A stretch of 64,000 nt of DNA from Vitellaria paradoxa (lineage: Eukaryota; Streptophyta; Magnoliopsida; Ericales; Sapotaceae), in contig CM034237.1 of assembly GCA_019916065.1 (NCBI GenBank), positions 58,228,590-58,292,589 of the forward strand, given 5' to 3'. Made by a program: the position numbers and the translations under genes. Below are positions 1 to 64,000 of this stretch, one piece after another. Numbering within the stretch: position 1 is the stretch's first letter; each line of letters begins with the position of its first letter. The notes beneath the pieces were generated by a model. The model was not told the DNA's origin. It saw only the letters and a list, made by a program, of their open reading frames with translations, and searched no databases.

Positions 1-717
1 AGGTTTTGAGACCCTTCGCGTAGGTTGCGAAACCCTTCGCGTAGGTTGCGAAACCTTTCGCGAAGGAATTTACCTTTCACAAATCTATTTTTTTTCCTAT
101 TTCGAAAACATTCGAATACGAAAACCCTTAACCAAATCCGTGTGAGATCACTGGTATGGATTTTCGTAACCAATCATCAAATACTTTCGAATAGTCTTAA
201 AAATTAGATTTTTATTAATTTTTGGAGTTTAATTGAAAAACCCTAGGAAACAAAGGTCTTTAACCATATCCGCTTGAGATCACTGGTACTGACCTTTGAT
301 TATAACATTTTTAAAACTTTTCAAATTAAACCCTGTTCTTCAAACAAACACACCCTAAGGCAAATTAGTGAGCTACCCGGGCTTGAAAGTTGGATCAAGA
401 ACCTTTTTAGTATTATGCTTGTGATTTAATTTAATTTATGAGTTGATTTATTCACTTTAGAATTTAGAGTAGATGCTTTGTTTGCATTTTTAAATTAAAT
501 TGAATTTCTTTCATTTAGAATCTAAAACAAAAGTTTGAGTTGCTAAAAAAAATTAGTTTAAATTAATTTAGGTTCACCTACTAATTAAGAGAACAAGTCT
601 AGAGCTTTTAACAAAGCCCTCCCTGTGGATTCGACCTCGGACTCACCGAGTTTTAAAACTACGACTGCCCTCTTGCACTTGAGAGGTAGAACCCGAAACA
701 CTTTTTAAGGTCGGTCA
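1..717 (+). repeat. 5' LTR of element 1 (right part only)
   Basis: Direct repeat of 5831-6548, starting inside the 21-bp minisatellite and ending in GGTCGGTCA just before the primer binding site. The final CA at 716-717 fits an LTR end. The U3 part with the promoter lies outside the window. Confidence 0.93.
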
Positions 718-723
718 AGTTTT

Positions 724-741
724 TGGCGCCGTTGCCGGGGA
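724..741 (+). other. Primer binding site, tRNA-Asp type
   Basis: The 18 bases TGGCGCCGTTGCCGGGGA are complementary to the 3' end of plant tRNA-Asp, including the CCA tail. They lie 6 bases after the LTR end. Athila-type Ty3/gypsy elements characteristically use this primer. Confidence 0.92.
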
Positions 742-949
742 GGGCAACTAAGCGCTAGATTTGGGAGTTAAAAGAGAGTTCACTTGAGAAATTGGGTGAA
801 TATTTTTCTTTTCTCCATCTCTTCATTAGTAGTTTTCTTTCTTTTGCATATCATATAACCTAGTTTGCATGCTAGTTAACTTAGGTTGCATTTTAGTGTA
901 GTTTTTCTCTTTCTCATTTTATTTTCATTTTTATTTTCTGATCTTAGAC

Positions 950-2677
950 ATGGAAGTTGGTGATCTTGTACATGGCCCTTTTGATACCCGAGAATACATA
1001 GAGTATCTAGGTGGCATGTTTGGATATGCTTTTACATTAGACACCTATAGTATGCTTCCTCAATTCTTTGGGCATGAGGAGGAAGACCCATGTCTTCACC
1101 TTGATAGGTTTAAGGAAGCATGTGGTTTATGTGATGATGCTAGAAAGAGTGAGAGACTTAGGTGTATGTTTTTCCCTTTATCATTGCAAAGTGTGGCTGG
1201 TGACTGGTGTTTTGCTGTAAGTGAATGGGTTTGTACTTGGGAGCAATTTCATCAAGCTTTTATTGAACATTTCCTCCCTATCCATCAAACCTTCACCCAT
1301 GCCCTTCAAATAAAAAATTTTTATCCAAAAAAGGGTGAAGTATTTTATAAAAGTTGGGAGAGATTTAACAATCTTTTGGAAACATTCCCAAGTCACGGAT
1401 TAGAGCTAGGGGACATTGTAGCCATATTATATAATGCTCTACATAGTAGTTTACACCAGGCGTTTGATAAAGTCTTAGATAGGGAATTTCTTGACCTTAC
1501 CCCACGTGAGGCATGGTCATTCCTTGAATTTTTCTATGAACACACCAGGCCACAGGGAAAACTTAAGCCTAGTTTTGAATCTTGTCCACTTGAAAGCCAC
1601 GCCAAACCTTCCCCATATACTTCTACTTCACTTGACCTTCATGATCCATCCTTTAGAAGTAGCACATGCATGGAGTTTAATTATTGTGCCTATCCCAACC
1701 TTGTTCCACTCACTGAGGGCCAGCATGAGGAACCTCAAGATTATTGGTCTTGTGAACCTGATGATACACAATTAGAGGACATTTTTTATCAATTTATGCA
1801 ACAGCAATTGAGCTTTTATAACGAGTGCAACCAGGCCCTAGATGACTTGAGAGAGCAACTTTCTAAGATAACACAAGCTATAAGCACCAATCTAAGTGGT
1901 AACATGACTGAGTCATCAACCTCAGGCACTACTTTAAGCACTGAGTGGGACAATTGCCCTAACTACACTGGGGATAACACTTGCAATGAGCATCTTTCTC
2001 ATATTCCTTTAGACACTCCGGTTCAGGATATCCCTCTACCACTTACTGAGAGTCAAGGAGATATGCAATTCTTTCCTACTATCGAGCTTGATGCTCAACC
2101 TACCCCAACCACCCTAGACCTTATTGAGAATCCTTTGACTCCAACTGAGCATTTGAATGCCACATGGCCCGAGGAACATATCATTGAGTCAGTTGACCCT
2201 AGTTCACTCCATTACACAATCGAGGTTGAGAGTGGTGCTCACCTCTCATCTCCTGACTTAGTCCAATCCAAAAGTCTTACTATGGGAATTGTGAGTGACG
2301 ACCATGAGATCGGCCATCATTGGGGAGAGGTAATAGACACGGGGAAGGTTTACATTGACTTTTTGGGTGTTGAGAGTTCATTCAAACTTAGCATTTCTAC
2401 ACCTATAGATTTCATGGGCATTGAAAGACTTATTGAACACACCATTTCCACATCCATAGATTTCTTTGGTATCAAGAGACTAATTGAGCCAACCATGTCC
2501 ACACCTGCACTTATACTTTGGCCACATCTGAGGTTTCAAGAACCTCAGTTGGCCTTTCATTCTCTGGTGTGTTTTACACTTGAAAAGCATCCATATTCAG
2601 TACTTCGTGGGCCCGCAGAGAACATTTTATTTCATAAACCATTTGTGGATGCATGGGATAGAGAGGGTGTTGGATAA
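950..2677 (+). CDS. Gag-like protein of TR-GAG element 1 (575 aa)
   Basis: An intact ORF from the first ATG after the leader. Residues about 35-205 look like the plant retrotransposon Gag core: FFGHEEEDPCLHLDRF near residue 39 matches the Athila-type pattern F-G-E-P-HL-F, followed by the segment RLRCMFFPLSLQSVAGDW, then FLPIHQT and a helical stretch around the residues EVFYKSWERFNNLLETFPSH. The C-terminal half is acidic and rich in Pro, Ser and Thr and ends in WDREGVG. I see no CCHC zinc knuckle and no protease DTG/DSG motif. Gag would form the cytoplasmic particle that packages element RNA. The broken gag at 61944-63589 is a clear relative with the same order and a very similar end. Intactness fits the near-identical LTRs. 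Assignment to the Retrotrans_gag family is by eye. Confidence 0.85.
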   Translation: MEVGDLVHGPFDTREYIEYLGGMFGYAFTLDTYSMLPQFFGHEEEDPCLHLDRFKEACGLCDDARKSERLRCMFFPLSLQSVAGDWCFAVSEWVCTWEQFHQAFIEHFLPIHQTFTHALQIKNFYPKKGEVFYKSWERFNNLLETFPSHGLELGDIVAILYNALHSSLHQAFDKVLDREFLDLTPREAWSFLEFFYEHTRPQGKLKPSFESCPLESHAKPSPYTSTSLDLHDPSFRSSTCMEFNYCAYPNLVPLTEGQHEEPQDYWSCEPDDTQLEDIFYQFMQQQLSFYNECNQALDDLREQLSKITQAISTNLSGNMTESSTSGTTLSTEWDNCPNYTGDNTCNEHLSHIPLDTPVQDIPLPLTESQGDMQFFPTIELDAQPTPTTLDLIENPLTPTEHLNATWPEEHIIESVDPSSLHYTIEVESGAHLSSPDLVQSKSLTMGIVSDDHEIGHHWGEVIDTGKVYIDFLGVESSFKLSISTPIDFMGIERLIEHTISTSIDFFGIKRLIEPTMSTPALILWPHLRFQEPQLAFHSLVCFTLEKHPYSVLRGPAENILFHKPFVDAWDREGVG

Positions 2678-3150
2678 CACTTTTATTTTCATTTAATTTG
2701 TACATAGTAGATTAGCTTTTTCATTCTTTTATTTTCATAGTTCTTTTTTTAATTTGATTCTCTTCCTTTATTTTCTTTTCTTTTATTTTTATTTCTTCTT
2801 TCGTACTAACCCTTTTTCTTGTCTTATTTTCATTTCATTTTATGTCTAACCTTTTCTATTGAATAGTTTCTTTTGTTTTCTTCAAATAAGGAAGCTCTTG
2901 AGGTAATACCTTTCCTCTCATTCTTATTTAATCTTGCACTTTCAATTTTAGAACTCCATTACATATAATTGCTGTTGTTGGGAGTGTTGTAGAATCTAGG
3001 TTGGGGGGTGTTTTAGGTGATGCCTTAAGGGGCTTGAATAATGGGTGCATGCTTGGTTTAATTTGTGCTATGTTCTTATTTGTGCCATTTGTGGCTATTA
3101 TTTCATGCTCACTTTGCACACTACAGACCCACTTATGCATTATAATTTTC

Positions 3151-3184
3151 ACATTGAGGACAATGTTTAGTTTAAGTTGGGGGT
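3151..3184 (+). other. Conserved hairpin plus internal polypurine tract
   Basis: ACATTG-AGGA-CAATGT forms a 6-bp stem with a 4-base loop, followed 8 bases later by AAGTTGGGGG. The same arrangement occurs on the minus strand at 54600-54634 and 61421-61458. The tract resembles the LTR-adjacent polypurine tract and could act as a second plus-strand primer, which is inference. Confidence 0.6.
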
Positions 3185-4945
3185 AGAGTTCGCATGATGA
3201 CACTTTATGCTAAAACTGTCAAATTTTTCAAAATTTGAGCATTTTTTTAGCTTAAATACATGAATTTAGCACATTTATACTTACATGTCAACCCTTTTGG
3301 TTTGGTCAATGGTGAATTTGAGTGAGATAGTGATGAGTGAGTTTTGTTCAAGCCTTAATAGGAAACATAATTCAAGTGGAGTGTGTGATAACTTTGTGCT
3401 TTTTTGGACTATTATGGTGGAAAGTTTATGTGCTTAGGAGTAGATTTTATTTGATATTGGTTACTTGAGCATCTTTGGACTAGGTAGAGACTTACACCCT
3501 TTATGGTGAGCTTTTGAGCCTTATATTCTTTTCTTGAGGGGTTGCACATGCTTACATTTCTTTTGCTCTTCACCTTGGATTTCATTGCATCGATTGCATC
3601 ACAAACACTTACATGAGTATCTATGTAGCACATTATGAGTTGTTGCAAGTTTTGAAAATGATGCTAGGCTTTCTTTGTCATTTTGAGCCTTTTTGTCCTT
3701 TCTTGATTATGAATTACCCTAGGAACCAACTTGAAGCCTTTTAATAAAGTGTGTGATATTTATATATATATATTTTTTTCTTGGCTACCACCTCATATAT
3801 TATCCCATAACCTTGTTCACACACTTTTAAACCTTACCCTCACATGTTTTGGGTTATGAAAAGTGCCTCAATGTGAGTGATGTGAGTGGGGGTTGGGAAT
3901 TGAAACTTTTGAGAGCATATTGAGAGAGAATAGTAGGTGGAGAATTTAGCTTATGTTTATTTCATTATTTCAAAAAAAAAAAGAAAAAAAAAAAGAAAGA
4001 AAAAAAAAGAAAAAAAAAGAAAAAAAAGAAAGTCTGTCATTCATTCCTGCTTATGTAATTTTGGGACTTGTGCTTTATATTATAATTATTGAGAATGTCC
4101 CATGAGTAGTTTGTAAGTTAGTGAATAAACTTCTTGTTGTAGTCCTTCTTGGGGTTGGAAAGGAAATGGGTAGTTTGGGACTTGTGTGCACTTGAACATC
4201 TTTATCCCAAGACATGTGCTTTGATTTCCATATCTTCCATTGTTAACCATTACCCCTGGCCAAGTTACAACCAAAACAAAGACCTAGTGGATTCTAAGCA
4301 AGCAACTCTTGTATTGTGCATGTAGTGGCATTGTGTAGGTTATGTGATGTGATTTTTACATATGCATTGAAACATGGTTAGGAGCTGTCCACTTTGAGTT
4401 TCATTTTAATTCATTCATATATCATGGAGTCATGTGCAACTAGGATAGCATTTTATGCTAATAGGAATGTGTGAACCCTTGAATGAGTGAATTTCTTTTT
4501 ATGAGTGGAATCCTGTGAGCTTTTGAAGTCAAAACTTAGTTCCATTTATGCTCTTGAGACCTTGTTGAATGAATGAAACAATTTTGCACACATGCTTCTT
4601 CTACTTTAATAGTCCAAGCCTTATGCTTAGCACTTGGAAATTACACATGATGCGTAGATTTTGTAACTTATTGATCTTGAACTTAATTCATCTTAGATTC
4701 GAATCACTTTTTGACACTTTGAGACCATTCCATAGAATTTTGTGGGTAGATTCACTGCAAACCCTCATGAGACCTTACTCGTCCACTAGGGGGAACCTAG
4801 GGGTTTAAAGGGCTTGCTACACGTAGCTAAGTGTAGCCGTGTTTCCAACGAAAAGAGAAATAGGATAGTAGTTGCATCGCATTTTAATAAAGAACATCAT
4901 GCATTTCATTTTAATAAAGAGCATTGCTAAGGGACTAGCAATGTT

Positions 4946-4957
4946 CAAGTTGGGGGG
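4946..4957 (+). other. 3' polypurine tract of element 1
   Basis: The purine-rich run AAGTTGGGGGG lies directly against the 3' LTR start (TGTGATTACACTT). It is the expected primer for plus-strand synthesis. Confidence 0.85.
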
Positions 4958-4988
4958 TGTGATTACACTTGAAAAGTGTAATTACAAA
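4958..4988 (+). other. LTR-terminal hairpin
   Basis: TGATTACACTT and AAGTGTAATTA pair over 11 positions, one of them G-U in RNA, around a 3-base loop at the U3 start. The same or covarying stems begin the LTRs at 8580, 11540, 50710 and 59628. Confidence 0.6.
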
Positions 4989-5233
4989 CTCCCTAACTCA
5001 ACACTTATTCATGTATTAAAATAAGTAAAGTTGAAGTTTTAGTGTTATTGTGTTACTTATACCTTTATTAATTTATTTGTAGGAAAAAGGGCAAGGATGT
5101 CGAAGTTTATAGCTATGGAAAGGGCCAAGAAGACAAAGAAAAAGTCATGGTTCGAACCTCATCTTCGATGGAAAAGACTAGCCCAAAGACCTAACCAAGA
5201 GAAGGAAATAAAGCAAAGAAGGAAAAACTAGAC

Positions 5234-5383
5234 GGTCCCCACCGTCACCTAGACGGTCGGGACCACAGAAAGTTCAGAACTTCAGACGGTCCCGACCCCC
5301 TCTCCAGACGGTCGGGACCATCCGTGATTTATAATAGCCGCGTGAAAGCTCCTCTTCTAGGGTTTTGTGGCATCTATATAAAG
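5234..5383 (+). promoter_or_regulatory. U3 decamer array and TATA box of element 1 LTR
   Basis: Four decamers of the form GGTCNNNACC lie at 5234, 5255, 5288 and 5310, with GGTCCCGACC and its reverse complement GGTCGGGACC both present. CTATATAAAG at 5374-5383 is a good plant TATA box. It is probably the pol II promoter of the element; the role of the decamers is unknown. Confidence 0.6.
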
Positions 5384-5778
5384 AGCTATTGCATGGCCAA
5401 GAGGAGGGGAAGCCCCTTTTTATTTTTGCACCTTCAATTGAGCGTTAGAATAGAATTTTGAGAGTTTTTAGATTAGGTTTTTAGCTTGCATGCGTGGATT
5501 CATGGTTTTTATTGGAGCTTTCATCGTCGTCTTTGTAGTGATTCTTCACTTCATCTTTTACATTCGCTTTACGTTGTAAGTTGCACTTTAATCTATTTCG
5601 TTTTATTTCGATTTGTTTCGCAATATCATGTTTTGCTTGTTTCAATTCTCTTTTCATATGATTGAATGCTATTTTATTGTTTTTAAGATGCTTAAAGTAG
5701 TTTTAGCGTAAAACCCTAGTTTTTGATTCAACGAATCAAGAAAGGGTAGTTCACGAAAAGCCATGGGGTGTTCGTAGT

Positions 5779-5896
5779 CCCTTCGCGTAGGTTGCGAAAC
5801 CCTTCGCGTAGGTTTCGAAACCCTTCGCGTAGGTTTTGAGACCCTTCGCGTAGGTTGCGAAACCCTTCGCGTAGGTTGCGAAACCTTTCGCGAAGG
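5779..5896 (+). repeat. 21-bp minisatellite in the LTR
   Basis: Five copies and one partial copy of CCCTTCGCGTAGGTTGCGAAA. The last three copies are also in the 5' LTR at 12-66. On the minus strand it reads as a 7-residue repeat (LREGFRN), which I regard as chance. Confidence 0.9.
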
Positions 5897-6548
5897 AATT
5901 TACCTTTCACAAATCTATTTTTTTTCCTATTTCGAAAACATTCGAATACGAAAACCCTTAACCAAATCCGTGTGAGATCACTGGTATGGATTTTCGTAAC
6001 CAATCATCAAATACTTTCGAATAGTCTTAAAAATTAGATTTTTATTAATTTTTGGAGTTTAATTGAAAAACCCTAGGAAACAAAGGTCTTTAACCATATC
6101 CGCTTGAGATCACTGGTACTGACCTTTGATTATAACATTTTTAAAACTTTTCAAATTAAACCCTGTTCTTCAAACAAACACACCCTAAGGCAAATTAGTG
6201 AGCTACCCGGGCTTGAAAGTTGGATCAAGAACCTTTTTAGTATTATGCTTGTGATTTAATTTAATTTATGAGTTGATTTATTCACTTTAGAATTTAGAGT
6301 AGATGCTTTGTTTGCATTTTTAAATTAAATTGAATTTCTTTCATTTAGAATCTAAAACAAAAGTTTGAGTTGCTAAAAAAAATTAGTTTAAATTAATTTA
6401 GGTTCACCTACTAATTAAGAGAACAAGTCTAGAGCTTTTAACAAAGCCCTCCCTGTGGATTCGACCTCGGACTCACCGAGTTTTAAAACTACGACTGCCC
6501 TCTTGCACTTGAGAGGTAGAACCCGAAACACTTTTTAAGGGTCGGTCA

Positions 6549-6935
6549 ACAATTATTACTAAGTTCCTCGAACTTTCTAAGATGGTTATATGGATTTTCA
6601 GATTCTAAACCATAGAAAGTGGGCAAAAGTTGAATAATTCCTGGTCTTACCATGAAGTTTCCCCTATTGAAAGGTAAAACTATGCAGGAAGGTGTAGATT
6701 GCCTTACGGGGTTAAGACGCTCTTTCAAAGGAAGAAAACTAAGAACCTCTTGGGGTTCATTATCCCCATGTTCACTACTTTCCCCTCTTAAATCATCCAT
6801 GGAGTGAAAGGATGAAGTGGTAAGTGAAACTGTGGAATATGAATTCATGGAAAGAGATTCAGGAAGATAAGGAGAGTCTTCTAGTTTAGATTCTGCTACA
6901 ATTACCCTACCTAATCTAAGTTGCATACACTTCAA
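6549..6935 (-). pseudogene. Athila-type gag, N-terminal fragment
   Basis: About 129 residues from the ATG at 6935. The end has the signature of Athila Gag: a proline followed by CIVLPFNRGNF, then RPGIIQLLPTFYGLESEN, then HLRKFEEL. The frame stops because element 1 is inserted at this point, so the domain that follows is missing here. It starts about 100 bases after the primer site, unusually close. Gag would package the element's RNA. The surviving part has no internal stop. Confidence 0.82.
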
Positions 6936-7037
6936 AAATTTTGGATTTTCAATTTTTTTTTTTTGTTAAAGAGAAATAAGCTTATCTAAAAAGAGTTACG
7001 AATAAAAATAGAAATAACCTAAAAACTAAATTTTGGC

Positions 7038-7055
7038 TCCCCGGCAACGGCGCCA
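7038..7055 (-). other. Primer binding site of element 2, tRNA-Asp type
   Basis: The minus strand reads TGGCGCCGTTGCCGGGGA, the same 18-base tRNA-Asp complement as in element 1, 6 bases from the LTR end at 7062. Confidence 0.92.
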
Positions 7056-7061
7056 AAAACT

Positions 7062-8580
7062 TGACCGACCCTAAAATATGTTCGCGTTCTACCTCCCAAG
7101 TGCAAGAGGGCAGTCGTAGTTTTAACTCGGTGAGTCTGAGGTTGAATTCACAGGGAGCCTATGTTATTTAGTTTCTAGGCTACAAAGGAAATTTAAAACT
7201 TAATGTAACTAAGGTTTGATGTTCAATTGGGAATTAATCCTAAGGTTTTGCAGAATCAAAATTTAAGCTAAAATTAAATTAATTCTATTAAGGAAGTTCA
7301 ACAATGCAATTTTGTAAATTTAAACTCAAATTAAATTCTAAAATTTAAGGAAAATTAAATATTGCAAAGAATTAAATTGAATAATGAAACTCAATAGTAA
7401 AAATGGTACTTGGTTCAACTCACAAGTCCAGGTATTTTACTACTTCACTCTGGGGTGTTTAGGTTCAATTCTGAATTAGGGTTTTCTTTAAAAAGCGTTA
7501 ACAATGTTAAAATCAAAGATTAGTACCAGTGATTTCAAGTGAATATGGTTAAAGAACTTTGTTTCCGAAGGTTTTCTAAACAAACGAAATCAAAATTGAA
7601 ATTGAATCCTATTTTCAACTTGTTTCAAAAGTATAAAGAACATTTAACCCAAAAATCAGTATCAGTGATTTCAAACGAATATGATTAAAGATTTTTATTT
7701 TCGAATGTTTTCGAAACAAGTAAAAATAGGTTTTAAAATCGTGAAACCCAACGCATGTGCTTTTGCAATCCATGCGAAAGGTCTACGTACATCCCAGAGT
7801 GTTTCATGAACTACCCTTCCTTGATTCGTGAACCAAGAACTAGGGTTTCTACGCTAACATGATTTTAAACATAACAAAGGCAATAAACATAAGCATAAAC
7901 ATTCAATCTACCACTAGAAAACAATAAATTATATATTAAATTAATGAAATGAAAGTCAACTTACACGAAAAGTAACTCTGAAACTACGTAATGAAAGAGT
8001 AGTGCAGCGAAGAATAAACAAATGTCGAACAACTCCATAAACCTTCTCTCAAAACAATGTAAAAAATTCTCAAAACTCTCAAAATCTAAAATAAAAAGAA
8101 TGGGGAAGAAGCAAAAGTCCTTTGTTCAGCCATTCAAGATAAATATATGGAGGTTCCTCCATAAACCCTAAAAGAAACGAAGTAAAACACGTGCCTAGGG
8201 CTTTGTTGGGGTCCGAACCCTTTGGGGAGGGGTCTGGACCCCAAAATATCAATTTCTCCAGATTCCTTCACTGTGGTCTAGACCTTTTGGGGAAGGGTCC
8301 GGACCCCAGAACCTTGGTTGCTCCATTTTTCCTTCTCCTTCGCTCTAAGTCCTTGGGTTGGTCCAAACCATTCTTGATAAAGCTTGAACCACAACTTCTC
8401 CTTCGTCTTCTAAGCCCTTTCCAACACTATTAACTTCGCTTTTCTCATCCATTTCCCTACAAATAAGATAATAAAACTTGTAAGTTATAAAATAATGTCA
8501 AAACTTCAAATTTAACCATTCAAATGCATTAAAATGTATCTAACTATAGAGTTTGTAATTACACTTTTCAAGTGTAATCA
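7062..8580 (-). repeat. 5' LTR of element 2 (about 1519 bp)
   Basis: On the minus strand it begins TGATTACACTTGAAAAGTG and ends GGTCGGTCA, like element 1. The array at 8210-8369 has five decamers of the form GGTCNNNACC (GGTCCGAACC, GGTCTGGACC, GGTCTAGACC, GGTCCGGACC, GGTCCAAACC). A TATA-like CCATATATTT follows at 8150-8141. Two related segments containing AGTGATTTCAA lie near 7540 and 7660, matching a duplication in element 1's LTR. Boundaries come from comparison with element 1; the 3' LTR is not in the window. Confidence 0.85.
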
Positions 8581-11340
8581 ACGTACCATATATTTGAGAG
8601 GATGGTGTCTATATAGAGGTATAGTACTTATATGGGCATGATGCATGTGAGTCCCACACAATTGTGACTTCCTTCCAATCATATTATGCCACGCGTATTT
8701 TTAGATCCCAAAATGATTGTCATAATTAGTTATCAAAAAGGTTATACAGCAGACAACACTCTAACAGGCAAGAATCATAGAATATGCCAAAATATGGTTA
8801 CATATACTATTGTGATGTAAGCAATCTTATCTTTAATATGTCGATCGGTTAGACCGACTGAGGTTAATAATAGTCGGTCGGAGAGATTGGGTTGAAGTGG
8901 TCGATCGAGCAAACCTGATCAGTCAGGTGCACCCATATCAGTCTCCAAGTTACTCAATTTTGGAAACAATCTCTGCAGCTCCTTCCACTCCATCTTTAGG
9001 TTAGCTAAGTACTTGAGACGTAATACCTTAACCCTCTACTCCTTTAGTTCATTTTGATTAGTTCCTTCTACTCCATCTCTTGCCCAAGAATTTGCACCCA
9101 AGTCAAAGCATTTACCTTATCAGATGCAAAGTTTCCTTAAGCTTGGTAGGTTTTTAGACTTCAGCCAATCCTTATCTGTATCTTTATTATTTGAAAATAG
9201 TGCAGATCTAATTTTTCCAGCCTTGAAGGAAGCTTAGCTTCTGAATCATGACTGTGCCTACCTACAGGAAATCCAGAAATTTTGTTAGGTTATTGGAAAG
9301 CTAAAGAATTTTTTTAAAATTTCGAGGGTACCAATATGTTAGTTTTTAAAAATATACATGATAAATCAGTTACTTTGTATCCTTTTGAAGTTCAATCCAA
9401 GCCCGAAAAGCCGCCTAGAACACCGATGTGATACCTGCCAAAGAATCTCTGATGCTTAAGTTAGTAAGAAAGTTGAGAAAACAGTTTGGCAGAATTTCAA
9501 TAAGGTAAATGAGTTATACCTATATCCTCATAAAGTAATGATATATATATATATATAAGAGACCTCACGTAGAATGGTATGCATAAGCTACATGTGATTG
9601 TATGTAACCGTGCTTTATCATTTTCCAATGTGGTGATGCCACCTGTATTACAAATCCCAAGATTGGTGTGTTGTGTCCAATGCAGTTTGTAACAATACTT
9701 TTATAGGCATATATATCAAAACTATTAGGAAAGACCTATACGCATGACCCGTAACTTAAACCACTTTAGTAGGAATAATTTAATTGAAGTGCTCAGTCAG
9801 AAATTGGTCGAGTGAATGAGGCCTGATCAAAGGTGTCCTTACTCGGATGCCCTTGGTCAGGTGATCGAGGCCAACCGAGTGTGTTCTAACTTGGATGCCC
9901 CTAGTCAGGTAATTGAAATCGGTTGGGGTGTTCTTATTGGGATGCCCCCAATCGGGTGCGTCTTAAGTTGGAGGCTCAACCATTTTAGGCGGTATGAGAT
10001 CTCCCTATATCAAATGCCCACAATTCCCCTAGTTTCTTGAGCCAGAGTAAGGGATTCTAACAGTTACTTGCTTATCCGTTTCACAAGCACATTTAAAGTG
10101 CCACGGGCGTAATAATGGTGGTGTAGTAGTAATGAGGCACGCCTATTGTACTTCTTTGCCACGCGTCACTTTCGAGGTGATCTAGAGATTTGTGACAACT
10201 GTAGGAGGGATAAGCAATCAGATCAACATCATACCAGATGAATCCTCGCCGCTTGTTTTGAAGTAGCGGGAATTTGTGTTTTTGTCATTTCTTTTTTGAA
10301 ATTTATGACCTCTGAATAACTAAAACTGCTCCCGATTTCTTATAACTCCTAGAACCTCGTTTTTAAAGCTTTAACCCTCCATTTTCAAGGTGATTTTCTG
10401 TATATTTTCGGTAAGAATTACTTTGCTTCATCTCTTGTTTTTCATTTCCATTAGTTGCATGCATTGGTTTACTTATTGGGGTCTCTAGTGTTATCGTAGA
10501 CTAGGTATATAGGATTCCCTGTGTAAAAGGTTTTATAGAAAACTCAAGATTCATTAGGGAAATTTTTGGAGGGCTAATTTTTACTGCTTTTATTAACAGA
10601 TTACAAGAGTTAGACGATTTTAGAATCATGAAAAACCCAGACTTGGCACCCGCAGTTGACGCAGAGAGGGTAGAATTAAGGGACTTAGTAAGCATTGAAG
10701 GTTTTACCCTTGCTTCCGCTTCCTTAACTAGGGGTGAAAAGTAAGCCGAGTGCGCTGGACTTATAATAGATGCATTTAGGCCCGAATTTGACATTCTTAC
10801 TGGTAAAGATGATGAGGGGCTCAAATTTTATGCTACCAGCATAAGATCCTCCTTAGATGGTCTGAAGGTGCAGAGATTATGGTCTGTCTTGCAATTCCCT
10901 TCGACCTTATTCTTCTGGGTTCTCGGCAATAATGATAAGGCCTATTCGCCTCAAGAAGAAAAGACCATCGTGTACGAAAGCTACCCTAGTTGAGCCTTCT
11001 ACTCAACTCGTACATGATCGGGCACATCTGAATAAGAACACTCCCGACTGGCCTCAATTATCAGACCAGGGGTGTTCTTACTTGGATGCCCCCATCGGGT
11101 AATTGAGTCCGATTGGGGGCATTCTTAGCCGGATGCCCCTGACTGGGTACGGGTCGAGTAGGAGGTTCAATCATTTCAGGTGGTATGGGATCTTTTTATA
11201 TCAACACATTTAAATAGCAATACTACTTATCACCACAAATTTCACCTCATTTTTAACATGGTGTGTGGACATAAAAAATTATTATTTTTATGTTAAAAAA
11301 ATCAATATTGAATTTGACAAAGTAAAGGTTTATTAACAAA
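8581..11340. mobile_element. Degenerate Ty3/gypsy-derived sequence
   Basis: No intact gene. The stretch 9420-9540 resembles the end of a Tat-type LTR in minus orientation. Segments at 8590-8760 and 9550-9660 look distantly related to each other. Segments at 9820-10020 and 11040-11210 clearly are related, sharing TTACTTGGATGCCCC-type units and a common end containing GGTATG(A/G)GATCT. I read this as overlapping remains of LTRs and internal DNA; boundaries cannot be set by eye. A (TA)n run lies at 9540-9556. Confidence 0.45.
10571..10993 (+). other. Possible coding relic with one internal stop
   Basis: One frame stays open for about 140 codons apart from a TAA near 10741. It contains stretches such as NRLQELDDFRIMKNPDLAP and EFDILTGKDDEGLKFYATS. 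I do not recognise the family. It lies between two related gypsy-like repeats, so it may be an internal fragment of that element. Chance is not excluded. Confidence 0.25.
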
Positions 11341-11539
11341 ACTCACACACCTATGACACTACTCACTCCTACTTGTACTTGTCCCAGCATTTGTTGGAGG
11401 TGGTTGAGCTATATTGAATTTGTCTAATGTTGTCCTAGCTTCTTTTTCTACTGCAACTGTTGCTTTTTCTTCCGCCGGTGGTTCTTGTATTAGTTTGGTA
11501 TTGCATTCTTGAATTTCTTCTACCTTTGATGTTAGTTCT

Positions 11540-13505
11540 TAATTAGCTTGCAATATTATACAATTCTATATCCTTTGTGTAAGCTAATTACGCATTTATG
11601 CTTGTTATTGGTGAGGTATTAGCTTAATTATCTCATTTCCATGCATTATTTCTGTTTGTGTGTTTTTAGGTAATATAACTTAGAGCTTTTGGCCTAAACA
11701 ACACCAAGGTTGTATGTGAGGAGGAGCCAAAGCAAGCTAGAATAAAGAAAGTACAAGGAAAGTCCAAAGACTCTAAATACTTCTTCAACTTCCCAAGAGC
11801 CACCTCAAGGCATAAGATTGACTACCATGGCTGCCAAGGAGAAGGAAATAGTTCGAAGTTCAAAATGGTTGAAGTGGTGTGCGGTTGAAGTTCCAGCTCA
11901 ACACCCTCTTAGTTTTCCAACCATAACTTTTTTGTCACAACTTGAAATGGTGCAATTCTTTTTGGCTTAGAAACAAGACTTAAAGGGCTACAACTTTCGT
12001 GTTTTAGCCAAAGCCCAAATCGATCATCTTGAGGGTCAAAATTGCATTGGAAATCATGGACAGAAAGCTGTCAAAGAAGCACTATTCATGTGGTTACAAA
12101 TGGGTGCCCCACCTTGACCATGGGTGCCCCACAGGTGTCATGGGCACCCCACTCATTAGATAGGCACCCACCGAGAGCTAATTTGTGTGGGAAAGTTGAC
12201 TCTTAGGGGCAATTCATCAAATAGTTGGGAACACACCAGCTATGGGCGCCCCTCTGTGCGGCGAGTTGGACTTTTCAACAAACTTTTATATTTGAATTGA
12301 CTCCTTTGCCCTTAAATTTTTGTTGTTTATAAATTTGGGCATGTCAGATCTTATCGGGAGGTTTTTTCCTTTTTCTCTCTTCTCTCTCTTTTCTTAGTTT
12401 AGTTTAGATTAGGGTTAGGGTTTAAGCTTTTAAGTCTTCATTTTCGGATTGGTTGTACTTCAATACTTGTAAGTTTATTTTCAATGCACTTTCTTTGTTC
12501 ATTTTATTTCGTCATTGTGTTGATTTACTTTTCCTCGCACTTGTTCTTTTTTTAATAAATTATTGTGTGTTGTTAGTTTGGATTTTCATTATGCTCGCAA
12601 GTTAGTTTTATTCTTGGCTTCAAGCCATTGAAAGTATTGGGGTTAGTTATGGTTTAATCAGATGATGTAAATGGCTTTCACGAAAATAATTTTTTTGGCT
12701 TTCAATTGAAATCTCTTGGTAAATTTAGGGTTCTTTCGAAACCTGCTCGCCCGTGTTACAACTGTAGCTTGGTTACAAGTTTTCACTTGTGCACATCAAA
12801 TGTTCGGTTCAATGTCCCAGTGATTCAGAGTCTTATTTTCCAAAACCCAAAGTAGGTTTTCCTATGAAATCAAGTTACCTGTGTTACAATCTTCACTTGG
12901 TAATGAGTTCTTACTCGTGCATATCAAGTGTTTGATTTAATGGCCCGGTGACTTAGAACTTATTTTCTAAAACCAAAATATAGGCTTCCTCCCTACGAAA
13001 TTGGCTCACCTGTGTTATAATCGAAGCTTGGTTGCACTTGTGCACACTAGGTGTTTGATTCAATGTCCCGGTGAACCTAAAATTATTTTCAAAAGCCTTT
13101 ACTTACTTTAAGGTTTCCACAAATCATATTTTAAAGAATATCTTCCGACCCAACAATGCATGTGTGGTTGTTGAGTTGAGTTATAAATGCATTTGAGAGA
13201 ACCATTATCACCCCAATACTGGATTTGGCCTGTGGTCAAGATTGTTTTAGTTAATATTATTTCTAATGCTTTTGTTTTAGTTTAATTCCTTCACTTCACC
13301 ATCCTCAACAAAACCCATATCTAAGCATTCCCATAATCCAAATTTAGTTTAGGTTAAGTTAGGTTCACCTACTAACTAAGAGAACAAGTCTAGAGCTTTT
13401 AATAAAGCCCTCCCTGTGGAGATCACCTCGGTTCTCACCGAATAAGACTACGACCACCCTTTTGCACTTGAGAGGTAGAACCCGAACACATTTTAGGGTC
13501 GGTCA
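11540..13505 (+). repeat. Solo LTR of an Athila-type element with TSD GTTCT
   Basis: It is flanked by GTTCT at 11535-11539 and 13506-13510 and ends GGTCGGTCA like the other Athila-type LTRs. Its last ~120 bp (AACAAGTCTAGAGCTTTTAA onward) closely match element 1. It starts TA instead of TG; the first 10 bases (TAATTAGCTT) pair perfectly with AAGCTAATTA at 11581-11590. A U3 array of TGGGTGCCCC and TGGGCACCCC units lies at 12101-12251, before TTTATAAAT at 12327-12335. Removing it joins the NLR tail reading frame across the target site. Solo LTRs arise by recombination between the two LTRs of a full element. Confidence 0.88.
12735..13090 (+). repeat. Three diverged ~120-bp tandem copies inside the solo LTR
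   Basis: Each copy contains CC(C/T)GTGTTA(C/T)AA, then CTTGTGCACA-like and TTCAATG(T/G)CCC-like segments, starting near 12750, 12878 and 13008. They differ by many substitutions and small indels. Elements 1 and 2 carry a two-copy duplication at a comparable place downstream of the TATA box. Confidence 0.75.
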
Positions 13506-13804
13506 GTTCTGATGCACTACTATCTTTTTCATCTTCTTCAACTGTTGCTATTAGTTCTGGTGCCCAATTGTTTTTCCTAGCTTCTTCTGTTATTACTGGT
13601 GGTTCTATTGTACTATTGTCTTTCCTAATTTCTTCTGTTTCTATTAGGGTTGGTGTTCTTTTATGTTTTGGAGCTTCTTTTGCTAATGTTGGTTCTAGTG
13701 CCTTATTATCTTTCCCAACTTTACCTGCTAGTGGTGGTTTTAGAGCACTATTATCTCTCTAAGTTTCTTCCACTGCTGTGGTTGATTCTGGTGCACTGTT
13801 GTCT

Positions 13805-14191
13805 TGATGCAGAAGCCAAAAAAAAAAAAAAATGAAATAATTATTATTAGAATTTTATTTTATTAGGATTACATTTTATATGAGGATTTCACCTTATTCT
13901 ATTAAAGATTTATTTTATTTTAGACAAAATTTTATTTAGATTTATTTTAAGAAAGATTTATTAGAATATTTGATTTTGCTTTATTTTTAGTAATCTTGAT
14001 AATGTATTAGCTTATTTAAAGGCTTATGATGATTAGGGTTTGATACATTGATAAATATGAAAATTTAAGTTGTTGAAGTCTCGTGGCTTGTTTTCCCTCC
14101 CCTCTTTTTCTTTCTTCCCTCTCTCCTAAACTTCTTCTTATCTCTCTCTCTATTTCTCTTTTTTAGCTTTATTCTCTATCATCCTACATCA
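13805..14191 (+). repeat. 5' LTR of compact element (387 bp)
   Basis: Starts TGATGC, ends CATCA, with an A-run after the first 13 bases and a CT-rich 3' part. Direct repeat of 15386-15776. Confidence 0.92.
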
Positions 14192-14496
14192 ATTTTGGCA
14201 TCAGAGCAAATCGATCTATAATCAACGAAAACTCACTATTCATCTAAAACCCTAGCTGCAACTGCAGTCATAGCCGCCGCACGCGTCCTACACGCTCTCA
14301 AACCCTTCAAATACACTTTCGTACATTCCTAGCGGTACCCAACTCCGGCGAACCCCACCATTGGCACCACTAACCTCCGGCGAACTCGTCGGTGACTCCG
14401 GCAACCTCCAGTAACTTTTTCGGCGATCGGCCGGTGACTTTTCCTACGACCTTTGACGAAGTCTAGAATAACCATTACACTCCAATGATTTGACCT

Positions 14497-14706
14497 ATGC
14501 TCTGCGAGAAGCTCCGGCGACTTCCGACAACTTCTGGCGAAGCTCTAGCAACTTCTAGGAGGCTTCAGAACACCTCACAGTTCATTTTTGTAGATTCGAA
14601 ATTGTCAGTACACTATCAGGTCCAGTCAAACAATAATCAGATGCAAACCCAAATAGCAACTCTCACTGAAACCATTCAAAGACTGAACGCGAGGTTAGAC
14701 ACATAG
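14497..14706 (+). CDS. Short ORF in the compact element, possible coiled-coil peptide
   Basis: A 69-residue frame in the leader of the compact LTR element. The C-terminal part (NNQMQTQIATLTETIQRLNA) has hydrophobic spacing like the short coiled coil near the start of many plant Gag proteins. The N-terminal part overlaps the repetitive CCGGCGA-type leader and may not be translated. I do not recognise a family. It ends 52 bases before the longer ORF at 14758. Confidence 0.35.
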   Translation: MLCEKLRRLPTTSGEALATSRRLQNTSQFIFVDSKLSVHYQVQSNNNQMQTQIATLTETIQRLNARLDT

Positions 14707-14757
14707 GAGGAATACTATTGGCCGAGCAACCCTATTCACCTCTGTTCTAACCAAATA

Positions 14758-15318
14758 ATGAATTCAAAGTTGAACATAGTTTCAGCTCCTCTATTTGGTG
14801 TCCTTACTGAAATTCCAAAAGTAATTGATGAACCAAATAAAAAATCTGATAACGACCACTTTGAAGTGAAAAAAGAGCCTAATGATGATCAAATTGAAGA
14901 GTTGATTTATGAGCCTGATCTTGACGACTTTTATTTTTCAGATGATGAAGATGATGACCAAATCGTAGGCAAGCCACTTGATAAAATTGTTGTGACTACC
15001 GAAATTATTGCTACTACTGAAGTCATTTCTTTTGATGAGGCACAGATTTCCAACGATATTACTGATATCCCTGTAGGTACTACCGTGTTGAAGAGTATGC
15101 CTAAAATTTATGATGCTTCTGTGGATTTTATCTTTCTTACACCTAAACTTCTCCCACAAGTTGGTCCATTTTTTGTCTTCTTCCAACATCTACAAGTTCT
15201 ATTTTTTGAATCGAGGGACTTCTATTTCGGAAGACTTGGTGGATACACTAGATTTCTACCACTCCTGACGCATGTTCATGAACTTTGGGAGCAGCTTGAA
15301 CATCCGCTTGGTTCGTGA
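14758..15318 (+). CDS. Acidic protein ORF of the compact LTR element (186 aa), unknown function
   Basis: The only sizeable ORF of the element. The first ~100 residues are strongly acidic (DDQIEELIYEPDLDDFYFSD, then DEDDD). The rest is hydrophobic/aromatic and ends near the polypurine tract. I see no CCHC knuckle, protease, RT or integrase motif. The last ~40 codons overlap a stretch that in another frame resembles the end of plant retrotransposon polyproteins (RTSISEDLVDTLDF), so a frameshift in the 3' part is possible. It may be a remnant of a longer polyprotein or an accessory protein. Both LTRs and the target duplication are preserved, so the deletion of pol predates insertion here. Confidence 0.45.
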   Translation: MNSKLNIVSAPLFGVLTEIPKVIDEPNKKSDNDHFEVKKEPNDDQIEELIYEPDLDDFYFSDDEDDDQIVGKPLDKIVVTTEIIATTEVISFDEAQISNDITDIPVGTTVLKSMPKIYDASVDFIFLTPKLLPQVGPFFVFFQHLQVLFFESRDFYFGRLGGYTRFLPLLTHVHELWEQLEHPLGS

Positions 15319-15385
15319 CCTGGCGATTGAAGGAGTATGTAAATTTTTAACTCGACGGAGTCGAGTTTTTCTAAGGGTTGGAGAA

Positions 15386-15776
15386 TGATGCAGAAGCCAA
15401 AAAAAAAATATGAAATAATTATTATTAGAATTTTATTTTATTAGGATTACATTTTATACGAGGATTTTACCTTATTCTATTTAAGATTTATTTTATTTTA
15501 GGCAAATTTTTTTTAAGATTTATTTTAAGAAAGATTTATTAGAATATTTGATTTTGCTTTATTTTTAGTAATCTTGATAATGTATTAGCCTATTTAAAGG
15601 CTTATGATGATTAGGGTTTGATACATTGATGAATATGAAAATTTAAGTTGTTGAAGGCTCGTGGCTTGTTTTCCCTCTCCTCTTTTTCTTTCTTCCCTCT
15701 CTCCTAAACTTCTTCTTTCTCTCTCTCTCTCTCTCTATTTCTTTTTTTTGGCTTTATTCTCTATCATCCTACATCA
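15386..15776 (+). repeat. 3' LTR of compact element (391 bp)
   Basis: Direct repeat of 13805-14191. It differs by scattered substitutions, a shorter A-run and a longer CT microsatellite near 15717-15737. Confidence 0.92.
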
Positions 15777-18089
15777 TGTCTCTTCGAACTTCTTTTTCAA
15801 CTAGTAGTGGTGGTTTTGAAGCACTATTATCCTTATCAATTTCTTTGTTGTTGGCTTTGGTACACTATTAATGTCTTTCCCAATTCTTCTGCTAGTGGTG
15901 GTTTTGGTGCACTATTGTCTTTTCGAGCATCTCCTGCTACCACTAGTGGTGGTTCTAGAGTACTATTGTCTTCACTAACTTCTTTTGTAGGTGGTGCTAG
16001 TGTTGGTGCACTACTATCTTTCCTAACTTCTTCTACTGGTGGTGGTTCTGGTGCACTATTTTCTTTCCTAACTTCTTATATTGTCATTTGTTTTTGTGCA
16101 CATTTGTCTCTCTCTAGATGAACTTTTGGGCTGGTCCCAAGGACACTTGGGTGCTTTCAACCATGGGAAGCATGGAAGCTTGCTTTTGACTCATAATTTG
16201 ATGTCCGATGAGCTTTGTCGATTGCTGCTGATTCTAGTGCTTTATTTTCTTTTCCAACAATTTTTATAGCTGATGATTTTGGGGCTAAATCCTTCCCCAT
16301 GCTATTGTTAGCATGCAAAGCATTTCTAATTTATTTAAATCACATAGTTCTGTGAGATAAGGAGATTTTTCAAGACTGATGTCAATCAACAAGAGTACAT
16401 TGTGCGCTATGAGCAGAGTACTGGACTCTCCAACCACAAACCCACTAAGGACTTGAAGGTTGATAAGCGATGATGATACCTCAGGCATGTGATCCAGGAG
16501 GTAACACTTGGACATGTCCAAGTGCGTCAAATTCATGAGGGAGCAAATTCCAGGAGGAATTTCCTCAAGGTTTTGACAAGCCCTAATGTCAAGAATCGTG
16601 AGATTCTCGAGTTTCAAGATGGTGCTAGGAAGACTTCTCATTCTAGACATTCTTTGAAGGCTCAAAAACCTAAGATGCTTGACATGTCCAAACCCTTCTA
16701 AGTCATTCAAGTATCTTACCTTCATAAACCAGGAAGGTACAACATCAACGATATATGTGCTCGGAGTTTGCCACCTTCCCAAATAAAGGACTTTGACATA
16801 TTTCATTCTTCGAAACCATTCAGGATTGAATTCAAGAACAGACTCACTAACATTGAACAATGTATAAAGTGATTCCGAATCCTGAGTGTTAAAATCAAGC
16901 CACTTACCTGTTAAGCATGCTTGGTGGGAAGAACTGTAGTCGGATGTAAACATTCATGTCATCGTCAAAGTCGAAGAAGCTCACCCTTTTAGCAAGCACG
17001 ATCACCATAGAATGAACAAATGGGTTCATTCTGCAAGTTTTCACCTCAGTGAAGCTAGCTAAGCCAGGGCTACTTAGCTTGCTTGAAGGCTCGATGAAGT
17101 CCTTGGCAATTAGCTCGTAAAAAAATCATTTGCATAGTCCTCTGTGGTCTTACTACTATTGTAGGACCCCAGAGGGGGCACAAAGCCCTCCCCGATCCAC
17201 TAGTATGTCATGACCCTCTTCTTGATTTTAGCGTTTCCAGGGAACATTAAGAAGTAAAGCAAACATTGCTTCAATTCGATTCCGAGCTCGTCATAACGAC
17301 CCTTAGAATCTTTGAACACAGAGCTTTCCGCAAAGGCAAAGCTCTTGGATAAGTTGGGCATCTTCTCCAGCGCGGCATGGCCTTATTTGATGCTTGCAGT
17401 GGTGGCAACTTGTGACCCAAACTGATTATAGTGAGTAAACTTTGGTTCCTCCTCCTCTTCCTCTACCTCCTTAGACTCAGCCTTCTGCTTGGAAGTGATC
17501 CATTGCTTTTCTTTTGCGACTTTCCTCTTCAAATTCCTGAACTTAACAATAGTTCCTCCATATTTATTGAGGTCAGCAACCTCTTTTCCTTAGATTTTTT
17601 GGTGTCCATGTACATTTTTGTCTTGTCCGAAACGTTTGTAATGAAGTCCTGGCCGGCGTCAATCATTTTCTCGAGTGCCTTTGCCTCGCTCTCCTTGGCG
17701 CTCATCCCTTCCTTCAAATTGGTGACCTTCTTGTGCAGATCGCACAAGTCGTTAGCGAGGCCTGCCACGTGGTGATCATCAGCAGTCGTGTTCATTGCCG
17801 TGTTCAGTAATTGGTTGAACGTTCGCTTCAGCTCCGATATTTCGTCCTCATAGTCTTTGATTTTCTCCGAAGCCTTAGAAATGGATTCCATAGCATCATT
17901 GATGAATCTAGTAAGCTTATCCACCTCGTCGCTGTCACTGTCACTGTCGCTGTCGAGGGGTTGAAACAGCTGAATAGAAAATCCTCATTTCCTGTGGTGG
18001 AAGTCCGATGGGGATCTTTTTGGTCTGAAGTTTCTTGGTCAGTTCTACAGGCAGAAGAAGGAGAAGGTATCACATGAAGTTGAACCCAT

Positions 18090-21000
18090 TTTGGTTTTGA
18101 GTTTTAACAATGAATTAGAAGACAACAGACTAAACAGTGCTGTTTGAAAGAGATTAATTACAGATGCAGAAACAAAGAATGAAGAAAACAAGAAAAAAAA
18201 AAAAAAAAACCAAAGGCTAATCCAAATTAAGAGCGTAATCACAGACAAATTGGTTGCAATTGTTGACTTGAACGGAAATGAAACAAGGGTGTTTGAAAGT
18301 GACTATAAGAATTTAGAGGAGGATATATCACGTGGTGATTGAGCCATTTCGGTTGACATGGTTCAAAGAGGCTAAAAACAGACAAGATGAGACCTTTTAG
18401 ATTAACCCCAATCAACACCTTTGTGGTGCAAGAATTTCATGAATTTTGTATATCAATTCAGAACACACAAAGAAGCATAACAAAAAAGAATAATCTCTAA
18501 AAATATTATTATTAATCAAATAAAAGTTGTCTAGAACTAAGTCCTTACGTATTATTTATAAGTTAAAAAAATCTCAACTCCTTCAGGAAAACAAATCAAC
18601 AAAATAGGAAAATAACAAAAATTATCAAAAATAGCAAAATCTGGAAATTATATGACTAAGGAAATAGGTCACGAAAATCCTACCTCAAATCGAATTCGTA
18701 TAGGTTAAGAAAAAGAGACTGGAATCTTTCCAAAAAGTGGCAAAATCATCTTTTTGAAGGCCTAAATGATGGAATTTTTTCAAAATTCGACGTAACTCAT
18801 TACAAAGCAATCTTGGGCTGTTTCGCAACAAATTAGGCCCTTCAGACTAATTTAAATAGAAAATAGTGTTCAAGTCATAATTTGCAGTCTTTTAAGTTTA
18901 TTAGTCACTCTAAAAAAAGTATCGCTTTTAAGTCATATTTGTGTAGAAAGTTTTGTATTAGGTTACACTTTTGAGTGGGTTACACAAGTTTATTTTAAAT
19001 ATAATTTCTAATATATCAAGAATACTATTTATTTCTATAATTAAGTTAGACTAGTGTTGTTGAAAATCGCATGAAGATATGGATAACCGAGAATCACGTT
19101 TCTTTCGTTTTTGTTTTCTTTTCTTATAAAAAGTAGCATATAAATTGCGTGAAGATGTGATATATCATTGATTTGAATGAACACTGCTGAGATTAATGTC
19201 GGCCGAAAAAGGAATATATACAAATCTGTATTATGCAAACAGTACTGGTTATATGAAGAAGGAATATATACAAATCTGTTAGAGTTATAAATCTTGTTTA
19301 TGAAAGACAGTACCAGTTATATAAAGTAATTTATGCATAAATGCTAAAGTAATTTTTGCATAAATGTTTTATACATAACAGTACCAGTTATATGACTAAT
19401 AGTACCACATATATGTGGTATTGTTTCGTGTATAATGTATGCTCTTGTAAAAAAGTACCAAATATATTTAGTATGCAAACAGCACTATTAAACACAAAAG
19501 AAGTTACATATCTAATATATGGCTGACAGTACGACATATATGTGGTACTATTTTATATATAATGTATACTCTTGCAAAAAACAATACCCAATATATCTAG
19601 TGTACAAACAGCACTATTAAACACAAAAGAAGTCACATATCCAATATATGACTGAAATGTGGTACTGTTATGTATATAATATATGTTCTTGCAAAAACAG
19701 TACCCAATATATCTAGTATATAAACAGCACCATTAAACACAATAGATGTTTTGATTATGCTCCAAAAATCGATTGAGACTTTTTTCGAACAGTTTTGATT
19801 ATGTTTCAAAAATTGGTTTAGCTTGCTTTGTGAAGAAGATAGAAAGTTGCGAATGTCACGAGTGTTTTGGATAAAACTGACAGTTTCAAAATGTATTGAA
19901 AAATGCACAATGTCTTTTTTGTCTTTTTGTTGCAAGTGTGACCTATTCACAAACAAATTTTTTTTGGTATGACTAAAATTCTTATAAGTTTATAAATAGT
20001 GACCGGCCTCCAAAAACCCATAATTTAAATGATGTCGGCCCAAACCCATACTTATTCCAATACTCCCTAAAGCCCATAGCAATGCATTCTACATTACCTT
20101 ATCAGGAGATCATTGAGATGTGCATATAAATAGATATCTGAAAAAGTAGATTGCTGCTATTCTTTGAAGAATTTTGATGTAGCAGTGTTATTTTCGTAAT
20201 TAAAAAAAAAAAAACACATTGTTGGCTTGGCAGTGAGGAGTGTTTGTCACTTTTTATGTACATTTCATGAAAGAGATGTGCTTAGTTAATTTAATTGTAG
20301 ATTTGATAAGTTTTTAATTAATTGTTATAATTAAAAGGTGTCTTAAAGTGAAATTTAGTTAAAAATTTCAGATTTGCAAAATATAATTTATTCCTAATTA
20401 AATATCATCATAAAATTATGGAAGATAAAAAGAGAAATGAATAAAACTAAAAAATGAATTTGCTTAGGTAAAAATAATCGGTGCAAAAAAACGCGGTGTA
20501 TCACGTGTGGGATAAAAGATGCCAACTTTGGAAAATGATTGTGTTGTGGGTCATGGGATGGAACAATAAAAGACTTTCAAAGAAGATGTTTGGAAAAAGT
20601 AAAAAGGAATCAATGGAAACAATGTAAGGAGTAGCAAGGAGGGAAGGAACATTCCCCTTTTGATGGATAAGGCACCGAAGATGACATAACGACTGATGTA
20701 CGTACATCTCGTAAGATTTCTTCTTTCTTTTTGTTTTTTTTTTTTTTTTAAACTCATAGAATATATGCTTTCAAAAAGATATAAAAAAAAAAATTTCTTT
20801 CGTGCACTCATTATTTCTGCTTTTTTGTCTATTTGAAAATATAAAAAAAAAAATCTACAATAAAAGTCTATTTGTAATTATAAAAGTCGAGATAAAATAT
20901 AGTTTAAGTTATTTTTTGGAATTCAGAGTATAAGCTACAAATTACAAAAAATAGAAAAAAATAATTTCGTTTGAACGAATTCAGGTATATGTTTTTTGAT

Positions 21001-23161
21001 TTTTTGTCACAACTTTTTTAAATTTGTATAAATATTATTAAGATTTGTAGAAATATATAAATTTATAGAAATTTACATAATTTAAAGTAAAAAATTTTAA
21101 TATAAAATTATAAAATTTTTTAAAATTTTCTGTCATTTTTTGGAACTCCAAACGAGCTCTAAAACATGCGATGTTGTGGTAAAGAAAAAAATGTTATGCA
21201 TAATATATACATATAAGAACATGAAGAGCGCGCGATGCTGTAGTTTTTTTTTTTTTTTTTGTAAAATTCATGTTTAAAATTATGGAAAATAATAGTACTT
21301 TAATCCTTTAAGAAAAAAAAAAAAAAAAAAAAAAACTTCTGTTCAAACTTGAGCAATTTCATATTTAATTTCCATGAGCGATGACAATGGAAGTAGTATG
21401 AGGCAGGTTGTTTCCTCTAATCCTATCTTACAAAGTACTTCGTCTTTCCTTGTTCGGTAATACATTAGATACCCCAATGGGGCTGTCCCTCGCCCTACCT
21501 TATTAACATTAATATTACTTTATTATTTTATTTTTAAAAATGAGACAATCAACAAAATATATAAGTTAGTTATTAATTAAAATAACAAAAAATAAAAATA
21601 TATACATAAAATAATAAATAATTAAAAAATTCTAACACTAACATTTCAATTCTAAATATATAAAATGAAATTAGTATAAATTTTTTTTTATAATTCTAAA
21701 TCTAATTGAAATAATACATAAAATTTTATCCTAATCCTGCGCCAAATTTTATTGGATATTAATCTTTACTTTCATTCCTATTGAATTAAATTCTCCATTT
21801 TACTTGGGATTCTCATATGTAGATAGATAAAGGTGAATTTATACGTTATATAGTAATTAGAATGATACTGTAATTCTTTTTATTTTTAATATCAGAAGTT
21901 ATTCACAATTTGAATGTAAACTCTAATGTTATTGAAAATTTCATCTCTCTGTTATAACTTATTTCAATATTTCTTATGTTTCAAGAGACAGAATATTGCC
22001 TCCCACGTGTTGGTCGCAAGAGAATGTCACTTGTTGAGATTTGAACACAATGTGATGTGTTTTAGCTAATTATCAAATAAATTATTTTAGATTACTTTCC
22101 CAAAATGTGACTTCAATTTCATAGTTATAACATTTATCTATCTTTCGAGATACTTGGATAAAAATGTAAATCATTTCACTATGAAAGTTCTCGTACTAAA
22201 GTGAATTTTATTATTTTTATTTTTTAAATAAAACATTCAAGAATCAAGAAGGTATCTTAACCATTAACACTTGGTTGTTTTTTTATGAAGCATCGCCTTG
22301 TTGATTTTAATTCTAAACAAGCCATATAGGTCCTTAATTTCCTTTATTCTTCTACTCCTAAACGAGTCGTGTGTGGGTCTTACTAATTCTTTCACCACGA
22401 AAAGAAAAATAAATAAATAAATAAAAGAAAAGGGAAAAAAAAAAGATAAGATAAGAAAAGAAAAGGCCACAAGTGGGCCTCCGGTATAAATTTGTTTGTC
22501 CTTTTATTCTTCCACCCTTAAAAAGCCACAAGTGATTCCTTTTTTTTGGTAAGTAGCCACAAGTGATTCTTATTTGACTTATTTATTTATTTTTCAGAGC
22601 CCTTTACCCTAAGTAATAAACAATCCGAAAGTTGTCTCTTCTGTATGTGACTCATCATCGATCATTTCCCTTTTCCAATTGTTCTTTTACCCTTAAGCAA
22701 GTTACAAGTGGTTCCTGTTTTAATTCATCAGGGGCATCATGCTTTTGTCTCACTCACTCAAGCACATACATGTGGCATGCATATTGTTTTATGTTGAGTA
22801 GTACTATCCGGATCCGGAAACTGAAGTTGCTTTTCGGTTTTAAGTTCTAAAATTTAAATTTCAATCGTTCAATGATGTGAACTAAATTTGATCATTCAAT
22901 TTAAAAAAAATATAATTTTTTTACTTTCGTAAAGGATAAATCAATAAGTAACTTAAAAAAAAAAAAAAAAAAAACAAAGAAAAATTACGAAAAGATTGAA
23001 TGAGCATGCAATCAGTTGAGTCAAATGCAAGGAGATCGAAGCTGAAAATCTAGAGAATCAAAATCAAGTTTTCAGGCCTTCCCCTCTCTTTCTATCTATT
23101 TATTTCATTTTAATTTTTACATAAAATCAATCTCTTTTTGGATCAAATATTAAAAATCCTG
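18090..23161. other. AT-rich intergenic region
   Basis: About 5 kb without a supported gene. It contains poly(A)/poly(T) runs (18190-18210, 20203-20217, 20736-20750, 21244-21261, 21314-21336, 22954-22974), the 127-bp tandem repeat listed separately, and a long AT-rich tract (21520-21760). Short ORFs here are low-complexity and I treat them as noise. Confidence 0.6.
19385..19745 (+). repeat. Tandem repeat, about three copies of ~117-127 bp
   Basis: Copies begin near 19385, 19512 and 19637. Each has a TGTGGTA(C/T)T(G/A)TT-type segment, a TATAATGTAT-like segment, CTTG(T/C)AAAAA, TA(C/T)CCAATATAT and CAGCAC(T/C)ATTAAACACAA. The first two copies contain the palindrome ACATATATGT; the third has lost about 10 bp there. 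Confidence 0.85.
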
Positions 23162-23320
23162 ATGAAGATTCAGTGTGGAGTATGTAACAAAAACGAAGCC
23201 TCGGTGTTTCGCTCCACGGACGAAGCTGCTTCCTTATCGCTTGCGACCACCGCGTAAACCACGCCAACAAGTTTACTTAAAAACATCAGGGTTTTCGGGC
23301 TTTAGGCGGCGCACAGCTTT
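23162..23320 (+). pseudogene. B-box zinc finger (BBX) gene fragment, first B-box
   Basis: From the ATG at 23162 the translation begins MKIQCGVCNKNEASVFRSTD then EAA, matching the start of plant BBX20-25-type proteins (MKIQC-VC---EASV). A frameshift near 23232 moves the rest of the B-box to another frame, where ACDHRVNHANK is readable, then a stop (TAA at about 23275) and KHQGF. Cysteines and histidines of the zinc-binding B-box are partly retained. BBX proteins are nuclear transcription factors in light signalling. No second B-box follows, so this is a broken fragment. The uninterrupted frame starting at 23175 is a different, non-homologous frame. Confidence 0.7.
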
Positions 23321-24420
23321 TCTCTCGTCTAACCTTTCGCTAATTTCTCATTCTTATTTATTGTTTGGTTTACCTTTTAAAAAAAGTAAAATATTATTTT
23401 TTATATTGAATTGTCAGATTTAGTCCACATTTTATTAGACAGATGAACAAAGAAGGTGCATGTGTATACATTTAAAATTTTAAATTTTACACACGTTAAA
23501 ATTAAAATTTTAATTCAAATATTTATTTTTAAGAAATTTTCTAAAGAAAATTAAAGTCTAATATCACTTTTTTAAAATAAAAAATCTTAATTGATTTTGT
23601 CTATTCATACAATATTTAATAAACATGTAAAATTTTATTATTTATTACAAATATTATCACATTCTTAAAAATATTAATTTAAAAATTTTTATAAAAAAAT
23701 TTAAAAAAATATGGGAAGAGAAGTTGACCGAAAAGACATTCGAAGCGAAGAGATGAAAAAATAATCATGACTACTGAATAAATCTAACCGTTGAAAATAT
23801 CTCAAATTTAAAATTTTAAACTTTTTTATTATATAGATATATACAAAACAATTGCATTGTGTTATAGAATGTTATGGTGCACTTTAAAAATAAAAGAGCT
23901 TGTCAAAATATTAGGTATGTAAGAGTTTTTTTTTTTTAATTCTATTGTCTTAATTTCTCTCGAAATACCAAAATTATTCTATAAACATACAAACAGTGTT
24001 ATATTATAATGTTACTTTGTTGTCTCTGACACTTCACGTTATGTTAGCAATTCAAAGGGGGACTATAAATATATATTTATTAATGGGCCCGTGTGTCCCA
24101 TTCGAAAGGAAATTTACAATTCTTCTCAGAATCACTTTCAACTTCACGGCCAGAACATTAAAGATTAGTCAGGGTGTATGTAAATTTATCCAGACATTCT
24201 TAGTTAAAAAAAAAAAAAAAATTACAGAGGAAAAAGATAATTAATTTGTCACAAAATTAAAACTTTTTAATTTTTAATTATAATAATTAAAAGACTAAAA
24301 GGCATAACGCAAGATTTGGAGAAAAAGCTTGGGGCCAAAGCTTTGATTCAACCAACTTCTTTTGTTGGACATCTTCTGATCTGTCCCATTTATGTATGCT
24401 TAGGCTGTGCCCACAAGCGG
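23321..24420. other. AT-rich spacer upstream of the DUF4220 gene
   Basis: No supported gene. A-rich runs occur at 23930-23938 and 24208-24222. This may include distal promoter sequence of the gene at 24496, but I recognise no specific element. Confidence 0.5.
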
Positions 24421-24432
24421 ATCAAACATCTT

Positions 24433-24440
24433 CTATAAAC
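24433..24440 (+). promoter_or_regulatory. Possible TATA box of the DUF4220 gene
   Basis: CTATAAAC lies 56 bases before the ATG at 24496, which would give a leader of only ~25-30 bases. It is the only TATA-like motif close upstream. Weak call. Confidence 0.35.
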
Positions 24441-24495
24441 CTTCCATAAACACGAAATTGAGCGCCGCTCTGACTCTGTTGGTTGGAGGGGGAAA

Positions 24496-25927
24496 ATGAA
24501 AGTCAGTCTAATGTGGGTTAAGCTATCCACTGACCAATTCAAACGACTGTTTGAAACCTGGGACATTCGGGCGGTGATTCTCCTGAGTCTCCTCATGCAA
24601 GTCATCCTAATCTTCTCCGCACCATCCAGGAAGAGGACTTCCAGTTTGAAAGTACTGATCCCAATGTGGTTAGCCTACTTGCTGGCCGACGCCACCGCTA
24701 ACTTCGCCGTCGGACACATGTTGAGCAGCGGCCCCGGTCCTCCTCTGGAAATCATGGCGTTTTGGGCCCCCTTCCTCCTCGTCCACCTGGGCGGCCCCGA
24801 CACCATCACGGCCTTCGCCCTGGAGGACAACGAGCTCTGGCTCCGCCACCTCCTCCAGCTCGGTTTCCAATTCACAACCGCCGGTTACGTCTTCGTCCAC
24901 ACTCTCCCTCAAAACAAGCTGTGGTTACCAATAACCCTCATGTTCATTGCCGGCTTAATCAAGTATACTGAGCGCACTATTTCTCTTTTCCTGGCTAGCT
25001 CCAAAACGCTCCGAGATTCCATGATCGCAGCTAGCGATCCAGGGCCAAGCTACTGGAAGCTGGTGGACTATTTCATTTTGAAGCGGCAGGCGAATCTTCC
25101 GACCCGGGTAGAGACAATTCCGATTCCTAGAAGACCTCACGAGCAAGGAGTGAGCTCCCTGGAGGACTGGGAGGTGGTACTGTATGCTCATCATTTCTCC
25201 AAATCATTCAAAGGGATCCTTTCCGACCTCATACTAAGCTTCCTGGTCCGAGACGAGAGCAGGAATTTCTTCTTCAACAGAACGGCGAGAGACGCTTTCA
25301 AGGTGGTGGAGGTAGTGTTGGAATTAATTAATATTTAATTCTCATAATTAGTTTCTTAATTAAAGTGATCCATATAAAAATTTAAATTTGATAAAGAATT
25401 ATCTAGAAAGTTATTATTGGCAAAAGATTGTGAGTTGATTTCCTAATCATATTCTATTTTGATGGACGGTCGAAATTAAATGACTAATTAGGAAATTGGG
25501 TCCTCTCTCTCCTTATAAATAATAAATGAATTCCATCAATTCATACACATTAAAATTACAACACATTAAGGTTTATAGGGCAAGAGGGAGAAACCTTAGT
25601 TTTCAAAAGGGTTTTATTTTGTTGAAAGAGAAAATTCAAGAACAATAATTTTGAGGTAACTTTCGCATTCAGATTTTCAAAGTAATGATTTAAGGTACGT
25701 GTTCTTAATTATAATATGTAAGTAGGAAAAATATGTGAATATCATGAAGGTAAAGATCTTGTATATTTAATTAAATATTATGTATTAATTTAATTATAAA
25801 CTTATATATGGTATTAGAGCACAAGTTTGTAATCTCATGATATTCCATTATGATATTGCCGCTAATTGAATTTCGTTACATATTTAATTATATATGTATT
25901 TGAGAAAATTAAGAGAAGCTTATTCTC

Positions 25928-25967
<40 letters not shown>

Positions 25968-28900
25968 CATGGATTTTGATTTTCTATCCTCATTAAAATT
26001 CTTGAAAAGTTACTCAAGATAAGATATTGAATCTGTATTCACATTCTTGTATTATTGCGTTCAATAAAATAGTTTGAATGCAAATAGCATGATTAATGAT
26101 TTAAATCCCAATGCTTGTATTAAGTTATGTTTTTTTTTTTTTTAATTTTAAGTTGATTTTTCCAATTAGAATTCTTGGATAATCAACTGAAAGTATATAT
26201 TTATATTATGAAGATAGTGACTCAATTGCTAACAAGAAATTAGGGAATTTAATTAATCTTTTAAGGATGATAGGCGACTTATTTTTTAACATTACTGAGT
26301 TATAAAAAAATATATATATATATATATATATATATTAAATGTTTAACAATTCCTTATTTGGACATGTTGAACCCTTAAGTTTTTGAAAAGTTTTGGCTGG
26401 GTTGCCTATTAAAAATATATATATATATTTTTTATTGATCAATGGCATGCCTTCTAAATTCTAAAAAAAAAAATGCACTTAAGTTTTGTTATTATTATTT
26501 TTATTTTGTTTTCCTGTATTTGTATTTTTGGAAAACTTAAGAAAAAAATAATATTCTTTTAATGTTTAATGATTAAATTAAGTAAATTAATTATTTTAGC
26601 CATTATTATTGATTCTAATATTCACATTATAAATGGTCTGGTGTTCACCACAGTGCTCCAATCCATTATTGTGAATATTAAATTTATGATTATATTTAAT
26701 TCTAATATTCATATTATGATTAGATTAAATATTCTCACTATTTTTTAATCTATTATTATAAATATTAGATTACTAAAATTTTGTTCATGCCACTTATGTT
26801 TTGGTTGCCCATAGGCCCAAATATGGTAGTGAATATTAGATTGTTAATATATATATATATATATATATTAATATTCATATTATAAATGGTTTGGTGTTCA
26901 CCACAGTGTTCCAATCCATTATTGTGAATATTAATTTATGATTATACTCAATTCTAATATTTGTATTATGATTTGATTAAATATTTACTTCAATATTTTT
27001 TAATCTATTATTATGAATGTTAGATTATTAAAATTTTATTCATACCTCTATATTTTGATTGCCCACAGGCTCAGATATGGTAGTGAATATAGAATTGTTG
27101 ATATTTTAATTATTATTTATTCAATTATATAATTGGTTACTCACAGGTCCAATTATATTGATTGAATAATTGTTATGGGGTGATAAATTATTTTATCACG
27201 AAAATATAGGACATCCACAAATGCTATATTTTTTAATAATGTATCACCTAATTAAAAGTATCTTAAATATCAACAATTTATTATTCCCTTACATGAGTGT
27301 TATTTATGTGTTGTTATAAATAAAATTAACATGTGAGCATATAAAATTGCAGTTACAAATCCTATTGCACTTCATTCCTAAGCCTTAAATATCCCCAGAT
27401 TTGATGGTACTAATTTCTCTGAGTGGCATTATCAAGTCCAGTTTAGTTTGAGGGTTCTAGGCCTTGATATGTGCCTTCTTGTTGATGAACCTACTACTAT
27501 TACTAATGAAAGTAGTAAGATTCGGAAAGCCACTCATATGGCATGGTCTAGATCCAATGAATTAAGCCTAATGTCTTGTGCATGACCATTACTGCAAACA
27601 TTAAATCATATCTCCTTGAGACGTAGAATGCTAAGGAAGATTTTAATAATTTTAAGGAACATTTTCAGTTTTCTCACTTGTTGGAAAATTTATGGCTGAA
27701 CTAAACATTATGCGTTTTCATGGTACTCATACCATTAATGAACACATTATTGAAATGACCAATCTGACTACAAAATTAAAGACTTTAGGCATGATTGTGG
27801 ACGAGTCTTTTCTCATCCGTTTTGTCCTAAAATCTTTACTTCTAGAATATGGACCTTTTTAGTTCAATTACTACACTATTAAGAATAAATGGAATGTTAA
27901 TGAACTACATAGTATGTTGGTCTAATAAGAAGGAAAACTTATGTAGTAGAATGGTCATGTGACGCATCTAATGGTAAAAGAATGAGCTACAAAGAATAAA
28001 GCTGGAAAAGGCATCAAGCGTGGCCCATCCAAGTTAAATGGATCTGATCAATCTGCCCCTCCCCCCCCCCAAAAAAAAGAAAATAAAGCGATAAGTGCCA
28101 CTTTTGAAAAAGAAGTGAACACTTTTAGAAAGATTGCCTAAAATGTAAGACATGGTTCGAAAATAAGGGTAAACTTATACCTTTAGTATGTTTCGAATCA
28201 TTGATATTCCTTCTAATACTTAGTGGATTGATTATTATTCAAGTACTTATGTTTTAAACTCGATGCAAAGATTTTTTTTTTTTTTTTGGTTTATTTAAGA
28301 TCTCTTGCTTTATTGCATTTAGAATTTTGGTAAATGGATTATACCAAATTAACCTTGAACTTTTTCTCTAAATGATCTCCTTTCTTACTCTGCATTATAA
28401 TGTTAGAATTAAACGTGAGTCATTTGATGAGCATTCATATTACTTATGACATAAAAGATTAGGTTACATATCTAAGAAAAGAATTGAGAGATTAATAAAG
28501 GAAGAAATTCTCTCAAATTTGGATGGGGTTGATTTTGATGTGTGTCTAAACTGTATTAAAGGTAAACAGAACAAACATAAAAAGAAATGAGCTATAAAAA
28601 GTATCCAGCTCCTAGAAATAATATATACAGATATATGTAGACCTTTTGTTAAACTCCTTGAACGTTTAGTTGTTTGTGCACAATACACAACGCCAAATGA
28701 ACCTTGGCATAATAGTGTAGCTGAAAGGCACAATCGTATCCTTATGGATATAGTTAGGAGTATGATGAGTAATATAAGATTACCTATATCCTTATGGATG
28801 CATGCTCTTAAAATTACTGTGTATGTCTTAAATAGGGTTCCTAGTAAGGCAGTTCCAAAGACACCTTTTGAACTGTGAAAAGGATGGAAACCCAGTTTAA

Positions 28901-31900
28901 GGCATTTATATGTTTAGCGTTGCCCAGCAGAAGTAAGAATTGATAATCCACATGAATAGAAAAACTAGATCCAAGAACAATTAATTGTTTCTTTATTGGA
29001 TATCTAAAAAAATCAAAAGGATATAAATTTTACTGTCCTAACTATAATATAAAAATTGTTAAAATCAGAAATGCCAGATTCATTAAGAATGGCAAAATTA
29101 ATGGGAGTGGTAAAGTTAGAGATGCAATCATTCAAGAAATCAGGGTACAATTTCCCTTACCTCTGATTCATAATAGTCTTATTGTTCCTAATGATGTTGA
29201 TATAATCAACAATAATGAACAACAAATGAATGATCAGCAATCTGATGATTCCCATAATGAGATTGTAAGCACTGACCCTATTATAGATGCGCCACAAGAA
29301 GTAGCATTAAGAAGATCTCTTAGAAATAGGAGACCTACTATTTCGACTGACTATGTGGTGCATTTATAAGAATCTGAGTATAATGTTGGGGATACTGATG
29401 ATTCAGTTACATATTTGAAAGCCATTAATAGTAATGATTCTACTAAATGGATTGATGCCATGAATGATGAAATAAAATCTATGGACTCTAATAAGGTCTG
29501 GGAGTTAGTCGAATTGCCCGAAGGACATAAAAAGGTCAGGTGTAAATGGGTTTTTAAAACTAAACGCGATTTTAAGGGCAATGTCGAACGACATAAAGCC
29601 AGACTTATAGCCAAAGGTTTTAATCAATGTGAGGGCATTGATTATAATGAGACCTTCTTTCCTGTATCAAAGAAGAACTCTTTGAGAATCATTTTAGCAC
29701 TGGTAGCTCATTTTGATCTAGAGTTGCACCAGATGGATGTAACGACGGCTTTCTTAAATGGGAGTTTAGAAGAAGAAGTCTATGTGACACAACTAGAGGG
29801 TTTCATAAAAGAAGGAAAGGAAAACATGGTCTGTTTGTTAAATAAGTCAATATATGGACTTACATAGGCTTCCTGACAATGGTATCTTAAGTTTTATGAC
29901 ACTATTATTTTATTTGGGTTTAAGGAAAACACTGTTGATCAGTGTATATACTTGAAGACCAGTGGGAGCAAAATTTTATTTTTAGTACTGTATATTGATG
30001 ACCTACTTATAGCCAGTAGTTACCTTGGTTTACTACGGGAAACTAAAGATTTTCTTTTGAAAAACTTTGGAATGAAGGATATGGGAGGGGCATTCTTTGT
30101 AATAGGAATAGAAGTATTTCAAGATGGATCACGTGAATTGTTAGGATTGTCTCATAAAGCTTATATTAGTAAAGTTTTTGAAGGAACAATATGCATAAGT
30201 ATGACTCCACTGTTGTTCTAATTTCAAAGGAGGATAAGTTTAGCTTAAGTTAATATTTCAAAATGAATTGGAACATAACAGTATAAAAGATATTTCTTAT
30301 ACTTCTATTCATATGAGTTTAATGTATATATAGATTTGCATCAGGCCAGATATTTTGAGATGTTATATAGATACCAAAGAAAACTGGGATTTGATCATTA
30401 AAAAAAAAAAAAAAACTGCAAATAAATTTTTAAGATATTTGTAAGGGATAAATACTTACATGCTCACATTTAGGAGGGCCAATCACCTTGAGGTGATTGG
30501 ATATTCAGACTCATATTTTGGAGGACGTATTGATAGCAGGAAGAGCACTTTTCATTATGCGAGAAATGCTGTTTCATGGAAGAGTGGTAAGAGTTATTGC
30601 ATCACCCACCATGGAGGTTGACTTTGTTGCCTGTTTTGAGGCTGCAAATAATGGATTATAGCTGTAAAATTTTATTTTAGGGTTTAGAGTTATGGATACT
30701 ATTTCTAAGTCCTGAAGATTTACTGTGATAATATTGCAGCAATTTTCTTTTTAAAGAATGATAGGTATACTAAAATGGCCAAGCACATTAAGTTAAAATA
30801 TCTATCTATTAAAGAAGTTCAGAAATAACAAATGTCAATTGAACACATTAGTACGAGTGTTAATATAGCAGATCCACTTATGAAAGAGCTATCTCCAAAG
30901 ACATTTATGTAGCATGCTAACAAGATGGGTCTTGAGAGTAGCAAATATTAATTTATTTGTGGATTGCTTAGTGCTTGTTTACTTGACATTATATTTTGAT
31001 ATCTATTAAAGATTTTCTGAACTTATAATTTTCTGTCTTGCAATATTTGTTTACATGCATGTGAATTGTTTAATGTAATAGAAATAGTCTTGAAAAAGAC
31101 ATCATTGGACCATTAACGATAACTCACCTTATAGACCTTGTCAAATAAATTGTTGATGACGTAGTACATGGAAGGAACCATACTCTTGAATTAGTATGGA
31201 ACCGCCATGACTCTCATTAATGATTTATTTAATTAAGGTAAACCATTAAGATGACTCTTCTAATGTTATTGCGCGCCTAATGTTTCTTATATCAAATTAT
31301 GATTATAGGATTATTATATGGACCAAGTAGGAGACTGTTGGAATTAATTAATATTTAATTTCTAGAATTAGTTTCCTAATTAAAGTGGTCCATATAAAAA
31401 TCTAAATTTGATAAGGAATTATTTAGAAAGTTATTATTGACAAAAGATTGTGAGTTAATTTCTTAACCATATCCTACTTTGATGGACGGTAGAGATTACA
31501 TGACTAATTAGGAAATTGGGTTCTCTCTCTCCCTATAATGAATTCCATCAATTTATACACATTAAAATTACAATACATTAGGGTTTATAGGGTAAGAGGG
31601 AAAAACCTTAGTTTTCAAAAGGGTTTTATTTTGTTGAAAAAGAAGATTCAAGAACAATAATTTTGAGATAGTTTCCGCATTCAGATTTTTAAAACAATAG
31701 TTTAAGGTACGTGTTCTTAATTATATTATATAAATAGGTAAAATATGTTAATATCATGAAAATAAAAATCTTATATATTTAATTAAATATTATGTGTTAA
31801 TTCAATTATAAACTTACAGGTGGAACTTAACTTCTACTATGAGGCTCTCTATACCAAGGCCTGGGTTGTTCAAAGTGACGTCGGGTTCTGCATTCGATTG

Positions 31901-33265
31901 GTTTCCTTCATCCTGACCTTGGGCGCCCTCGTGATTTTCATTTTCTCGGGGCAGAAGAGTTTCGAGAGGTACGACGTCGGAATCACCTACATCTTGCTGT
32001 GCGGTGCCATTGCGCTCGATATAATCGCCTTTATCATGATCCTTTTCTCGGATTGGATTGTGGTCACCATCACTAAGCAGTCTAAGCTTGAAGTTCCAAC
32101 AAAGTGTAATCAAGTGCTGAGGAAAGTGCTCAATATAGAGAGGGAAAGGTGGCCGAAGCAAGAAATTAGTAAGGGGAAGAAGCATCATTGGCCGTTATCG
32201 TGGTGCCGGCGGTTTAGGCAATTTCTACGTCGCCGGTGGTGCGAAACCATCTCTCAGTACAACTTGATCAATTACTGTCTCCGCCCACGAAGGGAACGCA
32301 AGGAGAAATTGTATTCGTATCTGGGCATCAAAGCCCTCCTTGACTCGTGGACGTACGTGAAAGAGGTGAAATTCAACAATGACTTGAGAGACTTAATCTT
32401 CTCGGAGCTGAAAATGAAGGCGAAGTTGGCAGATGATTTGGAAACTGCCAGGGATTTGTATTCAGGAAGAGGCGATTGGGTGCTTGGGCTGGAGGATTGT
32501 CCGGAGTTACTCCCATGGGTGAGTGAGGTAGAATTTGAAGAGAGCCTTCTCTTGTGGCACGTTGCTACTGAAATCTGCCTAAATTGCAATCCCACTGAAA
32601 TCTGCCGAAATTGTAAGGGCGAGGATATGGACATTGTTCTCGCTGAAATCTGCCGATATAGTAAGGGTGAGGATGGGGAAGTTGATCTCTGCCGCAATCG
32701 CAAGAAAGAGAACAAGTACCGGGGCATGTCTAAACACCTCTCGGATTACATGCTGTATCTTCTGATTCATAAGTCCGCGATTATGTCCTCAGTAGCAGGA
32801 ATTGGGCAAATGAAATTCAAGGATACCTGCGCCCATGTCGAGATTTTCTTCCAGCAAGAAGGAATCTGGGCTGAAGTTGAAAAATGGTTTCGGTGTGATA
32901 AAAGAGGAGAGGAAGAAATTTTGCAAAGAGCCTGCATGAGAATCTTTGGAGTTAGGACAGATTTTGAACCAATTACCTTAAAGGAAGAGAGCAGCAAATC
33001 TGTGTTATTTGATGCTTGCAAGCTGGCGAAGAAGCTGGAGGAAGTTGGGAGAAAAAAAGACAAATGGGAGATAATAAGCAGAGTGTGGGTTGAAATGCTG
33101 TCCCACGCTGCGTGTAGATGCAGAGCCAACACCCATGCAGCTGAACTGGGTAAGGGAGGCCAGCTCATCACTTTGGTCTGGATGTTGATGGCTCATTTAG
33201 GCATTGGAACGCAGTTTCAGATGAGTGATTTCCGCCCGAGGACAACACTCGCCGTCGAGAAGTAA
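24496..33265 (+). CDS. DUF4220/DUF594 membrane protein gene; two exons separated by a retrotransposon-containing segment
   Basis: Exon 1 (24496-25311, 272 codons) encodes the front of a DUF4220 protein: a hydrophobic helix around residues 26-42, then LIPMWLAYLLADATANFAVG, the family signature FWAPFLLVHLGGPDTITAFA with LEDNELWLRH, and IKYTERT. Exon 2 (31820-33265, 481 codons) continues with LYTKAWVVQSD, two more hydrophobic helices, a central LLWHVATEIC region, and a C-terminal DUF594 segment (HAAELGKGGQLITLVWMLMA). The sum is 753 residues, a normal length for the family. The split lies inside KVVE/VELN, where relatives are continuous. GT at 25312 and AG at 31818-31819 would join the exons in phase 0. 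Neither half has a stop or frameshift. The family is plant-specific, probably plasma-membrane and of unknown function. If the segment is not spliced, the gene is a truncated pseudogene. Confidence 0.8.
25316..25806 (+). repeat. 5' LTR of the copia element
   Basis: Direct repeat of 31336-31818. The final dinucleotide is TA instead of CA. CCTTATAAATA near 25521 is a TATA box candidate. Confidence 0.9.
26615..27105 (+). repeat. Tandem duplication (~247 bp) in the copia leader
   Basis: Two diverged copies (about 26615-26860 and 26862-27105) share GGTGTTCACCACAGTG, CCAATCCATTATTGTGAATA and GATTGCCCA(C/T)AGGC-like segments. TA microsatellites lie next to them (26310-26335, 26846-26868). Confidence 0.8.
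27380..30960 (+). pseudogene. Decayed Ty1/copia gag-pol
   Basis: In order: a UBN2-type Gag start (about 27390; FDGTNFSEWHYQVQFSLRVL), an integrase zinc-finger region (about 28400-28620, with CLNCIKGKQNKHK), the later part of the integrase core (about 28660-28880; EPWHNSVAERHNR), and reverse transcriptase (29415-29867; CKWVFKTKRD, LIAKGFNQCEGIDY, QMDVTTAFLNGSLEEEVYV). Then comes the RT active-site YIDDLL (about 29990) and an RNase H end (to ~30950; ADPLMKELSPK). Between the zinc finger and the rest of the core, part of the integrase catalytic domain is deleted. Many stops and frameshifts separate the pieces. The domain order integrase before RT is diagnostic of copia. Confidence 0.88.
31336..31818 (+). 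repeat. 3' LTR of the copia element
   Basis: Starts TGTTGG and ends TTACA. Its last CA together with the first G of the target duplication forms the CAG of the inferred splice acceptor. Confidence 0.92.
32560..32730 (+). repeat. EICxxC-type internal repeats in DUF4220 exon 2
   Basis: Four related units (TEICLNC, TEICRNCKGED, AEICRYSKGED, VDLCRNRKKEN) lie between LLWHVA and KHLSDYML, where relatives normally have a short variable loop. They keep the reading frame, so this is an in-frame expansion giving a Cys-rich, charged loop of about 50 residues. Confidence 0.6.
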
Positions 33266-33953
33266 TGTCTCAAATTTTTATCCGGGTAAATTATGGTCTG
33301 TGCTCTTAAGCTTTATATTGAATTTTATTTTTGTTTTTGTACTTTTAATTGTGATAATTAACCAATTATGCTTACGATCAAGTTTTAATCTAATCCTCTC
33401 ATTAGTAATTAACATGAAAATGTGATGAAAAATACTTTCCATCATATATTATCAACACATTTAAGAAGTGAAAGCTTGATCGTAAATGAACGAGTTAACT
33501 GTATAATTGAAACTAAAGAAAATAAATGATAAATCAATTCTATGCAATTTATCTTCCTTATTATTATTATTATTATTTCCTAATTGAATATTTGTATCAA
33601 TACGAAGGATTTGAAATATCAGTTAGTTTCTTATTTACGAATTTTTGTATCAGTACTTGAAATCAATTTAAGTTACTTCATTTCGTATGTTGTGATCATA
33701 AAATTTAATTTGTTACCTAAATTGTGTGCGCTGCTATTTAGATGCTTATCATTTAAAGAGCATTTTGAATCTATAAATAATAATATTATTGAAATTGTTA
33801 TATTAATTACTAAAGCGTTCTAGTTACTTACTTTGTTGCATGTCTCTTTCTGTCTCCACTAACTTCAATCCCCTGTATTCCATTCCCCAATTGAAACACA
33901 GAGAGACTTCAAAATAGGCATTATATACATGCACATGCCGAAGTACGTGCTTG
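33266..33953. other. Intergenic region downstream of the DUF4220 gene
   Basis: AT-rich and includes the 3' flank of the gene. A TTA microsatellite lies at 33558-33577. No gene seen. Confidence 0.55.
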
Positions 33954-34738
33954 TAGGGGTACACAAAAAAACTAATTAACCCGAAAACCGAACAAATTCG
34001 ATTATTTTGGTTCGGATTGATTTAGGTCTATACTATTTTTAATTCTTTTTTAGGTTAAAAATTTAACAAATCGATATTTTTTATTCGATTCGGTTTGCAA
34101 GTTAATAAATGCTCAACTCAAACTATAAATAATCCAGCTCAAACCAATTCAAACCAACCCAAATTAACTCGAAAAAATATTATACATGATATGTAAATAT
34201 ATGGAAATCTTCTGTGAAGCTCAACTACTCTATTTTTCAATATTTAGTGATGTTTTCATCTTTGACAAGATTAACAGTTGCTTTTGATTCAGATTTAACA
34301 AAGGATTTCATCTGTCAAAATCAATCGTTGGTTATTTAAGCGTTTAGATATCTTCTTTTTAAGCATGTAATGCAAATCCATCTGGCTTGATTGATCATTT
34401 TTATTAAAGCACCTAGGTCTTTTGGGCAGGTTTGTCTTTAGCACATAAATAAATGGACCCGACATGAACCGACCCGAAATGGATTAAATCGAAATTGGAC
34501 CCGATCTAACTCGAACTAATCTGAATCGAAAATCGAATTGAACTAACCCAATATTTTTTGTTAAACTAAACCAATTTTAAATTAGAACCGAACTAAACCT
34601 AATATTTTTAGTTCGGTTTGGGTCGATTTTAATTTAAAATCGGTTTAGTTTCAAGTTCAAATTTTAGGAACTGAAAAAAACAGTTTGGTTTTGAATTGAG
34701 TATGAACCTGAACTGAACCAACCCATACACACCCCGAT
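33954..34738. mobile_element. Candidate hAT-like non-autonomous DNA transposon
   Basis: A 785-bp segment is bounded by (C/T)GTGCTTG at 33946-33953 and 34738-34745. That is 7 identical bases, or 8 with one mismatch, as in hAT target duplications. Its ends are imperfect inverted repeats sharing GGGGTnnnnA (left TAGGGGTACACA, right complement ATCGGGGTGTGTA). The interior is rich in GGTT(C/T)GG and AACCGAAC motifs on both strands and has no ORF. Confidence 0.45.
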
Positions 34739-35239
34739 GTGCTTGCATTCTTATTGGTATATATACAAATTGAGATGCATGTCTAATTTTTATTTCACCA
34801 AATATAACTGAAACATGTCCTGAATCAATTAACTAAAACCCCTGACAACCACTCTTACTTTTGTGTGTTAAAAGATTTTTGAATTATGAATTAAAATGTC
34901 AATTAAGTAGCCTTATTATTTTTTCTAATGTCTTTAATATTTTTTGGATATCACATTCATAAATGAACACAAGGGAAAGATATTATTAATGTATATATAA
35001 TATAATATGTGACCCGTTACAATCACAATTTGTAGTCATCCTCTCGATAAATAAGGAAAAGATATTAGGGAAATGTAGTTTCACTGAAAGAAGTAAGCAC
35101 AACATACCAGGAAAAAAAATATATTGTTATTCTCTTAACTGGCAAGCGCATGGATTCATATAAACAAATTAACCATTAGGTTACCAAGATTTAAAATAAT
35201 AACAATTGATGATGAGTATTTTCCCGATCTACCAAAGTA
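34739..35239. other. AT-rich spacer
   Basis: No gene or recognisable element apart from the right half of the putative target duplication. Confidence 0.5.
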
Positions 35240-38200
35240 AGAGAGCAGGCATTGTAAACGGTCGAATACCGAGTACCGTAGGTCGAGCAGTGGCGGTCGA
35301 GCTATTCTAAAGGAGTCAAGTACCAGCTAGGCCATGTGCCGAACTGAACGTAGGGCACGCTCAACATGGTTCCGAGACTCACCCCTGAACTACAGTAATG
35401 GATCATCACAAATCAGTAAAGCAATCCGAGATATACTTCGAATTCATTACTTTCCTCACTCTGGTAGGGAAATCATGGCAAATTAGGAAAGACTTCTAAT
35501 TCAATTATAACACTGCGAAAGGCTATTATAAATAAAGGATAAGTTAACCTTAACAGATATAAAAATTCTAGACTTACCATCACTTTGCCAGATTGAATTC
35601 CCTTAATTCTTTACTGACTAAGTATCAAAAGATTTTTGGTAGCACCACATCGGTGTTCATAAATTGCAAATTCCGAATCGAGGTTTGAATTGAGGTCACA
35701 AAGTTTCACTATCATTAGTTGACGTTGTCTGGAGGAATCGATGTTCCTATCAACTTTATATGGTCCAAACCAGGTTTGGATAACAAATGTAGCTAATACC
35801 AGAGATGAAGAATCAAAATCAGAATGCCCAAAGGATTACGACAATGGAGAGGTAGTTTGTAGAGATGGCTGCAACAATGTAAGCTTTGATGGCCCAAAAC
35901 CAGGTGCTATTATAGCACATAGACCATATGGCTGCAGCTCTACCATCAACCCTTATTTTGTCACCACAAGATCCATCAGTTGGGGTTGTGGGCAATGAGG
36001 GAGGCTGGGCCCAAAATGATGTCAACGGGGGTGGAGTCATCGAGGAAAATGATGCCCAAAGCCAACGCATGCCGGCCCCTTGGCAGAGGAATGGCACGAT
36101 CGTAGAAGATGGTGCAGATAACCACCCCATCCCCCCTATATTGAGGTGGAAGTTGAGAAAACTAAGAATATAGCTACAGTCAACCAACGAATCAGGGCCA
36201 TACAAGCCCAAGTTGATAGAGCCCTGGCACAGTGCGAGTCCCCTACGCTGTGGATGATTTGGTCGACCGAACGGGCACTCCTTTCGCCCCATTGGTAATA
36301 GAGTGTCCCTTACTGCCAAAGTTTAAAATGTCGATGGTGGAGTCTTACAATAGTACCAAAGATCCTATCGATCACTTAGACATGTATAACTCGGCAATGG
36401 ATCTATAAGCAATTCCAGATGGGATTAAGTGCCAAGCCTTCTCAATCACTCTAAAGGGCCTAACTTATGCTTAGTATAACAAGATCAAGCCCGGATTGAT
36501 CGAGAACTTCATACAGTTCAGCAAGTTGTTTGTCTCATATTTTTTACCTGTCAAAGGCAGAGGAGACCCAGCACCCACCTATTAATAGTGTGATAGAGGA
36601 AGGAGGAGTCCCTTAGGGAATATATCTAAAGTTCAATTGCGAGATGCTGGAAATCAATGAGGCCGATGAAAAAGTGGCACTTTCTATCTTTTTTAGTGGC
36701 CCTAAATTGGGTAGATTTACTTTTTTGATGGCAAAGAATGTGCCCCTAAAAAATGGCCGATCTAATGTCTCGAGCTCAGAAACATATGAACACAGAGAAT
36801 GCGATGAAGGCGTGACGTGATACCAAATAGGAAACACCAACTCGGGAAAAAAAAAAGAGGTAGAATGACTCAAAAGAGACTAAAGAATCAAAGGCTCCCA
36901 GGACTTCTAGGCCTAAGCACCAAATGAAAAAGAAGAGACCCAAGTTTGCTAACCTGACTAAGGACTTCACCCCATTAAACATAAGGTTGAAGTAGGTCTT
37001 TTATGCAATTAAGGATGATCTGGATTTTAGATGGTCCAAGGAGTTGAGGGCCCCACCTGAGTCAAGAAGTAAGTCCAAGTATTATCTATTCCATAGGGAT
37101 CGAGTTGCTTCGATTTGAGGAGGCTGGTAGAGGAGTTGGTTAGAAAGGGAAAGTACAATAGATTTGTCGCCAACCAAAGATGGGATAAGCGAGATGCTCA
37201 AAGAAGCCTAGCTTAGGAGAGCCATCATAGCCAAAATCCTAATAGATGGCAGTAGAATCAGTGCCCTATGGGTAAGATCAAAGTCATTTTAGAAGGACTC
37301 ATAGGAGGAGGTGAATCCTCCTTAGAACAGAAGAAGTGTGTTCAAGAGTTAAGGAGAGACCAGGAGGTGATGCCAGCCAAACAACCGGCCAAAAAAGATT
37401 AAGTAAGATTTAGCCCCAGTTACCTTCATAGAGGATGAAACCGCCGAGCTGAGCCATTCACACGATGACCCCCTCGTCATGTTGTAGCTAACTTCCAGAC
37501 ATGGAGAATATTGATAGATAGTAGGAGCTCAGCTAACATCCTATATTGGATGACGTTTGAAAGGATGAAGATTGGGAAGGATAAATTACAGCCCATCTAT
37601 TTGCCATTGATTGGTTTCGCAAGAAATCCGGTAGCAACACTTGGGTCTATCACTCTTCCAGTCACCTTGGGAATAGAGCTTGACTAGGTGACCAAGATGA
37701 TCAATTTTCTGGTGGTGGATTGTCCTTTAGCATACAACGCCATTCTTAGCATGAGGCTTTTAACCAATTTAGAGTAGCTACTTCCACTTACCACATTCGT
37801 ATTAAGTTCCTAACCGAGTGAGGGGTTGGCTGCTTAAAAAGGAACTAGAAGGCAGCACAGGAATGCTCCGTGTCCTCGAAGGGGCACCAATTGGGAAGCC
37901 TTGGTCATCAAAGAGTTGAAAGTTCGAGATGAAGAAGAATTGAAGAAAGGGAAGCTAGCTGAGAGATGACCTAGAAGATGTTATAGTAGGAAAGCCTGAG
38001 CTTAAGAGGACTATCTAGATTGGGCCCTGAGCTTAAGGAAGAACATCGACATCTTTACTTGGCCCCATAAAGATATACCTGACATTAACACTAAGATAAT
38101 GGCTTATCACCTAAATATATCCGGGAGCTCAGCCAGTGAAACAAAAAATGAGAATATTTGCTCCTGAACAAAACGAGACAATAGTATAAGAAGTGGAAAA

Positions 38201-38640
38201 ACTATTAAAGGTCAAGTTCATTAGGGAGATCTATTACCCGATTTGGTTATCCAAAATGTGGTGATGGTCAAAAAGACGAATGGAAAGTGGAGGATGTGGG
38301 TAGACTTCTCTGACCTCAACAAAGCCTAGCCCAAGGATAGTTTTCCTCTATCCGTCATCAAGGCATAGAGTTACTAGTAAATTCCATGCCCGGTCACCAG
38401 GTACTTTCTTTTATAGATGCTTTTTCAGGTTACAACCAAATCAGAATGATCGAATAGGATCAGGAGCATATAGCCTTCATTACTGACCGGGGCATCTACT
38501 CTTATGAGATCGTGCCATTTGGATTGAAGAATGTAGGAGTGACACACCAGCGGCTGGTAAACCTAATGTTCAAATCTCAAATTGGCCGGAATGTGGGGCT
38601 CTATGTTGATGACATGCTAGTGAAAAGCAAGTAGGCTGCC
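35240..38640 (+). mobile_element. Decayed Ty3/gypsy (Tat-like) element, 3'-truncated
   Basis: In order: a probable LTR remnant (35240-35718), a degraded primer region (TTGACGTTGTCTGGAGGAA at 35719-35737, close to the usual Tat TTGGCGCCGTCTGTGG), and a gag relic (about 36250-36800; PLLPKFKMSMVESYN, DPIDHLDMYNSAMD, KFNCEMLEINEADEKVAL). A protease relic follows (about 37500-37790; LIDSRSSANILY with D-S, then LGSITLPVTLG). The RT relic (about 38255-38636) has VVMVKKTNGKWRMWVDFSDL, AFSGYNQIRM and YVDDMLVKSK. The sequence leaves the RT right after the YVDD box, so the rest of RT, RNase H, integrase and the 3' LTR are missing. Dozens of stops show great age. Confidence 0.8.
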
Positions 38641-38863
38641 AATCATTGCCACTGTTCCAATCAAAAGTGAAGTTTTAGTTTTGGTGAAGCTCTGTTTTAT
38701 TTTCACAAAAATACCCTTTTATCCAAAAAGGTAAACCATTTTAAACTTAACAAAATAAGGTCATTTTGGTAATAAAATGTAATCCAAAACTTAACAAAAT
38801 AAGGCCATTTTAGTAATAAAATGTAATCTAACTCTTACAAATCAGTTTGTTAATGAATTAGAT

Positions 38864-39155
38864 AGTTACCATACACATCAATTTCTTTAAGATAAGTTTG
38901 CAGTCGTTCAACTTTATCCTGTAAATAAATTCAAACAGTTTTGATCCAAAAATCATTGTGAAAGTCTTGTTTTTCAAAAACTGTTGGAAGTGGAAATAAC
39001 TTCAAATGTGGCAGTTACCATACACATCAATTTCTTTAAGATAAGTTTGCAGTCGTTCAACTTTATCCTGTAAATAAATTCAAATGGCTTTAATCCAAAA
39101 ATCATTGTGAAAGCCTTTCTTCAAAAACTGTTGGAAGTGGAAATAACTTCAAAAG
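38864..39155 (+). repeat. Tandem duplication, period 149 bp
   Basis: Two close copies start AGTTACCATACACATCAATT at 38864 and 39013 and end with GGAAGTGGAAATAACTTCAA. The copies differ by a few bases only. Confidence 0.92.
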
Positions 39156-39900
39156 TTTACACTTACCTATTAATTATTCTCACACTTTTCATCTATCCAC
39201 AAGAATAATCACAATGTCATCTATCCAGAAGGGTAATCACAATTTCCAATGATTATCAACTATATGTCTATTTATATTATTTTGGTAAGAATTTTTTTAG
39301 ATAAAATCTAAAATTCTACGCATAGGATAATTACAATTTGATTTCTAATAACCATCAACATCTATATATCTATGTATATCTATCTATAATATTAGGTCAT
39401 CTTTAGAATTTTTTTTATTTTTATTTTTATCAACTAATTAAGAATTTTTAAATACTATATTTTTTGTTTGTTTTTATTTATGAGGTTTAAAATTTTTCTT
39501 TTTAGTTTTTTTGGTTCTTTCAAGTAAAGGGTTTTGAATGCTTTGATTTTCCTTCTATTATTTATTTATTTGATTTTTGTATGTTTTCATAATTTTATTT
39601 TTATATAAATTTAAAAATTAAATTTTTGTAAAATAAATAATTTTTCACACATATCGTGTGTGCACCTATTGTTAGTATATATATATATATATTATAGAGC
39701 AAATACCAAGAATTGATGAAACTCTTTTTTCTATGAAGATTTTTTTTTTAATATGAAGCACCTACTTTCAAATAGGCATAATTACTCACAATATTTAAGT
39801 ACAATCATTATATACTATTCTTAACAAACTAATGTTCTTAACCAACTAAAATTATTATAACTATTTTATAACAATTCATGTTCTAAATTAACTGCTCCGT

Positions 39901-39903
<3 letters not shown>

Positions 39904-39940
<37 letters not shown>
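39904..39940 (+). repeat. (CA)n microsatellite
   Basis: An uninterrupted CA dinucleotide run of about 37 bases. Confidence 0.97.
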
Positions 39941-39944
<4 letters not shown>

Positions 39945-40849
39945 CAGTTTTTCATTCTGCCAATTTCTCATAAACCTTTCAATAACTCCATTAGCAAGAA
40001 GCAATCGAAGGTAATTATACTGAGACTCTCAAGCGAAACGTAAAACTTTTTATGTTTTCTTTTTTATATTCCTGCTTGAATTATGCGCATCACTGCGCCA
40101 ACAGAGAAACCGCACCAGTTTCACCCAAAAAAAAAAAAAAAAAAACATCTTCATTGGGCAATTGTAGCTAATGTATTTGCACATATACTTCCAATCGTAC
40201 ATTCAACAATATTCATCGGGGGATTTTTTATAATATTTTTTCAGAATTAATTTTTTCTTCATATTCTTCTCACGATATTTTTCTTAGAAATATAAAGAAA
40301 TTAATTCTATATTTTCAGAATTTATTTTTTTTCACCATATTCTTCATGCAAGATTTCTAAAAAATATAAAAAAAAATATTCCAAATAAAAAAAATACTTG
40401 AAAATCTTATTTTTTTCACAATTTATTTTTTACCATATTCGTTGTATGAGATTTTCTTAAAAAATAAAAAATATTTTAAATAAACAAATACCTGAAAATT
40501 TTATTTTTTTAGAATTTATTTTTCTCCATATTCTTGTCACAATGTTTTCCTAAAAATATAAAAATATTCCAAATAAAAAATATTTAAAATTTTTACTTTT
40601 TTCCATATTCTTCTTGCAAGATTTTTCTTAAAAATATAAAAGAATTATTTTTATATTTTTCAGAATTTATTTTTCCCAGTATTATTCTTACAAGATTTTC
40701 TTAAAAATATAAAATAATTCAATATTATGTAATTTTATCTATTCTTTTAGGTTTATGGCAAAAATTGCTACAAAAATATTTCAATATAATGGACAAAAAC
40801 TTCCCACCTCCCAAACGCATACGAAGGAAACAAGATAAGTCGCCCCGAA

Positions 40850-41115
40850 AAGGGTAGTTGGGTTGGTCAAGGGTTGGGGCCGCAGGATTCGAGCCATGTG
40901 AGATCTTGAGTTTGACTCCTTTGGGGGGGCGGTCTTTCCTCTTAATGTGGAGGCGATCTTTAACGGCCTTTCCGGCTGAGCCGGTCAGCCAGGACTTGCC
41001 TAGGCTGGTTTATCTCCTCGTGGTTCTTTACCAGCTAGGGCCATTGGACGGGCCTCACCTAGTGCGCACTCATGAGTAGCGGCTGTGGGCTTCTCCCCGA
41101 CTCCAGAAGAAAATA
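40850..41115 (+). mobile_element. SINE-like insertion
   Basis: A GC-rich ~250-bp island in very AT-rich DNA, followed by an A-rich end. It carries pol III-like internal promoter motifs: an A-box-like TAGTTGGGTTGG near 40855 and a B-box-like GAGTTTGACTCC near 40909. No clear target duplication was found. The ORF across it is not a protein I recognise. The tRNA-derived SINE call rests on these motifs only. Confidence 0.4.
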
Positions 41116-41882
41116 ATATAGGTCTTATTTAATTTTTTTTCATTATCTATTATATTTCGTGTATTTTGTATATTGTAGTATATAATTTAAAGTTTATAGA
41201 TTATAAATTTCTTTCACGTGTCTTGCGTGCATCTGCTACCAGTTTATATTTATAATATATGAGGGTTGTTTAGGTATTGGCACATGATTTTTTAGAAGCC
41301 AACATGCATCTTTGGCGGAGGCTGCTGTTGACACACGTGGTATTGATTGTGGAGATACGTGTTTTATTTTAAAAATTTTTATTATATTTTATATTTACCT
41401 TTAAATTCCCTTTGATAAGTTTAACGTGGGTTTTTGAATTATTTCTTGAACAACTTTTTCAATACCAATTATTTTTGTTAGCTGATTAAAAGTTTTTCTT
41501 TAATCTATACTAATATATTAATATAAATATCAATAAGTAACTAGCAGAAGTGCGGATTTTGTAACATATTAATTTTATATTTATATAAAATAAGTATATT
41601 AAAAATATAAACTTAATATTTAACGTAATAAATATGTGATGCTTAAATATTAAAAAAATAAAATACTTAATTATAAAAAAATAATCCATTATAGATTTAT
41701 AAAAATGTAATATATATATCAGTACTCCAAATAAAAAATAAAACACAAAATGCAAAAAAATAAAATAAAAAATAAGACACATGTCGATCTTCTAAACAAA
41801 AAATAAGATACAAAAAAATAATAAAATACGTGTCGAATTACTAATTGTTACTGAAATTTTTAAGACAAACATAACATTAGTA
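41116..41882. other. AT-rich spacer
   Basis: No gene. Short duplicated phrases (AAAATAAAACAC/AAAATAAGACAC) occur around 41740-41820. Confidence 0.5.
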
Positions 41883-41990
41883 CACTACTACATGCTGCGG
41901 GAAATTCGACCGCGGAAGCGGACGACCGCTAAGAGGTGGTCGAGAAAGCGCTTAACGGGGACGGACGACCGCTTTGAAGCGGTTGACGAT
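41883..41990 (+). repeat. CACTA terminus and subterminal repeats
   Basis: The terminal CACTACTACA is followed by CGACCGC-type motifs in both orientations (about 41900, 41922, 41937, 41965, 41979). Such subterminal repeats bind the second element protein in En/Spm. Confidence 0.65.
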
Positions 41991-42062
41991 GGCTTTTTAT
42001 TCCCCCCAAAAGCCCCCTCCCTTCCCCGCGAACTCACTTTTCTACTCTCTTCCTCTCGTGCT

Positions 42063-42160
42063 ATGTTCGCCTTTCGCCGCTATTTGTCGTTCGCCACTCG
42101 TCCGACGATCATTCGCTACGCCAGCTACTGTTCTCCGGTCACCATTTCATCCAGCAAGGT
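42063..42160 (+). other. Exon-like start with targeting-peptide composition
   Basis: From the ATG at 42063 a 32-codon stretch (MFAFRRYLSFATRPTIIRYA onward) is rich in Arg, Ser and aromatics with no acidic residue, like an organelle presequence. It runs into AAG followed by GTGAGC, a good splice donor. It lies just inside the CACTA end. It may be a captured host exon or the element's own first exon; no partner exon was recognised. Confidence 0.35.
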
Positions 42161-42164
42161 GAGC

Positions 42165-42270
42165 TCCTCCCCCTCTCTCTCTCTCTCTCTGTGTGTCTCT
42201 AGCTTTCTCTCTCTCTATCTCTCTTCTTCTTTCTCTGTCCTTCTCTCTCTCTCTCTCTTTCTCTCATGGG
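42165..42270 (+). repeat. CT-rich microsatellite
   Basis: Imperfect CT repeats (CTCTCTCTCT blocks at 42174-42188 and 42245-42263). Confidence 0.9.
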
Positions 42271-42720
42271 TATGCATACCTAGGATATATCCTAGTTCCC
42301 GATAAAAATTCTAATAAATTAGTTTTTTTTCCATAATTTTTCTGATAGAGATTGTTGCCCAGTTGCGATGAAATGTAATTCTTTTAATTGAAATGTTTGT
42401 TTGTGATGAAATTTTCAGTTTAAAATTCTTGTCCATTGGAGATGAAAACTAGTTCTTCGACAAAAATGCTTAAGAATATAAGTAACAAGGGAAGTAAAAT
42501 CTAGAATGAATTAATTCTATTACTCCATATTTTGTGCTGGAGATTTGTCTTTCCTTTGTGACGGAAAACTTGTGCATATTTATTGTAGTTCCTAGACAAG
42601 CAATTCGCAAGAGGAAGTAAACAAAGTCTTTCCTTCCTTCCTCCTCCTTCTTCTTCTTCTTCTTTTTTTTTTTTTATGTAGTACGATCGAACTCATACTT
42701 TAAACAAGTTTAAAATATTG

Positions 42721-42989
42721 TGTTGATATATTATTTTTTAGGTTTACTAGAATATTTTATATTAGATTAAAATATTAGAATATTCTGTAAATATAGTTGC
42801 TAGCTAATTTAAGCTAATTATATGATTTGATATGATTATGCAATATTTTCCCATTTTTAATATTTTCTTTTGTATCTCGTGAGAGCCTATATATAGGTTT
42901 TCGCAACCATTGTACCATCACATAGAAACTTTTTTATTGTTTCTTGAAAGTTGAGTGAATAATTTTTGAAAATCTAGAATATTCTAACA
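42721..42989 (+). repeat. Candidate short solo LTR (copia-like)
   Basis: The 269-bp segment starts TGTTGATATA and ends ATTCTAACA. It has a TATA box (CCTATATATAGG near 42887) followed by TTGTACCATCAC and GAAAGTTGAGTGAATAA, the usual composition of a copia LTR end. No target duplication was found, so boundaries are provisional. Confidence 0.4.
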
Positions 42990-45559
42990 AGGTTTATTAA
43001 CAGATAAATATGTAATTTAGGAAACGAACAAATAAACCTTCTTACTTAACAAAACACCAACTTATAACTACTTATCGTTATTAATAACAAAAGTTAAATC
43101 ATTAAAATCTTATAAGCAAATTTAACTAATCAATTATAAATATGTTCCTACTTGACATATTTATGAGCCTTATTAAACAATTATAAATGAACAATTAATG
43201 AGCTATTCATATTATTTGTATTTAGATTAAAAAAAAAAAAAACCACTACACACTCATGATAAAAAAAATAAACACAATAAATATAAATTTGTTTTAGACT
43301 ACTAAAATTGATGTTTTTTCTTTTTTTGTTTGGCAAGTTTTAGCTATGTTATTCATATTTAGATTAAAAAACACCACACACTCATATTAAAAATATAGAC
43401 ACAATAACATATATGTATATATTTAATACTATGAAAATTGATTTTCTTTTTTCTTGGGTAAATTTTAAGCATATTTTTCACATTTAAACTAAAAATTGAT
43501 GCATAGTATATATTTATTTTTCTTCTACAGAAATGCTTCTTTGTTTAGAAGACATTTATATGAGAGTATATTCAAAATAAAAGTGAGGATATTCAGTTTG
43601 ATTTTTCAGTTTTTATACTGCTTTTTGAGTTGTAAATTAATCGTTATTGGGTTCTCATTTTGAAGCATTGAGAAAAATATGCCCTAAAAGTCCACTTTAA
43701 TTCTTACATCTTTTATTGTTGGAAAATGGTTATTTCTCATGAGAATTTATTAGAAAAAGTTGTTAGAATGATATTACAATGACATTTTTTTTATTTAAAA
43801 GTAAATTATCTCAATTAATTAAATTTTTGGTTGATATTGTTTGTTTGGAATTTTTTTGGATTTAAATTTTGGGTGGAATTTGTTTGGAGTTTGGTTCAAA
43901 TTAAACATTCTGTATTTTGGATACATTGTAAAATTTGGATATATTGTTAATTAATACATTGTTAAATTTGGATATTTAACTATTCGTTAAGTTGTGCTAT
44001 TAATTTTGTTAATGAAATTGTTAAATAAAAATTTTGTAACGTGTTCTTAGCTTGTAGTTTGAATTATTAATTTAATTAATTATTTAGTTTGATGATTAGA
44101 TTGCCAAATTTGAATATTAACGTTTTTCTATTTTTCTATTATTCTGGTTATATTTTCCACATTTTTTAAACTAACAATAGAAACATATTTGTTAAATATG
44201 TTTACGATCTTTTGTTTTAGAAAAATATGAAAACTTAAATAGAAAAATGTGTATAGGAAAAAGGTATTTTGACTATATTTTTTTCTATTGTAAACATTTT
44301 ATCAATTGTACTACTTTGTCTATTTTGTTGCATCTTATTAAAATAAATTATTTCATTCAAATATTTTATTAAACTAAAATAATTTTTTATAAATAACAGA
44401 ATTAAATTAAATTAAGTTAGCTGAATTAATATGTAATATATATTATTAATTTATTTCTAATAAATAATTAAATTAAATTGGTTAGTTTACTTAATAGGAA
44501 ATGTATATTACTGAATTATTTTTAATAAATAATAAAATAAAATATAGTAATTCAATTTAATAGATAATATAATTGAATTAAATTAATATAAAATATATTT
44601 ATTAAAATCAATTAATTTATAAAAATAATAAAGTAAAAAATTAGTAACTGTAAATAAAATTGTATTTACCAATACAGTTTTAGTTTTCATTTCAGGAAAA
44701 AAAAGACAATAGAAAACAAAATAACAGAAAACATAAATATATAAATGTAAACAAAAAAATGACAATGTTACCAAATGACCCATTGAATTATTGTTATAAT
44801 TAGCTCGAACTGAGTTATCTCATGAACTCCATGAAAGTAAATGTGGGTTCATATAAAATTAATGATATTCTACAGCGATAAATGAGAACGCAAGCGATTA
44901 GTAATTTGAAACTTGTTGGTACTATCTTCATGCAATGTCCTTGTGTTCATTTTTAAAAATTGTAGGTATTATCTTCATGTATGTGTATATACATCTCTTT
45001 ACAAATATCGAATATCCAAATTTGATATTAAATCTCTTAAAATCTGTCTTTCATAGTTGAATTATCAAAACAATTTGTGACTTAGTATACCAAACATCCC
45101 CTATTACAATCTGAATAGTACATTTATCGCTATCATATGCATACATTCATTTTTCTAAATAAATTTAGACCCGTTCGAGAATTGTATCATGACTATCGAT
45201 TTGGTCATCCTTGATGCAACAATGTGGGTTTTTTAATGCTTGATTATTTTCTGCCACATGGATGCACAAATTGACATATATGATTCTTGAATTGTCCGGT
45301 TTGGATAGTTTGAGAATGTAATTATCCATCTTGTACTCAACGCTGACTATGCAAGTTCTATGTTAGGCGAGGTTTCATGTAGCTACTCCTATTGTTCTTT
45401 GGGTACGTACATAAATGCATGAAACACCACTTTTATGTCATGTGCTTGGAGAACTATGCAGAGATGCTGTTGAAATTTCGTCCGACAATAGAACGGTAGC
45501 TGCAAATCAAGTTTGATACTTTTCTTTGAAGCTGAGGTTGAAAAAGTTGTTTGTATCAT

Positions 45560-48140
45560 CAAAGACAGTTAAGTTAATAAGATGGCATGTAGATAAACTT
45601 CATGATAATGGACAAATGACGCATCCGTTTGACTTCTTGTCCTGAAAAGATTTTGATCAGTGGCATCCAGACTTCTCCTCGGGCTGTTGAAACGTCAGGC
45701 TTGGTTTGGCTGCGGATGGGGTAAATCCTCTTGGAGCGATGAATATTTCATACAGTACATAGCCGTTTGTCCTTGTTCCTTATAACCTTCTGCCGTGGTT
45801 GTGCATAAAATAACCATTTCTAATTCTATCAACTCTAATTAATGGGCCGAAAGGCCGGAAGATAAAATCGATGTTTACTTACAACCATTGATAGAACAGT
45901 TGCAGGAATTATGGACTGAATATGTGATGGCTTTTGATGCTTCATCCAATGAAACATTCAATCTTCATGCTAGCTTGTTGTGGACGCTTAATGACTTCCC
46001 AACATATGGCAACTTATCCCGCTGGAATACAAAAGGGAAGTTTGCTTGTCCTCCTTGCAATAAGAGCACACAGTCACAATGGTTGCATCATAGTAAGTAG
46101 TTTGGCTACATGAGTCACAAACGATTCTTGCCCAACACACACAGGTTTAGAAGGAATAGAACTGCCTTTGATGGGAACTGTGAGTTTGATCCGGCCCCGC
46201 GGAGATTAACCGGGCATAAATTGTTGACCCAGCTTGAGGCGGATGGTATACAAACTGTCTATAAGCCCACCGACTAAAGGCTTCGATTACCCAGATCAAC
46301 TGAGCCTCGCTCCCACAATTGGAAGGAAAAAAGCATATTGTTTAAGTTACCTTATTGGAAGGATAACTTGGTAATGCATAACTTGGATGTCATGCGCATT
46401 GAGAAGAATGTGTGTGACAACCTATTGTGGATGATATTGGGTGACAAAATAGGATTGAAAGATACTGCTAGTGCTAGGCATGATTTAGAGGATATAAGAT
46501 TGCAACAACCATTACATTTATAGTTGAGAGGAGAAAATAGGGCATATATACCACTAGCACAATTCACAATGAGTCGTGATGAGAAGGAGTTGTTCCTGAG
46601 TGTCCTCCAAAGTGTCAGAGTACCCGACGGGTATTATTCTAATATCTCGAGACAAGTGAACAAACAGGAGAGGACTTTATCCGATTTAAAAAGCCATGAT
46701 GGTCATATTTTTATGCAACAATTGATCCTTATTACTATTCATCAATGCTTGTCGAAGAAGGTTATTGAACCACTGATAGAGCTTAGTAACTTCTTTCGGT
46801 TGCTATGCTTGAAAATCTATCGCCCGACTGATTTATAGAATCTCAAGGATTGAATTGCGCTGACACTTTGTCATCTTGAGACAATATTTCTACCTGCTTT
46901 TTTTTTATGTAATAGTGCACCTCACAATACATTTAGCCGATGAAGCTATGTTGTGTGGCCCAGTTCAATTTCGATTGATGTACCCGATTGAAAGATTTCT
47001 TAAGACCTTGAAATAGTATGTTTGCAATAGGACCCATCCCGAGTCTTCAATGGCTAAGGCATATTTGATCAAAGAATGTACCAATTTCTGTGCCATTTAT
47101 ATGGGTCACATTGAAACAAAACTAACTCATCCCAACAATTCACGACAGCCTAGTAGGTCAATCTCGCCAACAATTCATGGGTGTAAGCTCACTGATATGT
47201 ATTATTCAACATAGTATTGCTTCGACCATTCATCTAGTAAGATTTCAGAAACTAAACACATCTCAATTGTATTTCTACACATTTATCAGTTTACATCATG
47301 TAGAGTTAAAAAGTTACTCATACTATTATTTTTATAGGAAACACTTGATCGAACTAAGACAGAGGTTGCCATGCGCGTCTGATCATATAGTCTATACTGA
47401 ACATTTCAACTCATTTCATGTCTGGTCAAAGAGCATGTAAGGGCCACACTATCTTCCAAATAGTTTAGGTTTATATGCTTGTACTGGTTATTTATATTCC
47501 TAACTGTAACTAAACTTTTACTCAGGTGCACAACATGTGAAGGGTTGGTAAAGCTTTCTCTGCGGAAATTAATGCTCTGTCGAATGGCCTATTTACAGCA
47601 GCGTGTTGCTATAAAGCATATGAGGTCAATAGGTTTCAGTTTCATACAAAAGAGTTGGACGATAGATAGGCAACTCAGAATTGTGGGACAGCGCTCAAAG
47701 CTAATACCCTAAGTTTTTTGAGCCAGAAGGACAGTAATCCCTATGTAGGAGCTATGTTCTACAACAGGCTACTGATGTAGTTGAAGTTAGATACACCAAC
47801 GAATTTAAAACTGTGTTGTTTAAGTGTGATTGGGTAGATCCCAGGCATGGTGTGAAAATCGATGATTATAAATTCATGTTAGTCAATTTTAACAACTTAA
47901 TATACTCGGATGATCGGATCAGTAATGAACCATATATTCTAGCATCTCAAGCAGAACAAGTTTATTTTGTGGGGGATCCCACTGATCTAAATTGGCATGT
48001 TGTAGTCAAAATGTCACGAAAGGGGTATTCGAAGTTGATTATGACGTTTTGGAGGTGGAGGGGTATGTATGGCAACATCTAAGCAACAGTGTCATCCCAG
48101 CTCGTGAACAGGATGCAAATTAGGTTAGAGAGATGGTTGA
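45560..48140 (+). pseudogene. TNP2-type CACTA transposase, decayed
   Basis: Readable blocks in order are: NGQMTHPFDF and WHPDFSSG (about 45610-45690), NVRLGLAADGVNPLGAMN, VLVPYNLLPWLCIK, then 45888-46100 with LLWTLNDFPTYGNLSRWNTK and GKFACPPCNK. Then come 46338-46523 (LPYWKDNLVMHNLDVMRIEK, NVCDNLL), 46524-46838 (SDLKSHDGHIFMQQLILI), MYPIERFLK-like residues near 46980, and 47813-48082 (FKCDWVDPRHGVKIDDYKF). This is the standard order of the plant En/Spm TNP2 family, including the C-x2-C pair of the zinc-binding region. Stops and frameshifts separate the blocks. The intact protein cuts CACTA ends in the nucleus; this one cannot be full length. Confidence 0.85.
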
Positions 48141-48310
48141 AGGAAATATAGTCGAAATTCTAGGTCCATGAAATTATAAGGTATTGATTATTCATTTTTT
48201 TATAGTCATAGGTCATTTAAAAAATAAATGTCATTAATATGTGGGCTGAATATTGTTACTTCATATTTTTTTGTTAATGCTGAAATGTTAACACTTTAGG
48301 GATTTGGTAG

Positions 48311-49130
48311 ATGAATCGAGGCAGGAAGATAGGTCATCCCCTTACCATGGGTAAGGCCCTCCGTGCTACTCGTGCACATGTCGTAGCTAATGATGTAGCT
48401 GGTGCAGATTACGTGGGAGATACTGATGCCCCTCAGCCTCTAAAGGACACACAGATGCAATTTGACTTTGATCCCATGCAAGCACCCGATACTGCTCAAC
48501 CCACTATCGTATATACCTCTACACCTCATTTGCAGACCCCACAGCCACCTGCCCTCGCACTCGCGAGTACCCGATCAGATCCTATAGCCCCCACTCGTCA
48601 ACAACACAGCCCCCAGTAGTTATGGTGCCACCAATCATGTCCCCGTTGCATTCATCTTATTCACTTCTCAGGCCGCCCACCCTCGATATTACTTATCCTA
48701 TGTCCACTATCGAGCCATCTAGTTCCACTTGGCCTCCTATACCTATCCTTAGCCACAAGCATCGAGATGCATCATTATCTCGACGAGCACGACACTCTCT
48801 GATAGCTTCGACGTCTACCCTGCATGTTACTCAGCCACCTACCACATCTGCCACCTCTAGCCTAGATGCTACTCAGCCACCCACGTCGTGCCCTGGTTCT
48901 TCAGATCCATCAAGTATGTGTTTCTTTTTATATAAATAACAGATCACGTTTGTTAGTTTTACATTTAGTTATAATATGACATATAAACTTGACACTTAGC
49001 AGGGCCTGCGAGTACCATAACAGCCTTTTGTGCTGTGAGAGGTCCCACCACTCTCTTATTCTCCTACAGGGTTGAGGTAGTGGCCAGCCTCGTTAGGTTG
49101 AGTTTAGTAGCCACTACCGCTCTGTAGGAA
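48311..49130 (+). pseudogene. Second CACTA protein, proline-rich (decayed)
   Basis: Begins at the ATG at 48311, in the usual place downstream of the transposase. The frames 48311-48619 and 48622-48939 encode Pro/Thr/Ser-rich sequence with repeated (T/D)-x-TQPPT units, and a VRGPTT motif follows near 49035, similar to the RGPT motif of the plant transposase-24-like proteins carried by CACTA elements. The end is lost at the Athila insertion (49150). Role by analogy: binding subterminal repeats. Confidence 0.5.
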
Positions 49131-49149
49131 AGTGCTTGCTCAATTCCAA

Positions 49150-50710
49150 TGTATTAATATTGGTTTGACCCCAAGTGCAGGGTGTCTATTGAAGCACAAT
49201 AACTGGTGAGAACCAAATCGTGTCCACAGAGAGCCTTAACAAAAATCAATGAACAGACAATTTTTGAAAAAAGTTTTAGACAAATTTTAACCCCACAATG
49301 AATGATAGAGAATGAAATTGGTTTTAGTAATGGTTGTTGGTTAAAATTTTTTAGAAAACAATTTAAGAAAACCTTGGATCCAAGACAAGCTAGTAGTGAT
49401 TGACAATAAATTCCAAGGAATCTATTACTCAATCTACACCTAAAAAGAGTAGATCGGAAGATATTCTATATATAAAACCACTTAGAACAGTCCAAATCTG
49501 ATTTGAATAGGGAATTAAGAACAACAATCTTATTGAGAATTCCAATCAAACACCTCATATGCATGTTCTATAGATCTTACATACAAATTCTAAGAATAGC
49601 AATTACCATACAAATCTAAGAGGAATGCATGATAATTCTAAGTAGAAATCTATAGGTAAAAGCCATAAACCATACAAAATTTGAGTTCAATCAAAATCTC
49701 AACTCGAAAATCGATAATCAATTCAAATAAAACATAGATTGTTCCATTAACACATGAAAATTCAGCATTAAGCATATTACTTTGGAATTTTTGCAAATCA
49801 ACTACTAGACTTGCTTTGAATCCAAGAGAGAAGTCTACTCAAGCGTAATGAAAAGAGAAAACAGTAGAAAATGAAGTAATTCCATTCATAGAACTGAAAC
49901 TCTGATACAAAAATCTAAAGAATTGAAGATGGATCCCCTTTCTCTCTCTAAAATTCTCTCTCTATAAAAGGAAAACTCAACTGAAGGTAATGTACGTATA
50001 TCTCTGGTTACAAATGACCTCACTCGTATATATGAGATATAACATAAGAAAGTACATAAATGCCCCTTTCTCAAAAGCTGAATTGCAAAATCCTCGTTTT
50101 GCAGGTTGGTTCGAATAAGTGTTTGAACAGACTGATAGTTCGAACAAGGGTTCGAACCAAATTTTAAGACTTAGTCAATTTCACTCCAGTTGGACCTTGC
50201 ACAGCCTCTGTTGTTCTAACTAGTGTTGGAACAAAGGTTGGTTCGAACAAGGGTTTGAACCAAAATTCCATACTTAGAAAATTTTAAGCTTCTGATGCTT
50301 GTCACCCTTCTGTTGATCGAACCAAGGTTCAAACCATATATGGTTCGAACAACTTTGCCTTAGTCAATTTCTGCACTTGTTAGTTTGCACTAGCTTCTGT
50401 TGTTTTAACCAAGGTTCAAACAACCTGTGGTTCGAACAAAGGTTCAAACCACTTTCTCCACACTTAGCCAACTACTTCTTCTAGTGTGCCTTCTATGGAT
50501 AGAACATTGGTTTGAACAACGTATTCGAACTACTTTCTTGAGTTCTTCCATTTTGGTCCAACTTTAGCCATTTTAGTCTCAAACACCTGCAAATCACAAG
50601 AAATCCTCATGAATGCATTTAAAAACACTTTATCATCTTTTTAGAATATAAATCTACCTAACAAACCATGAATTAAGGTTTATGATTGTACTTTTCATAG
50701 TACAATCACA
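49150..50710 (-). repeat. 3' LTR of element A (1561 bp)
   Basis: On the minus strand it starts TGTGATTGTACT, with a 10-bp perfect hairpin (TGATTGTACT/AGTACAATCA, loop ATGAAA). It has an array of GGTTCGAAC-type units at 50105-50530 and a TATA-like CATATATACG near 50030. It ends in TTAATACA at 49150. It is closely related to the LTR of element B in the U3 part. Confidence 0.85.
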
Positions 50711-50720
50711 CCCTCCAACT
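50711..50720 (-). other. 3' polypurine tract of element A
   Basis: The minus strand reads AGTTGGAGGG directly before the LTR start. Confidence 0.8.
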
Positions 50721-52368
50721 TGAGATTTGCTAAGCCCTAGCAAATTAGCTTAACAAGAAGTCACTTCTCAGACTTTAACCTAATTCAAAGTTGCACATGA
50801 TATCTTAATGCAAATTCTTTTGAATTTTTAAGTTAAACTCCCCAAGACAATTAAAAGTTAACATGTGCAACACTCTATTCATTGTATGGTCTTGAAATAT
50901 AAATCAATTCATCATGCTCATAATTCCTTACTAGAACATAGATTTAACTCAATGATGCACAAAAAATTCTCTGAAGTCTTGACATCAATCCTCACAGGGC
51001 ATACTCTCTTCAACAAATTGAGAATTGGGTGAGACACTCTTGGAAGATTCTTTTATAAAGAGTAAATGTACAACAAATTCTAGTAAGAATTTTCCTTAAG
51101 TCAAAAATGATAAAATTCAATGAATATTGAACTTGGTGTAGCTCTATGAAAGGAATAATCCATAGCAATGAGAATCTTGAACTATTTCACATTAAGAATT
51201 CCAATTTCAACCCATTAGACACCTTAGATCCGTTAGGTCTTTGTTAGGTTGTAATGGGGCTAAGGGGTTGAATGTGAGACCAAGGAAGGGATAAGATATT
51301 CCAAGAAGTGCCTTAGTTGTGTAAATTTATCCCTCTCTTCTCAGTCATACTCCATTCTTCTTTTCGTTTTCCCTCACCTTTTTTGAATTCCCAAAATGTG
51401 AATTCTCTACAAACTCTTTTTTTTTTTCATATATATATTTTTTATTTTTTTATTTTTATTCATCATTTTTTTCATCATTTTTTTTTTTGTTTTACTTTAC
51501 TTTCTTTTTTTACTTGAAAATGAAAAACATATCCTTGTATCACTCTTCTTTTTCTTTCCTTGTCTTTCATCAATCTCCATTTCCTTAAAAACTACCACTA
51601 CCCTTGGCTCACTCTACCTTTTTTAAGCTTATACACTACTAAGGCACCTAGGTAGGTTGTCAATATTTTGTAAGGGTTAGGGTATTGTTCAAAGCTCCAA
51701 AAGAATCATGCATTCATGCATCCATGGCTTAACTTGGCTCCTAAGGAAGATTAATTGAGAAGGAAAGGTCAATAAGGCTCAACAAATGCAAGGGTGGCCT
51801 ACTTTACCTCCAAGGGTTCAATTGAGTTGACATATCCATTCCAATGTTCATGGTTCAAGTTGATCGGTTTCTCATGCTTAAGGATTTAAAACAAACAATT
51901 AGAGCTACTGAAAGAATATAGATATGAAAAACATGTGATATTAATTTCAATCACTCAACAAAGAAGGCTAAAGGCTCAAATCTCACAAGGCTAGTCTCTA
52001 CTTATTAGAGAATAAATGTATGCATCTCTTGAGTCAAACTTATGTCCCAAGAGTGTTGAAATTATGAACTCCATGTTGACATTTAAGACTTTAAAGGATA
52101 AATCACAAGTAATTCTCAAGAATGAGCATTAATCAACCATGTACATGCTTTGAATCAAGTTATGAACTAAAAAGAAACTTCATTCCATTTCATTTCCACT
52201 TCAAGTTTCACAAAAAGTTCATATTCAGCCTTTGGTTACAAAACATGTCGGTGCTTACATCACAGGCTCAATAAAAGTCAAAAAGTCCTAAAACAAAGCA
52301 ACAAAATTAACTAAAGTAAAAAATACTACAACTCCTACTTGGTGACAAAAAAAACTAGCTCCTATGAT
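50721..52368 (-). other. Non-coding 3' region of element A
   Basis: No ORF of note. It contains a T-rich low-complexity run on the plus strand (51415-51515). It occupies the place of the long untranslated 3' region seen also in elements 1 and B. Confidence 0.55.
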
Positions 52369-53721
52369 CTAAGAGTCAAGAGGGGGGTCCTCGGATGGCA
52401 CTGATAAAGTCCCAGCAGTTGCAGAAGGAAGCAATAACTCCAGCTTAGCCTCAATAGCTGCAATCCTCTTCCCTTGGCTTTGGAGTTCTTGCTTGATAAA
52501 GTACTGTTCACCTTTAATCTCTCCAAGCTTGACCTTCACTTCATCCCACTTCTCTAGCATCTTCTCCATAAATTCCTCAGTTGTGGTCTCTTCTTTTCTT
52601 TTCTTATGACTTGCACTTATTTCCCTAGAGGAAGCAGTGATGCATCCCACTAGCTTGGCTACTTGTTCTCCCAATTTAGATACAACCTTCCTCTTGCAAA
52701 CATACTTTGTGATGAACCTAGCAAAGGGCAACCCACTGACTTCTTTTCTTACCTTTGAAGCTCTAGCCATGTTCTCCCATATAAGCTGCCCCAACTCTAC
52801 CTTCAATCCCCCATCAATAGCATATAATAGTAGGCCTCTTTCATAGCTTAGTTCAAAGGTATTCAAGACTGGGTTAAGCTGTGAACATGCCAAGAAATGC
52901 AAAGAGTTGAATTTGGGAGTCAACCTATTCTTGGCTAGCTTCTTCTTGTGACCCTATTCTGCATTAGGATTTCCAATCAAAATCTTAGCCAAGGAGTCCT
53001 TATCAAGTGCCTCTTCCTTTGGAAATGGGAATTGACGGTGTTTCTCCTCCTTCAACCCAAAAAATTTCCTAACATCGTTAGGATATATATCAAAATGTAT
53101 TCCTCGAACTTTTGTCACAATGCAATCCTTTCCCTCATGCTTGGTATCCGCAACATTAGCATAGAACTCCTGGACAATGGGAACCATAGCTATTCCCCTA
53201 TATTAAGCCCATTTCTCCCAACCCTTTGCTTTAAAATTTTGCTTCAACTTGAATTCTGTTGTTTGGAAGTGACTTAAATTCATTCCCCTTTCCACTATCA
53301 CTGATCTCTTACTCCAATACTTGCCAAAGTCTTTTTGTGCTTGGGCACTTGAGAACCTGAAATCATCATAAGGTTCAATTCCTTATTCTCCCTCATTCTC
53401 AGGCTCCTCATTCAATTCCTCAATCATTTTCATGATAATTTTAGTGTTAGGCTCTAATTGAGGTCTTAGATGGGTCATTGGTGTAGGTTGAGGAGTGGTT
53501 TGGGTTTGGGTCTGCCCTGTCGGTGGATTGGTAGTGGGTTGAGGTGTTTGTGTTGAAGTTGTGTCAGGTTAATTGCTAGTTAGGTCAATGGCAGTGGGCT
53601 GGGTTGAATTAGGATTTTGAATTCTAGTTTTTTTCTGAGTGGGTTCAGCACTTTCTTTTGATTTGGACCCATTTCCTTTACTATTTTTCTTCTTTTCATA
53701 AACCTTCTTAAGTGGGTTCAT
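52369..53721 (-). pseudogene. Env-position ORF of element A (plant transposon protein-like)
   Basis: One continuous frame from the ATG at 53721 (MNPLKKVYEKKK) to 52369, about 450 codons, broken by four stop codons (near 53571, 53385, 53202 and 52953) but apparently no frameshift. Middle residues IVQEFYANVADTKHEGKD and VRGIHFDIYPNDVRKFFGL match the conserved part of the plant transposon protein domain found in Athila ORFs after pol. The C-terminal part (KWDEVKVKLGEIKGEQYFIK and beyond) looks coiled-coil. I see no signal peptide or transmembrane segment, so calling it an envelope is positional only. Function is unknown in the family. Confidence 0.7.
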
Positions 53722-54115
53722 TTTCGGGTAGCTTAAGAAAAAACAACTCACTGTTCTATTGACCAACTGAGACTCAAATTTCACCAAAAAGCACAATTCA
53801 TTACAAAACCAATTTCATTCAACACATTCAATCAATCTATCCTTAATTAATCAAAAACCCCAATGCCCGATTCAATTACTTAGCAGAACTAACAAAAGCT
53901 GGAAACCCTACCTCAATTCATTACTCAAAGTTGGGTTGAGTTGCCAACATCCAAATCCCTAGCACCTCATGAGCTCAAACAAGGCTGAAGGTTGTGAATT
54001 GATTACCCCTTCTTGATCGAATTGAAACTTGGACACAGAAGCTTTCAATCAACCCACTTTGTTCGTACGCTCGTCAGAACCACAACGAAATGAGCCCTTA
54101 AAATTTCTGAAGTGT

Positions 54116-54400
54116 CTTATTTATAGGCTGCTAGGATTGCCCAATGGTTAGAACAGAGCAATAGTTCGAACACTGGTTCAAACAAACTACCTTGACTGGG
54201 TTCGTTCAAACAAGGGTTCGAACAAACAGCTGGTTTGAACATTGGTTCGAACAGACTCTTCTTAATCTTTTGTTCAAACATATGTTTGAACCAATGTACA
54301 TCAATAATCTTGCATAAGTTCAGCTCAGCTCTGAATCCTACTTTCTCTTGCCAAAGTTCATAAGAATTGAATTGAATTGTCACCAAGACTAAGACTCTCT
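54116..54400 (-). promoter_or_regulatory. Internal promoter-like block in element A
   Basis: Between pol and the env-position ORF, the minus strand carries several GGTT(C/T)GAAC-type units (about 54305-54160) and then a clean TATA box, CTATAAATA, at 54126-54118. The first ATG of the downstream ORF is ~400 bases on. The same array-then-TATA order is found in this element's LTR. A separate promoter for the downstream ORF is inferred. Confidence 0.5.
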
Positions 54401-54599
54401 AAACCACTATTTACTAAAAGAATTTAACTAAAAAAATGCAAATTTCATAAAATTAACCAAATTTTCAAAATTTGTCAAAAAATTTCCAAAATTTTCTAAT
54501 TTTTTTGATTTTTTTTTTTCAAACATTGATGCTTAGGGTAAATCATGTAATGCAACATCAATCCAATACACCAATTACAATCATGAAAACGGTTGTCTT

Positions 54600-54634
54600 C
54601 CCCCCAAACTTAAACTGAACATTGTCCCCAATGT
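54600..54634 (-). other. Hairpin plus polypurine tract of element A
   Basis: The minus strand reads ACATTGGGGACAATGT (perfect 6-bp stem), then TTCAGTTTAAGTTTGGGGGG. It is homologous to 3151-3184 and 61421-61458 and lies ~300 bases after the end of pol. Confidence 0.7.
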
Positions 54635-54938
54635 GAAAATATGCAATCAAGTCATCACAAATATGGGAAAGAAGTTACCTTAGCTAATCAAATCCTTGTA
54701 AAAATACTTGAATTGATGCACACAATTGATGTCACCTAAATTGAATCTCCTTCCTTGCTTTCCTCCCAACTTGAATGACACTGTCATGCTAAATTCCTCA
54801 AAGCTCACAAATATTGTTAGGAAAGCAGATAAGGAAACCCAAATCATGAATGATAATTCAATTGAATAAAAGAAAAAGAAATGCAAACCTAAACACTACT
54901 CCTAATATACTTTTATTCATTGATTCAAAAATTTTCAA

Positions 54939-57630
54939 TCATTCAAATGAAGGTGGGTCCTCCAACTCCCAAGCTTCCACATCGGCCACAAAATTTTCAA
55001 AATACAATTTCAAACGATGGCCATTCACTTGCAAAACTTGCCCATCCATCGGGTTTTCAATCTTAAATGCTCCAAATTCATTCATAGACTTGATAATGTA
55101 AGGTCCAACCCACCTTGACTTCAGCTTCCCAAGAAAAATGTGGAACTTTGAGTCATACAAAAGAACTTTTTGATCTATATGCAACTCTTTTTGCAAAATT
55201 TTCAAATCATGCAACCTCTTCATGGTGATATTGGAGGCCTTTGAGTTCTCATAAGCATCATGCCTAATTTCTTTTAATTCATTCAATTGCAATTTCCTTT
55301 GAATGCCTGACTCATCTATATTCTCATTGAATTGTCTTATGGCCCAGTATGCCTTATGCTCCATCTCCATAGGCAAGTGACAAGCCTTCCCATAAACCAA
55401 CCTATAGGGAGACATACCCAAAATGGTCTTATATGTTGTTCTATATGTCCAAAGTGCATCTATTAACCTCAAAGACCAATCCTTCCTAGTTGGGTTCATA
55501 GTTTTCTCAATTATCCTTTTTATCTCCCTATTGGCTAATTCAGCTTGACCACTAGATTGGGGATGATAGGCTGTTCCCACTTTGTGAACTAGCCCATATT
55601 TTCTCATCAACAAACCTATGGGTCTATTGCAAAAATGTGTCCCTTTGTCACTAATCATTGCCCTTGGCATGCCAAATCAAGAAAACACATTTTCCTTTAA
55701 AAACTTGATCACTACCCGCTGGTCATTTGTTCTAGTGGGAATGGCCTCTACCCATTTAAACACATAATCCACGGCCACCAAAATGTATTCATATCCAAAG
55801 GAATTCAAAAATGGCCCCATAAAGTCCATTCCCCAACAATCAAAGATATCCAAGACATAAATGGGGTGCAAATGCATCATATTTCTCCTAGTTAGGCCTC
55901 CAAGCCTCTGACATCTATCACATGCAAGACAAAAAGCATGAACATCCTTAAACATGGTAGACCAGTACAATCCACATTGTAAGATCTTGGCCATAGTCTT
56001 TTTGGTTGAAAAGTGACCACCACATGCTAAGGTATGACCAAATCTCATCACACCATGAAACTCACTGTCAGGAATACACCTCCTAATGACTTGGTCTGGA
56101 CAGTACTTGACAAGATAAGGCTCATCCCAGAAAAAGAATTTCACATTCCTAAACAATTTCTTCTTATCCAGTAAAGTCCAATGAGAGGGTGTCATGCCTG
56201 AAGCCAAATAGTTTTCCATATCAGCATACCAAGGAACCTGAGAAGACTCAATAGTAGACACAAGAAGTAGCTCCTTATCTGGAAAGGTCTCATTAATGGG
56301 AGGGTCATAAGCTGTTAAGTCCTATTGAGAAAGTCTAGAAACATGATTAGCTGCCACATTTTCTACCCCCCCGGTTTATCCCTAATCTCTAAATCAAACT
56401 CTTGAAGCAATAAAATCCATCTAATCAGCCTAAGCTTGGAGTCTTGTTTGCTGAGAAGGTATTTAAGGGCAGTATGATCTGTGCAGACTATGACATATAA
56501 GCCAATCAAATAAGACCTAAACTTATCTAGTGCATATGTTACTGCCAATAATTCCTTCTCAGTTGTGGTGTAATTCTTTTGGGTGTCACTAAGGGACTTA
56601 CTGGCATAATATAGTATGTAAGGTCTTTTATCTTTCCTTTGGCCCAAGACTGCACCTATGGCATAGTCACTGGCATCACACATCAATTCGAAAGGTAATG
56701 TCCAGTCAGGTGGTTGAATGATAGGGGCTGAGGTGAATGATAAGGGCTGAGATGAGTAGCCCTTTTAACTTTTCAAATACAGCCTGACATTCAAGGGTCC
56801 AGTCAAAAGGTGCATCATGTACTAGAAGGTTACACAATGGTTGGCTTATAGCACTAAAAGATGCAATGAACCTCCTATAAAACCCTGCATGGCTAAGAAA
56901 TGATCTCACATCTTTCACACATCTAGGGGTTGGAAGTTTTTGGATGATTTCTACCATAGCCTTATCTACTTCAATACCCCTAGAAGAAACAACATGGCCT
57001 AAGACAATACTTTGTGTCACCATAAAGTGACATTTCTCCCAATTCAACACTAGATTCTTCTATTCACACCTTGTTAGCACTTTTTCTAGATTCCTCAAAC
57101 ATGCCTCAAAATCACTCTCATACACAGTGAAATCATCCATGAATACCTCGAGAAACTTTTCCACAAAATCATTAAAAATACTCATCATGCACCTATGAAA
57201 TGTGGCCAGTGTATTACACAAACCAAAAGGCATGTGCCGGTAAACAAAGGTATCGAAAAGGCATGTGAAGGTTGTCTTTTCTTGATCTTTAAGGGCTATC
57301 TCGATTTGGTTATAGCCAAAATACCCATCGAGAAAGCAGTAAAATGGTTGTCCCGCGACCCTCTCTAAGACCTGATCAATGAAGGGCAAGGGGAAATGGT
57401 CTTTCTTAGTCACGGCATTTAACTTTCTATAGTCAATGCACATGTGCCACCCTGTCTGAATTCTAGTGGGCACAAGTTCATTGCTCTCATTCTTAACAAC
57501 CGTAACTCCAGACTTTCTTGGAACAACCTAGGTAAGATTCACCCATTGAGAATCAGAAATGGGATATATGATCCCAGCATCCAGGAGCTTCAGGGATTCA
57601 TCTTTAACTACCTCCTTTATGTTAGGCATT
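54939..57630 (-). pseudogene. Athila-like pol: RT, RNase H, integrase
   Basis: From the cut at 57630: RT with KLLDAGIIYPISDSQWV, GWHMCIDYRKLNAVTKKDHF, MPFGLCN and the active-site FMDD (57150 region). RT continues with LNWEKCHFMV and VRSFLSHAGFYRRFI (to 56706). RNase H (56686-56363) has [25 protein letters not shown] and [10 protein letters not shown], the D-E-D residues. Integrase (56261-54939) has an H-C-C zinc finger ([11 protein letters not shown]), then MDFMGP, ISDKGTHF and GQAELANREIK, the D-D-E triad. The order RT-RNase H-integrase is gypsy. Lesions: stops near 57530, 57059 and 55674, a small duplication/frameshift near 56700, and a frameshift at a G-run near 56373. The part upstream of RT is displaced by element B. 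Confidence 0.9.
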
Positions 57631-59628
57631 TGTCGTTCCACAATGTGGATTTACACCCCAAGTGCAAGGTGGTCTGATGTAGCAATTTAAATTTAAATGG
57701 TGAAGTACCGGTCGTACCCCCAAGGAAAGGCGTAGTAAACTCACAATTTTTCTTCTCTTGATTAGTTGGTGTCACACAAAAAAAATTCAAGAAAATTGGT
57801 TTGAGTTGGAAAATAAACCCTACCTAGGCATTTTGTCAAACACCTAAGAAGTGGCACTAAATCTAATTAGAAATTATCAAAGAAAATTTGATTAAACGAA
57901 AGCAACTATAAAAATGACTTGGATCAAACCAATTCAAGTAGTGATTTCTATGGATTTTCAAGGAGAACAATGACTAATTAATTTGGTTAAACATCAAGTT
58001 CACTTGGTTGTTGTTCTAGATCAAACACTTAGAGTGCAATAATCCATATGGATTAGATGAGAGTTCTAGGTGGCAATCCACATACAAAATCCTTAAGATC
58101 GGGCATTAAAATTCCACTAAGCCACTCACATATAATGAACATGAAATATACAATCAATAGTTAATCTAGTAACATCAACTAGTGGTTTCAAAGGATCCAA
58201 ACAAACTAATCATCATTCAATAGATCCAAATGAAATTGATAATTAAAGCACAATTAAGAACAATGATTGAAAGATTTGGTAACAACACTTAATTCATGTA
58301 ATTGAAAACCTAAATCAAACACTTAGAATGCATAACCTATAAAGAGTACATATAAGTTCTATATTAGCAATCCACATACAATTTCTCAAAGAAGTGCATG
58401 ACAATTCTAATTAGCAACTCACATATAATCTATATAAGCTATACAAACAAGCCTAGATCTAGAGTTAACAACTAACAATTTCAATAGATTCAAACATTTT
58501 AATCATCATTCATAAAGAATTTCAAGAAGATGTAAATATTAAAAAGCAAAATACCTTGAAAATCCACATACATCATCTACTATCCTTGATTTGGATCCAA
58601 GTAAGAGAGCTACTCACACATAATGAAAGTGGAAATACATGAAAATGAAACAATTCTATTCAAAAGCTCAAAATTCTGATACAAAAATTCAAAGAAAATG
58701 AAGCTTGATCCACTTTCTCTTTCTAAAACTCTCTCTCTACAAAAGGAAATCTGAAAAACTGAACTATATGTAATTCTCCCCTCTCTAGACGACCTCACTC
58801 GTATATATAGAATATAAAATAAGAAAGTACATATTTGCCCCTTTTCAAAAAGTTGAATTTTAGGATCCTCGCATTGCAGGTTGGTTCGAACATGTGTTTG
58901 AACAAACTGATTGGTTTGAACAAGGGTTCGAACCAAGTTCTGGGACGTAGTCAAATTTCACTCCAGTTGGACCTTGCACAGCCTCTGTTGTTCTAACCAG
59001 TGTTTGAACCAAGGTTGGTTCGAACAAAGGTTCAAACCAAAATTCTGGGACTTAGAAAATTTTCATCTCCTAATGCTTGTCACCTTTCTGTTGATCGAAC
59101 CAAGGTTTAAACAAGGATTGGTTCGAACCAAGGTTTGAACCAAAATTCCATACTTAGAAAAATTTTAAGCTTCTGATGCTTTTCACCTTTCTGTTGATCG
59201 AACCAAGGTTCAAACCACATGTGGTTTGAACAAAGGTTCGAGCCATTTTACCTTAGTCAAATTCTGCACTTGTTGGTCTGCACCAGCTTCTGTTGTTCAA
59301 ACCAAGGTTCAAACAACCTATGGTTTGAACATTGGTTTGAACCATTTTTTCCAACACTTAGCCAAATTCTGTTGCATCTTTCTCTGGTGTGCCTTCTGTG
59401 GTTAGAACATTGGTTTGAACAATAACTGGTTCAAACATGTGTTCGAACCATTTTCTTGATTTCTTCCAATTTAGTCCAACTTCATCCATTTTATTCCCAA
59501 ACACCTGCAAATCACAAAGAATCCTCATGAATGCATTTAAAAGCATTTTCTTATCTTTTTAAAATATAAATCTACCGAACAAACCACAAATTAAGATTAA
59601 TGATTATACTTTTCATAGTACAATCACA
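57631..59628 (-). repeat. 3' LTR of element B (1998 bp)
   Basis: The minus strand starts TGTGATTGTACTATGAAAAG with a hairpin like element A (one G-U pair). It carries about a dozen GGTTCGAAC-type units at 58880-59455, a TATA-like CTATATATAC near 58810, and ends GGAACGACA. It shares U3 sequence with element A's LTR but has a different, longer 3' part. Confidence 0.88.
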
Positions 59629-59639
59629 CCCCCCAACTT
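59629..59639 (-). other. 3' polypurine tract of element B
   Basis: The minus strand reads AAGTTGGGGGG directly before the LTR start, identical in form to element 1. Confidence 0.85.
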
Positions 59640-61943
59640 AAACATTGATAGTCCCTAGCAATGCTCACAATAAACACAAGGGAAAAGATCAAGGATCACA
59701 AATAATAAGTGTAATATGAGAGATTATTAAACTAAGAAAAGAAACAAATTAAGCAAATCCACTTTCGTAGGAAATCACGACTGCACTTAGCACGTATAGC
59801 AAGCCTTTTAAACCCCTAGGTTGCCCCTAGTGGACGAGTGAAGTCTCGTGAGGGTTTGCAGTGATACTACCCACAAACATCTAGTTCGATCTCATGAATG
59901 ATATAATCCAATCAACTAACTCATGGTTCAATTTCAATATCAAACAAGTTACACAATATAGGAATTGCATATATCATCCCAATGCATGTTGAACAAATCC
60001 AAAAAATCACGAGAACTAAAGTATGCCAATTCTTATTATTCATTCAATTTGATCATCAAGCATACCCATGATGTGGCTTCAACTTCAAATCTCACCAAGT
60101 CATCCACTCACAAATGAAGTCCCTCAAGATGGGTTTCTCTCATGGTTCTTGCAAGAATGCAAAGACAAAGAAATGCAATGAACCCAATCGAGACGTGAAT
60201 GAAAGAATTGAAACATAACGAGTGGCATAGCTCCATGAATGGATATCTCAATGCATTATTAAATGAAAACACCACAATAACCCATATGAAATGGATCAAC
60301 GCGTCTATAAGTGTCACTTCCCTAAGGTCCATTAGGACTTCACTAGGTTGTAGCTTGGCCCTTGGGAGTTGGTTAGACAATAACGGATAGGAAATTTCAA
60401 AGTGCATGTCTAGGGATATTTAGAAAGTGCAATAAAACTCAATTCATTCCAACTCCTCCTTTCATACCTTGAATGCCAAACATGAAGTCCTATTGAATTG
60501 TAACTCTTTTACTCTCTTTCTTTTCCATCATGGGACTAAAAACAAATGATACTCAAGAAATACTATGTCTCATACTTTTTTTTTTGTCTTTTTCTTTTTC
60601 TTCTTTTTTTTTTAAAATAAAAATTCTCTTCATTCCTAGCACATTTCTTTCTAATTTAAGTCTTCATCCTCACAACACCCATCTATATTAAACCATGATG
60701 CACTTAACATCCCATGACATGCAAGGGTTGGCTAAAATATATAAATGGGGTTGAAAGGTCATAGATGTGGCTAAAAATTCAAAGAAAATCTCTCAGTTTT
60801 TTTTTTTTTTGGGGCATATGCTTCAACATGGCTCCAAAGGCAATTTAATCAAAAGAAAAGACTAAGGCTCTAAAGATTTGAAAGATGGCCTAACATCACT
60901 CCTTAAGGTCACAACAACTCATAAGATGCATTGATACACTCATACAAGTCAATGTAGTGCCTTGTGTGCATTGAGACCAAAACAAGTAAGTGTGATGAAG
61001 CTATTCAAGGACTAATGAGATGAATAATTGATAGAGCATTAAATATATAACCCTCAAAAACAAAGATAAGGCCCAAAAGCTCACAAAAAGGGTTCAAGTC
61101 TCCACCTATGTCATAGCATACTCAAGTAATTAAATCTTATGAACAACAATCCTTAACACACTCTCATCTAGTGATCTCAAAGGATATGTTCTTAAGGCAT
61201 TAAGAAATTATATACTCAACTTGAATCATGCACCTTATTCAGTATTGAAACCAAATCACTCATTACTCTTATAGAAAAATATCAACATTAAACCAATTAA
61301 GAGAGACGTGTAAGGTCTAACTCATGCTAAGTCAAGTTAATTAAGCTAAAAAAAAAATGCTCAAATTTTGAAAAATTTTGACAATTTTTGCAATAAAAGC
61401 ACAAATCTCATCATACGAACCCTACCCCCCAACCTAAATTGTACATTGTCCTAAATGTAACAACCATAAAACAAATGTGGGTCGGTAGTGTGACAGTGAG
61501 CATGATGAAGAGCATATAACCATAACCGTTGAAGGCACAATTCAATCAACCAAGCATAAGTAGAAGTCAAGCACGCACCCATTTATTTAAACTACTTAAG
61601 GCATCGCCTAATCCACCCCCCAACCTAGATTCTACAGCACTCCCAACACCAAGCATATATAATCATTAAATACCAAAATAGAAGTACGAGATCAAGGAAA
61701 GAAAGAGGAAAAATATTACCTCAAGAGCTTTCTTATTTGAAGGAAAGAAGAACTACAAAAAGAAATTGTTAGAAATAAAAGAAAATAAAATAAAGGAAAA
61801 AAACAAGAAAAAAGTTAGTAAGTAAAAGAAAATGAAAACAAAATAAAATAAGCAAAGAAGTTAAATTCTAAACTAACAAGAAATAGGAAAATAAGAAAAA
61901 TAAAAACCTGCCTACTGTGTACAAGGAAAATGAGACAGAAGGG
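59640..61943 (-). other. Non-coding 3' half of element B internal region
   Basis: No credible ORF. It contains polypurine tracts at about 61612-61625 and 61421-61437, a hairpin at 61443-61458 (ACATTTAGGACAATGT, one mismatch), and A/T-rich runs near 60570-60620 and 60795-60810. The layout matches 2678-4957 of element 1. Confidence 0.7.
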
Positions 61944-63589
61944 TCATCCAACACCTACCCTATCCCAAGCCTTACCAAATGGCTCCATTGACAAAATGTT
62001 CTTTTCGAACCTATGAAAGATTGAAGATGGGTAAGCTCCAGGTGCATGTGACACTGGAGACAATGTGGCCAAGTAGGGTCCATAACACCCTAGATGAGGC
62101 CTACAATGAAGATTAAATGTGAACATGGGATGCTCTAATAAACACTCAACACCAAGAAAGTCAATATAAGCTACCTCCTCAGGATAATCCACTATCCTTA
62201 CCCAAGTGTGATTTTTCTCAGACAAGTCACTCACTAAACCCCAAGTAGGACTCTTAAGTGGGACTAAATCAAGAGATGAGATGTGTGTATTACTCTCACT
62301 CTCACTCTCACTCTCAAGTGTACAAGTGAGTAATATGGGTGAGACTAACTCCATGCAAAACTCTTCAGGCCAAGTGACATTTTTGCTCTTAGAATAAGTC
62401 TTAAGACTTTGAAGAATAGCCTGAGTGATCAAGGTAAGTTGAGCATCATGCTCGGGGGTGGTGATAGGTGAGGAACATGCATTGGTGACAGACTCCACAC
62501 ATACTGGATTAATGTCTTCTGGACTCTCTATGTGAGTGAAGGAAAGTACATGGTCAAGAGAGTCCGAAACAATTGGAGTCGTGGACTCCACTCTCACACT
62601 ATCCCCTAAATCGATGGTCTCCAAAGGTGTATCATCATCATCAAACAAGGACCAATCAACCTTGGATGTGAGTGATGTGGGGTTAGGTTCACCAGTGTAT
62701 GTGGGCTTCAATGTGGTAACCTCGGGCAATGTTTCCTCAACAGCCTCACAATTTACCTCAAGACCCATGATAGGAATGTAATTTGATGAATGATCAAGGT
62801 CGTGGGGATAAGTTTCTAGAAAAACCTTAAGAAGTGTGTTTAAGTCAGATTAAGACTCTATGGTAGACTCTAAAGGTAAGGCATCTGTAAGTGAAGTCTC
62901 CATGAGTGGTGTGAGATGTGAGCATGTGGAGTTAGCATGTGGTATGGTGTCATAAGTGGTGGATGCAATAATATGCTTAAAATCTCCCCTAGGTCTCATG
63001 TTCTCATAAAGGGACTCAAGATAGTGCCATGCCATATCTGGTGTAAGATCCAAAATTTCATCTAGAGTGTGGCGCGTGTCTGGACACAAACCATAAAAGA
63101 AGTAACTCAAGATGCACACCAACTCTAAATAATGGCTTGGGTAGGATTGTAAAATATTGTTGAACCTTTCCCAACATTCACAGAACATCTCACCCTCTTT
63201 TGATAAAAAGATTTTAATTAAAATTGGAGGATGTATGTCTGATGTATACTGAAAAAGTGAAAGTAAAATGCATTCGACAAATCCTCCCAAGACCGAATAG
63301 TTGAATTAATAGCATAGTACCAATCCAAAGCAACCTCATGCAAAGACATAGGGAAAAAATCAAACATCAAAGCTTAATCCAAGCAACCATTAGTTCTATG
63401 CATACAAGCCAACTCAAAGTTTTCAAGATGGACGCGAGGGTCCTCATGCTCATGCCCAAAATATGAAGGTAGCATATGTGTGGTTTCTAGAACAAAGTGT
63501 GTGCCAAAAATTTCTTCTAGATAACCAACATGTGGGTAGGTGGTGTTGGGTGAACCAAATGTACATGCATTGAAATCCATGTTCATCAT
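61944..63589 (-). pseudogene. Gag of element B, broken
   Basis: A relative of the 575-residue Gag at 950-2677. From the ATG at 63589 (after a leader) it reads HMLPSYFGHEHEDPRVHLEN, then a stop (about 63372), then FFPMSLHEVALDWYY and FHFFSIHI in the same frame. A frameshift near 63250 moves to the frame with CWERFNNILQSYPSHYLEL and DLTPDMAWHYLESLYENMRP. A second stop (62848-62850) precedes the acidic C-terminal part (62768-61944), which ends WDRVGVG. Length with lesions is ~548 codons. No zinc knuckle or protease motif seen. An SES repeat (ESESESES, about 62300) reflects a CTCTCA microsatellite. Confidence 0.82.
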
Positions 63590-63814
63590 TAAAATGTAAA
63601 AATTAAAGAAAAGGAATAAAAATAGAAAAACTAAGCTAAATATGCAAACTAAACTAAATGCAATGCAAACTAACTAAATGGCAAGCAAATGCAATATGCT
63701 ACAATGTAAAAATAAAGAAAAACTACTAACTAAGAGAATAGAGATAGGAAAGAATATTCTCAATTGCTTGAGACGATTCAATCCTAGCTCCGAATTGTGC
63801 ACAAACAATTGCTC

Positions 63815-63832
63815 TCCCCGGCAACGGCGCCA
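63815..63832 (-). other. Primer binding site of element B, tRNA-Asp type
   Basis: The minus strand reads TGGCGCCGTTGCCGGGGA, 8 bases from the LTR end at 63841. Confidence 0.92.
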
Positions 63833-63840
63833 AAATTGCT

Positions 63841-64000
63841 TGTCATTCCACAATGTGGATTTACACCCCAAGTGCAAGGTGGTCTGATGTAGCAATTTAA
63901 ATTTAAATGGTGAAGTACCGGTCGTACCCCCAGGGAGAGGCGTAGTAAACTCACAATTCTTCTTCTCTTGATTAGATGGTGTCACACAAAAAAAATTCAA
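63841..64000 (-). repeat. 5' LTR of element B (end only)
   Basis: Direct repeat of 57631-57790 with a few substitutions and indels. It is cut by the window edge. Confidence 0.9.

Follow-up and report, generated by a model that had tools for sequence, protein, structure and literature searches.

A decayed Ty1/copia retrotransposon as a possible exact intron of a lesion-free DUF4220/DUF594 gene

Results

The Interrupted Gene and the Inserted Element

The window analyzed here is a 64,000-nucleotide stretch (G000:C5:58228590-58292589) of a 667-Mb genome. It contains a DUF4220/DUF594 gene that is host to a 6.5-kb Ty1/copia element inserted in the same sense at positions 25316-31818. The first half of the gene, exon 1 (24496-25311, plus strand), extends for 272 codons from the ATG to a GAG at 25309-25311, encodes the N-terminal part of DUF4220, and is collinear with single-exon paralogues. 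The second half, exon 2 (31820-33265, plus strand), comprises 481 codons plus TAA and encodes the remaining part of DUF4220, followed by DUF594. The Pfam profile of DUF4220 is split between the gene halves into positions 1-211 and 212-341, and both DUF4220 and DUF594 score above the curated cut-off. In a protein search with this gene, the best matches listed belong to Actinidia, Camellia, and Vaccinium, with a highest identity of 52% (Actinidia rufa) among the 120 of 1982 matches listed. Going by these matches, the DNA seems to come from an asterid.

The element is flanked by two copies of the target site, GGTAG on the left (25311-25315, plus strand) and GGTGG on the right (31819-31823, plus strand), which differ at one of five positions. 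The left copy contains the donor GT (25312-25313), and the first G of the right copy completes the acceptor CAG/GTG (here and below, the slash marks the exon boundary), the AG of which occupies positions 31818-31819; GT and AG thus lie at an equal offset in the two copies. Joining position 25311 to 31820 produces a 2262-nt frame, whose sole stop is the terminal one. The initial annotation had placed the element, the target copies, and the gene halves at the boundaries given above, had described both halves (272 and 481 codons) as free of stops and frameshifts, and had noted that splicing at this common offset would restore the frame exactly in phase 0; all of this was confirmed, the joined frame being open up to the terminal TAA. 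The trinucleotide GGT occurs at 36 of 2258 positions of the coding sequence (1.6%), and about one exonic insertion in 60 is expected to be placed in this way by chance. By itself such a placement is unremarkable; more notable is that it coincides with an intact gene.

The element itself (6503 bases, plus strand) has two long terminal repeats (LTRs) of the form TG...CA, a 5-bp target duplication, and a copia-type RVT_2 domain, on which its assignment to Ty1/copia rests. The 5' LTR (25316-25809, plus strand; right edge defined by the LTR alignment) begins with TGTTGG, now has TA at its inner end, and carries two cryptic donors, GAG/GTAACT (25656) and AAG/GTACGT (25695). The 3' LTR (31336-31818, plus strand) has kept its CA end in the terminal TTACA (..AAACTTACA), which gives the A of the acceptor AG, and has lost 8 bp of a TATAAATA box that is retained in the 5' LTR and in the 28 parsed relatives (of 29). 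The two LTRs differ at 48 of 483 positions (9.9%, or 0.109 by K2P; 42 transitions and 6 transversions) and by one internal 8-bp indel, in agreement with the divergence of roughly a tenth estimated at first. The earlier description of a wrecked gag-pol is also accurate for the polymerase, in which an SH3-like fragment (PF25597; 28956-29366, plus strand) is followed by a broken reverse transcriptase (RVT_2, PF07727; 29370-30218, plus strand) lying in two frames, 29370-29864 and 29877-30218.

Elsewhere in the window, identical 300-nt direct repeats at 1-300 and 5831-6130, 5.8 kb apart, are perhaps the LTRs of a young element, and the frame 902-2677 between them has a weak match to Retrotrans_gag, below the cut-off. 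Two further direct-repeat pairs, 13821-14120/15399-15698 (96% alike) and 57630-57790/63840-64000 (97% alike), are perhaps the LTR pairs of other elements. A leucine-rich-repeat fragment (LRR_14) on the minus strand at 16288-16953 perhaps stems from a resistance-type gene. An Rfam search of the window found nothing.

Empty Sites in the Paralogues and the Ancestral Target

A profile search of the genome with DUF4220 revealed 29 matches. Four intact single-exon paralogues (L002, L003, L004, and L005), located at 58.17-58.72 Mb of the same chromosome, all run through the insertion site, and the element is absent in five of five paralogues checked, that is, in these four and in L010 (G000:C5:58580202-58584041), the sister copy of the interrupted gene. 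The site reads GAG/GTA in L003, L004, L005, and L010, and GAG/GTG in the distant L002. Because four of five paralogues carry GTA, the left copy, which holds the donor, looks ancestral; most simply, the target would have been GGTAG, kept on the left, and the right copy would have silently changed from GTA to GTG. The mismatch between the copies had originally been read the other way, as a change of GTGGTG into GTAGTG toward the donor consensus. This post-insertion improvement of the donor was dropped, GTA being already present in four of five paralogues.

Six of the 29 family matches contain internal stops, and some genes fall into at least two matches; the DUF4220 family in this genome seems to be duplicating and decaying.

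Predicted Splicing and Its Hazards

The arrangement of the locus is best explained as follows. A Ty1/copia element inserted into the GGTAG of a formerly uninterrupted DUF4220/DUF594 gene, the duplication leaving a GT behind the left GAG, and the CA of the LTR end together with the first G of the right copy making CAG. With these two signals in place, the element plus one target copy would therefore constitute a phase 0 GT-AG intron, the removal of which would return the old message save for one later silent change. At least some of the transcripts, we infer, have 25311 spliced to 31820 in the pre-mRNA, which may be the reason why both halves stayed lesion-free while L010 decayed. For this, the polyadenylation site of the LTR would have to be transcribed without ending the RNA.

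The G+C content falls from 52% in the last 60 nt of exon 1 to 22% in the first 60 nt of the predicted intron, and rises from 12% in its last 60 nt to 45% in the first 60 nt of exon 2. The acceptor is TTATAAACTTACAG followed by GT, and AACTTACA is terminal in 28 of the 30 fetched family LTRs. The donor, GAG/GTAGTG, matches the consensus at five of nine positions, compared with seven for each of the LTR donors at 25656 and 25695, and by this count 89 of 337 GT sites (the donor included) match as well as it does. By U1 pairing energy with bulges allowed, it is among the best five of the same number of GT sites. The strength of the donor thus differs by measure, being high by U1 energy and modest by consensus count. 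Splicing from 25656 or 25695 would include a stop at 25336-25338.

The main danger to splicing is polyadenylation in the LTR, since gene and element have the same sense. In the excerpted reports, a copia insertion in an exon of Brassica Crr1a causes the transcript to terminate within the first LTR (PMC3559844), and a RAV2 transcript ends by LTR polyadenylation (PMC12112155). The relevant passages of the latter study also describe a full-length ONSEN copia element that is removed as an intron from an Arabidopsis exon (the paper gives both AT5G32415 and AT4G34215 as its name), as well as seven other insertions whose transcripts had a start or an end within the element (PMC12112155). The Arabidopsis proteins IBM2 and EDM2 are reported, in the part of the work consulted, to suppress premature polyadenylation where an element lies inside a gene (PMC10241880).

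Such suppression, together with the competing donors at 25656 and 25695, is consistent with a mixed outcome, in which exact splicing would occur in some transcripts and LTR ends or LTR donors would be used in others, so that the element would act as a regulatory intron. This special case of the splicing explanation is, on the signals described, quite possible, if short of probable.

The Sister Paralogue and Selection on the Interrupted Gene

The element-free sister copy L010 provides a control for the interrupted gene. Over approximately 620 codons it has four in-register stops and nine indels, three of which shift the frame (1, 46, and 1 nt); the gene has no stop or frameshift. The two sequences have 21 derived codons in common, compared with 6 and 3 for two alternatives, and their sister grouping has bootstrap support of 100. 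The AU test rejected each of the eight trees tried with L010 placed elsewhere (p <= 0.014); the SH test failed to reject one of these eight (0.055). Three trees with L010 beside the gene were not rejected. At fourfold sites, L010 is closer to L004 and L005 (0.128 and 0.129, respectively) than to the gene (0.157), as would be expected if the silent branch of the gene were longer.

Silent changes are more numerous in the interrupted gene than in the sister pseudogene, even though the two branches are of equal age. On the stem common to both, omega is at the fitting bound, hinting at fast change after duplication.

Private codon changes were counted only at codons where the references agree. The ratio of nonsynonymous to synonymous changes is 23:17 without stops in the gene and 33:7 plus three stops in L010 (p 0.027); in the intact L005 it is 29:22. 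From conserved to variable sites, private nonsynonymous changes affect 3/108, 13/103, and 7/61 codons in the gene and 12/118, 12/95, and 9/62 in L010, the difference at conserved codons having p 0.032. When L005 was dropped from the reference, the ratios became 36:22 for the gene and 42:13 for L010 (p 0.11). Codons with an amino-acid change number 23 of 272 in the gene versus 36 of 275 in L010, counting stops (p 0.098). The gene shows fewer amino-acid changes and a larger number of silent changes, and it is on the latter that the contrast in omega leans.

With six sequences, the codon models estimated omega at 0.52 for the gene, compared with 1.36 for L010. A common value for the two was rejected (2dlnL 8.0), as were values of 1 (10.8), 0.35 (4.35), and 0.8 (4.9) for the gene, and seven further fits yielded 0.48-0.57. 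In models with five sequences omega of the gene is 0.88 and 0.90, not different from 1; these models lump the stem shared with L010. Total nucleotide branches are 0.072 for the gene and 0.075 for L010. The initial proposal that the gene was kept under selection is thus supported by the absence of lesions, against seven in L010, and by the six-sequence estimate, and is opposed by the five-sequence estimates and by an overall amount of change that matches the pseudogene's. In the suggested comparison of the two halves, for which we used paralogues with the sister copy included, omega is 0.49 for exon 1 (2dlnL against 1: 4.2) and 0.53 for exon 2 (6.7); the low value for the whole gene comes in part from the additional silent changes.

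The insertion took place along the branch that leads to the gene alone. The gene and L010 differ at 31 of 197 fourfold sites, i.e., 0.088 per lineage, and from the approximately 0.05 per LTR the post-insertion share of the branch is by arithmetic 0.57. In the recent pair L003/L004, the upstream flanks have 178 mismatches in 5536 aligned bases (3.2%) and the fourfold sites, which are few, 5 in 312 (1.6%); if the rate in non-coding DNA is double that at fourfold sites, as this pair with its five fourfold changes only suggests, the share becomes approximately 0.28. Constraint before the insertion and neutrality thereafter could fit the same counts.

The principal competing account is a knock-out, according to which the gene is a pseudogene, lesion-free by luck, and any transcripts end in the 5' LTR. 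The same-sense LTR, with its donors stronger by consensus, and the several decaying members of the DUF4220 family suit this account, as do the total change equal to that of L010 and the five-sequence omega near 1. At the L010 rate of 7 lesions in 1860 nt, approximately 2.4-4.8 lesions are expected in the gene since insertion, and the chance of zero, by arithmetic from this rate, is approximately 0.09-0.008. The enumerated chance of no lesion is 0.0000016-0.004 at u=0.05 and 0.001-0.06 at u=0.025; it rises to 0.036-0.25 at u=0.0125, and the ranges for the two lower values of u leave room for a knock-out. The account is opposed by the complete absence from the gene of L010's seven lesions, by omega below 1 in both halves when the sister copy is included, and by private changes that spare conserved codons, and we regard it as unlikely, if not negligibly so. 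The case for retention of the gene after insertion, as we read these sequences, is moderate and rests more on the missing lesions than on the rates.

Substitutions in the exons comprise 88 transitions and 64 transversions, close to the 87:78 of L005, and differ from the 42:6 of the LTRs (exons versus LTRs p 0.0001). CpG-type changes are raised in the gene (16/152 versus 6/165 in L005, p 0.025), a hint of methylation.

Age of the Insertion

At 1.3e-8 or 7e-9 substitutions per site per year, the K2P distance between the LTRs corresponds to an insertion age of about 4 or 8 million years, respectively. The nearest other copy of the 5' LTR is 93% identical (40 of 445 candidates scored) and that of the 3' LTR 91% identical (40 of 446 candidates scored). 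The distances of the two LTRs to the 29 fetched relatives are at least 0.066 and 0.071, and the relatives' mutual median is 0.033. Both LTRs group together with weak support (0.57), and their private changes are similar in amount. Judged by these distances, the insertion is old.

An exact pattern, covering copies with unaltered LTR starts, found two copies of this copia family with a GGT target genome-wide, the window element being one of them. The second copy (G000:C6:22408275-22408774) has the target GGTGG; the open frame adjoining it is reverse-transcriptase-like, judging from its motif.

An LTR difference far above the 3.3% median among the 29 fetched relatives might also arise if a recent insertion had brought in LTRs that were already different, in which case the intact gene would be uninformative; given that the best copies among those scored reach 93% and 91%, leaving neither LTR with a close relative, and that private changes are similar in the two LTRs (their sister support being weak), such a young insertion is very improbable. 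A fission of the gene, with the 3' LTR driving exon 2 as a shorter gene and exon 1 giving a truncated protein, would make use of both open frames, but is scarcely credible in view of the lost TATAAATA box in the 3' LTR, the position of the first in-frame ATG of exon 2 at codon 73, behind an earlier out-of-frame ATG and three ATGs at the LTR end, and the similar omega of both halves.

Discussion

The above analysis favors the explanation that the element is spliced out as an exact intron of the gene, toward which we lean with some reserve, in part because gene and pseudogene are equal in total change. As far as can be judged from DNA, the locus is probably an instance of an event type already known, in which the element is unusual and has been kept for a long time. 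Of the features expected of a transposon-derived intron, both the GT and AG at the same offset and the absence from relatives (five of five paralogues) are found here.

Intron gain in land plants is poorly documented. If the splicing explanation is true, a recognizable complete LTR retrotransposon serves as an exact intron in a lesion-free gene, and intron birth has been caught in the act. Read on either strand, an LTR element has CA at its end; therefore, any GGT target would do. We advance tentatively, as a suggestion that falls somewhat short of a conviction, that an LTR element landing on an exon-sense GGT would be born a precise intron in either orientation, that this locus would be a long-retained natural example, and that ordinary LTR retrotransposons may be a standing source of introns in land plants. 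The resulting rule, a CA end plus a GGT target, would be simple and testable across plant genomes. Comparable cases, maize Ds among them, are reportedly known. In a limited survey of the open-licence literature, we found no report of an LTR element that had persisted through evolutionary time as an exact intron within an exon.

The birth of introns from transposons via target duplication is an established idea, formulated in the AGGT protosplice model (PMC3443670). As that model is set out in the excerpted text, and as at this locus, the duplication provides each flank with an equivalent splice site and leaves the coding sequence unchanged. The locus departs from the strict AGGT form in that the duplicated target is GGTAG, the donor coming from the host target and the acceptor being composed of the LTR's last base, A, and a G of the target.

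The closest likeness in structure is to the Arabidopsis ONSEN insertion, also a full-length copia element in an exon, the removal of which was seen in cDNA (PMC12112155). That insertion is fresh, and its splice sites are not described in the relevant passages of the report, whereas the element studied here is old and decayed, would restore the frame exactly, and is known from DNA. The heterochromatic elements regulated by IBM2 and EDM2, as presented in the part of the work cited, would resemble it in being large silenced elements that have to be transcribed through, but at this locus the whole intron would be formed by the element (PMC10241880).

Finally, some introners bring a 3' site with them and take the 5' one from their target, so that, as at this locus, one splice site is provided by the element and the other by the target duplication; the survey, in its excerpted sections, found none in land plants (PMC9860276). 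Introners are families that make many introns, whereas the locus described here represents a single insertion of an ordinary LTR family (PMC9860276).
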